A stretch of 38,947 nucleotides of DNA from contig CAIYNX010000251.1 in the NCBI GenBank assembly GCA_903927645.1, forward strand, positions 1-38,947. The letters run 5' to 3'. Each line of letters begins with the position of its first letter. Position 1 is the first letter of the stretch. Below the pieces are notes generated by a model that made no database searches, was not told the origin of the DNA, and saw only the letters and a program-made list of their open reading frames with translations. The position numbers were made by a program, and so were the translations under genes. This document shows, piece by piece, positions 1-38,947 of the stretch. Source of the stretch: an uncultured Mucilaginibacter sp. (GTDB lineage: Bacteria; Bacteroidota; Bacteroidia; Sphingobacteriales; Sphingobacteriaceae).

Positions 1-19
1 ATAAATCAACCATTCACTA

Positions 20-1003
20 TTAATTATTCTCCATATCCACTAATATTTCATCTATTGTTGTAGTTGCACTGCCAATATGTCTTATAACAATTGCAGCAGC
101 ATGGTTAGCCAGCTCGCAAGCTTCCTCAATTGAAAAACCAATAGCTAGAAAATAGGCAATTGTTGAAATAACAGTGTCACCAGCTCCGGTAACGTCAAAT
201 ACCTCTGTTGCTTTTACTGGAAGTAATTGCGTATTTTCTTTGCTTATGATAGCCATACCGTCTTCTGATAGGGTGACTATTAAATAAGTGGCATTTGTTT
301 GCTTTAAAATTATATCGGCTGCTATTTTAATGTCCTCAATTGTTTTTACACTTTCAACCTTCGCTGCCTCTGCCAATTCCTTCCGATTGGGTTTTATAAT
401 AAAAGCACCATTATATTTTTCATAGTTTAATCCTTTTGGGTCAACAATTACTTTTTTTTGATGCTGGTTTGCTATTTTAATGAGTCGTTGGGTAAGGGAA
501 GGGGAAAAAAGACCCTTGTTATAGTCTGAAAAAATGATGATATCATTATTTTCAATAATAGTCTCGTATTTCTTAACCAATTGGTTTTCCAAATCAATCG
601 AAATCGGGCTCGTTGTCTCTCTATCAATCCTTACCAGTTGATGACTGCCAACCAAAACCCTGGTTTTTACAGTCGTTGGTCTTGTATGATCTTTTAGAAG
701 AGTTTCTACTCTAACACCATCTTCTTCAAGTAATTTAATAACCTGCTGCCCAGCCTCATCATCACCTATCATCCCAGCAATGGTTACTTTTGCTCCTAAG
801 GCAACCAGATTTTGTACTACATTACCGGCACCCCCGAGTGTAGAGGTTTCGTTTTTTACGTTAACAATTGGAACTGGGGCTTCTGGTGATAGTCGGGAAG
901 CATTGCCCGATATATATCGGTCAATCATCAAATCGCCTACAACCAAAATGGATGGTTTATTTGGTATTGAGTTTAAGTTTTTAACTTTATTTTTTAAGCT
1001 CAT
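20..1003 (-). CDS. rfaE1: D-glycero-beta-D-manno-heptose-7-phosphate kinase (PfkB family)
   Basis: Sugar kinase of the PfkB/ribokinase family, 327 aa, closest in style to the kinase half of HldE (RfaE). It would phosphorylate heptose 7-phosphate at C1 in cytosolic ADP-heptose synthesis for LPS core. Visible: N-terminal strand and substrate Asp (VVGDLMIDRY, 21-30), the segment RLSPEAPVP (37-45) typical of RfaE, the GGAGN motif (57-61), and the catalytic anion-hole signature DVTGAGDT (270-277) with base Asp276. The nucleotidyltransferase half of bifunctional HldE is absent, so a separate adenylyltransferase is expected elsewhere. It lies 77 bp downstream of the PolX gene on the same strand, which need not mean co-transcription. 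Another PfkB substrate is possible but less likely. Confidence 0.85.
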   Translation of the reverse strand: MSLKNKVKNLNSIPNKPSILVVGDLMIDRYISGNASRLSPEAPVPIVNVKNETSTLGGAGNVVQNLVALGAKVTIAGMIGDDEAGQQVIKLLEEDGVRVETLLKDHTRPTTVKTRVLVGSHQLVRIDRETTSPISIDLENQLVKKYETIIENNDIIIFSDYNKGLFSPSLTQRLIKIANQHQKKVIVDPKGLNYEKYNGAFIIKPNRKELAEAAKVESVKTIEDIKIAADIILKQTNATYLIVTLSEDGMAIISKENTQLLPVKATEVFDVTGAGDTVISTIAYFLAIGFSIEEACELANHAAAIVIRHIGSATTTIDEILVDMENN

Positions 1004-1080
1004 TCAATTTGAGGTTCAATGGTTTTATGCAGCAGGCTTTTGCCAATTACAAGTCAATAAATGATGCGGTTATTGCTATA

Positions 1081-2769
1081 TCAAGTTTTTGAAAGCTTGT
1101 TTATTTTTCTGTTGTTAAAAAAACTTTCAATTTCGGGCAAAGATAATGAATTAACACATCTTTCTTTAGTTAATCCTCCCTTACGAGCTACAAGTACACC
1201 ATAATACATGTCTAAAAAACCTTCTTTGCGATGCGCATCAGGGTTAATGGAAAGCCATACTCCTTTATCGAGCGCATATTTTTGCCATCTCCAATCTAAA
1301 TCAAGTCTTAATGGGTTTGCATTTATTTCTATCACCACGTTGTTAGCGGCACAAGCATCAATTACTTTTGTATAGTTAATTGGATAACCATCTCGACTTA
1401 AAAGCAATCGACCAGTAGGGTGCCCTAGTATGGTTGTATAAGGATTTTCAATTGCTTTTATTAAGCGTGAGGTAGCTTTTTCTTCATCCATTTTTAATAT
1501 AGAATGTACCGATGCCACAATAAAATCAAATCGACTTAAAATATCATCAGGATAATCTAAGGTTCCATCGTATAAAATATCAGACTCTATACCTTTAAAT
1601 ATTTTAAATCCATTCAACTTTTTATTAAGATGATCAATTTCTTCTTGTTGCTGTAGTACACGCTCAATGCTTAAGCCTTTGGCATAAAAAGCACTTTTGC
1701 TGTGATCGCACATACCCAAATAGGTTAGTTTAAGTTCATCACGGCAATACAAGGCCATTTCTTCTATTGTATTGATACCATCGCTCCAGATGCTGTGGTT
1801 GTGTAAGCTTCCGTTTAATTCACTTAAATTAATTAATTGTGGTAAAGTGTTGTCTTTGGCATTTATAATATATGTACTGCCCTCTCTTAGCTCAGGTTCA
1901 ATATAATGTAAACCAGCACTTTTGTAAATGGCCTCCTCGCTTTTTGCACCTTCAGTTGAACTAGGAAGGTTTAAAATTGCTCGTACATGTTCCTCGTTAC
2001 CCGTAAGGGTAAATAATTCTTTATAGAAATTATTAGTTTCAACACAAACTATCTCAACACTCAATCCACTTTGCAAATTGCCAATAATAGTATTTTCAAT
2101 AGCATGTGTATTTTCAAATAAGTTTGTGGTAAGGATCTTGTGGAAGGTGTTTTCAATAGTTTTAGATCCAACAACAATAACTAATTTATCAATAATTTCT
2201 AGGCATCGGCGGTAATCCCCTGCAAAGCATATTTGTATTTCAGGAATTAGTTTCTTAATATGTTCCAATAAAGCATTGGCATCCGGTTCAATTTTGGCGT
2301 ACAAATGCTTTCCTAATCCTGCCATAGTAAATTCAATTACCTTTCGGATATCTTCCTGCGTTTTCAAACCAAAGCCTTTTGCCTCCACCAATCGATTTTC
2401 GTTACAAGCATAATAAAGTTCACCAATGTTTTCAATACCCAATTCATGCCAAATAATACCTACTTTTTTTGGGCCAATGCCCTTAATTCCCATCATTTCA
2501 ACCACTCCTTTCGGGGTTTTATCTAGAAATTCATCTAACTCAACCATCGATTCCGTTTCAAGCAATTCGATAATTTTGGTAGCTATACTTTTGCCTATAC
2601 CATCAATCTTTTCGAGCTCAGCTAAATTTTTTCCGGCTATGGGGAAGGGGAGTTTATCAACTTTAAAAGCCGCATTGGCTACCGATTTTATTTTAAAAGG
2701 GTTAGCATCATGCAATTCCATCAATTGTGATAGCAGTCTTAATTTACGGGCAATAGGCTTATTTTCCAT
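1081..2769 (-). CDS. polX: PolX-like protein: degenerate polymerase X core plus PHP phosphoesterase
   Basis: 562 aa, the usual bacterial PolX architecture. N-terminal 8-kDa-like region with helix-hairpin-helix motifs (KIDGIGKS 54-61; GIKGIGPKK 94-102; third near 130-141), a Pol X palm (about 155-300) and a C-terminal PHP domain (about 321-535). The PHP metal ligands look intact: LHNHS (His323, His325), CDHS (Asp355, His356), GIESD (Glu395), VHS (His422), GHP (His450) and NPDAH (Asp511, His513). The palm motif following AGDYRR (183-188) has Lys195 and Val197 where canonical PolX has the two catalytic Asp, and Glu239 replaces the third. I therefore infer a DNA repair exonuclease/phosphoesterase rather than a polymerase. 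Its promoter should lie in the 261-bp divergent gap shared with uxaC. Confidence 0.88.
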   Translation of the reverse strand: MENKPIARKLRLLSQLMELHDANPFKIKSVANAAFKVDKLPFPIAGKNLAELEKIDGIGKSIATKIIELLETESMVELDEFLDKTPKGVVEMMGIKGIGPKKVGIIWHELGIENIGELYYACNENRLVEAKGFGLKTQEDIRKVIEFTMAGLGKHLYAKIEPDANALLEHIKKLIPEIQICFAGDYRRCLEIIDKLVIVVGSKTIENTFHKILTTNLFENTHAIENTIIGNLQSGLSVEIVCVETNNFYKELFTLTGNEEHVRAILNLPSSTEGAKSEEAIYKSAGLHYIEPELREGSTYIINAKDNTLPQLINLSELNGSLHNHSIWSDGINTIEEMALYCRDELKLTYLGMCDHSKSAFYAKGLSIERVLQQQEEIDHLNKKLNGFKIFKGIESDILYDGTLDYPDDILSRFDFIVASVHSILKMDEEKATSRLIKAIENPYTTILGHPTGRLLLSRDGYPINYTKVIDACAANNVVIEINANPLRLDLDWRWQKYALDKGVWLSINPDAHRKEGFLDMYYGVLVARKGGLTKERCVNSLSLPEIESFFNNRKINKLSKT

Positions 2770-2984
2770 ATGAGAATTTATAAGGGTAAAAATACAAATC
2801 CATCAACTATTGTGTGCATAAAATTCTCTCCGAAATTTTGACTAACTATCCAGCTAATAATCAAATTAAAATTTTCTAAATTAGTTGTTATTATATGTCA
2901 TAATTGGCAATTTATTAGAATTTGACAATCAATATTTTATAAGTTCACATATTATACCCTGATTGAGGTTTTTATATTTACTAT

Positions 2985-3016
2985 TTTCAAATAATCATTT
3001 AAATAAATTACCTTTC
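2985..3016 (+). promoter_or_regulatory. Weak candidate promoter for the uxaC operon
   Basis: TTTC (2985-2988), a 20-bp spacer and TACCTTTC (3009-3016) resemble the Bacteroidota pattern TTTG-N19/20-TAnnTTTG, each with G replaced by C in the last position. It would give a leader of only about ten bases before the ATG at 3031. It is the only spaced pair I found in the 261-bp polX/uxaC gap. No clear repressor palindrome was seen. Confidence 0.25.
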
Positions 3017-3030
3017 AATTTTATATAAAT

Positions 3031-4443
3031 ATGAAAAGTTTTTTGAACGAAAATTTTTTATTGGAAACCAAAACTGCGGAGGTGCTATATCATGATTTTG
3101 CAGAACAATTACCAATAATTGATTACCACTGCCATTTACCTCCTGATGAAATTGCAAACAATGTAAATTTTGAGAATTTAACCCAAATTTGGCTATACGG
3201 CGACCACTATAAATGGCGGGCAATGCGAGCCAATGGGGTTGATGAAGCCTATATTACGGGCAATAAATCTGATTGGGAAAAGTTTGAAACATGGGCGGCC
3301 ACCGTGCCGTTTACCTTACGCAACCCATTGTATCATTGGACGCATTTGGAATTAAAAAGATATTTTAACATCAATCAACTACTTAGTCCAACTACTGCCA
3401 AACGTATTTATGATGAATGCAATGAAAAGTTACAGACTCCGGAGTTTGCTATCAAAAACTTGATTGCCAATAAAAAGGTAGAGGTTGTATGTACCACCGA
3501 TGATCCTATTGATGATTTAGCCTGGCATAAAAAAATAAAACAGGATGGTTATAAGGTGAAAGTGCTCCCAACTTTCAGGCCGGATAAAGCTTTGTTTAAT
3601 GGAAATTTAGGTGACTTTGCTAGTTATAAATTAGCCCTCGAAAAAATTACAGACCATATCATTGCCGATTTTAATTCCTATTTATTAGCCTTGAAAACAA
3701 GACACAATTATTTTGGGGAGCAAGGCTGCAGGTTATCCGACCATGGGCTTGAACATATGTATGCCGAGCTTTATACCGAGGAGGAAGTGAACACCATTTT
3801 TAAGCGAATATTAAGCGGTGAACCTATTGATAAGTTAGCCGCCTCCAAGCTTAATGCAGCATTGCTACATGAATTTGCCATTTGGGATTATGAAAAGGGA
3901 TGGGTTCAACAATTTCATTTGGGCGCTTTAAGGGGGAATAATACTGGGGCATTAATCAAATTAGGTGCTGATACAGGTTATGATTCCATTGGCGACTTTA
4001 GTCAAGGCGTAGCTCTTTCTCGGTTTTTGGATAGGTTGCAGCGTAAAGAACTATTAACCAAAACTATTCTTTATAATTTAAACCCAGCAGATAATGAAAT
4101 GTTTGCTACTATGGCAGGAAATTTTAACGATGGTAGCTTACCTGGAAAGATGCAATATGGTTCGGCCTGGTGGTTTTTAGATCAAAAGGACGGAATGGAA
4201 AAGCAACTCAATACCATTTCAAATATGGGTCTGATTAGTAAAATGGTAGGTATGTTGACCGATTCGCGTTCATTTTTATCATACCCGAGGCATGAGTACT
4301 TCAGACGAATTTTATGTAATTTATTTGGTAATGATATAGAGAAAGGCGAGTTGCCAGATGATATTAACTGGACTGGTAAAATAATACAGGATATTTGTTA
4401 TTACAATGCTAAGAACTATTTCAATTTTGATAAAATAATATGA
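3031..4443 (+). CDS. uxaC: Glucuronate/galacturonate isomerase UxaC
   Basis: Uronate isomerase, 470 aa, the normal family length. It interconverts D-glucuronate and D-fructuronate, or D-galacturonate and D-tagaturonate, in the cytosol. It belongs to the amidohydrolase superfamily: the metal-binding HCH (residues 33-35, in IIDYHCHLPPDE) sits near the N-terminus as expected, and later conserved blocks such as TTDDPIDDL and RHEYFRRILC are present. It is first in a three-gene plus-strand operon; its TGA stop overlaps the kdgK ATG (ATGA, 4 bp), so translation is probably coupled. The next two enzymes of the Ashwell route (a uronate reductase and a dehydratase) are not in the window. Confidence 0.95.
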   Translation: MKSFLNENFLLETKTAEVLYHDFAEQLPIIDYHCHLPPDEIANNVNFENLTQIWLYGDHYKWRAMRANGVDEAYITGNKSDWEKFETWAATVPFTLRNPLYHWTHLELKRYFNINQLLSPTTAKRIYDECNEKLQTPEFAIKNLIANKKVEVVCTTDDPIDDLAWHKKIKQDGYKVKVLPTFRPDKALFNGNLGDFASYKLALEKITDHIIADFNSYLLALKTRHNYFGEQGCRLSDHGLEHMYAELYTEEEVNTIFKRILSGEPIDKLAASKLNAALLHEFAIWDYEKGWVQQFHLGALRGNNTGALIKLGADTGYDSIGDFSQGVALSRFLDRLQRKELLTKTILYNLNPADNEMFATMAGNFNDGSLPGKMQYGSAWWFLDQKDGMEKQLNTISNMGLISKMVGMLTDSRSFLSYPRHEYFRRILCNLFGNDIEKGELPDDINWTGKIIQDICYYNAKNYFNFDKII

Positions 4444-5477
4444 GCGAAGCAGATTTTCCTAAATCTTTTTCAGGTCAGGTATTATCGTTTGGTGAGCTGC
4501 TTTTAAGGATATGCCCTGATGCAAATGGCGGGTGGTTAGATGCAGGGCAATTACCTTTTTATGTTGGTGGAGCCGAATTAAATGTAGCCTCCGCACTTGC
4601 TTTATGGGGTGTGCCATCAAAATATTTTACAGCTTTACCAGAAAATGATTTATCGGCTCAAATTATTAGTTATTTAAACCAAAAACAAATTGATACAACC
4701 GCAATTCAATTAACCGGGGATAGGATGGGACTTTACTTTTTAACAGAAGGTAAAGATTTAAAGCATCATGCGCTCATTTACGATCGTGCCAATTCATCTT
4801 TTGCAAGTTTACAAACTGGCCAAATTGATTGGGATAATTTACTAAAAGAGGTGAGTTGGTTTCACTTTAGCGCAATTTGTCCGGCAATTAGTCAAAATGT
4901 GGCTGATGTGTGTTTGGAAGTTTTAAAAGCAGCATCCGATAGAAACATTACAATTTCAATTGATTTAAATTACCGTTCAAAATTATGGCAATATGGAAAA
5001 TTACCAACCGAAGTAATGCCCGAATTGGTAAGTTATTGTGATTTAGTGATGGGAAATATTTGGTCGGCAGAAACAATGTTAAATATTCCTGTTATAAAGA
5101 ACATTCATCAAATTGGCACAAAAGATGTTTATTTAAGCGCATCACGAAAAACGTCTGAAACTTTATTACAACAATACCCTAAATGTAAAATGGTAACAAA
5201 TACTTATCGTTTTGATAATATAAATATTATAAAATATTATACTACCTTGTATCAAATTAATCAATTTCACGTTTCAAAGGAATACGAAACCAAAAAAGTA
5301 ATTGATAGGGTAGGGAGTGGTGATTGTTTTATGGCAGGATTAATTTATGGATTTTACCACCAGTTAAATCTGCAAGATAAAATTGAATTTGCAACTGCTG
5401 CTGCGTTTGGAAAATTATTGTTGAAAGGAGATGCTACTACTCAAACTGTAACGGATATTAAACATTCATTAAAATGA
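4440..5477 (+). CDS. kdgK: 2-keto-3-deoxygluconate kinase (PfkB family)
   Basis: 345-aa PfkB-family sugar kinase, assigned to KDG on context: it lies between uronate isomerase and KDPG aldolase and overlaps both by 4 bp. It would make KDPG from 2-keto-3-deoxygluconate and ATP. Visible: FGELLLRICP (18-27) at the substrate site, GGAELNVA (43-50), and the C-terminal signature DRVGSGDCF (289-297) with catalytic base Asp295. The usual GAGD is GSGD here, which keeps the anion hole and the base. The start at 4440 is fixed by the ATGA overlap. A related sugar acid could be the substrate, but the flanking genes argue strongly for KDG. Confidence 0.88.
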   Translation: MSEADFPKSFSGQVLSFGELLLRICPDANGGWLDAGQLPFYVGGAELNVASALALWGVPSKYFTALPENDLSAQIISYLNQKQIDTTAIQLTGDRMGLYFLTEGKDLKHHALIYDRANSSFASLQTGQIDWDNLLKEVSWFHFSAICPAISQNVADVCLEVLKAASDRNITISIDLNYRSKLWQYGKLPTEVMPELVSYCDLVMGNIWSAETMLNIPVIKNIHQIGTKDVYLSASRKTSETLLQQYPKCKMVTNTYRFDNINIIKYYTTLYQINQFHVSKEYETKKVIDRVGSGDCFMAGLIYGFYHQLNLQDKIEFATAAAFGKLLLKGDATTQTVTDIKHSLK

Positions 5478-6139
5478 AAATAAAAAAAGCCGTACTTAAT
5501 GTAATATTAACCCAAGGAGTATTGCCATTATTTTATTGTGACGATGCAGGCACCAGTATTGAAATTACCCGTGTTCTGTATAGAGCCGGTGTGAGGGTAC
5601 TGGAATTTACTAATAGAGGTAAAAACGCTGTTGAGAATTTTAAACTCCTAAGAAAAATTATTGAAAAGGAAATGCCCGATATGTTCTTCGGTGCGGGAAC
5701 AATCAAAAATATTTCAGATGCAGAAACCTTTGTTGATGCTGGTGCTGAATTTATAGTTTCACCCATTGTAAATCCAGAGTTATCCAAAATTGCCTCGAAG
5801 TATAAAATACTTTGTATTCCAGGATGTATGACACCAACTGAAATTTATCTTGCTCAAAAAAATGGCGCAGAACTTGTAAAAATTTTTCCTGCCAACATAT
5901 TAGGCCCTCAGTTTATAAGTTCAATTAAGGAATTGTTCCCTGATTTGTTGTTCTTACCAACAGGAGGGGTTGAAATAAATCAAGAAAATATGGATGAATG
6001 GTTTAACTCGGGTGTTAGCGCTGTTGGGCTTGGTAGTAAATTAATTAGCAAGGATGTTTTAAAAAACAAAATGTATGATAAATTATATGAGGATACTTTA
6101 TTAGCACTTAAATTTGCTAAAAATGCGAAAATAGGTTAA
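5474..6139 (+). CDS. eda: KDPG/KHG aldolase
   Basis: 221-aa class I aldolase that splits 2-keto-3-deoxy-6-phosphogluconate into pyruvate and glyceraldehyde 3-phosphate, the last step of hexuronate breakdown and of the Entner-Doudoroff route. Visible: catalytic Glu44 in VLEFTNRG, the GAGT phosphate-binding stretch (73-76), the Schiff-base Lys136 in LVKIFPAN and the phosphate-binding TGGV (163-166). It begins in a 4-bp ATGA overlap with kdgK and ends in TTAA, whose reverse complement is also the stop of the convergent hydrolase gene. Confidence 0.93.
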   Translation: MKIKKAVLNVILTQGVLPLFYCDDAGTSIEITRVLYRAGVRVLEFTNRGKNAVENFKLLRKIIEKEMPDMFFGAGTIKNISDAETFVDAGAEFIVSPIVNPELSKIASKYKILCIPGCMTPTEIYLAQKNGAELVKIFPANILGPQFISSIKELFPDLLFLPTGGVEINQENMDEWFNSGVSAVGLGSKLISKDVLKNKMYDKLYEDTLLALKFAKNAKIG

Positions 6140-6933
6140 GCAGAAGCTAAAAATTCAAGCACTACCTTATTGAATATTTTTGCTTGTTCCATATTTGGTA
6201 AGTGACCGGCTTCTTCAATTATTTCCAATTTACAGTTTTTTAGGTTTTTTCTCAATTCTTCGGCTTTACTTACAGGAGTAAATTCATCATCAAGACCTAC
6301 AATTACCAGAGTAGGTATAATTATTGTTGGTAGCACTATATTTAAATAATCAATTCGCTCAGACCTTGCTCTTAATGCAATAGCGGCTCCAATTGCAGAA
6401 GTTTCTTTCATCATTTTTATGATATGCCCAGCGATTACAGGTTTGCTAATCACATGTTTAGGCATAATCATTTTATAAATCACCTCCTCGGCATAAGCAT
6501 CCATTCCCTCGTTTTCTAAACGATTGGCCATTTTAAGGCGGCTTTGTTTACCTTCGGTGGAGTCTAATCCTGCAAAAGTATCAGCAAAAACCATTGAAAT
6601 AATTCGTTCCGGTGCCTGCCGATAAATCTCCATAATGATTTGTCCTCCCATTGATAATCCGCTAAGATGGAGCTTTTTTATACCTAAAAAATCCATTAAG
6701 CAAAGCATATCTGTAGCGTAATCCTCAAAACTAGTATTCCTGTTAAGAGGTACTTCACTAAAGCCAAAACCGCGAAGATCAGGAGTAATTACTTGAAAAT
6801 GTTTTGAAAAATCCTCAATCTGTAAATCCCATATCGTACGATTAAATGGGTGTCCATGAATTAAGAGTAAGGGTACTCCGCTACCATTAATTTCAAAATT
6901 GATTTCAATACTATTTACCTTAGCTTTTGGCAT
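6136..6933 (-). CDS. Alpha/beta hydrolase (3-oxoadipate enol-lactonase-like)
   Basis: 265-aa cytosolic alpha/beta hydrolase fold protein. Oxyanion region LLLIHGHPF (22-30), nucleophile elbow GLSMGG (92-97, Ser94), acid Asp215/Asp216 in VGLDDEF and His244 in EAGHLP form a complete triad. It resembles enol-lactonase and haloperoxidase-type esterases, but no aromatic-degradation genes lie nearby, so the substrate is unknown. It is 41 bp downstream of the CDGSH gene and may be the last gene of the transcript that starts with the ABC ATPase. Its stop codon shares the TTAA palindrome with the convergent aldolase gene. Confidence 0.85.
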   Translation of the reverse strand: MPKAKVNSIEINFEINGSGVPLLLIHGHPFNRTIWDLQIEDFSKHFQVITPDLRGFGFSEVPLNRNTSFEDYATDMLCLMDFLGIKKLHLSGLSMGGQIIMEIYRQAPERIISMVFADTFAGLDSTEGKQSRLKMANRLENEGMDAYAEEVIYKMIMPKHVISKPVIAGHIIKMMKETSAIGAAIALRARSERIDYLNIVLPTIIIPTLVIVGLDDEFTPVSKAEELRKNLKNCKLEIIEEAGHLPNMEQAKIFNKVVLEFLASA

Positions 6934-6974
6934 AGCTAATAAAGGATAACTTAAATGTTTGAATATTCGGCAAT

Positions 6975-7199
6975 CTAAACTTTACGTGGAGGAAGGTCAA
7001 ACGCTTTAGCATCATGTTCAAAATGACCTTTGTGCGAGCCATCGCAAAATGGCTTGTTTGCTGATAATCCACAACGGCAAATAGAAACAATTGTACGACC
7101 TTGTAAACCATATTCGTTACCTTGCATATCAACAATTTCAAAATCACCTTCTATTTTTACAGAACCATTATTGTTAATGGTAAGCTTTGTTTTCGACAT
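6975..7199 (-). CDS. CDGSH iron-sulfur domain protein
   Basis: Small 74-aa protein with one CDGSH domain. The 3Cys-1His ligand set for a 2Fe-2S cluster is complete: Cys41 and Cys43 in CRCG, then Cys52 and His56 in FCDGSH. There is no membrane anchor or signal peptide, so it is a soluble cytosolic protein of the mitoNEET-like family, probably in redox or iron-sulfur handling; the exact role is unknown for most bacterial members. The short size matches the single-domain bacterial form. It lies between the tesA-like gene (65 bp upstream) and the alpha/beta hydrolase (41 bp downstream) on the same strand, with no hairpin terminator visible in either gap. Confidence 0.88.
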   Translation of the reverse strand: MSKTKLTINNNGSVKIEGDFEIVDMQGNEYGLQGRTIVSICRCGLSANKPFCDGSHKGHFEHDAKAFDLPPRKV

Positions 7200-7264
7200 C
7201 TTTTTAAATTTTAGGCTAAGATAAGGAATGGTAATTTATGAAAGCCATATATTATGAATATGAT

Positions 7265-7951
7265 TTATAATAATCCTTTTAATACAGTCCATACATTACC
7301 TGCAACAATTTTGGCACCTTGGGCAGTAGGGTGTATGCCATCTTTTTGGTTTAAATTCGGGTTTCCGCCTACACCGTTTAAAAGAAACGGAACCAATGCC
7401 ATTTTATTTTTATTGGCGATGGTAGGGAACACGGTTTTAAAATCATTCGCGTAAGCTGCACCCATATTAGGTGGCACCATCATCCCTAAAAGCATCAATT
7501 TAGCATTTGGGTATTTTGATTTCACACTATCAACTATAGCTTGCAGGTTTTTGGAAGTTTCGGTAACTGGGATGCCTCTTAAACCATCATTGGCTCCTAA
7601 CTCCAATACAAAAATATCAGGCTTTTGCTTTAAAACCCAAGCTATCCTTCCTAAACCACCGGCCGTAGTTTCGCCACTTAAACCCGCGTTTACTACTTTA
7701 TAAGGCAATTTTACAGAATCAATAATATGTTGTATCACCCCCGGAAAAGCCTCCGAAACATCATCAAGACCATAGCCTGCAGTAAGACTATCGCCAAAAA
7801 AAAGAATGGTTTTTTGTTGACTTTCCTCAGAAACGGCCGATTTTTCAGTATTGATTTCGCCAGTTGAGCTTTGTTTTTGATTACAACTCGCAATAAATAT
7901 TACGGCTATTATCGAAGCTGTTTTAAAGATAGATACCTTTTTTAATTCCAT
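7265..7951 (-). CDS. tesA: SGNH/GDSL esterase, TesA-like lipoprotein
   Basis: 228-aa SGNH hydrolase similar to E. coli TesA (thioesterase I/lysophospholipase L1/arylesterase). All four blocks are visible: GDSLTAGYG with Ser55, NAGLSGETT (88-96), ELGANDG with Asn121, and DGIHPT with Asp204 and His207. The N-terminus has a hydrophobic stretch ending in IASC (Cys23), a likely lipobox, so the mature enzyme is probably lipid-anchored in the cell envelope; E. coli TesA is instead a soluble periplasmic protein. A Ser/Glu-rich linker (27-46) follows. The gene is 15 bp downstream of the FtsX-type permease and in the same direction, matching the known ybbA-ybbP-tesA neighbourhood. Physiological substrate unknown. 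Confidence 0.88.
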   Translation of the reverse strand: MELKKVSIFKTASIIAVIFIASCNQKQSSTGEINTEKSAVSEESQQKTILFFGDSLTAGYGLDDVSEAFPGVIQHIIDSVKLPYKVVNAGLSGETTAGGLGRIAWVLKQKPDIFVLELGANDGLRGIPVTETSKNLQAIVDSVKSKYPNAKLMLLGMMVPPNMGAAYANDFKTVFPTIANKNKMALVPFLLNGVGGNPNLNQKDGIHPTAQGAKIVAGNVWTVLKGLL

Positions 7952-7966
7952 TTTAAAGCTATTTTT

Positions 7967-10519
7967 TTAAGCATTGTTCCTTAAAATTTCGAGCGGTGGT
8001 TTATTTAAAACGCTACGGCTGTTTAAAAGGCCAATAATTATTGTTAATAGGCTTATTACAAAAAACAGAATGATTGCCGGCGTTAAATCAATTGCAAATG
8101 GTATTTCAAAACTATATTTTGCCAATAACCAAGTGCCTGAAACTGCAATTAATATCCCTGTTAATGCAGATAACATCCCCAAAAATAAGTACTCTAATGC
8201 AGTAATGGCAAATATTTGTTTCCTGCTGGCACCAAGTGTACGTAATAAAACGCTTTCTTGAATGCGTTGGTATTTACTTATGCGTACCGAAGCAATCAGC
8301 ACTACCAAGCCGGTAATAATACTGAATGCGCTCATAAATTTGATGATGTAACCAATTTTATCAAGTAATTCATCAACCACGGTTAAAATCAAGCCTAAAT
8401 CAACAATAGAAACATTCGGGAAGTTGCGCACCACTACCTGCTGGAATTTTGCGGAGGCCTTATTGGATGGCACATGGGTAAGCAAAACATAAAACTGCGG
8501 TGCACTCTCTAAAACACCCGTTGGGAAAATAATTTGAAAATTGGTTTGTATTTTGCCGTAATTTACCTGTCTGATGCTACCCACCACTACGGGCATGCTC
8601 ACTCCTTGCACATTAAATACCAAATGGTCGCCAATATTGATATGGTTGCGCTTGGAAAACCTTTCTTCTATTGAAACAGGAATATCTCCAGTGGTAGGCG
8701 CTCTGCCTACAAACGTTCCTGCTATTACTTTTTCGGAAGCAGTGATGGAATCGCGGTAGGTTACCCTATATTCGAAAGAAAAGGCTCTTGATGGAATGTT
8801 TAATGTAGTATCTTTTTTGACATCATTGGATGTTTTCTCCTTTATTTTTTCTAGCCTTACGGTAATAATAGGCACTTGTTGTATAACTGGCAGACCTTGT
8901 TTTCGGGTCAAATCGGCAATTGCTTTTTTCTGACTGGCTTGAATATCAAACAAAATCATGTTTGATTGATTTCCGCTTGATGAAAGTGTAATTTGCTTCA
9001 TTAAAACACCTTGCACCAAAAATAAAGTGCAAATAAAGGCAGTACTTAAGCCAATGGAAACGATTAGAATAATGGTTTGGTTGTTTGGTCGGTACAGGTT
9101 AGCAAAGCCTTGACGCAGCAAATAGCTCCATGAATTTTTGATAATAAGCTGCATCACCTTCATCAGTAACCAAGCTGCCAAGGTTAAAATTACAAAAGCA
9201 ATTGATACTCCTATGGTGAAAAAGATGCCTGAAGCCCAAGAGCCTAATTGAAGGGTAGAGAAGGAAGTAATAAACAATAGAATTAAAAAATAAACCAACC
9301 ACCTTAGTGGGTCCTTGTTTATAATGGCATTATCCGTATTAAGTCTAAGCGTATTTAGTGGCGAAATATTTCGGATTGAAATAAGAGGTAATAATGCAAA
9401 TAGCACAGATATTATGATACCCAATATGATGCCTTGTGCAATGGCTAACCATGAAATATTAGTTGACATGGTAAAAGGCAAAATATCCTTCATGACTGAT
9501 GGCAGCAATAATTGTATGGCCGAGCCTAAAAATGCGCCAATTACGGAGCCTATTATGCCTATACCAATAATTTGTATCAGGTATATAATAAATGCTTCGC
9601 TTGCTTTTACACCTAAACACCGCATTACAGCTATCGATGTTATTTTTTCGCGGATGTAAATATGGATAGCGCTGGCCACGCCAACGCAACCTAAAAGTAA
9701 AGCTATAAAACCAACTAATGACAAAAAGCGGGTCAAATCGCCAAAGGAGCGGCCGGTATTTTCTTTGCGGGTTTGTATGGTTTCATAATTCAATCCCGCC
9801 TTGTCCAACCGCATATCAATGCTTTTGGTCAGCTTCTCTATATCAACCTTGGGGTTAAACTTATAGAAAAAATTATATTGAATGCGACTTCCTTTTTTTG
9901 ATAAGCCAGTTTGCTCCAAATATTGTAAGGGTATATAAACCGTAGGGGCAACGCCTGCCGATATTCCTGTTTGTCCGGGTGCTTTATTAAGGATGCCTGC
10001 GATGCAAAAAGTAACATTACCTACTTTAATGGAATCATTCACCTTGGCGTTAAACTGTAGCATCAGGGTTTTATCAACCAAGGCATTTTGTCCGGTTCTA
10101 AAGGTTTGTCCGGCTTGTATTGGGGTAGTTTCTAGCGAGCCATAGTAAGGAAATTTTCCTTTTAGTGCTCTTACTTGCACCAAACGAGTAGCTTCGGCTT
10201 TTTTAAAATATACCATTGAAACAAAATCTCTTTGTTCCGATCTCTTTTCTCCTAATGAATCAAGAAGGGGCTTCAAATCAGCGTCAATAGGTTTGGTGCC
10301 CGAAATAGAAAGGTCGGCACCTATCAGAGTAGCCGCTTGCGAATTAATATCTCCTTCTAAGTTAAACCTAAATGAGTATATAGCAACCAAAGCCGCAATA
10401 CCAAATACAATGGCCGAAATAAACAGCAATAACCTCGAGCGATTACGCCTACTATCTCTCCATGCCATTTCAAATAGCCATGGTATATTTATTTTTCGTT
10501 TTAAATGAAAGTTATCCAT
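7967..10519 (-). CDS. ybbP: Large FtsX-type ABC transporter permease (YbbP-like)
   Basis: 850-aa inner-membrane protein with two FtsX/MacB-type permease units in one chain. A first membrane segment (about 32-50) is followed by a periplasmic domain, three helices (about 262-380), a central helical region (about 407-506) leading to a second periplasmic domain, and a last group of three helices (about 722-835). This double-unit layout and length match YbbP/LolC-related permeases. It is a mechanotransmission-type ABC permease rather than a classic importer, likely acting on lipids or envelope proteins. The ATPase gene ends 6 bp upstream and the TesA-like gene starts 15 bp downstream, so the three are almost certainly co-expressed. 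Cargo unknown. Confidence 0.88.
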   Translation of the reverse strand: MDNFHLKRKINIPWLFEMAWRDSRRNRSRLLLFISAIVFGIAALVAIYSFRFNLEGDINSQAATLIGADLSISGTKPIDADLKPLLDSLGEKRSEQRDFVSMVYFKKAEATRLVQVRALKGKFPYYGSLETTPIQAGQTFRTGQNALVDKTLMLQFNAKVNDSIKVGNVTFCIAGILNKAPGQTGISAGVAPTVYIPLQYLEQTGLSKKGSRIQYNFFYKFNPKVDIEKLTKSIDMRLDKAGLNYETIQTRKENTGRSFGDLTRFLSLVGFIALLLGCVGVASAIHIYIREKITSIAVMRCLGVKASEAFIIYLIQIIGIGIIGSVIGAFLGSAIQLLLPSVMKDILPFTMSTNISWLAIAQGIILGIIISVLFALLPLISIRNISPLNTLRLNTDNAIINKDPLRWLVYFLILLFITSFSTLQLGSWASGIFFTIGVSIAFVILTLAAWLLMKVMQLIIKNSWSYLLRQGFANLYRPNNQTIILIVSIGLSTAFICTLFLVQGVLMKQITLSSSGNQSNMILFDIQASQKKAIADLTRKQGLPVIQQVPIITVRLEKIKEKTSNDVKKDTTLNIPSRAFSFEYRVTYRDSITASEKVIAGTFVGRAPTTGDIPVSIEERFSKRNHINIGDHLVFNVQGVSMPVVVGSIRQVNYGKIQTNFQIIFPTGVLESAPQFYVLLTHVPSNKASAKFQQVVVRNFPNVSIVDLGLILTVVDELLDKIGYIIKFMSAFSIITGLVVLIASVRISKYQRIQESVLLRTLGASRKQIFAITALEYLFLGMLSALTGILIAVSGTWLLAKYSFEIPFAIDLTPAIILFFVISLLTIIIGLLNSRSVLNKPPLEILRNNA

Positions 10520-10525
10520 GGGTGC

Positions 10526-11215
10526 TTATATCTTATTAGTTGGTTCGTCGGCAACTAATTTGCCACCTTTTATGCGGATAATTCTTTGGGTTTTGCCTGC
10601 CAAATCTAAATCGTGTGTAACCAATACCAATGTGGTACCTGCTTCTTTGTTTAAATCAAATATGAGCTTTACTACTTTCTCGCTGGTTTCTGAATCGAGG
10701 TTGCCGGTTGGTTCATCGGCAAATAATATTTTGGGCGAATTTGAAAAAGCACGTGCTAATGATACCCTTTGTTGCTCGCCACCCGATAATTGCGAAGGGT
10801 AATGGTGACTGCGATTAGCCAAACCTACTTTATCCAATAATTCCAACGAACGGGCTTTGATATTTTTTTCGCCTCGAAGTTCAAGCGGTACCATAACATT
10901 CTCGAGGGCTGTTAAGGTTGGTAACAATTGAAAGTTTTGAAATATAAAACCTACGTATTGGTTGCGCACTTGCGCGCGTTGGTCTTCATTTAGCTTACCA
11001 AGATTGATATTATTTAGCTCCACAATGCCTGATGACGGTGCATCCAAGCCAGCACACAAGCCCAATAAGGTAGTTTTGCCACTACCCGAAGGACCAACAA
11101 TGGCGTTTGTTGAACCAGCTAAAACCGAAAAATTAATATCGTCGAGCACAGTAAGGGTGTTACCGGCACTTTGGTACGTTTTGCTTAAGTTTATAATTTG
11201 CAGGACTTTTTCCAC
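10526..11215 (-). CDS. ybbA: ABC transporter ATP-binding protein (YbbA/LolD type)
   Basis: 229-aa ATPase of the MacB/LolD/FtsE class. Walker A GPSGSGKT (41-48), Q-loop in IFQNFQ (91-96), signature LSGGEQQR (143-150), Walker B with catalytic Glu in LFADEPTG (164-171) and the H-loop VTHD. It partners the permease gene 6 bp downstream. The frame opens with GTG at 11215 and no ATG is found before the conserved first strand, so GTG is the likely start. The 346-bp gene-free stretch upstream contains heptamer repeat arrays, but I find no clear promoter there. Confidence 0.92.
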   Translation of the reverse strand: MEKVLQIINLSKTYQSAGNTLTVLDDINFSVLAGSTNAIVGPSGSGKTTLLGLCAGLDAPSSGIVELNNINLGKLNEDQRAQVRNQYVGFIFQNFQLLPTLTALENVMVPLELRGEKNIKARSLELLDKVGLANRSHHYPSQLSGGEQQRVSLARAFSNSPKILFADEPTGNLDSETSEKVVKLIFDLNKEAGTTLVLVTHDLDLAGKTQRIIRIKGGKLVADEPTNKI

Positions 11216-11353
11216 AAGAATAATTTTTTAAATACAGACAATTCAAAGCCAATTTTGTTACGCGAACCAGCCCTGTAAATATCCAATTATGAAATTATAA
11301 ATGCGGAATAAACAGCAAATATTTAAAGTATGACTTTGAGATGAAAGTCTTTT

Positions 11354-11556
11354 TGGTTGTAAGTTGTGCGTTGTAGGTTAAAAGTTGTAGGTTGAAAGGG
11401 GTAATTGGTTGGATGTTGTGCGTTGTATGTTGAAGGTTGATGTTCAAGTGTATTGTTATAAATTTTATGGAAGTTTATTATTTACAACTAACGCCCAAAA
11501 CCAACAACCTTCAACTAACTCAAAACTCCCACAACCTACAACACACAACTTTCAAC
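11354..11556. repeat. Inverted arrays of a degenerate 7-bp repeat in a 346-bp gene-free region
   Basis: Between the YbbA-like ATPase (starts 11215) and ychF (stop at 11562) there is no credible gene. From about 11354 to 11440 the plus strand shows tandem heptamers of type GGTTGTA/AGTTGTG/CGTTGTA/GGTTGAA; from about 11485 to 11556 the same units occur on the opposite strand. The two arms match as an inverted repeat: 11356-11379 against 11533-11556 agree at 22 of 24 positions. A 13-bp unit (GTTGTGCGTTGTA) also recurs directly at 11363 and 11415. A transcript of either strand could fold into a long imperfect hairpin. The rest (11216-11353) is AT-rich with nothing recognisable. Confidence 0.85.
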
Positions 11557-11561
11557 AAATT

Positions 11562-12662
11562 TTAAACATTAAACCTAAAGTGCATGATATCACCATCTTG
11601 CACTATATAGGTTTTGCCTTCAACGCCTAGTTTGCCGTTTTCTTTGATGACAGCTTCCGAGCCGTTGAATTTAACAAAGTCTTCGTATTTAATAACTTCG
11701 GCACGGATAAAGCCTTTCTCAAAATCTGAGTGGATAACGCCAGCAGCTTGGGGAGCCGTAAAGCCTTTGGTAATGGTCCATGCCCTAACTTCTTGCACAC
11801 CAGCGGTAAAGTAGGTGGCTAGGTTGAGTAATTTATAGGCGGCTTTAATTAGCTTATTTACACCCGATTCGGTTAAGCCAAGGTCATCTAAAAATAGCTG
11901 ACGCTCCTCATAACTCTCCAATTGGGCAATTTCTGATTCTATTTGTGCAGAGATTACCAACACTTCTGCATTTTCTTCTTTAACAGCCGCTTTAACTTGT
12001 TCTACATACGCATTTCCAGTATTTACTGAAGCCTCGTCAACATTGCAAACGTATAAAACTGGTTTTGCAGTAAGTAACCAGATATCAGCTATATATTCCT
12101 TATCTAATTCCTCCACCGGAGCTGTACGTGCTGATTTACCTGCTAATAAGTGATTTTTATAAACGGTTAAAACATCAAAAGCTTTTTTAGCCTCTTTATC
12201 GCCTGTTTTGGAGGCTTTCTCCACCTTTTGTATTTTTTTCTCTATCGAGTCGAGGTCTTTTAGTTGCAACTCGGTGTCAATAATTTCCTTATCTCGAATA
12301 GGGTTTACCGAACCATCAACATGAATTACATTGTCATTATCAAAACAACGCAATACGTGGATGATAGCATTGGTAGCCCTTATGTTTGCCAAAAACTGGT
12401 TTCCCAAGCCTTCGCCCTTGCTGGCACCTTTTACCAAACCTGCTATATCAACTATTTCAATAACATTGGGTACTATATTTTTAGGCTGAACTATTTCGGT
12501 CAGCTTGGTAAGGCGTTCATCGGGAACGGTAATTACCCCTACATTGGGTTCGATGGTGCAAAAAGGAAAATTGGCCGCCTGAGCCTGCGCGTTTGATAAG
12601 CAATTAAAAAGCGTTGATTTACCCACATTAGGCAAACCTACTATACCACACTGTAAACCCAT
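11562..12662 (-). CDS. ychF: Ribosome-associated ATPase YchF/OLA1
   Basis: 366 aa, the normal length for this Obg-family P-loop protein. G1 GLPNVGKS (9-16), G3 DIAGLVKGAS (72-81) and, in place of the G4 NKxD of true GTPases, NVDE (207-210), the change known to give YchF its ATP preference. A coiled-coil insertion (about 130-175) and a C-terminal TGS domain (about 280-366, with AWTITKG and GFIRAEV) complete the fold. It is a cytosolic, ribosome-binding translation and stress regulator. It is monocistronic here, between a bidirectional hairpin upstream and the repeat region downstream. Confidence 0.97.
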   Translation of the reverse strand: MGLQCGIVGLPNVGKSTLFNCLSNAQAQAANFPFCTIEPNVGVITVPDERLTKLTEIVQPKNIVPNVIEIVDIAGLVKGASKGEGLGNQFLANIRATNAIIHVLRCFDNDNVIHVDGSVNPIRDKEIIDTELQLKDLDSIEKKIQKVEKASKTGDKEAKKAFDVLTVYKNHLLAGKSARTAPVEELDKEYIADIWLLTAKPVLYVCNVDEASVNTGNAYVEQVKAAVKEENAEVLVISAQIESEIAQLESYEERQLFLDDLGLTESGVNKLIKAAYKLLNLATYFTAGVQEVRAWTITKGFTAPQAAGVIHSDFEKGFIRAEVIKYEDFVKFNGSEAVIKENGKLGVEGKTYIVQDGDIMHFRFNV

Positions 12663-12733
12663 TTATATTGTTCTTTATATTTCTTCCAGTACTGCCTACC
12701 ATACATTGGCATCAGCTTTTAACTAAAATTGCC

Positions 12734-12741
12734 CAAAGATA
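12734..12741 (-). promoter_or_regulatory. Candidate -7 element of the ychF promoter
   Basis: On the minus strand TATCTTTG fits the Bacteroidota -7 consensus TAnnTTTG at every fixed position, 71 bp upstream of the ychF ATG. No good TTTG was found at the expected distance upstream of it, so this is tentative. Confidence 0.4.
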
Positions 12742-12777
12742 ACAGAATTTTTTGCTGGGATGTTTGTTCCATAAAAA

Positions 12778-12809
12778 AAGCAAGCACCCATTTTATTGAT
12801 TGCTTGCTT
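12778..12809 (-). terminator. Intrinsic terminator of the S9 peptidase gene, possibly bidirectional
   Basis: AAGCAAGCA (12778-12786) pairs perfectly with TGCTTGCTT (12801-12809) around a 14-nt loop. On the minus strand the stem is followed by a run of T residues (complement of the A run at 12773-12779), as expected for a rho-independent terminator about 24 bp past the peptidase stop. A T-rich run also follows on the plus strand. Confidence 0.8.
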
Positions 12810-12832
12810 ATATATTTTTTTAACAAATTTCC

Positions 12833-15160
12833 CTAATTCCTCGGGTCTGATTTAGGGGTTAAGGTATACTCTTTTGGCGCTTCAGCATTTAATAAATTTT
12901 TCACAAAATAATCCCAACGCCTGCGCATCATATAGTAAGAGAACGAGCCATAACCATGCGCGCTATTTGGGAAAACAATCAAATCGTAATCTTTATTCGC
13001 TTTTTCAAGCGCGTCAATCACCAAAAAGGTGTTTTGCGGAGGTACGTTATCATCCATTAGTCCATGTGCCAATAATAATTTGCCTTTTAGGTTTTTTGCA
13101 TACACCTGATTGGCTTGCGCCTCATAATTCGAATTAGCAACCAAACCATTGTAACGTTCACCCCAATCGTCCTCGTAGTTGCGGTTATCATGGTTACCTG
13201 ATTCAGAAATTCCTACCTTAAAAAAGTCGGGATAACGGAACATGGCTGAAGCAGTAGCAAATCCACCCCCAGAATGCCCCCAAATACCTACTTTATTGGT
13301 ATCTATATAGGCGTATTTTTGCGATAACTGCCTGATGGCCGCTATTTGATCGGGCAAGGTGTTTTCGGCCATGTTGCCATAGCTCATATCATGATAGCTT
13401 TTTGAACGTAATGGGTTGCTGGTGCCTTCCACGGCAATTACTATAAAACCAAGTTCGGCCAATGCTTGGTTATCGCCACGTGAAGCAAAGAACGACCAAC
13501 TACCTACGCTGCCACCTTGTGGTCCGGGATATATGTAATCAATTATTGGGTATTTTTTATTTGGGTCGAGGTTGGTAGGCGTAAATAACAATCCATATAT
13601 AACTGTTTTGCCATCATGCGCCTTAACCGAAAACGGAGTAGTTCCTTTCCAACCAGCTGCTTGCAACCTCGAAATATCTGTTTTTTGAATGTTTGTAATC
13701 AGTTTGCCATTCAAATCCCTAAGCACCGAGGTTGAAGGTACATCTGGTTGAGAATAATTATCAACAAAATATTTTTTTGAAGGCGATATAGTAATGTTAT
13801 GGTTTCCTTTTTCGGGTGTTAATAAGGTAAGATGCTTTCCGTCTAATCCAATTTTATAAAATTGACTAAAATATGGGTTTTCGGGTTGGTTGCCATCGGC
13901 AATAAAATACACTTCTCTCTTTTTCTCATCAACCATTACTAGATTAGTAACTAACCAATTACCAATCGTAATTTGGTTTTTCAGATTTCCATTTGTAGCA
14001 TCATAAAGGTATAAATGGCCCCAATTGTCGCGCTCCGAATACCAGATAATTTCATTGGTTTTATCTAAATAGTACCAGTTAATAGTTCCTTGACCAGATT
14101 CATATTGTGTAGCAACTGATTCCTGAAAAACATCACTCACAGCACCTGTTTTAGTATCAGCAATTCTAAATTTTTCTACCTTATGATCTCTTGAAGTTGA
14201 AACAAAAGCTAATTTAGAGCCATCTGTATTCCAGCTTACATCATCAAATGTGCCACTACTTGAAATATCATCGCTCAGGGTAGCACGGTGTGGGTCGGGA
14301 GGTATTTGTAAAACAATTACCTTAGGGGTATCAACATTTATGATTACCCTTTGTATGGTAATAATGTCTTTATCGCCTGGTAAAGGGTATTTCCATGTCT
14401 TTAAGTTTGGTTGACCAACATTGGTACTTACCAGGTACATATTACTGGCATTTCGTTGATCTTGTTTAAAAGTGGCTATTTTTTTTGAATCCGGCGACCA
14501 TGAAAGGATCGGGGCGTCGGTACTTTTCCATCCTGCATTATCTGTAGCGTAGCCATAGTCTTTAATTCCATCGGTAGTTAATTGGGTTAATGCACCTGTT
14601 TTAATATTTTTAACCCATAAATTAAATTTCCTAATGAAGGCTGCCTTGCTGCCATCAGGAGAAATTATTTCTGCATCTGGTCTTATGCGTCGTCCAATTC
14701 GCTTTGGGCCTTGCGCCAATTGCCTGGCTGTGTCGCCTATAATTTGATATGTTTTTAAATCGCATTTCCATAACTTTTCATCCACCTTAAACGTAATAGC
14801 CGAATTATTATCAGAAAAACTAAAAAATTGGAACGGTAAATTATTCTCCGTGTATGTTTTACCCAATAAGGAATTCAAACCAATTGCCAGTTTCTGATGG
14901 TCAAAAGCAGGTAATACTGTTTTTTTTATCGGATTTACTAAGATAAATTCACTGCCTTTGGCATTTAAATTACGAAACCAAAAGGAATCACCAGGTAGCC
15001 AATTGGGGTTTACTGGACCATTATCAACCAATGGACCAGTATTATAGCTTAAAAATCGTTCAGCATTTTCATAATCTTTATCAGTTAGTACTTGTTTTTG
15101 TTGTGCAATTACTAAAAAACAGGATAATGAAAAAATTAGCGTAAATAGTATTTTATTCAT
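12833..15160 (-). CDS. S9 family (DPP-IV-like) prolyl oligopeptidase with signal peptide
   Basis: 775 aa from the chosen start. A frame extension to an ATG at 15223 would put 21 polar residues before the signal peptide, so the ATG at 15160 is preferred: it gives a classic signal sequence MNKILFTLIFSLSCFLVIAQ. A beta-propeller domain (about 90-500) precedes an alpha/beta hydrolase domain. Catalytic elements are GHSGGG (Ser630), the Asp of LMDDNV (about 703-704) and His735 in SAHGYG, nearly the spacing of mammalian DPP-IV. It should release N-terminal dipeptides after Pro or Ala from peptides in the periplasm. It is monocistronic and ends in a hairpin terminator. Exact specificity is not readable. 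Confidence 0.93.
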   Translation of the reverse strand: MNKILFTLIFSLSCFLVIAQQKQVLTDKDYENAERFLSYNTGPLVDNGPVNPNWLPGDSFWFRNLNAKGSEFILVNPIKKTVLPAFDHQKLAIGLNSLLGKTYTENNLPFQFFSFSDNNSAITFKVDEKLWKCDLKTYQIIGDTARQLAQGPKRIGRRIRPDAEIISPDGSKAAFIRKFNLWVKNIKTGALTQLTTDGIKDYGYATDNAGWKSTDAPILSWSPDSKKIATFKQDQRNASNMYLVSTNVGQPNLKTWKYPLPGDKDIITIQRVIINVDTPKVIVLQIPPDPHRATLSDDISSSGTFDDVSWNTDGSKLAFVSTSRDHKVEKFRIADTKTGAVSDVFQESVATQYESGQGTINWYYLDKTNEIIWYSERDNWGHLYLYDATNGNLKNQITIGNWLVTNLVMVDEKKREVYFIADGNQPENPYFSQFYKIGLDGKHLTLLTPEKGNHNITISPSKKYFVDNYSQPDVPSTSVLRDLNGKLITNIQKTDISRLQAAGWKGTTPFSVKAHDGKTVIYGLLFTPTNLDPNKKYPIIDYIYPGPQGGSVGSWSFFASRGDNQALAELGFIVIAVEGTSNPLRSKSYHDMSYGNMAENTLPDQIAAIRQLSQKYAYIDTNKVGIWGHSGGGFATASAMFRYPDFFKVGISESGNHDNRNYEDDWGERYNGLVANSNYEAQANQVYAKNLKGKLLLAHGLMDDNVPPQNTFLVIDALEKANKDYDLIVFPNSAHGYGSFSYYMMRRRWDYFVKNLLNAEAPKEYTLTPKSDPRN

Positions 15161-15288
15161 GTTTGAGGAGCAAAAAAATGTGTGTTTATTTAAACAAATT
15201 GCAAGATAATAGTTTTTTATCATAAAAAATTATTCCTTCTTTGTAACATACAATCTTAGAAAAATATCAAAGTAAAAAATAGTTCCTT

Positions 15289-15927
15289 ATGCTGCATTTT
15301 ACAAATTTTAATAAATTTTACAGCAACTTCCCCACTTTAAAAATATCCGATCTTACTCTAGATAAGGGTATTTATTGGGTAAAAGGAGTAAATGGTTCGG
15401 GGAAAAGTACCCTGTTAAAATCAATTGCCGGAATACTTTCTTTTGATGGAGAAATTACCTTAAATAATATCAGCATAAAGAAACAAGCCACCGCTTACCG
15501 AAAATTGGTAAATTTTGCCGAGGCTGAGCCATTGTTTCCTGAGTTTTTAACAGGAACCGAAATGTTAGCCTTGTTTGCTGCTGCCAAAGGAGCTCCCAAA
15601 GGCCAAGAGGTATATTTTATTGAATCTATGAATATGCAAAGCTATATAAACCGACCGATAGGTACCTACTCAAGCGGCATGTTAAAGAAATTATCATTGT
15701 TATTGGCTTTTATTGGTCATCCGCAATTGATTTTATTGGATGAGCCTTTAATAACCATTGATACTGATGCACTTATGGTTTTGTATAAATGGATTAATAA
15801 ACTGAATGCAGAAGACGGGGTAAGCTTTATGCTTTCCTCTCACCAAATTTTGGATGCCGAAATTATTGGCAATACTTCCCTGTTAGAAGTAGAAAACCAA
15901 TCCTTGAAAATTTTAGGTAAAAATTAA
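15289..15927 (+). CDS. ABC transporter ATP-binding protein, short form
   Basis: 212-aa ABC ATPase with Walker A GVNGSGKS (33-40), a signature that departs from LSGGQ (YSSGMLKK, 127-134), Walker B LILLDEP (147-153) and an H-loop Ser-Ser-His near 185. This minimal, CcmA-like layout is typical of ABC-2-type exporters and of ATPases paired with multi-helix membrane proteins. It is the first gene of a plus-strand pair; the membrane gene begins 28 bp after its stop. It diverges from the S9 peptidase gene. Substrate unknown. Confidence 0.9.
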   Translation: MLHFTNFNKFYSNFPTLKISDLTLDKGIYWVKGVNGSGKSTLLKSIAGILSFDGEITLNNISIKKQATAYRKLVNFAEAEPLFPEFLTGTEMLALFAAAKGAPKGQEVYFIESMNMQSYINRPIGTYSSGMLKKLSLLLAFIGHPQLILLDEPLITIDTDALMVLYKWINKLNAEDGVSFMLSSHQILDAEIIGNTSLLEVENQSLKILGKN

Positions 15928-15955
15928 CTTAAGCCTTTAAACTTTAAGCGTATTT

Positions 15956-17050
15956 ATGCTAAACCAACCTATGACTAATATCCTGACTAGAATATTCACA
16001 ACTGGTTTTTACAGAGCTCATGCTGGTTTGTTTTTATTTATTGGGCTTATATTGGTAGGTTCAGTACCCCCACAATATATTTGGCAATATCAAAAAACCT
16101 TGATGCTAGCCTTCATAACCAGCGGCGGCATGATGCTTATAGTATTTGCTATTTGGCTTTTATTTACACTGAAGGCTATTCAATACGTTGTTGCTGAAAT
16201 TTATTCGGTTAATCAACAATTTTTGTTTTATAGCATAAATTCATTTTCAAAAAAGCAGCAATTTAAAAGCTGGGCAGTTGCTCATTCAATTATTTTATTC
16301 CCAATTTTAATCTATGGCTCCATTGCATTTTTTGTAGCAATCACCAGCAATAATTACTTAGCAGCCATTACTATCTTGTTGTTTTTATTATTACTAATAG
16401 CATCAGGGAGCTTTGTATTTGTAAAATTGGTTAACAGATTGATGGATGGCAGTAAACAATCTTTATTATTGAAACTTAGCGGCAATTGGAAAAAACCATT
16501 TTATAACCTTTTTATTTTTCATTTGTTTGATAAAAAGAAGATCCAATATCTCTTTACCAAATTGTTATCGTGGTTAATTATTATTGCAATTTTTAATTTG
16601 TTTGATGATGTAAAGCACGATGTTCGGGTAGCCGGAATTGCAGTTTTAGCCATTGTTTCGGCGCACGCTGTTTTGATCTATCAAGAGCATGTTTTTGAGA
16701 ACCAATATCTTGTATTTGCTCGAAATTTACCCTATTCTAGTTTTAATAGATTTATAAACTTTTTTAAAACTTACTTTTTACTCTTATTGCCCGAAGCTAT
16801 TTGGCTTTTTAGTCGCTTTAATCCTGGTATTGCTTTTGAGTTATTTTTATTGGGCTTAAGTGTATCCCTATTTTATCACTGTTTGCTTTACAGTTTGGGG
16901 ATGGATATGGAAAAATACCTACAATGGATTTTAGGTGCTTTTGTGGTGATGTTTTGGATTTTAATGTTTAGGTTGATTTGGTTATTAGTGCCTTTAAACT
17001 TAGCTATTGCTTATTTAATATTTTATAGGCGATATTACAATGCAAAATGA
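15956..17050 (+). CDS. Polytopic membrane protein, probable permease partner of the ABC ATPase
   Basis: 364-aa, strongly hydrophobic protein with about nine or ten predicted membrane helices (for instance around 24-45, 55-78, 102-124, 128-150, 195-212, 222-240, 268-283, 290-310, 318-355) and a few charged loops. I do not recognise a named family. Its position 28 bp behind an ABC ATPase gene, with no other permease nearby, makes it the likely transmembrane partner of an ABC-2-like exporter; that is inference from context. The helices are unevenly spread, with a cytosolic stretch near 155-195. It has no signal peptide and no visible soluble domain. Confidence 0.7.
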   Translation: MLNQPMTNILTRIFTTGFYRAHAGLFLFIGLILVGSVPPQYIWQYQKTLMLAFITSGGMMLIVFAIWLLFTLKAIQYVVAEIYSVNQQFLFYSINSFSKKQQFKSWAVAHSIILFPILIYGSIAFFVAITSNNYLAAITILLFLLLLIASGSFVFVKLVNRLMDGSKQSLLLKLSGNWKKPFYNLFIFHLFDKKKIQYLFTKLLSWLIIIAIFNLFDDVKHDVRVAGIAVLAIVSAHAVLIYQEHVFENQYLVFARNLPYSSFNRFINFFKTYFLLLLPEAIWLFSRFNPGIAFELFLLGLSVSLFYHCLLYSLGMDMEKYLQWILGAFVVMFWILMFRLIWLLVPLNLAIAYLIFYRRYYNAK

Positions 17051-17129
17051 AGATTATACCCTCAAGATTTTCAACTTGCTTCAAAAGAGTTTTAAATTGT
17101 TTGTAATTAGCAAACTGATGCTTTATTAC

Positions 17130-17549
17130 TTATATGGTATAATGTGCCACTACATCTTCGGGTACTTTAGCACTTCGTCCGGTTTTTATATCAATCATGG
17201 TATAATCAAACCAACCATCACAACATATTTTATTGGTTTTTTTGTTGGTAATTGAAAATTTAACCCTACAGCCTTTATCATCAATTAATTCAATCCCCGT
17301 TTTTACTATAAAATAATCGCCCATCCCTAGGGCGCGTTTATAATCCACATAAGCTGTTCTTACCACCCAACCAAAACCACGTTCAATAAATTTCTCCATG
17401 GCCATGCCATAGCAACGTTCCATTTGATCATACCTGGCAGCAAGCACATAATCAAAATATTTACTGTTATGAACATGGTGGAACATATCAATGTCATCGG
17501 GGCGAACTCTAAATTCCGTTTCGAAGGTAGCGTAACTAATATCACTCAT
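17130..17549 (-). CDS. Acyl-CoA thioesterase, hotdog fold (4HBT/YbgC-like)
   Basis: 139-aa hotdog protein of the 4-hydroxybenzoyl-CoA thioesterase type. The N-terminal active-site stretch RPDDIDMFHHVHN (16-28) followed by SKYFDYVLAAR carries the D-x-D-x-x-x-H pattern and the helix start of the family. It should hydrolyse short or medium acyl-CoA thioesters in the cytosol; whether it prefers free CoA or ACP esters is not readable. It stands alone, convergent with the ABC membrane gene. A well-formed promoter lies immediately upstream and would give an mRNA with almost no leader. Confidence 0.88.
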   Translation of the reverse strand: MSDISYATFETEFRVRPDDIDMFHHVHNSKYFDYVLAARYDQMERCYGMAMEKFIERGFGWVVRTAYVDYKRALGMGDYFIVKTGIELIDDKGCRVKFSITNKKTNKICCDGWFDYTMIDIKTGRSAKVPEDVVAHYTI

Positions 17550-17553
17550 GCTG

Positions 17554-17583
17554 CAAATATAGTGCGAACATTAAATAGGGCAA
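17554..17583 (-). promoter_or_regulatory. Promoter of the thioesterase gene, near-leaderless
   Basis: On the minus strand TTG (17581-17583), a 19-bp spacer and TATATTTG (17554-17561) match the Bacteroidota TTTG-N19/20-TAnnTTTG promoter. Only 4 bp separate the -7 element from the ATG at 17549, so transcription should begin at or beside the start codon. Confidence 0.6.
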
Positions 17584-17701
17584 TACCTTTCCAAGTATTT
17601 AAAAAAATTTAATAAAAAAATTAGGCGATTAAATATATTGAACTTAAGAGGTACAAGATTAGTTTTATAATGAAAGTAAATAATGAAACAAAACATTTCT
17701 A

Positions 17702-19183
17702 TTAACTTTTAATTCTATTTAAACCAGCCTTTGCCCCATCATCAATACTGTTTTGATAACCATGGCGAGGCATGTCCAATGCTTGTTTGTAGTAATATTT
17801 TGCTTTGTAAAAGTCTTTTTTTGATTCATAAATGTGCCCAATATTTAAGGCAGCATTAGCCGAATAATAATAGCTACTTGTTTTACCCAAATTTATTGCT
17901 TTCTGATAATTTGCAATAGCATTGTTCCAATTGTTCATTTTATCATATAACCTACCAAGCCTATAATAATATTCAATTTTATCTCTCAATAATTTGAGGT
18001 TATTTACTTCAATGCCATTAATTATCAATATCGCTTTATCATAATAAGCTCCGTCAAAAAGTAATCTAGCCTTCAATAAATCAATATCAGGTTTTGTGTC
18101 TGATGCCTCTGTTAAAGCTTGTATATCCCTCTCATCATGTGCATAACCTTTTTCCTTCACTAATTTTAAGTAGTAAATATATTTATTAATATTATCATTT
18201 ATTAAGTAAAAATAGGCTATCCTTAGGTAAGCATCTTTAATTAAATTAGTTCCTTTAAAATCATTAATAAATTTGAGTAAATAAACCTGTGCATCTTCAT
18301 TTAAATGGTTTAGTGTGCAATTTCCTAAAATATAGTCTAATATGGGAAGTTTAATATATTGATCTCCAAAAGTATTTTCTTTCAAAAAATTGATAGCATC
18401 ATCGTTGTGGCCGCACTTGGCGGCAATGTGTGCCTGCAAAAAAGTTTTTAGTAAACTACTATTATCTACAGAAGCTAATAATGTTATTAATTTATTATAG
18501 GACTCATATTTATTTTGTTGATCAACGGTAATTGTACATATAAAAAATACCAGTTCGTCATTATAAAAACCATACTGAGAATGTTTGATGTTGGCGGTTA
18601 AGGTTTCTAACTGATTTATACCTGTTTCTGTATTTCCTGTCATACCTAAAAATTTAGAAATCCCCTTTAGGCTTTCTGGTATAGCTCCAAAAATTACGTT
18701 TACCATAGCAATTCCTTTTTGGTTAAGTATAAATCCAGGAAATTTCTTGGCGTTTTCCTTAAAAAGAGAATTTGCTTTTTTTGCATCAATTGCTGATGAA
18801 AGGTAATCGCCAAACTTTGATTTTAATAATGACCATTGTAAGTAAACCTCCGCCTGGCTGTATAAAAAAAAAGGTGAATTTTGGTTATTACCCGCTAATA
18901 AACTAAGTCTAACAGATTTGTTTTCCGACCATTTTTCGTAGTCTATATTACTTTCTGATGCCAAAAGGCTAAAGTAATCCACATAATTCTCGAGTAATGG
19001 TATAATCCCATTTGTGGGATTTTGTTGTTTTTCTTTCAGGATTAATAATTTAGCCTCAGGAATTTTAAGACTTAAGATACTTTTGTAGGCGGTTATACAA
19101 TTATGATTATAAGTAAACTCGGCCTTGGCAGAAAACTGACAGAACGTAATAAACAAAGTAAGCAAAAATTGTATTTTGCGCAT
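17702..19183 (-). CDS. Secreted TPR-repeat protein of unknown function
   Basis: 493 aa with an N-terminal signal peptide (hydrophobic 4-16, cleavage probably after SAKA, residue 21). The rest is helical and repeat-like; two clear tetratricopeptide repeats lie near the C-terminus (about 404-437, with LGRLYDKMNNWNNAIANYQKA, and about 440-475, with ALNIGHIYESKKDFYKA). Earlier parts look like degenerate helical repeats. It is probably a periplasmic scaffold for protein-protein contacts. No enzymatic motif was seen. It is single on the minus strand, divergent from the Sfp-type transferase gene, so the neighbours do not define its job. Confidence 0.75.
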   Translation of the reverse strand: MRKIQFLLTLFITFCQFSAKAEFTYNHNCITAYKSILSLKIPEAKLLILKEKQQNPTNGIIPLLENYVDYFSLLASESNIDYEKWSENKSVRLSLLAGNNQNSPFFLYSQAEVYLQWSLLKSKFGDYLSSAIDAKKANSLFKENAKKFPGFILNQKGIAMVNVIFGAIPESLKGISKFLGMTGNTETGINQLETLTANIKHSQYGFYNDELVFFICTITVDQQNKYESYNKLITLLASVDNSSLLKTFLQAHIAAKCGHNDDAINFLKENTFGDQYIKLPILDYILGNCTLNHLNEDAQVYLLKFINDFKGTNLIKDAYLRIAYFYLINDNINKYIYYLKLVKEKGYAHDERDIQALTEASDTKPDIDLLKARLLFDGAYYDKAILIINGIEVNNLKLLRDKIEYYYRLGRLYDKMNNWNNAIANYQKAINLGKTSSYYYSANAALNIGHIYESKKDFYKAKYYYKQALDMPRHGYQNSIDDGAKAGLNRIKS

Positions 19184-19187
19184 ATGG

Positions 19188-19195
19188 CAAATATA
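19188..19195 (-). promoter_or_regulatory. Candidate -7 element of the TPR gene promoter, near-leaderless
   Basis: Minus-strand TATATTTG fits TAnnTTTG exactly and ends 4 bp before the ATG at 19183, the same spacing as at the thioesterase gene. No convincing -33 element was found. Confidence 0.4.
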
Positions 19196-19294
19196 TTAAA
19201 ACCATAACCTTTTACTGAAATAGTATTAAGCTTTTGGAATAGTAAATGCTTTTATTTTAGGCCCTAAAAAGTTACCAGTCAAGATTTAAATTTT

Positions 19295-20050
19295 ATGGAG
19301 CAAATAAAAATCACCAATCACACCTTATCCAATGTAAATTGGGAAAATGCTCAAATTTGCTCCTTTTTAATGTTAGGTCAAATTGATGTTTGGAGAATTG
19401 AAATAAACGCTAACGAGAAACGATTAATTCAATTTACCTCAATTATCGAAAATAGAGAGTTTATCATAGCTAACCAACACTTAAAGACCTCGGATAAAAA
19501 TCGATATTTATTGAGCAGAGTAGCGCTTCGATTGGTATTGAGTAAATATCTTCTTAAAAATCCAGAATTGTTTTCATTTGGGAATGATTTAAATAATAAA
19601 CCATTTCTTTTAAGTACCAATGGAGACGAAATAAAATTCAATATATCTTATGCCAAAGATTATATTTTGATTGCAGTTTCATTAACCGAAGTAGGAGTTG
19701 ATGCAGAATACATAGATCCAATATTTGACTTCAATGATATATTAACCGATTTTTTTGCAATAGATGAGAAAAATTATATTGCTGAAACTAACTCAAATAA
19801 ACGTTTCTTTACTTCATGGACAAAAAAGGAGGCACTGGCAAAAGCCATTGGTATAGGGATTTTAGGGCCAATAAATCAATTTCCTATATTAAATGGCGAT
19901 ACTTTTGTGAATAGCGAAATTTTAAATACCACAAATAACTGGATAATACACAGTTTTTATGTTACAAATACACACGTAGGTAGCGTTGCAAGAATAGCAA
20001 ACCAACAACCAATTGCTTTTTGGGACTTTGATTTGAATCTTTTTATTTAA
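19295..20050 (+). CDS. 4'-phosphopantetheinyl transferase, Sfp type
   Basis: 251-aa Sfp/Gsp-type PPTase. The two family signatures are present: GVDAEYI (134-140), with the Mg-binding Asp and Glu, and FFTSWTKKEALAKAIG (171-186), with the W-x-K-E-A-x-x-K core. The upstream block NKPFL...FNISYA (101-120) replaces the usual SHS with SYA. It would move phosphopantetheine from CoA to a carrier-protein Ser. It stands alone, convergent with glpF and sharing the TTAA stop with it. No NRPS or PKS gene is in the window; a second, AcpS-type transferase is encoded at 30149-30550. Confidence 0.9.
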   Translation: MEQIKITNHTLSNVNWENAQICSFLMLGQIDVWRIEINANEKRLIQFTSIIENREFIIANQHLKTSDKNRYLLSRVALRLVLSKYLLKNPELFSFGNDLNNKPFLLSTNGDEIKFNISYAKDYILIAVSLTEVGVDAEYIDPIFDFNDILTDFFAIDEKNYIAETNSNKRFFTSWTKKEALAKAIGIGILGPINQFPILNGDTFVNSEILNTTNNWIIHSFYVTNTHVGSVARIANQQPIAFWDFDLNLFI

Positions 20051-20781
20051 GCCGGATTAAATACTAAATACAGTAATGCCGCAAAGGTTGCACCTAAAAT
20101 TGGCCCAATAACTGGAATCCATGAATAAGCCCAATCACTTGTGCCTTTGTTTTTGATTGGAACTATAAAATGAGCCAAACGTGGCGCTAAATCACGAGCA
20201 GGGTTTATTGCATAGCCGGTAGTTCCACCAAGCGCTAATCCAATTACCCATACCAATAAAGCTACTGGTATTGCACCAACCGAGCCTAAGCCTACAGGGG
20301 TTTTGGAAGGAGTTATCTGTGCACCCGAAATGTAAAAAATGGTAAATATGAGGACAAAAGTGGCTATGATTTCACTTACAAGGTTTAAACCATAATTCTT
20401 AATAGCTGGTCCGGTTGCAAATACTGCTAAAATTGAACCTGATTCTGTAGTACGCTGAAAATGGTCGTAATAAAATATCCATACTGTTACGGCTCCAAAA
20501 AAAGCACCGGCAAATTGCGCAATAATGTAAGGTAATACCTTTCCCCAAGCAAATTTACCTGCAATAGCTAATCCCAGCGTTACTGCAGGATTCAAATGCG
20601 CGCCGCTTATTGGTCCCGCAACAATTACCCCTACAAAAACAGCCAACCCCCAGGCAGTTGCTATTACCATGAGCCCACTATTATTGCCTTTGGTGTCTTT
20701 CAGTAAAACATTGGCTACTACACCTTCGCCCAATAAAATCAACAAAAAAGTGCCGATGAATTCGGCCATAAAAGGTGACAT
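20047..20781 (-). CDS. glpF: Glycerol facilitator (aquaglyceroporin)
   Basis: 244-aa MIP-family channel with six membrane helices and two half-helices. Both NPA boxes are present: NPA at 64-66 in GAHLNPAVTLG, and NPARD at 193-197 in GYAINPARDLAPR. The Asp after the second NPAR is the hallmark of glycerol facilitators rather than water-only aquaporins. It admits glycerol through the inner membrane. It is last in glpD-glpK-glpF, 35 bp after glpK, so uptake and trapping by phosphorylation are co-expressed. Its stop shares the TTAA palindrome with the convergent PPTase gene. Confidence 0.96.
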   Translation of the reverse strand: MSPFMAEFIGTFLLILLGEGVVANVLLKDTKGNNSGLMVIATAWGLAVFVGVIVAGPISGAHLNPAVTLGLAIAGKFAWGKVLPYIIAQFAGAFFGAVTVWIFYYDHFQRTTESGSILAVFATGPAIKNYGLNLVSEIIATFVLIFTIFYISGAQITPSKTPVGLGSVGAIPVALLVWVIGLALGGTTGYAINPARDLAPRLAHFIVPIKNKGTSDWAYSWIPVIGPILGATFAALLYLVFNPA

Positions 20782-20816
20782 AATTTATTTTTTAAAGTTT
20801 ATAGATATTTTAATTT

Positions 20817-22316
20817 TTACGATTTAACAGACCAGGTTTGTGTTGTTTTAACTGCATTGGCCCAATTTTCCATTTCAGTTTTAACTTTATCGGCATTGGC
20901 TGATGGATAAAAATCTTTTTCTGATTGCCATTGTTGCTGAATTTCTTCCAGATTCTGCCAAAACCCGACAGCTAAACCAGCCAAATAAGCTGCCCCAAGT
21001 GCCGTTGTTTCAACTATTTTTGGTCTAATTACCTTGCAATCTAATAAGTCGGCTTGGAATTGCATTAACAAATTATTTGCGGTTGCTCCACCATCAACCC
21101 TAAGTTCTTTTATTTTAATACCAGAATCGGCTTCCATTGCTTTTAATACATCAACTGTTTGAAATGCAATTGATTCTACGGCGGCTCTGGCTATGTGTCC
21201 GGAGTTAGTACCCCTTGTTAGGCCTACAATAGTGCCTCTTGCGTTTGAATCCCAATATGGTGCACCTAAACCAGCAAAAGCAGGTACAAAATAAACACCT
21301 CCTGTATCAGGAACACTTGTTGCTAATTGCTCAACGTCTGACGATGTTTTTATGATGCCTAAGCCATCTCTTAACCATTGAACTACTGCTCCACCAATAA
21401 ATATACTTCCTTCAAATGCATAATCAATTTTCCCATCTATTTTCCACGCTATGGTGGTAAGTAAGTTATTTTCGGAGGCGATAAATTTTTTGCCTATGTT
21501 CATAAGCATAAAACAACCGGTGCCATAGGTATTTTTGACCATTCCTTCACCAGTACACATTTGGCCAAATAAAGCAGCTTGCTGATCGCCGGCAATACCC
21601 GCTAAAGGTACTTTTGATGCGAATATGGTAGATTCTGTTTCTCCATATAACTCGCTCGATTGTTTTACCTCTGGCAACATACTTTTTGGAACGCCAAATA
21701 TTTCCAACAACTCATCATCCCAGCGTTGCTCAATAATATTATAAAGCATTGTACGGCTTGCATTGGTTACATCGGTAATATGTACTGCTCCTCTAGTAAA
21801 CTTCCAAACCAACCAACTATCAACGGTTCCAAAGGCAAGTTTGCCTTCCTCGGCAAGTTGTTTAGCTCCCGCTATATTATTAAGTATCCAGTTAATTTTT
21901 GAGGCCGAAAAGTAGGCATCAATAATTAAACCTGTTTTTGATCTGATATTTTCAGTCAGTCCTTTGTTTTTCAATTGGTTACAAAAATCAGCTGTACGTC
22001 TGTCTTGCCAAACAATGGCATTATATACAGGCAACCCAGTTTCTCTATTCCAAACTATTGTTGTTTCGCGTTGATTTGTTATTCCTATGGCCTTAATATT
22101 TTTTCCGTTGATTCCCAATTTGGCGGTAGCTTCTGCTGCAACACCAGCTTGCGATGACCAGATTTCGTTTGGGTCGTGCTCAACCCATCCTGGTTGCGGG
22201 AAAATTTGTGTAAATTCTTTTTGAGCCACTGACCTTATTTGACCTTGGTGGTCAAAAATTATAGCCCTAGAACTTGTAGTGCCTTGATCGAGCGCTAAAA
22301 TAAATCCTTCTTCCAT
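20817..22316 (-). CDS. glpK: Glycerol kinase
   Basis: 499-aa FGGY-family kinase that makes sn-glycerol 3-phosphate from glycerol and ATP. Visible: N-terminal phosphate loop [11 protein letters not shown] (9-19 from the ATG), TNQRETT, the C-terminal [13 protein letters not shown] segment and the ATP-binding [14 protein letters not shown]. The frame can also be opened one codon earlier with TTG at 22319, but the ATG at 22316 is preferred. It lies between glpD (187 bp upstream) and glpF (35 bp downstream) on the same strand. The fairly long glpD-glpK gap shows no hairpin and no convincing promoter. Confidence 0.97.
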
Positions 22317-22506
22317 CAAAATTTATAAATAATTGGTTATTACAAATCCAAAATCATCTTAAATTATTAAAATGAGTGTATTTACATTTATTAAATTGGT
22401 TTATACTTTGGAAGTGTTAAGTTACAATTTTAAAGATGAAAAAAAAATATTGATGAAATTTAAAATTTCTGAAATAGTGAAGTGGAGTAATTAAACTTAA
22501 ATGTAC

Positions 22507-24081
22507 TCAAGAGCCCATTAATAAATAACCTTGAGCGAGGTGTATGAAATCATTTACTTGAATTTCCTCCCAAGTTTTATCGTGATTAAATTCTTTAGCC
22601 ATTAATGATGCCACTACTGAAGCAATTTCAATGGCTGCTCTTGCGTCTAAAAATAGTGCACGTAATCTTCGGGCTAAAACATCTTCCAAGTTAATAGCCA
22701 TTTCATTTCGTATTGCCCAAATTACTTCAACCTTAAGGTAAGGTAAGCGAGTGTGCATTTTTTCGGCCCATAATGCATTTTCATTTAATAGTAATAACAA
22801 TGCTTCTTTATCAGATCCATAAATATTTAAATGGTTGGTATAATCTGTTGTTATTATATTTCCATGAATGGACAAATTTTTAGTAATACATTTAATTGGG
22901 GGTAAGTTTGCAGTTTTTATTGCTTTATTTACTATATCTTCAGCCATTAATCTATAGGTAGTCCATTTACCACCTGTTATAGTTATTAACCCTGATTTGG
23001 AAACTATTATTTTATGACTTCTGGATATTTCTTTTGTTTTTAACGACCCTTCTTTTGGTGTTGCAAGTGGCCTCAATCCGGCAAAAACACTGCGAACCTC
23101 TTTGCGATGGGGTACCTTACTTAAATATTTTCCAACTGTTCGTATTACAAAGTTCAATTCTTCTTCTAAAGCCACGGGCTCAAGGCTGTGGGTATTTAAT
23201 GGCGTATCAGTTGTTCCAATTAATAATTTATCGTGCCATGGTACTATAAACAATACCCGTCCATCTTCTGTTTTTGGTATCATTATAGCATCTTGCCCGG
23301 GTAAAAATGCTTTATCAAGTACAATATGTATTCCTTGACTCGATTTTACTAGTGGTTTTTGAGTTGGCTCATCTAATTGTATAATGTCATCAACAAATAC
23401 ACCGGTTGCATTTATAACAATTTTTCCTTTAATGGTATAAACTATTGATGAAATTTTATCTTTTACTATTACTCCACAAATTTTACCTTCATTTTTAAGC
23501 AAACCAATTACTTTAAAATAATTTATAACCGTAGCACCTTGTTCAAGGCAAGTTTGTGCCAGATTAATTGCTAAACGACTATCATCAAACTGGCCGTCAT
23601 GATATACTACCCCACCAATCAGTTTTTTCGTTTTGAGGGTGGGTAACCTGTTGATGGTTTCTTTTTTTGATATTGTATACGAACGGCCAAAACTTAGCCT
23701 TCCAGATAGTAAATCATAAAAAGTTAGACCTAAAGTATAAATAAAACCATTCCACCAATTATATATTGGAATTATAAAACTTTCATTTTTTACTAAATGT
23801 GCTGCGTTTTTAATTAACAAACCACGCTCATGCAAAGCTTCGCGTACCAAAGCAATATTTCCTTGCGCCAAATACCTTACTCCACCATGAACCAGTTTAG
23901 TGCTTCGGCTTGAGGTACCTTTGGCAAAATCAGCTTGTTCAAGTAAAATGGTTTTAAATCCTCTTGAAGCCGCATCAAGGGCAATACCTAAGCCAGAGGC
24001 ACCTCCACCTATTACTATCATATCCCAAATAGTATCAGGATCAGCAATATTTTGAATTAATTTTTCTCTATTAGCCCACAT
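22507..24081 (-). CDS. glpD: FAD-dependent glycerol-3-phosphate dehydrogenase
   Basis: 524-aa GlpD-type flavoprotein that oxidises sn-glycerol 3-phosphate to dihydroxyacetone phosphate at the inner face of the membrane, passing electrons to quinone. Dinucleotide fold VIGGGASGLGIALDAASRG (23-41), the family motif TSSRSTKLVHGGVRYL (57-72), a mid-region FAGLRPL and a C-terminal DAO-type helical domain are present. It is the first gene of the glycerol operon and the most likely point of transcriptional control: the 248 bp upstream hold a -7 promoter element and three GTTAAC palindromes. Confidence 0.96.
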   Translation of the reverse strand: MWANREKLIQNIADPDTIWDMIVIGGGASGLGIALDAASRGFKTILLEQADFAKGTSSRSTKLVHGGVRYLAQGNIALVREALHERGLLIKNAAHLVKNESFIIPIYNWWNGFIYTLGLTFYDLLSGRLSFGRSYTISKKETINRLPTLKTKKLIGGVVYHDGQFDDSRLAINLAQTCLEQGATVINYFKVIGLLKNEGKICGVIVKDKISSIVYTIKGKIVINATGVFVDDIIQLDEPTQKPLVKSSQGIHIVLDKAFLPGQDAIMIPKTEDGRVLFIVPWHDKLLIGTTDTPLNTHSLEPVALEEELNFVIRTVGKYLSKVPHRKEVRSVFAGLRPLATPKEGSLKTKEISRSHKIIVSKSGLITITGGKWTTYRLMAEDIVNKAIKTANLPPIKCITKNLSIHGNIITTDYTNHLNIYGSDKEALLLLLNENALWAEKMHTRLPYLKVEVIWAIRNEMAINLEDVLARRLRALFLDARAAIEIASVVASLMAKEFNHDKTWEEIQVNDFIHLAQGYLLMGS

Positions 24082-24105
24082 TACCGTTTATTTCTGAGGT
24101 AGTAG

Positions 24106-24113
24106 CAAAGTTA
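24106..24113 (-). promoter_or_regulatory. Candidate -7 element of the glp operon promoter
   Basis: Minus-strand TAACTTTG matches TAnnTTTG exactly, 24 bp before the glpD ATG. There is no TTTG at the right distance upstream, as at promoters that need an activator. Confidence 0.5.
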
Positions 24114-24160
24114 AACGAAATCAAATTGGTTTAATTGAATTTTGGCGTCTAAAAGAAAAG

Positions 24161-24208
24161 GTTAACAGTTTGTTAACTGAAATTACACACTGTGGGTTAT
24201 ATGTTAAC
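24161..24208. promoter_or_regulatory. Cluster of three GTTAAC palindromes, putative operator of the glp operon
   Basis: GTTAAC occurs at 24161, 24172 and 24203. The first two form the inverted repeat GTTAACA-GTT-TGTTAAC (24161-24177); the third sits in the 8-bp palindrome TGTTAACA (24202-24209). Centre spacings of 11 and 31 bp are close to one and three helical turns. The cluster lies about 50 bp upstream of the glpD -7 element. The bound factor is unknown. Confidence 0.45.
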
Positions 24209-24329
24209 ACAAACGAATATTTGATGAAGAAATCTATTTAAAAATTCTCCATAATAGCAATTAATGGCAACGTAATTAGTAAACCAATGGATTGTTTTTT
24301 TGATTATAATATTTTTTTATCAAATAATT

Positions 24330-25832
24330 TTATCTGGCTTCAGGCTCTTTAAATAAACCAAAATCGCTCAAGGCAATACAAACTGGCGATTTAGTAATTC
24401 TCAGCCTTAACTTATCGGCATTAACCACATGTTTCAACCTGATTAATCTGTTACCTCCTATACTTGTAGCACTTGCTATTGGTTGCCAACTATTATTAAT
24501 ATAAGCATCTATCGCAACGGCCTCAATTCGTTGACCCAATTTGATGTTTTCTCGTAACCTAATTACGTTAAAAACGGTATTCTGCTTTAGCGTAATTACC
24601 AATTCAGGCGTTTTAACAGAATCATCCGTTGCCCAATAACTATATCGATCATCATCCAATAAATTTAAAGGACCAAATTTTTCTTGGTTATTACTTCTTA
24701 CATTACTTGGTTGTAGTGTTGCACCTTTAGCTAAATTATTTGTAAAGGTTTGTTTTAAAAGCAAACCGAATTTTTTTAATGTATCAACATCATTTTCAAA
24801 TAATAACCCTCGTCTGTCGGGCGATAACCCTAAGTCAAGACAAGCTCCTCTGCCTACACTTTTAAAGAATAAACTCATTAAGGTATCAGTTGATTTTACC
24901 TTATCATCTTGGTCTTTATGGTAAAACCAACCGGGTCTTAACGACACATCACATTCAGCGGGCATCCAAAATTTACCATCTCTATGTCCTTCTGTTCCTT
25001 CGGCATCTTTTGTAAATCCATTTCCGGGTTCCTTACCGTCTTCCGGCGCATGCGGTGTATAAGTAGCCCAACTTGTTTCGCCTGCATAACCATTTTCATT
25101 ACCAACCCACCTCACTCCAGGACCAACATCACCAAAAATAACAGCATTAGGTTGCAGCTTTTTTGAAATCCCCCAGGTTGTTATCCAGCCATAATAAGTA
25201 GAACGATCAATTTTTCTAACCTCCTTGGCACCACCGTAAAATCCATCGCCACCGTTTGCTCCATCAAACCATGTAATAAACAATTTGCCGTATCTTGAAT
25301 AAAGTTCGCTTATTTGTTTTCTAAATACATTGGTTACATATTCAAGTTTGCCATAAAAAGCATTATTTCTATCCCATGGAGAGCAGTAAATACCCAATTT
25401 TATACCCAAGGTATCACAAGCATTTTTGTATTCCATCACTATATCACCTTTGCCATTTTTATATGGGCTGTTTGATATATTATGATCGGTAGTTGCAGTA
25501 GGCCAAAGGCAAAATCCGTCATGATGTTTTGCTACCACTACTATACCTTTAAATCCACCGGCTTTTGCTGCTCCTACTATTTGCATGGCATTGAATGAGG
25601 TTGGATTAAATATCTGGGTGTTTTCATCGCCGTAACCCCATTCTTTGTTGGTATAGGTATCAGGCCCAAAATGTGTAATACAATACATTTCTGTTTCCTG
25701 CCATGATAATTGGGCTTGAGTAGGTAAAGGACCATAAGGCATAGGTGCCTTTTGACTATATACGTTACTAATAATTAATAAAGTTGAGATAAATATTGAC
25801 AAGCATTTCATTGGCTTAATGGGTATTTTCAT
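24330..25832 (-). CDS. Alpha-L-fucosidase GH29 with C-terminal discoidin-like domain
   Basis: 500 aa with an N-terminal signal peptide (MKCLSIFISTLLIISNVYS, from the second Met, residue 8; either Met could start). The GH29 barrel shows HFGPDTYTNKEWG (54-66), AKHHDGFCLWP (101-111) and WFDGANG (188-194) with nucleophile Asp190. The WFDG form resembles GH29-B enzymes, which prefer alpha-1,3/1,4-fucose next to a branching galactose; this subfamily call is tentative. A region around 365-495 with ATDDSVKTPE resembles an F5/8 type C (discoidin) fold. It is single, with no SusC/SusD or other glycosidase adjacent. It would remove terminal fucose from glycans in the periplasm or outside. Confidence 0.92.
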   Translation of the reverse strand: MKIPIKPMKCLSIFISTLLIISNVYSQKAPMPYGPLPTQAQLSWQETEMYCITHFGPDTYTNKEWGYGDENTQIFNPTSFNAMQIVGAAKAGGFKGIVVVAKHHDGFCLWPTATTDHNISNSPYKNGKGDIVMEYKNACDTLGIKLGIYCSPWDRNNAFYGKLEYVTNVFRKQISELYSRYGKLFITWFDGANGGDGFYGGAKEVRKIDRSTYYGWITTWGISKKLQPNAVIFGDVGPGVRWVGNENGYAGETSWATYTPHAPEDGKEPGNGFTKDAEGTEGHRDGKFWMPAECDVSLRPGWFYHKDQDDKVKSTDTLMSLFFKSVGRGACLDLGLSPDRRGLLFENDVDTLKKFGLLLKQTFTNNLAKGATLQPSNVRSNNQEKFGPLNLLDDDRYSYWATDDSVKTPELVITLKQNTVFNVIRLRENIKLGQRIEAVAIDAYINNSWQPIASATSIGGNRLIRLKHVVNADKLRLRITKSPVCIALSDFGLFKEPEAR

Positions 25833-25900
25833 GCCTTAAATATAGGCCCAGAATTTTGATTAATTAAGGTGATATCCAAAATAAAAGCGACCAAAATAAA

Positions 25901-25940
25901 AAAGCAACTGCTAAATGTAAACATTTTATGCAGTTGCTTT
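25901..25940 (-). terminator. Intrinsic terminator downstream of pnp
   Basis: AAAGCAACTGC (25901-25911) pairs perfectly with GCAGTTGCTTT (25930-25940); the interior also folds (AAATGT with ACATTT). On the minus strand a T-rich run follows the stem. It lies about 45 bp past the pnp stop and separates pnp from the fucosidase gene. Confidence 0.85.
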
Positions 25941-25983
25941 CAGAATTTATTATAGGCCAATTTAAAAAATGCCTATTAGTAGT

Positions 25984-28119
25984 TTAGTTTTTTGGACTTT
26001 CGGGTTTTGCCAGCAATACTTTGCGCGAAAGTTTTAGCTTTCCTTGTTTGTCAATATCCAACAGTTTTACACGCACCTCGTCGCCAATTTCAAAAATGCC
26101 ATCCATCGTTTCAATCCTCCGATGGTCAATTTCTGAGATGTGTAGTAAACCATCCTTGCCTGGCATAATTTCAACAAATGCACCAAATGGCATTATAGAT
26201 TTTACCTTACCTTCATAAATTTCGCCAACTTCAGGTTTTGAAGCAATGGCTTTTATACGACCTACGGCTTTGTCTATCGCTTCTTTGTTATCTGCAAATA
26301 TTTGTACCACACCTTGATTTCCAACTTCTTCAATAGAAATAGTTGCTCCGGTTTCTCTTTGCATTTCTTGGATTATTTTGCCACCAGGACCAATTACCGC
26401 TCCAATGTATTCTTTATCAATTCTGATAGTGATGATACGTGGAGCATGTGGTTTGTAGTCCTCGCGTGGCTTTTCAATGGTTTTCTTCATTTCGTTTAAG
26501 ATATGAAGACGACCTTCTTTTGCTTGGTGTAAAGCTTTGCTTAATACCTCGTATGATAATCCGTTTATTTTTAAGTCCATTTGACAAGCAACAATACCAT
26601 TTTCGGTTCCTGTAACTTTAAAGTCCATATCGCCTAAATGATCCTCATCACCCAAAATATCAGATAAAACAGCATATTTAGTGCCCATTTCATTGGTAAT
26701 CAAACCCATTGCTATGCCCGATACTGGTGCTTTAATTTTTACGCCTGCATCCATCAAGGCTAATGTGCCAGCGCAAACTGTGGCCATTGATGATGATCCA
26801 TTTGATTCCAAAATATCTGAAACTACCCTTATGGTATATGGATTTTCATCTTCGGATGGTAATACTTGTTTTAAGGAACGCATCGCTAAGTTACCATGAC
26901 CAATTTCACGACGTCCAGCACCTCTGTTAGGACGAACTTCGCCAGTTGAAAAACCTGGGAAGTTATAGTGTAAAAGGAATTTCTGATAGCCGTTTATAAA
27001 CGCTCCATCAATCATTTGTTCATCGTCTTTAGCACCCAAGGTAACAGTGGTTAATGATTGCGTTTCTCCTCGAGTAAACACAGCCGAACCGTGCGCAGAA
27101 GGTAAATAACCAACTTCACTCCAGATTGGCCTAATTTGTGTAGTTGTACGGCCGTCTAAACGTTTTCCTTCATCTAAAACCAAGTTTCTGATAGCATCGT
27201 ATTGTACATCATGAAAATATTTTTTGGCTAATGATTTTGTAACCGAATCTACATCCTCCGGCAAAGTATCTAAAAATTGTTGTTCAATTTCTTTAAACTT
27301 AGTCCCACGTTCTTCTTTAGCTGAAGCTGATGCGGCTACTGCATAAACTTTATCATAGGTTACTGCATAAACTTCTTTTTTAAGCTCATCATTGGCATCA
27401 GGTTCGTGCTTGTAGGTACGTTTTACTGTTTTGCCAACTTCTACAGCCAATTCTCGTTGTGCCAATACTTGTAATTTGATGGCTTCATGGGCGAATTTAA
27501 TTGCCTCAATCATTTCCTCTTCTTGTATCTCTTTGGCTTCACCTTCCACCATGCCTATATCATACTCCGAACCAGCAACTATAAACTCAAGGGTAGCGTT
27601 TTCCAACTCGCTTAAGGTTGGATTGATGACTAATTTACCATCTATCTTGGCAACCCTAACTTCTGAAATGGGTCCGTTAAAAGGGATATCAGAAACTGAT
27701 AAAGCGGCTGAGGCTGCTAACCCGGCAAGACAATCGGGCATGATATCTTTATCAGCCGAAATCAATGAAATCAATACCTGTACATCGGCATGATAATCAG
27801 CCGGGAACATAGGGCGTAAAGCCCGATCAACCAAACGAGAAATTAAGACCTCGTAATCTGACAAACGTGCCTCGCGGCGTAAAAACCCACCAGGGATACG
27901 ACCAGTTGCCGCATATTTTTCCTGATAATCAACCGATAAGGGTAAAAAATCAGTCCCTTCTTTTGCTTCTTTCGATGATACTACAGTAGCCAATAACATG
28001 GTATTGCCCATTTTTACTACTACAGCGCCATCTGCTTGTTTGGCCAGTTTTCCTGTTTCAATCTCAATGGTGCGGCCGTCACCTAAATCGAAAACTTTTT
28101 TAATTGCATTATAACTCAT
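25984..28119 (-). CDS. pnp: Polyribonucleotide nucleotidyltransferase
   Basis: 711 aa from the ATG at 28119; an ATG nine codons earlier (28146) is in frame, but its MQAGQNKKK prefix is not typical of the family. It degrades RNA 3'-to-5' by phosphorolysis in the cytosol and RNA degradosome. Two RNase PH-like domains (about 10-230 and 310-540) flank a helical linker; [12 protein letters not shown] and the second-core [15 protein letters not shown] are visible. They are followed by a KH domain ([16 protein letters not shown]) and an S1 domain ([19 protein letters not shown]). It is directly downstream of rpsO, the same order as in E. coli, with a hairpin terminator/attenuator between them. Confidence 0.97.
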
Positions 28120-28195
28120 CTTTTTTTTGTTTTGGCCCGCTTGCATCTTTAGGGCGCGCCGGATTTATATGTGTATGTAAATTTTTTTCAAATGT

Positions 28196-28227
28196 AAAAA
28201 GCCATCTCCAGTTTGGGATGGCTTTTT
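28196..28227 (-). terminator. Terminator/attenuator between rpsO and pnp
   Basis: AAAAAGCCATC (28196-28206) pairs with GATGGCTTTTT (28217-28227), an 11-bp stem with a 10-nt loop and a T run on the minus strand. It begins 19 bp past the rpsO stop and 76 bp before the pnp start, so pnp is reached by read-through or by its own unseen promoter. Confidence 0.88.
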
Positions 28228-28245
28228 AAATAATTTTAATAGCTT

Positions 28246-28524
28246 TTACTTAATGATATCACGTAGCTGTAAGGCTTTTATGATGGCGCGATATCTTTCA
28301 ATATCGGTTTTAAACAAGTATGCCAACAAAGCCCGGCGCTTACCAACTAATTTTTGGAGCGAAAGCTGGGTTGAGAAATCGTGTTTGTTTTTTTTAAGGT
28401 GCTCAGTTAAATGAGCGATACGGAAAGTAAATAATGCTACCTGACCTTCTGTTGAACCGGTATCGGTTGCATTTTTACCATGTTTTGTAAAAATCTCTGT
28501 TTTTACTTCTTTACTTAAATACAT
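28246..28524 (-). CDS. rpsO: 30S ribosomal protein S15
   Basis: 92-aa S15 protein (family about 89 aa) that binds the central domain of 16S rRNA early in 30S assembly. The core signatures are present: DTGSTEGQVALFTFRIAHLTEHLKKNKHDF (helices 1-2) and LQKLVGKRRALLAYL (the 16S-contacting helix), ending in YRAIIKALQLRDIIK. It is preceded by one of the clearest promoters in the window and followed by a terminator before pnp. In other bacteria S15 represses its own mRNA; the short leader here (about 40 nt) shows no obvious mimic of the rRNA site. Confidence 0.98.
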   Translation of the reverse strand: MYLSKEVKTEIFTKHGKNATDTGSTEGQVALFTFRIAHLTEHLKKNKHDFSTQLSLQKLVGKRRALLAYLFKTDIERYRAIIKALQLRDIIK

Positions 28525-28569
28525 TACGTGAATAATACTAAAGCGTTAATAAATCAATTAATTGAGGGG

Positions 28570-28601
28570 CAAAGGTAGTTTTATTTTTGCAGAATAGCAA
28601 G
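28570..28601 (-). promoter_or_regulatory. Housekeeping promoter of rpsO
   Basis: On the minus strand CTTG (28598-28601), a 20-bp spacer and TACCTTTG (28570-28577) give a well-formed Bacteroidota sigma-A promoter. The predicted start point near 28563 leaves a leader of about 40 nt before the ATG at 28524. Confidence 0.72.
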
Positions 28602-28683
28602 AGATAGTTTTCTTGATTTTGTTTGATTTAGATTTTTGCTAGATAACACAAAACCAAATTTATTGGTTAACATTTTTATAAGA

Positions 28684-29334
28684 TTAAGGTTTAAGCAATC
28701 TTAGAGTTTTATCCAATGAAGCTGCATGATGCTTGTTAACTTTCTGTTTCAATGATTCAAAATCAAATTGATGATTGGTACCACAATCTAAAAAGTTGAA
28801 ATAAATGGAAGGTTTATTATTTTCAAAATACTCCAAAATATTGCTACACCATATTAATTGGCAATTTCCATTTGTTCGTGTAGTAATCTCGTACAAACCA
28901 TCCATAAAATGAATATTACGCACATGACATGACTCAAGGTTACCTTGTGGAAAGTAAATTAAAACATTACCTGATTCTTTTAGCAATTCGGCTGCGTAAG
29001 TTAAACTCTCATCAATTGAACGTTTACCAGGATCAATAGAAAATGAACCAGCATATTTTAGCCACCAATTTTTTTCCATTTGTTTTTTAACGCTCATGGT
29101 ATACAAGCCTTTTATTTTTTGTTTTTTATTCAACCATTTAAAACATAAATAATAGGCAAAAAAACCATCAATAAAACCAAAATGGTTACACATTAGTATG
29201 TATGAGTGATTTGGAATTAGGTTTATATCATTGTTAAAAACTAATTTATTTAACCTCTTTTTAAAAAACCACATCAAAAATAAGGCCACATACCTAATCA
29301 AATTTATGGAAACTGGTTTTGCCTTGATGATCAT
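28684..29334 (-). CDS. Lysophospholipid acyltransferase family protein (PlsC-like)
   Basis: 216-aa acyltransferase of the LPLAT/PlsC superfamily. The catalytic HX4D motif is NHFGFID (50-56; His51, Asp56), and the substrate-binding FPEGTRS block appears as FPQGNLES (128-135). A hydrophobic N-terminal segment (13-24) suggests membrane attachment. It would move an acyl chain from an ACP or CoA thioester to an acceptor; the altered FPQGNLES block means the acceptor need not be lysophosphatidate. It is last in the eight-gene fatty-acid-like operon, starting in a 4-bp ATGA overlap with the hydrolase gene, so it probably places the chain made by the upstream enzymes. Confidence 0.85.
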   Translation of the reverse strand: MIIKAKPVSINLIRYVALFLMWFFKKRLNKLVFNNDINLIPNHSYILMCNHFGFIDGFFAYYLCFKWLNKKQKIKGLYTMSVKKQMEKNWWLKYAGSFSIDPGKRSIDESLTYAAELLKESGNVLIYFPQGNLESCHVRNIHFMDGLYEITTRTNGNCQLIWCSNILEYFENNKPSIYFNFLDCGTNHQFDFESLKQKVNKHHAASLDKTLRLLKP

Positions 29335-30152
29335 TTTAACACATTTGTTAATTGTTGAACAAAACTTTTTTTTATCATTTCATGGCCTTCATCCAAAATT
29401 ATCAATTGTGCATTTTTTAAATTATTAATAAAACGCAAACCATACTTTGGTGGATAGGCCTTGTCGCGTTTTCCGAAAATAAATACACTCTTAATATTTT
29501 TTTGGTTTAAAACACCTTTTAATTGTTTTTTATCAGTCTCAAAAAAACGCAAATATACAAAGCAAGCGTAACAATTAAATCTTAGTTCGGGTGTGCCAAT
29601 TTCATTAAATAATATCTGGTAAGCTTCCTGGTCAATTATATTTAATTTTCTTAAAAACTTTAAAAAGCTAAAGAGGGCATTGCTATTTAAAGCCAATTGT
29701 TTAATAATTGAGTTACCGATTTTATATTTACTAAAAAACTTTAGCAATACACCAGGATGCAAACAGGATGGAGCAGCTACTATATATTCATCTACCAATT
29801 CACCTAATTGTTCCGTAACTACTGTTGCATAATGGGTCCCCATTGAATACCCAATAACAGAAAATCTATTAATTGATTCAAATTTGCAAAACTCCAGAAT
29901 TAATGTTGCAAAATCTTTCTTGGTAATACCCATTTCAACAGCCGACAATTCTTGGTTCTTTAATTTCGTTTCCTTATGAAAGAAAAGATCGAAACCATAA
30001 AAAGTATACTGATCTCCTAAGGTTGTTTCCAAAACTTTAAATTGCTTGCCATGCATTCCATAGCCATGAAAACAAAGCATAATTTTCGGACCGCCACCAT
30101 ATTTGTAATAATGAAGGTTAACTAATTTATTTTCAAAATAGTGCTGGGTCAT
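29331..30152 (-). CDS. Alpha/beta hydrolase of the fatty-acid-like operon
   Basis: 273-aa alpha/beta hydrolase. Oxyanion stretch LCFHGYGMHG (26-35), nucleophile elbow GYSMG (101-105, Ser103), Asp230 in FGKRDKAYP and His257 in DEGHEM complete a triad. Cap region (about 125-200) is rich in hydrophobic residues, compatible with a lipid-like substrate. It overlaps both neighbours by 4 bp, the PPTase gene before and the acyltransferase gene after. I infer a thioesterase or esterase acting on the acyl-ACP product, or a proof-reading hydrolase; the sequence alone does not show which. Confidence 0.83.
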   Translation of the reverse strand: MTQHYFENKLVNLHYYKYGGGPKIMLCFHGYGMHGKQFKVLETTLGDQYTFYGFDLFFHKETKLKNQELSAVEMGITKKDFATLILEFCKFESINRFSVIGYSMGTHYATVVTEQLGELVDEYIVAAPSCLHPGVLLKFFSKYKIGNSIIKQLALNSNALFSFLKFLRKLNIIDQEAYQILFNEIGTPELRFNCYACFVYLRFFETDKKQLKGVLNQKNIKSVFIFGKRDKAYPPKYGLRFINNLKNAQLIILDEGHEMIKKSFVQQLTNVLK

Positions 30153-30550
30153 AATTTGTGTTCAATTAAAGCAATGGCCCATGCATAATCACCATCGTGC
30201 GATATGGTTAAACTAATATTAGGTACAATAGTATCAATATGAAGTTTAACTTTTGGCTTGCCAGCAATATTCTCCCGTAAAATTTCAATTTTCTTCCAAA
30301 CAATAGGAATTTCATGAATTTGTTTAAAAGCTTTGTATACTGCTTCTTTTGCAGAAAATGTACTGGCATATCTTAACATTGGTTGGTCAAATTGCTCGCA
30401 ATAGGCAATTTCATTTTCTGTATATACTTTTAATTTAAAAAGGTCTGAAAATGATTCACTAAAGAATGGTAAATAAACAAGATCATTACCAATTACAAAT
30501 TTTTGAATATTTGATATTGCTAATATTGATATTTCCAACTCATTCTTCAT
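30149..30550 (-). CDS. AcpS-type 4'-phosphopantetheinyl transferase
   Basis: 133 aa from the ATG at 30550; the frame can also open with GTG at 30562. Numbered from the ATG: GNDLVY (21-26, Mg ligand Asp23) and FSAKEAVYKAF (65-75, Glu69) are the two AcpS signatures, followed by GKPKV and a C-terminal LTISHDGDYAWAIAL strand typical of the family. It would load phosphopantetheine on the Ser of the carrier protein encoded three genes upstream in the same operon. The start overlaps the end of the enoyl reductase gene by 11 bp. A housekeeping AcpS may also exist elsewhere in the genome. Confidence 0.87.
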   Translation of the reverse strand: MKNELEISILAISNIQKFVIGNDLVYLPFFSESFSDLFKLKVYTENEIAYCEQFDQPMLRYASTFSAKEAVYKAFKQIHEIPIVWKKIEILRENIAGKPKVKLHIDTIVPNISLTISHDGDYAWAIALIEHKL

Positions 30551-31352
30551 CTTTAGATACACCCATTATGTTAAAACCACCATCTACAAAATGTATATTT
30601 CCGGTAACTTTTTTTGATAGATCAGAAAAATAATACAAGGAGGTATTTGCTACATCGTCGGCACTAATATTACCTAGTGGTGCTGTAAACTTGCCAATTT
30701 TACGTAGTTTGCGAATACCCGTTACAGCACCTGAAGAAGTTGTAAGTACTAATCCTGCTGAAATAGCATTTACTCTTATGCACTCCTCCCGAAGGAAATG
30801 AGCAAGATAGATTACTATATTTTCGAGCGCTGCTTTTATAATTGACATTCCCGCATAATCCGGAAAAACCTTTTGAGAGGCATTATATGTTAGTGTTAAA
30901 ATGGAGGCGTCTTTGGTTAGATACGGTTTTGCTACTCTGCAAACACGTATTAATGAATAAGCGCTAATATTGAATGAATCCATCAAATCATCAAACGGTA
31001 TTTCCAAATAGGAAGAAGGAGGTTCATTACTGCTAGGGAGACTGTGGCACATTACCTTTTGGTTACCAAACGCAATTCCATGAAGTATATAGTTGATGGC
31101 TCCTATTTTATGATGAATTGCTGCAATAAAATCATTTATTTCGTGTTCATTTCTAATATCCACTTGTGCTGAAAGGGAGGCGTCCATACCGGCTTTTTCC
31201 ATCAAAAAATGAACTTCATCTTTGGTTTCATCAACATAACTAATAGCAACCTTACATCCAGATTGGTGCAATTTCAAGGCAATGGCAAATGCCAATGAAC
31301 TTTCGTTCCTTACACCAAAAACTAGAGCAACTTTATTGTTATTATTAATCAT
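30540..31352 (-). CDS. FabI-like enoyl-ACP reductase
   Basis: 270-aa short-chain dehydrogenase with the layout of FabI rather than FabG. The nucleotide-binding start VALVFGVRNESSLAFAIA has the loose G-x5-S-x-A form of FabI. The active site Y-x9-Y-x6-K is exact: Tyr156, Tyr166 and Lys173 (LTYNASQKVFPDY, then AGMSIIK), the same spacing as E. coli FabI (146, 156, 163). A long insert (about 100-120, SLPSSNEPPSS) lies before it. It should reduce the trans-2-enoyl-ACP made by the operon's dehydratase, so the chain is probably saturated. It overlaps the ketosynthase stop by 1 bp (TAATG). Confidence 0.85.
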   Translation of the reverse strand: MINNNNKVALVFGVRNESSLAFAIALKLHQSGCKVAISYVDETKDEVHFLMEKAGMDASLSAQVDIRNEHEINDFIAAIHHKIGAINYILHGIAFGNQKVMCHSLPSSNEPPSSYLEIPFDDLMDSFNISAYSLIRVCRVAKPYLTKDASILTLTYNASQKVFPDYAGMSIIKAALENIVIYLAHFLREECIRVNAISAGLVLTTSSGAVTGIRKLRKIGKFTAPLGNISADDVANTSLYYFSDLSKKVTGNIHFVDGGFNIMGVSKDEE

Positions 31353-32704
31353 TAAATATCTCTTGATATTGAAATTGCACTATTTGTACCACCAAAACCA
31401 TAATTAAGGCAGGTTACCGTATTTACTTCTTTAACCAAACTTTTTTGAGGAATTAAATCACGGTAAGCAGCCATCGGCTTTAATGGTCCAACCCATCCAG
31501 GTTCTGTTTGAAAAGGCTCTAATTCTGTATTCAGGTTTATCGAGTTTAAACAAGGTATTACCATTTGTTCTTTCAACATCAACAATGATGCAATAAACTC
31601 GACCGAACCAGCAGCCCCCAGCATGTGTCCAAACTGCGATTTTGGTGCCGAAATATGGAAACCATCCTCTCCCAAGACATCCACTACGCTAAATAGCTCT
31701 ATAGGGTCGCCTGCATGCGTGGAGGTACCATGTACCTTTACAACATCAGGTTTCTTACCACTTTCAGCCAATAACCCTTGCCATAATCTTTTTTGCCCGC
31801 TAAACGATGGGTAAAACATATCGCTATCGCCATCGCCGTTATTAAAATAACCATCAATAATTGCTATTATAGTTGCCCCTCTGGCTTTGGCCATCTCATA
31901 TTCTTCCAGTGCTACAATTCCACCACCAAATGAACACACAAAACCATTTCTGTTGATATCAAATGGTCTTGAGCTTTCTGATGCACTGAACCCCCGACTT
32001 AATACTTGCATGCCATCAAAGCCAATAAAAGTTTCGAGTGAGGTTCCTTCAACGCCTCCTGCAATTACCCTGTCCTGTAAGCCAAATTTTATAAGACGGT
32101 ATGCATATCCAATATTGCCTAATCCAGTAGCACAAGCCGAACCAATTGATTCACAAATGCCTTTATTTTTTATCAAACAGGTAACATTTGCAGCTTCTCG
32201 AAAAACCATGGTACGGTCAACAGTATGTGCACCAGCCACTCTTGTTTTTTTCCCGAGCTCGTAAAAATTATGCCATGCCGATCTTAATATTACATTTCCG
32301 GCTCCTCCTGAACCTATGATTACGCCAGTTTTTTCTGATTCAGTTTCAGGTACACTCCAACCAGCCATTTTAATGGCATCCATACTTCCAAGCATAGCCC
32401 AAATGCTTCCAATATCAGCAGTAGCCAAATTTGTTTCTGGTATCCTATTTAATTTATCGATGTAAGTTTCCGGATAATTATGCTCCATTAATGTAGAGTA
32501 AATGGTATCCAAACCCATTTCGGCATCGGTTATATAACCTGAAACAGTTGAACGTATGTTTTTACCAAACGCTACTGCCTCATCCCATTCTCTGATTAAA
32601 CTTTGGTTCGAAAAAATTTTGCGGCAAAAATCGGACAAATTGGTACAAGTAGGGAAAGCACCACCCATACCAACAACCGCAACTTTTCTTCCGGGTAATT
32701 CCAT
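31352..32704 (-). CDS. Beta-ketoacyl-ACP synthase, FabB-like
   Basis: 450-aa thiolase-fold condensing enzyme. Catalytic Cys191 in GSACATG, His325 in VHGTSTHAGD and His360 in KSQFGHMLGAAG make the Cys-His-His triad of elongating KAS I/II, with Lys355 and the C-terminal NYGFGGTN motif present. The segment after GACATG and the short loop before KSQFGH resemble FabB more than FabF. It joins malonyl-ACP to an acyl-ACP; there is no FabH-type starter enzyme in the operon. A chain-length-factor-like partner is absent, so it probably acts as a homodimer. It begins 2 bp after the carrier protein stop. Confidence 0.9.
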   Translation of the reverse strand: MELPGRKVAVVGMGGAFPTCTNLSDFCRKIFSNQSLIREWDEAVAFGKNIRSTVSGYITDAEMGLDTIYSTLMEHNYPETYIDKLNRIPETNLATADIGSIWAMLGSMDAIKMAGWSVPETESEKTGVIIGSGGAGNVILRSAWHNFYELGKKTRVAGAHTVDRTMVFREAANVTCLIKNKGICESIGSACATGLGNIGYAYRLIKFGLQDRVIAGGVEGTSLETFIGFDGMQVLSRGFSASESSRPFDINRNGFVCSFGGGIVALEEYEMAKARGATIIAIIDGYFNNGDGDSDMFYPSFSGQKRLWQGLLAESGKKPDVVKVHGTSTHAGDPIELFSVVDVLGEDGFHISAPKSQFGHMLGAAGSVEFIASLLMLKEQMVIPCLNSINLNTELEPFQTEPGWVGPLKPMAAYRDLIPQKSLVKEVNTVTCLNYGFGGTNSAISISRDI

Positions 32705-32706
32705 TA

Positions 32707-32970
32707 TTAAGCCTTATCCTTTGATTTTAAAATCAAATCAACCACATTTTTTACTTTTGATCCTAAATTATCGATATCATCATCTTCAAACTCCACATCA
32801 AATTTCTGTTCGGTTTTTGCTACAATATTTATCATCTCTGTTGATGGTGTGTTCAAATCTTTAATAAAATCGGTTTCTTCTGTAATAACAGATAATTTAT
32901 CAGGATTAATTGTTCTTACTGTTTTTAAAATTTCAACCAAACCTTCAATTATTTCTTTTCTTTCCATCAT
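32707..32970 (-). CDS. Atypical acyl carrier protein
   Basis: 87-aa acidic, helical protein of carrier-protein size. The modified Ser lies in LNTPSTEMINIV (39-50): Ser43 is kept, but the usual Asp-Ser-Leu is Pro-Ser-Thr. Surrounding pattern DFIKDLN-x2-S-x2-M, then FDVEFEDDDIDNLGSKVKNVVDLI, matches helix 2, helix 3 and helix 4 of ACPs. Its likely partners are the neighbouring ketosynthase, dehydratase and AcpS-type transferase. The altered motif suggests it is not interchangeable with the housekeeping AcpP. It starts in a 4-bp ATGA overlap with the dehydratase gene (two adjacent ATGs; either could serve). Confidence 0.8.
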   Translation of the reverse strand: MMERKEIIEGLVEILKTVRTINPDKLSVITEETDFIKDLNTPSTEMINIVAKTEQKFDVEFEDDDIDNLGSKVKNVVDLILKSKDKA

Positions 32971-33530
32971 TGTACTTTATATTTATTCAAAAGCTCTTTT
33001 TTGATTGATCGAGCTGTAATGTCCTTAAGTTCAGCAATTAAGGTGAAATCTTCCCTTAAGTCATAATTCAAAAGACGTTCCTCGTTAAAATTACTAAAAT
33101 AAAGGTCTAAATCTAAATTCTGTGGAGCTTTATAAATTCTTCCATCACATACCATTTGCCTAAACTTATAGAATTTTATATAACCAATATTCACTAAAAC
33201 ATCACCTTTTTCTAGGTAATTATGAAATATTACCTCACCAATGCTGATAAACCGTGGAAAAAATCGATTAGGAAGCTCGTAGGGCGTAATGCCTAATTTT
33301 TTACATTCCAAAAACACAATGCCCGAACCTGTAGTTGATTGAGCGAATGATTCAATTTGGTCAACACCTCTAAATATATTAAAGTGGTCTTCTAGATCTC
33401 TGTCGGTAGGCGTATAACTTGCTACAATGCCAACTTCCGGTTCATGCCAATGATATTGGTTTACCAAACGTTTGGTTGGGCCATGTAGTACCAAAATGTC
33501 TTTTGGGTCTTGTCCAACTAGGCTATCCAT
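32967..33530 (-). CDS. FabZ-like hotdog protein, probable 3-hydroxyacyl-ACP dehydratase
   Basis: 187 aa. The stretch EDHFNIFRGVDQIESFAQSTTG (47-68) resembles the FabZ active site GHF-x-G...P-G-V-L-x-x-E-A-x-A-Q, with His49 and Glu60 in the catalytic positions. The His-to-Glu distance is 11 residues, against 14 in E. coli FabZ, so the loop that carries the PGxP turn is shortened. The protein is longer than FabZ (about 150 aa), with an extra C-terminal segment. It is placed between the ketoreductase (27 bp upstream) and the carrier protein genes, where a dehydratase is expected. A non-catalytic or different hotdog thioester enzyme remains possible. Confidence 0.6.
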   Translation of the reverse strand: MDSLVGQDPKDILVLHGPTKRLVNQYHWHEPEVGIVASYTPTDRDLEDHFNIFRGVDQIESFAQSTTGSGIVFLECKKLGITPYELPNRFFPRFISIGEVIFHNYLEKGDVLVNIGYIKFYKFRQMVCDGRIYKAPQNLDLDLYFSNFNEERLLNYDLREDFTLIAELKDITARSIKKELLNKYKVQ

Positions 33531-33557
33531 ATATTAAAATCATTTTGCCACTATATT

Positions 33558-34280
33558 TCATTTCAATCCACCGTTAATTTGAATATTGGTACCATTAATA
33601 TACGAAGCATTTTCCGAAAGCAAAAATTCAACCAAATTAGCAACATCATCAGGTTTACCAAACCGCTTTGAAGGAATGGCGCTTAAATATTTATCTCTTA
33701 CTTCTTGGCTTAATGAGCCAGTCATATCACTTTCAATAAATCCGGGAGAAATACTTAGCACTCTGATATTATGCAGATCGTATAGTGCGGCGGCCTCTTG
33801 TGCCAATGACTTTGATAAAGCAACTAATCCGGCTTTAGTGGCAGCATAAACAGATTGAAAGGCATTGCCACCATCGCCACTTATGGAACTAATATTTATA
33901 ATAACCCCCGTTTTATTTTGTTGAAAAATTTTCATTGCCGTTTTGCAAATAAAAATCGGTGCTCTCAAATTTACATTGAGCATGGTATCAATTTCGATTT
34001 CAGGTTGATAATTTATTGGTTTATCAAAGGTTATTCCAGCGTTGTTGATCACTCCATAAAGGGAATCACCATGATCCTTTTTTAGTTTTTTGCAAAATGC
34101 CTCCAATTGACTTTGATCTGAAAAATCAGCATATAAGAAATTACTATCAGGTATTTTGCTCGAAAAACTACCTTCATTGGTAGCGTGAAGTATTAAATCG
34201 TAAATGGGTGCGAGCTTATTGGCAATCGCCAAGCCCAAACCTTTACTAGCCCCAGTAATTAATACTTTTCTTTTTTTCAT
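33558..34280 (-). CDS. fabG: 3-oxoacyl-ACP reductase (FabG-like SDR)
   Basis: 240-aa classical short-chain dehydrogenase. Cofactor site GASKGLG (10-16), NNAG (79-82), catalytic Ser132, Tyr145 and Lys149 in the S-x12-Y-x3-K arrangement (NISSISG, then YAATK), and the C-terminal INGTNIQINGG characteristic of FabG. It reduces 3-oxoacyl-ACP with NADPH. It is the first gene of the eight-gene operon at 28684-34280, read from its own promoter in the short gap behind the rseP terminator. FabG-like SDRs are broad, but the ketosynthase, carrier and dehydratase neighbours support this role. Confidence 0.88.
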   Translation of the reverse strand: MKKRKVLITGASKGLGLAIANKLAPIYDLILHATNEGSFSSKIPDSNFLYADFSDQSQLEAFCKKLKKDHGDSLYGVINNAGITFDKPINYQPEIEIDTMLNVNLRAPIFICKTAMKIFQQNKTGVIINISSISGDGGNAFQSVYAATKAGLVALSKSLAQEAAALYDLHNIRVLSISPGFIESDMTGSLSQEVRDKYLSAIPSKRFGKPDDVANLVEFLLSENASYINGTNIQINGGLK

Positions 34281-34293
34281 GAAGGATGCATTT

Positions 34294-34301
34294 CAAAATT
34301 A
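34294..34301 (-). promoter_or_regulatory. Candidate -7 element of the fatty-acid-like operon
   Basis: Minus-strand TAATTTTG matches TAnnTTTG, 13 bp before the fabG-like ATG and just behind the rseP terminator, where the operon's promoter must lie. No -33 element is seen at normal spacing. Confidence 0.35.
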
Positions 34302-34349
34302 TAAAGTTTATTGAAATAAAGTAATTAAAAATTTCGGGATAGTACAATA

Positions 34350-34379
34350 AAAAAGGGCATCTCTTAACATGCCCTTTTT
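34350..34379 (-). terminator. Intrinsic terminator downstream of rseP
   Basis: AAAAAGGGCAT (34350-34360) pairs perfectly with ATGCCCTTTTT (34369-34379) around an 8-nt loop, with T runs on both sides. It lies about 25 bp after the rseP stop and separates the rseP transcript from the fatty-acid-like operon. Confidence 0.9.
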
Positions 34380-34404
34380 ATTTAACTGAAATTTTTAATA
34401 AAAT

Positions 34405-35760
34405 TTAAAACTTCTTCATAAATTGTTTTACAATATCATTACCAAAAACAAAAACCATTAGCGTTATTAAAATAACAAAGCCCACTATTTGAGCGCGCTC
34501 TAAAAATTTATCGCTTAAAGGCTTACCTTTAATCATCTCAATAATTAGAAATAAGGCGTGTCCACCATCTAAGGCTGGTATTGGTAATAAATTTGTGAAG
34601 GCCAAAACCATTGACAAAAAGCCTACTAATGTCCAAAACCTAACCCAATCAATTGTAGTACCAAATAAAGATGCAATGGCAACAGGACCTTGAACGGCCT
34701 TATTAAATTTTACCTCACCTTTAAATATTTTACCAAAGCCTTTTGCATTATCAGTAATAGTTCCCCATGCTTTTGTTGCTCCAACAGGCAATGCACCAAA
34801 AAAACCAAAGGCCACCTTTTTTTCCTTTGGCAAATCAAATTTTGCAATAATACCGGCACTACCATCTTTAAACCCAAGAGTGCCTTCTTTGTTTACATTT
34901 GTTACCAAAAGCTTATTTACTCCTGCTCGCTTTATTTCAATAGAAACTGCTTTATTTTCAAACTTTTTTAGTTCTGCTTGTAGCTCATCAAAAAAAACTA
35001 TTTTCACATTATTTACGGCAACAATGCTATCGCCTTTTTTGAGGCCTGCTATTTCAGCATAACTTTTAGGCATTATAGAATCAACAACAAATTTGGAACG
35101 TGGTACCCTGCTAATAAATTGCTCTAAACCCATATCGGCCAAATCGTTTATTAAATTACCGGGCACTTTTACATGTAAGGTTTGGTCGCCTCGTTCAACA
35201 GTAAGGTCGGTATTGCCTAGTAATACTTTTGTACTGGTAAGTTCTTCATACCTCACCACAGGTTGTCCGTTAATGGCAGTTATTCTGTCGCCAGTTTTTA
35301 GCCCAATTCTTTGTCCTAATTTACCCGAAACTATACCATATTTAATTTCAGTATTTGGAATATAGCTTTCGCCATATTTTAGGGTAAGTACCCAAAAAAT
35401 TAAAACTCCAAGAATAACATTTACAGTAACACCTCCTAGCATTACAATTAACCTTTGCCATGCTGGCTTTGAGCGAAATTCCCAAGGTTGTGGAGGCCCG
35501 GCTAATTGTTCAGTATCCATTGACTCATCAATCATACCGGCAATTTTTACGTATCCGCCCAAAGGAAGCCAGCCTATACCATACTCAACGCCTTTATAAT
35601 TAAATTTAAAAAGGCTAAAATTCCAAGCATCAAAAAAAAGGTAAAATTTATCTACTTTAATCCCAAAGGCACGTGCAGCTAAAAAGTGTCCAAGTTCATG
35701 CAGAATTATTAAAATTGAAAGGCCTAAAATTAATTGGCCTACCATAATCACTATACTCAT
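34405..35760 (-). CDS. rseP: Site-2 intramembrane metalloprotease RseP
   Basis: 451-aa RIP metalloprotease. Zinc site HELGH (21-25) lies in the first membrane helix, and the third ligand region is LLPIPALDGGH (Asp398). Two PDZ-like regions lie in between (about 140-210 and 220-290; the second contains GLKKGDSIVAVNN). Further helices are near 105-125 and 425-445. It cleaves membrane anchors, typically of anti-sigma factors, and remnant signal peptides. Here it follows dxr by 28 bp in the run GH3-dxr-rseP. A clean terminator ends the transcript. Confidence 0.95.
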   Translation of the reverse strand: MSIVIMVGQLILGLSILIILHELGHFLAARAFGIKVDKFYLFFDAWNFSLFKFNYKGVEYGIGWLPLGGYVKIAGMIDESMDTEQLAGPPQPWEFRSKPAWQRLIVMLGGVTVNVILGVLIFWVLTLKYGESYIPNTEIKYGIVSGKLGQRIGLKTGDRITAINGQPVVRYEELTSTKVLLGNTDLTVERGDQTLHVKVPGNLINDLADMGLEQFISRVPRSKFVVDSIMPKSYAEIAGLKKGDSIVAVNNVKIVFFDELQAELKKFENKAVSIEIKRAGVNKLLVTNVNKEGTLGFKDGSAGIIAKFDLPKEKKVAFGFFGALPVGATKAWGTITDNAKGFGKIFKGEVKFNKAVQGPVAIASLFGTTIDWVRFWTLVGFLSMVLAFTNLLPIPALDGGHALFLIIEMIKGKPLSDKFLERAQIVGFVILITLMVFVFGNDIVKQFMKKF

Positions 35761-35788
35761 CCGTTTTGTTATATTAAAAATGTACTAC

Positions 35789-36961
35789 CTATAATGGCAA
35801 TTTATCTATAAAGTTTTGCGCAAAGATGCGTGTTTCTTTGTCAGTATTCAAATAATCGTCCAAATCAGGAGCAGCAATAAACTTAATTTGTTCCATTGCC
35901 GCTTCAATAACATCACTCATTGATAAAAACCCCACCTTTTTATTCAAAAAGCCTGCCACCGCAATCTCATTTGCAGCATTAATAATACAAGGCATATTAC
36001 CTCCTTGTTTTAATGCGCTGTATGCAAAAGCTAAATTGCGGAAAGTTACCATGTCGGGCTTCTCAAAGGTTAATGATGGATAATTAGCAAAATCAAGGCG
36101 TTTGTAATTGTTTTTTAACCTTTCTGGATATGAAAACGCGTATTGAATAGGCAATTTCATATCAGGTAAACCCATTTGTGCTTTTACTGAACCATCGGTA
36201 AATTGTACCATAGAATGTATGATAGATTGCGGATGCACCACTACATCTATTTGGTCGGCCTCTAAATCAAACAACCATTTTGCCTCAATAACTTCCAATC
36301 CTTTATTCATTAACGAAGCAGAGTCGATAGTTATTTTAGCACCCATTACCCAATTAGGATGTTTTAAGGCATCTTGCAACGTTACTCTTGACAAAAAATC
36401 TATTGATTTACCTCTAAATGGCCCTCCGGAAGCTGTAAGAATTATTTTATCAATGGGGTTTTTTTCTTCTCCAACTAAACATTGAAATATAGCTGAATGC
36501 TCTGAATCAACAGGTAAAATATTTACATTATGTTTTTTTGCTAAAGTGGTAATCAGTTCACCCGCTACAACAAGGGTTTCTTTATTTGCCAGCGCAATAT
36601 CTTTACCTGCCTTTACTGCGGCTATGGTAGGGCGTAATCCTGCAAAGCCTACCATTGCGGTCAATACAATATCAATATCTGGATGGGTAACTAAATTTAT
36701 TACTTCTTCTATTCCTGCTAAAACCTTGATGCTTTTGTTTTTTAATGCATCTTTTACCTGTAAATATTTTGACTCCTCGCAAATTACTACATACTTTGGT
36801 TCAAACCTTAATGCCTGTTCAATAAGTAATTCGGCATTGGCATTTGCTGTTAGTAAAAATATCTTAAATAATAAGTTATTTTCACTAATAACCTCCAGTG
36901 CTTGTGTACCTACACTGCCAGTTGAACCTAATATAGCTATGTTTTTTACTTTGGTATTCAA
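35789..36961 (-). CDS. dxr: 1-deoxy-D-xylulose 5-phosphate reductoisomerase
   Basis: 390-aa Dxr, the first committed enzyme of the non-mevalonate isoprenoid pathway; it converts DXP to MEP with NADPH and a divalent metal. Visible: NADPH site ILGSTGSVGTQALEVI (10-25), metal-binding DSEHSAIFQ (about 152), SGGPFRG (about 187) and the substrate loop GAKITIDSASLMNKGLE. The frame starts with TTG at 36961; no ATG or GTG start codon is available between the GH3 stop and the conserved first strand, so TTG appears to be the real start. It lies 17 bp after the GH3-family gene and 28 bp before rseP. Confidence 0.96.
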   Translation of the reverse strand: MNTKVKNIAILGSTGSVGTQALEVISENNLLFKIFLLTANANAELLIEQALRFEPKYVVICEESKYLQVKDALKNKSIKVLAGIEEVINLVTHPDIDIVLTAMVGFAGLRPTIAAVKAGKDIALANKETLVVAGELITTLAKKHNVNILPVDSEHSAIFQCLVGEEKNPIDKIILTASGGPFRGKSIDFLSRVTLQDALKHPNWVMGAKITIDSASLMNKGLEVIEAKWLFDLEADQIDVVVHPQSIIHSMVQFTDGSVKAQMGLPDMKLPIQYAFSYPERLKNNYKRLDFANYPSLTFEKPDMVTFRNLAFAYSALKQGGNMPCIINAANEIAVAGFLNKKVGFLSMSDVIEAAMEQIKFIAAPDLDDYLNTDKETRIFAQNFIDKLPL

Positions 36962-36978
36962 TGTTTTTGTTTTGAATT

Positions 36979-38478
36979 TTAAATAGTAAAAATTGAAAGT
37001 TTGTCTGCGATATTCCTGTCATTCCCCAATCTTGGAACTTTATTTTGCCCTCCAAGTTTGCCTTCCGACCGCATATAATTTATAAAGGCATCTTTCTTCA
37101 AGCTTTTAATAACCAATGGCTTTAAAATGTTTCCCTCTATCAAATCTAAATAATATATATTTTTATTTTGTAAAGCTTTGTCCACTTTTAAAGCAAATTC
37201 ATTTATATCAATAGGTTGCTTAACAAATTCTATAAACCATTCATGATAGGGTAAACCACCCTCTGGAGGGTTAACCTGCGGTGCAACAGTAAATTCGACA
37301 ATTTCTAATCCTTGTTGATTAGCAATGCTTAATAATGCATGTTCCACCTCTTCGCCAATAACGTGCTCGCCAAAAGCCGAAATATAGTGTTTAATGCGGC
37401 CCGTAACTATAATTTTATAAGGATTTTTTGAAACAAATTTTATAGTATCGCCTATGCTATAACCCCACAAGCCCGCATTGGTATTCAATATCAAGGCATA
37501 ATTTTTATCTAATTCAACATCATTTAAACTAATGCGAGTTGGGGTTTCGTCATAAAATTCTTCTGCTGGTATAAATTCGTAAAAAACACCAGAATTTACC
37601 ATTAATAACAGTCCCTTTTCTTTTTGCGAATCTTGGAAAGCAATAAACCCTTCCGAAGCCGGGTAGGTTTCAATAGTATCAATTCCAAATCCAATACTTT
37701 CCTCCATCTTTGCCCTATAGGGTTCATAATTTACACCTCCATGTACAAAAAGTTTAAAATTGGGGAATATTTCATTAATTTTTCTTCCTCCGGAAACAGC
37801 AGAAAGCCTATCGAAATACATTTGACACCAAGGGGGGATTCCAGATATCAAACGCATATCCTGATTTTTGGTTTCTGCTACAATGGCGTCTACTTTTTGC
37901 TCCCAATCCTCTATACAATTTGTTTCATAGCTTGGCAATCGATTTTTTTGGAGATATGATGGCACATGATGAGCAACTATACCCGATAATCGTCCGATTG
38001 AAATACCTGCTTTAACGTCTAGTATTGGGCTCCCTTGTAGAAATATCATTTTACCATCAACAAACTGTGAATTGCGCGTTTCATAAATATAATTTAATAA
38101 AGCATTACGGGCAGCAAGAATGTGAAACGGCATACTTTGCTTTGTTATAGGAATATATTTTACCCCAGAGGTTGTTCCCGATGTTTTTGCCAAATATGCG
38201 GGCTTTCCCGGCCAAAGCACACCGCTTTCGCCTTTAACAACCCTGTCTATATAGGGTCTTAGACCCTCATAGTCGGTAATTGGAACATGCTTTTTAAAGT
38301 CAGGGTAATTTTGTATTTCACTAAAGGAATGGTCTTTTCCAAATCTGGTATTTTGGGCCTGTTTTAATAGGTTTAAAAATATTTTATTTTGAAACGCTAA
38401 GCCATTTTTTCGGATATTGTTTAATTGTATATTGGCTAAATATGCAAATGGTTTACTTAGAGCAGCTTTTAATCCCAT
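36979..38478 (-). CDS. GH3 auxin-responsive promoter family protein (acyl-adenylating)
   Basis: 499-aa member of the GH3 family, which in plants adenylates jasmonate or auxin and joins it to amino acids. The ATP-binding loop TSGTTSGVKYIP (99-110) and later blocks HGGVNYEPYR, ETYPASEGFIA and LWGYSIGDTIKF are typical. Bacteroidota members are common, but their substrates are largely unknown; ligation of a carboxylic acid by adenylation is the family expectation. It starts 3 bp after the membrane protein stop and lies 17 bp before dxr, an operon-like arrangement with no obvious functional link. Confidence 0.9.
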   Translation of the reverse strand: MGLKAALSKPFAYLANIQLNNIRKNGLAFQNKIFLNLLKQAQNTRFGKDHSFSEIQNYPDFKKHVPITDYEGLRPYIDRVVKGESGVLWPGKPAYLAKTSGTTSGVKYIPITKQSMPFHILAARNALLNYIYETRNSQFVDGKMIFLQGSPILDVKAGISIGRLSGIVAHHVPSYLQKNRLPSYETNCIEDWEQKVDAIVAETKNQDMRLISGIPPWCQMYFDRLSAVSGGRKINEIFPNFKLFVHGGVNYEPYRAKMEESIGFGIDTIETYPASEGFIAFQDSQKEKGLLLMVNSGVFYEFIPAEEFYDETPTRISLNDVELDKNYALILNTNAGLWGYSIGDTIKFVSKNPYKIIVTGRIKHYISAFGEHVIGEEVEHALLSIANQQGLEIVEFTVAPQVNPPEGGLPYHEWFIEFVKQPIDINEFALKVDKALQNKNIYYLDLIEGNILKPLVIKSLKKDAFINYMRSEGKLGGQNKVPRLGNDRNIADKLSIFTI

Positions 38479-38481
38479 AAG

Positions 38482-38947
38482 TTAAACAGTTTCGGTAACA
38501 TCGTCATCAACATCAAGGTGGCTGTATATTAGCTTACGATAGGTTACAGCTAAAATAATGTTTACAAAGGGAATAATAAATATGATTCCGATAATTGTTA
38601 AAAAGAATACGAAGATCATTCCCTCAAGTAAAATAAGTAGCAAGGTATATTTAATTAAATTACCTTTTATAAGTTGATTTGTTTGCTTTATACTTTCAAA
38701 AAAACCAGAGTTATCATCAACAATAAAGCAGTTACAAATAGGTAAATAAAAAATAAAGAATATTTGAAATATCCAATCTGTAATAAAGCCAAGTATATTA
38801 TGTAGTACACCAGGTACCATATTATTTATTCCTTTTGTAATGAAAACAACAGGAGTGCTTACAATAATTAATAGTAAAACATAATTAACAACCATTTTAG
38901 GCTTGGGTAAAATGTCTTTAATTTCAAAATCATAATATTCCTTGTCA
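38482..38947 (-). CDS. Polytopic membrane protein, 5' end cut by the window edge
   Basis: Partial. From the Met at 38895 the product is 137 aa, but the frame stays open without a stop through the remaining 52 bp to the window edge, adding DKEYYDFEIKDILPKPK before that Met. The gene therefore very likely begins outside. Three or four membrane segments are seen (about 4-22, 35-54 and 83-118 counted from that Met), with a Glu/Lys-Gln loop (GFFESIKQTNQLIKGN) and an acidic C-terminus (DVDDDVTE). The pattern resembles small DUF-type integral membrane proteins with repeated glycine-rich helices; no function can be given. It ends 3 bp before the GH3-family start, so co-transcription is likely. Confidence 0.7.
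   Translation of the reverse strand, partial: DKEYYDFEIKDILPKPKMVVNYVLLLIIVSTPVVFITKGINNMVPGVLHNILGFITDWIFQIFFIFYLPICNCFIVDDNSGFFESIKQTNQLIKGNLIKYTLLLILLEGMIFVFFLTIIGIIFIIPFVNIILAVTYRKLIYSHLDVDDDVTETV

Follow-up and report, generated by a model that had tools for sequence, protein, structure and literature searches.

An accessory eight-gene type II fatty acid operon in Mucilaginibacter and the special lipid acyl chain that it probably makes

Some Mucilaginibacter and Pedobacter carry, beside their normal machinery, a second fatty acid line of eight genes, whose probable product is a special acyl chain destined for a lipid. Cultured carriers include Mucilaginibacter frigoritolerans ATCC BAA-1854, M. 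hurinus, and Pedobacter glucosidilyticus. In the window analyzed here, the whole 38,947-nt stretch of uncultured Mucilaginibacter DNA, this line occupies positions 28684 to 34280 of the minus strand as eight co-directional open reading frames (ORFs), in the order ketoreductase (KR), hotdog dehydratase (HD), acyl carrier protein (ACP), ketosynthase (KS), enoyl reductase (ER), phosphopantetheinyl transferase (PPTase), alpha/beta hydrolase (ABH), and acyltransferase (AT). The reading that we favor, with somewhat better than even confidence on sequence evidence, is that an accessory type II fatty acid synthase would use its own ACP to build a reduced acyl chain and that the PlsC-fold acyltransferase would pass this chain to a lipid. 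Rhizobial lipid A and aryl polyenes both depend on dedicated chains made on dedicated carriers. A fully reductive type in the Bacteroidota would imply a further kind of envelope lipid, and the compact eight-gene unit offers itself for heterologous lipid work. Among the top-ranked papers (the best 8 to 15 for most queries) of an open-licence library with few subscription journals, we found none describing a matching cluster or pathway. New here are apparent movement between genera, coinheritance of a tetratricopeptide repeat (TPR) gene, and a distant FabA/GNAT variant.

The junctions between the eight genes, taken from ORF coordinates, are 27, -4, +2, -1, -11, -4, and -4 bp, exactly the lengths given in the original prediction, whose list of eight same-strand genes and their identities likewise agrees with ORF positions, profiles, and fold predictions. 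The -11 value, between ER and PPTase, is counted with an ATG start for the PPTase; the ORF list has a GTG 12 bases upstream. The catalytic residues named earlier for KS, ER, KR, and PPTase are all present and are invariant wherever covered, in counts taken over the copies in 80 named loci plus the window in which the residue was covered. Six of the products (KR, ER, PPTase, KS, ABH, and AT) score over their Pfam cut-offs.

The first gene (33558 to 34280; like the other seven, on the minus strand) encodes a 240-aa FabG-type 3-oxoacyl-ACP reductase that passes PF13561 and PF00106, scores 201 bits against TIGR01830, below that model's cut-off of 297.75, and keeps S132, Y145, and K149 in 77/77 copies. 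The second product (32967 to 33530; 187 aa) has zero matches to Pfam, listed to an E value of 10 and including PF07977, or to NCBIfam, and its sequence finds weak FabZ matches in the PDB, the best at an E value of 0.0049. Its AlphaFold2 model (pLDDT 92) has the hotdog fold of the FabZ dehydratase family: the top Foldseek match is Helicobacter pylori FabZ (E value, 1.5e-7), and VIA aligned 145 residues with FabZ (Z score, 18.2; rmsd, 1.9). The predicted catalytic pair, His49 and Glu60, is present in 81/81 copies with a spacing of 11 residues; the corresponding spacing in FabZ is 14. The dedicated carrier (32707 to 32970) matches an NCBIfam ACP model at an E value of 1.8e-13, yet under that model's cut-off, and reaches 14.6 bits against Pfam, below the cut-off of 20.8. 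Its Ser43, conserved in 79/79 copies, lies in a PSTE motif at a place where ACPs usually read DSL; the genome's separate acpP reads ADSLDT.

The 450-aa ketosynthase (31352 to 32704; PF00109/PF02801) is an elongating enzyme like KAS I and KAS II, scoring 217.6 bits against the fabF/KAS II model TIGR03150 (cut-off, 493.75) and 215.9 bits against KAS I, and keeping C191 in 79/79 copies and H325 and H360 each in 78/78. A FabI-type enoyl-ACP reductase of 270 aa (30540 to 31352), whose top NCBIfam matches are FabI models, every one under its cut-off, retains Y156, Y166, and K173 in 74/74 copies. With KR, HD, and ER all present, the full reductive enzyme set claimed earlier holds. The AcpS-type PPTase (30149 to 30562) exceeds the cut-offs of PF01648 and TIGR00556, and its D23 and E69 by the ATG count (D27 and E73 by the GTG count) are an aspartate and a glutamate in 74/74 copies. 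The alpha/beta hydrolase (29331 to 30152; PF00561) has a triad of Ser103, Asp230, and His257, with serine and aspartate in 63/63 copies and histidine in 62/62, and is possibly an accessory thioesterase. The last gene (28684 to 29334) encodes a member of the PlsC/LPLAT acyltransferases, as established by PF01553 (29.1 bits; cut-off, 23) and an HX4D motif whose H51 and D56 are kept in 67/67 copies. Its sequence found one match in the PDB, unrelated and at an E value of 0.64; its AlphaFold2 model (pLDDT 85) matched PlsC in Foldseek (E value, 2.2e-5) and gave VIA Z scores of 14.1 against GPAT1 and 13.4 against PlsC, a predicted lipid-acyltransferase fold that supports the earlier naming of the terminal enzyme as an acyltransferase.

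The operon is an accessory type II system. A housekeeping role was considered and rejected on the strength of a second fabF and acpP, a FabI homologue, and patchy distribution, and the supposition that the system is an accessory one thus stands. The separate fabF and acpP lie together on another contig (C296) of the same genome, and that FabF passes TIGR03150 with 586 bits, the cut-off that the operon KS falls under. The FabI homologue (contig C158) scores 142.8 bits, below its model cut-off, one other FabA/FabZ-family domain lies in a 494-aa frame on contig C178, and the genome holds three further PPTases. The operon would have been the housekeeping set, it had been argued, if its genes were the only copies; the further fabF, acpP, FabI homologue, FabA/FabZ-family gene, and PPTases answer this in part. 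For FabG, the scan, in a genome of 88.85% completeness, covered four short-chain dehydrogenases/reductases (SDRs) beyond the operon genes among 24 matches that include KR, ER, and the FabI homologue. Those four scored 149 to 212 bits against TIGR01830, none over the cut-off that KR also misses, so the source genome alone leaves room for a shared role of KR. Only 16/61 same-genus genomes carry the operon, which is therefore not essential to the genus. Housekeeping type II synthesis uses identical enzyme steps, but the operon differs from it in being a co-directional, patchily distributed cassette with its own PPTase and acyltransferase and in having KS, KR, ER, and ACP below the NCBIfam housekeeping cut-offs. 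The description of the operon as self-contained was too strong: the ACP, PPTase, and full reductive set are there, but by the ORF list, Pfam, and NCBIfam none of the eight genes encodes FabD, FabH, or acetyl-CoA carboxylase.

All eight genes occur in the same order in 60/80 loci, closely spaced or overlapping at their junctions, and the gene upstream of KR belongs to 39 different family-and-strand classes across 74 loci; constant order amid such varied neighbors argues that the grouping is more than chance. One full eight-gene locus (L135) has its KS in two pieces, another copy (L133) is without ER, and three loci (L092, L095, and L098) showed no KR next to HD. Because the locus table begins each gene at its first possible start codon (ATG, GTG, or TTG), it may overstate overlaps; the PPTase of L091 and the ACP of L141 are hidden by the overlap filter, and the KR of L101 is a wrong weak match, which makes the maximum KR-HD distance of 8108 bp an artifact.

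In the reading that we favor, the operon PPTase would activate the dedicated ACP, and malonyl groups and the starter would presumably come from FabD and FabH-type enzymes of the host cell. KS would then elongate the chain while KR, HD, and ER reduce every beta-carbon fully, the probable outcome being a saturated or mostly reduced acyl-ACP. From this carrier AT would transfer the acyl group to an envelope lipid, probably a lyso-lipid or a glyco- or aminolipid, with ABH perhaps editing or freeing misloaded chains. Having its own ACP and PPTase would separate the chain from the bulk phospholipid pool.

Several known systems resemble parts of this scheme. In rhizobia, NodE, NodF, NodG, and NodA place a special chain, made on a dedicated ACP, on an acceptor through a dedicated transferase; the operon would share the special chain on its own ACP, but the Nod system is not known to include an enoyl reductase or a PPTase and has a different acceptor. 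The acpXL-lpxXL clusters of rhizobia and Agrobacterium, as described in the excerpts cited, follow the same logic as the operon, with a terminal acyltransferase putting a very-long-chain fatty acid on an envelope lipid (PMC11901934, PMC5613085). They share with it a dedicated ACP, a FabZ-type dehydratase, a ketosynthase, a dehydrogenase, and a terminal lipid acyltransferase, but the six genes named there include two ketosynthases rather than one and no enoyl reductase or PPTase, and their transferase is annotated as a lipid A lauroyl acyltransferase, in contrast to the PF01553 family and PlsC/GPAT fold of AT. Aminolipid synthesis combines a GNAT N-acyltransferase with a PF01553 O-acyltransferase (OlsB/OlsA and SalA), and the cited excerpt makes no mention of a dedicated synthase for these lipids (PMC11631085). 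AT belongs to the same Pfam family, and a GNAT with weak resemblance to FeeM lies upstream in four distant cassettes, but the window form is without a GNAT, and those four have no AT homologue. The ladderane clusters, in the portion of PMC2649909 consulted, do not match the operon.

Other products have to be weighed against a lipid-bound chain. Release by the hydrolase as a free (hydroxy) fatty acid, with the acyltransferase serving another step, is unlikely in our estimation. The hydrolase triad is conserved in the covered rows, and a Zobellia locus (L137) has a PF00561-family hydrolase upstream of the operon that the ABH profile does not match; yet ABH is absent from 5/66 loci that retain AT, which counts toward transfer to a lipid, and the sole locus with ABH and no AT (L076) ends at a contig end. 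We also doubt strongly that a nonribosomal peptide/polyketide (NRPS-PKS) pathway takes its acyl group from the cassette. An NRPS-PKS gene follows the TPR gene in 8/80 loci, in one of which (L151, in the relative G045) the domains are A-PCP-KS-AT-aminotransferase plus C-A-PCP-TE, and an Sfp-type PPTase beside the TPR gene in the window is 37% identical to the PPTase of that cluster. However, the L151 line opens with an adenylation rather than a condensation domain, and the examined flanks of the other 72 loci, some cut by contig ends, contain no such gene.

A cis-unsaturating branch of the FabA/FabB type would fit the PDB search, in which KAS I chains rank first for the KS profile, and the FabA homologue of distant loci; it nonetheless appears improbable given a window operon whose only dehydratase is FabZ-fold, a second FabA-family domain that lies on another contig, and KAS I and KAS II scores that are nearly equal. 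Duplication of the KS, ER, and ACP functions and the apparent mobility of the cassette among genera would suit a backup synthase conferring tolerance to FabF or FabI inhibitors, but an acyltransferase, a separate PPTase, and a divergent ACP would be superfluous for a bypass and no resistance gene is among the eight, making this explanation hard to credit. Least plausible of all is a pigment cluster of the aryl polyene or flexirubin type, with which the operon shares, in the parts of PMC8253772 cited, KR, ACP, ketosynthase, thioesterase, lysophospholipid acyltransferase, and dehydratase families, the last represented in the aryl polyene cluster by two 3-hydroxyacyl-ACP dehydratases. KR also scores 163 bits against the flexirubin FlxB model, below its cut-off of 340. 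The Escherichia coli aryl polyene cluster, as tabulated in that source, has three ketosynthases and genes for an acyl-ACP synthetase, a methyltransferase, and a transporter (PMC8253772), and the operon has a single KS and no chain-length factor, synthetase, methyltransferase, transporter, or aromatic starter gene. The table lists no enoyl reductase and the operon encodes one with intact residues in every covered copy, a difference that the original prediction had pointed out.

Six distant loci, one of which (L140) stops near a contig end, are without ABH or AT homologues, which places the transferase outside the ancient core. In four of them (L140 to L143) a weakly FeeM-like GNAT stands upstream in place of the hydrolase and acyltransferase; its FeeM/GNAT Pfam matches are all below cut-off, and since a PDB search with its alignment came back empty up to an E value of 5, the functional assignment depends on those weak matches. 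A FabA-like family occurs in five of the six, PF07977 having been checked on two, and matches Pseudomonas aeruginosa FabA chains at an E value of 2.5e-29. A broader and quite tentative proposal is that a core of KR, dehydratase, ACP, KS, ER, and PPTase moves among Bacteroidota genera as a plug-in cassette with interchangeable terminal enzymes (a PlsC-type O-acyltransferase in the Sphingobacteriaceae, a FeeM-like N-acyltransferase or a hydrolase elsewhere), making a class of envelope lipid that would be new to description, and that a TPR protein helps to export or place.

The cassette has apparently passed from genus to genus. Mean operon G+C over 66 loci is 0.409 against 0.395 in the flanks, and in the window it is 0.342 against 0.355; foreign base composition was not seen, and composition so close to the flanks gives no support for recent transfer. 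Plasmids gave no match by DNA, nor by KS protein at an E value of 1e-100, and viral contigs held no match to HD. At the same threshold the KS search found 3/395 genomes positive in a phylum sample, the source genome included, and 1/5 in the order of G098, a carrier of the distant operon, with no intermediate KS cluster families seen in either set; the genome searches as a whole took in under 600 different genomes. KR adjoins RseP in 2/24 same-genus RseP loci (the source genome and G003), two of the 24 being cut short there, and none of the 24 showed rpsO in the 1.5 kb examined. The comparison did not show a simple empty-site insertion beside rseP.

The TPR gene (17702 to 19183, minus strand), which in the window is 9.5 kb away from the operon, is coinherited in 15/15 same-genus carrier relatives, and adjoins the operon in 46/80 loci. 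In a tree that includes all 16 Nif3-type rows, one branch separates operon-type TPR rows from the others. Related TPR proteins also occur with two conserved genes, which we take to be a Nif3-like and a zinc-ribbon gene, in operon-free genomes and in G098, where the distant operon is on a different contig. These loci weaken the idea of the TPR protein as a universal operon partner, and the gene may be a hitchhiker. In L105 and L135 the operon adjoins genes of the same sizes as that pair, sizes alone being compared. Upstream of KR, a motif scan marked a candidate promoter -7 element, TAATTTTG (34294 to 34301, minus strand). A sigma-70 scan gave little information (33 sites against 35.1 in shuffles), and the -7 motif, whose consensus is TANNTTTG, is not enriched over the whole window; within 120 bp of KR, TANNTTTG occurs in 40/76 loci, against 121/1520 mononucleotide shuffles.

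Eight minus-strand genes at 28684-34280 of the window encode, in order, a ketoreductase (KR), hotdog dehydratase (HD), carrier protein (ACP), ketosynthase (KS), enoyl reductase (ER), AcpS-type PPTase (PPT), alpha/beta hydrolase (ABH), and PlsC-fold acyltransferase (AT), in the order given in the original prediction. Pfam matches were obtained for KR, KS, ER, PPT, ABH, and AT; ACP matched NCBIfam and Pfam models below their cut-offs, and HD matched neither Pfam nor NCBIfam. The closest named record, an uncultured Mucilaginibacter bin, has an HD of 93% identity, which makes Mucilaginibacter the most probable host. The structure of HD, modeled with AlphaFold2 from an alignment of 43 sequences (pLDDT 92.2), resembled FabZ by Foldseek (E = 1.5e-7) and VIA (Z = 18.2, 1.9 Å over 145 residues), and His49 and Glu60 were present in all 81 aligned rows. 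These residues are 11 positions apart, and as the catalytic His and Glu of FabZ are spaced by 14, the loop between them is shorter in HD. The AT model (pLDDT 85.2) matched PlsC by Foldseek (E = 2.2e-5), while VIA ranked GPAT1 top (Z = 14.1, 3.3 Å, 208 aligned) with PlsC after it (Z = 13.4, 4.1 Å, 186 aligned); its HX4D residues H51 and D56 occurred in 67/67 rows. Named residues of the remaining enzymes were invariant in all rows covering them, and these comparisons establish the enzyme inventory and active sites of the operon.

The operon is not the housekeeping fatty acid system. In the same genome (3.74 Mb, 354 contigs, 88.85% complete, the window being contig C251), contig C296 carries a second KS scoring 586 bits against the fabF model (cut-off, 493.75) beside an acpP (138 bits; cut-off, 92), contig C158 a FabI homologue (142.8 bits, under that model's cut-off), and contig C178 one further FabA/FabZ-family domain within a 494-residue frame. 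Three PPTases besides PPT are present, one of them at 19295-20050 in the window. The operon's KS and ACP fell under the cut-off of every housekeeping NCBIfam model among the matches listed, as did KR and ER for every housekeeping model among the best 25 models. Of the genes whose absence elsewhere the original prediction would have taken as a sign of a housekeeping role, fabF, acpP, a FabI homologue, and PPTases are thus present. No clear housekeeping fabG emerged: the genome has 24 SDR matches, among them KR, ER, and the FabI homologue, and a scan of four of the rest placed none above the FabG cut-off.

HD was found in 17 of 100 relatives searched, comprising the genome itself, 15 of the 60 additional genomes of its genus, and the class-level relative G098, the sole carrier outside the genus in that set. 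Restricting the search to genomes with at least 90% completeness and at most 5% contamination gave 13/85. Members of this genus can therefore do without the operon. Across a phylum-wide sample, HD and KS were each detected in 3/395 genomes, the source genome counted in both. All eight genes surrounded HD in 14 of the 15 same-genus relatives, with ABH missing in one.

The gene neighborhood comparison proposed with the original prediction drew on 80 loci, kept from 81 relatives matched by one HD-alignment scan of genome contigs, and 60 of these had the complete set in the same order, including L135, where KS reads as two pieces. Record titles assigned the 80 loci to Mucilaginibacter (30), Pedobacter (16), Daejeonella (6), Pseudopedobacter, Sphingobacterium, and Zobellia (2 each), and Desertivirga, Pelobium, Albibacterium, and Taibaiella (1 each), with 18 lacking a genus. 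The remaining 20 were five loci truncated by contig ends (L076, L078, L113, L130, L136), three that yielded no KR (L092, L095, L098), five with AT and no ABH (L085, L111, L126, L132, L133), six distant loci without ABH or AT homologues (L137, L139, L140-L143; ACP was merged in the count for L141), and L091, where an overlap-filter artifact hid PPT. L133, from Pedobacter planticolens, also lacks ER and has a long KS branch; we read it as a decaying or specialized form. Junction medians ranged from -11 to +3.5 bp. Gaps of >30 bp or overlaps of >60 bp occurred at the KS-ER junction in 13/60 loci and at PPT-ABH in 10/60, and in L072, L077, and L081 two additional genes (~167 and 152 aa) separate PPT from ABH. 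The L072 inserts match an Xre/MbcA/ParS antitoxin and a RES-domain toxin, and those of L077 and L081 are of the same families. In the partial operon of L095, a BRO-N domain gene (6687-7547) separates KS from ER.

The six distant loci, two of them from Zobellia (L137, L139), retain KR, HD, ACP, KS, ER, and PPT, and profile searches found no ABH or AT homologues there. In five of the six, KR and HD are separated by a FabA-like gene; the two of these compared with PF07977 both matched, and a profile of four retrieved FabA chains from the PDB (Pseudomonas aeruginosa FabA, E = 2.5e-29). Upstream of the operon, L140-L143 encode a GNAT protein with weak FeeM or GNAT matches under Pfam cut-offs and no match in a PDB search, and Zobellia L137 encodes an alpha/beta hydrolase. 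The pattern in these six loci suggests that the end enzymes attached to a common synthase core can be swapped.

We infer the reaction order, chain length, AT substrate, and ABH role. PPT would convert apo-ACP to holo-ACP, malonyl and starter units would come from the cell's own FabD and FabH, and KS, KR, HD, and ER would carry out full elongation and reduction cycles, after which AT would pass the chain to a lipid acceptor, with ABH in a putative editing role. AT is the likelier end point, as it stays where ABH is lost (5/66 AT-bearing loci). The description of the operon as self-contained holds for its own ACP and PPT but not for FabD and FabH, which its genes do not include. The acpXL-lpxXL very-long-chain fatty acid clusters of rhizobia and Agrobacterium follow the same logic (PMC11901934, PMC5613085), and the aryl polyene pigment clusters of Escherichia coli share it in part (PMC8253772). 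Its single ketosynthase, the enoyl reductase, and a dedicated PPTase place the operon outside both groups, and the original prediction had already set it apart from aryl polyene clusters. Searches of an open-licence literature library turned up no description of this eight-gene cluster; the original prediction, too, had known of no exactly matching pathway.

A TPR protein is coinherited with the operon. Its gene occurs in 50/80 loci and directly adjoins the operon in 46 (37 downstream and convergent, 9 upstream); the window copy (17702-19183) lies 9.5 kb away. Matches of at least 50% identity among the same 100 relatives fell in exactly the 15 HD-bearing same-genus genomes, the one in G015 being limited by a contig end to the final 190 residues. 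Relatives were just 39 to 45% identical in 11 additional same-genus genomes and 31% identical in G098. One branch (support, 98) splits 51 operon-type TPR rows from 16 less similar proteins, 11 from the same genus and 5 at class level, including G098. Two conserved families, which we take from their sequences to be Nif3-like and zinc-ribbon, adjoin 14 of these 16, with one family at 1 and neither at 1. By inspection, the TPR protein's N terminus resembles a signal peptide.

The window groups a 4HBT-type thioesterase, the TPR gene, and an Sfp-type PPTase at 17130-20050. The related Sfp gene of L151 (relative G045), 37% identical to that of the window, is separated from its TPR gene by an NRPS-PKS pair, and such a pair may therefore have been lost in the lineage of the window. 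NRPS-PKS genes follow operon-adjoining TPR genes in L070, L086, L089, L090, L091, L097, L101, and L115; the domains, read for L151, are A-PCP-KS-AT-aminotransferase, then C-A-PCP-TE. Two NRPS-like frames on contigs C315 and C351 of the source genome (L029, L030) are 29 to 33% identical to TPR-linked NRPS genes.

The sequence TAATTTTG lies 13 bp upstream of the KR start. The motif TANNTTTG, presumably the Bacteroidota -7 element, was found within 120 bp of KR in 40/76 loci versus 121/1520 mononucleotide shuffles, and it was not enriched across the whole window (64 versus 68.5 expected).

The gene upstream of KR fell into 39 family-and-strand classes in 74 loci, each unclustered gene counting as its own class. 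In a KS tree made by a quick method (SH-aLRT support only), nine rows labeled Daejeonella, Pedobacter, Sphingobacterium, or unnamed Bacteroidetes/Sphingobacteriales cluster with Mucilaginibacter sp. OK283 (support, 99), and two other Daejeonella pair elsewhere (support, 100). This mixing of genera, with several rows coming from metagenome bins that may be misnamed, suggests transfer between genera; base composition did not point to a recent event. The operon of Pedobacter insulae (L126, 2339-14300) sits within the ribosomal protein cluster, between S10 and L3, with one opposite-strand gene separating S10 from KR and TauE and DUF1634 genes separating the operon from L3. L133 appears to have the same setting, judged from protein starts, with the Pfam check covering L126. 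On the plus strand of the window, a hairpin of 14 pairs that leads into a T-rich tail (28195-28228) is flanked by genes that we take from their sequences to be pnp and rpsO.
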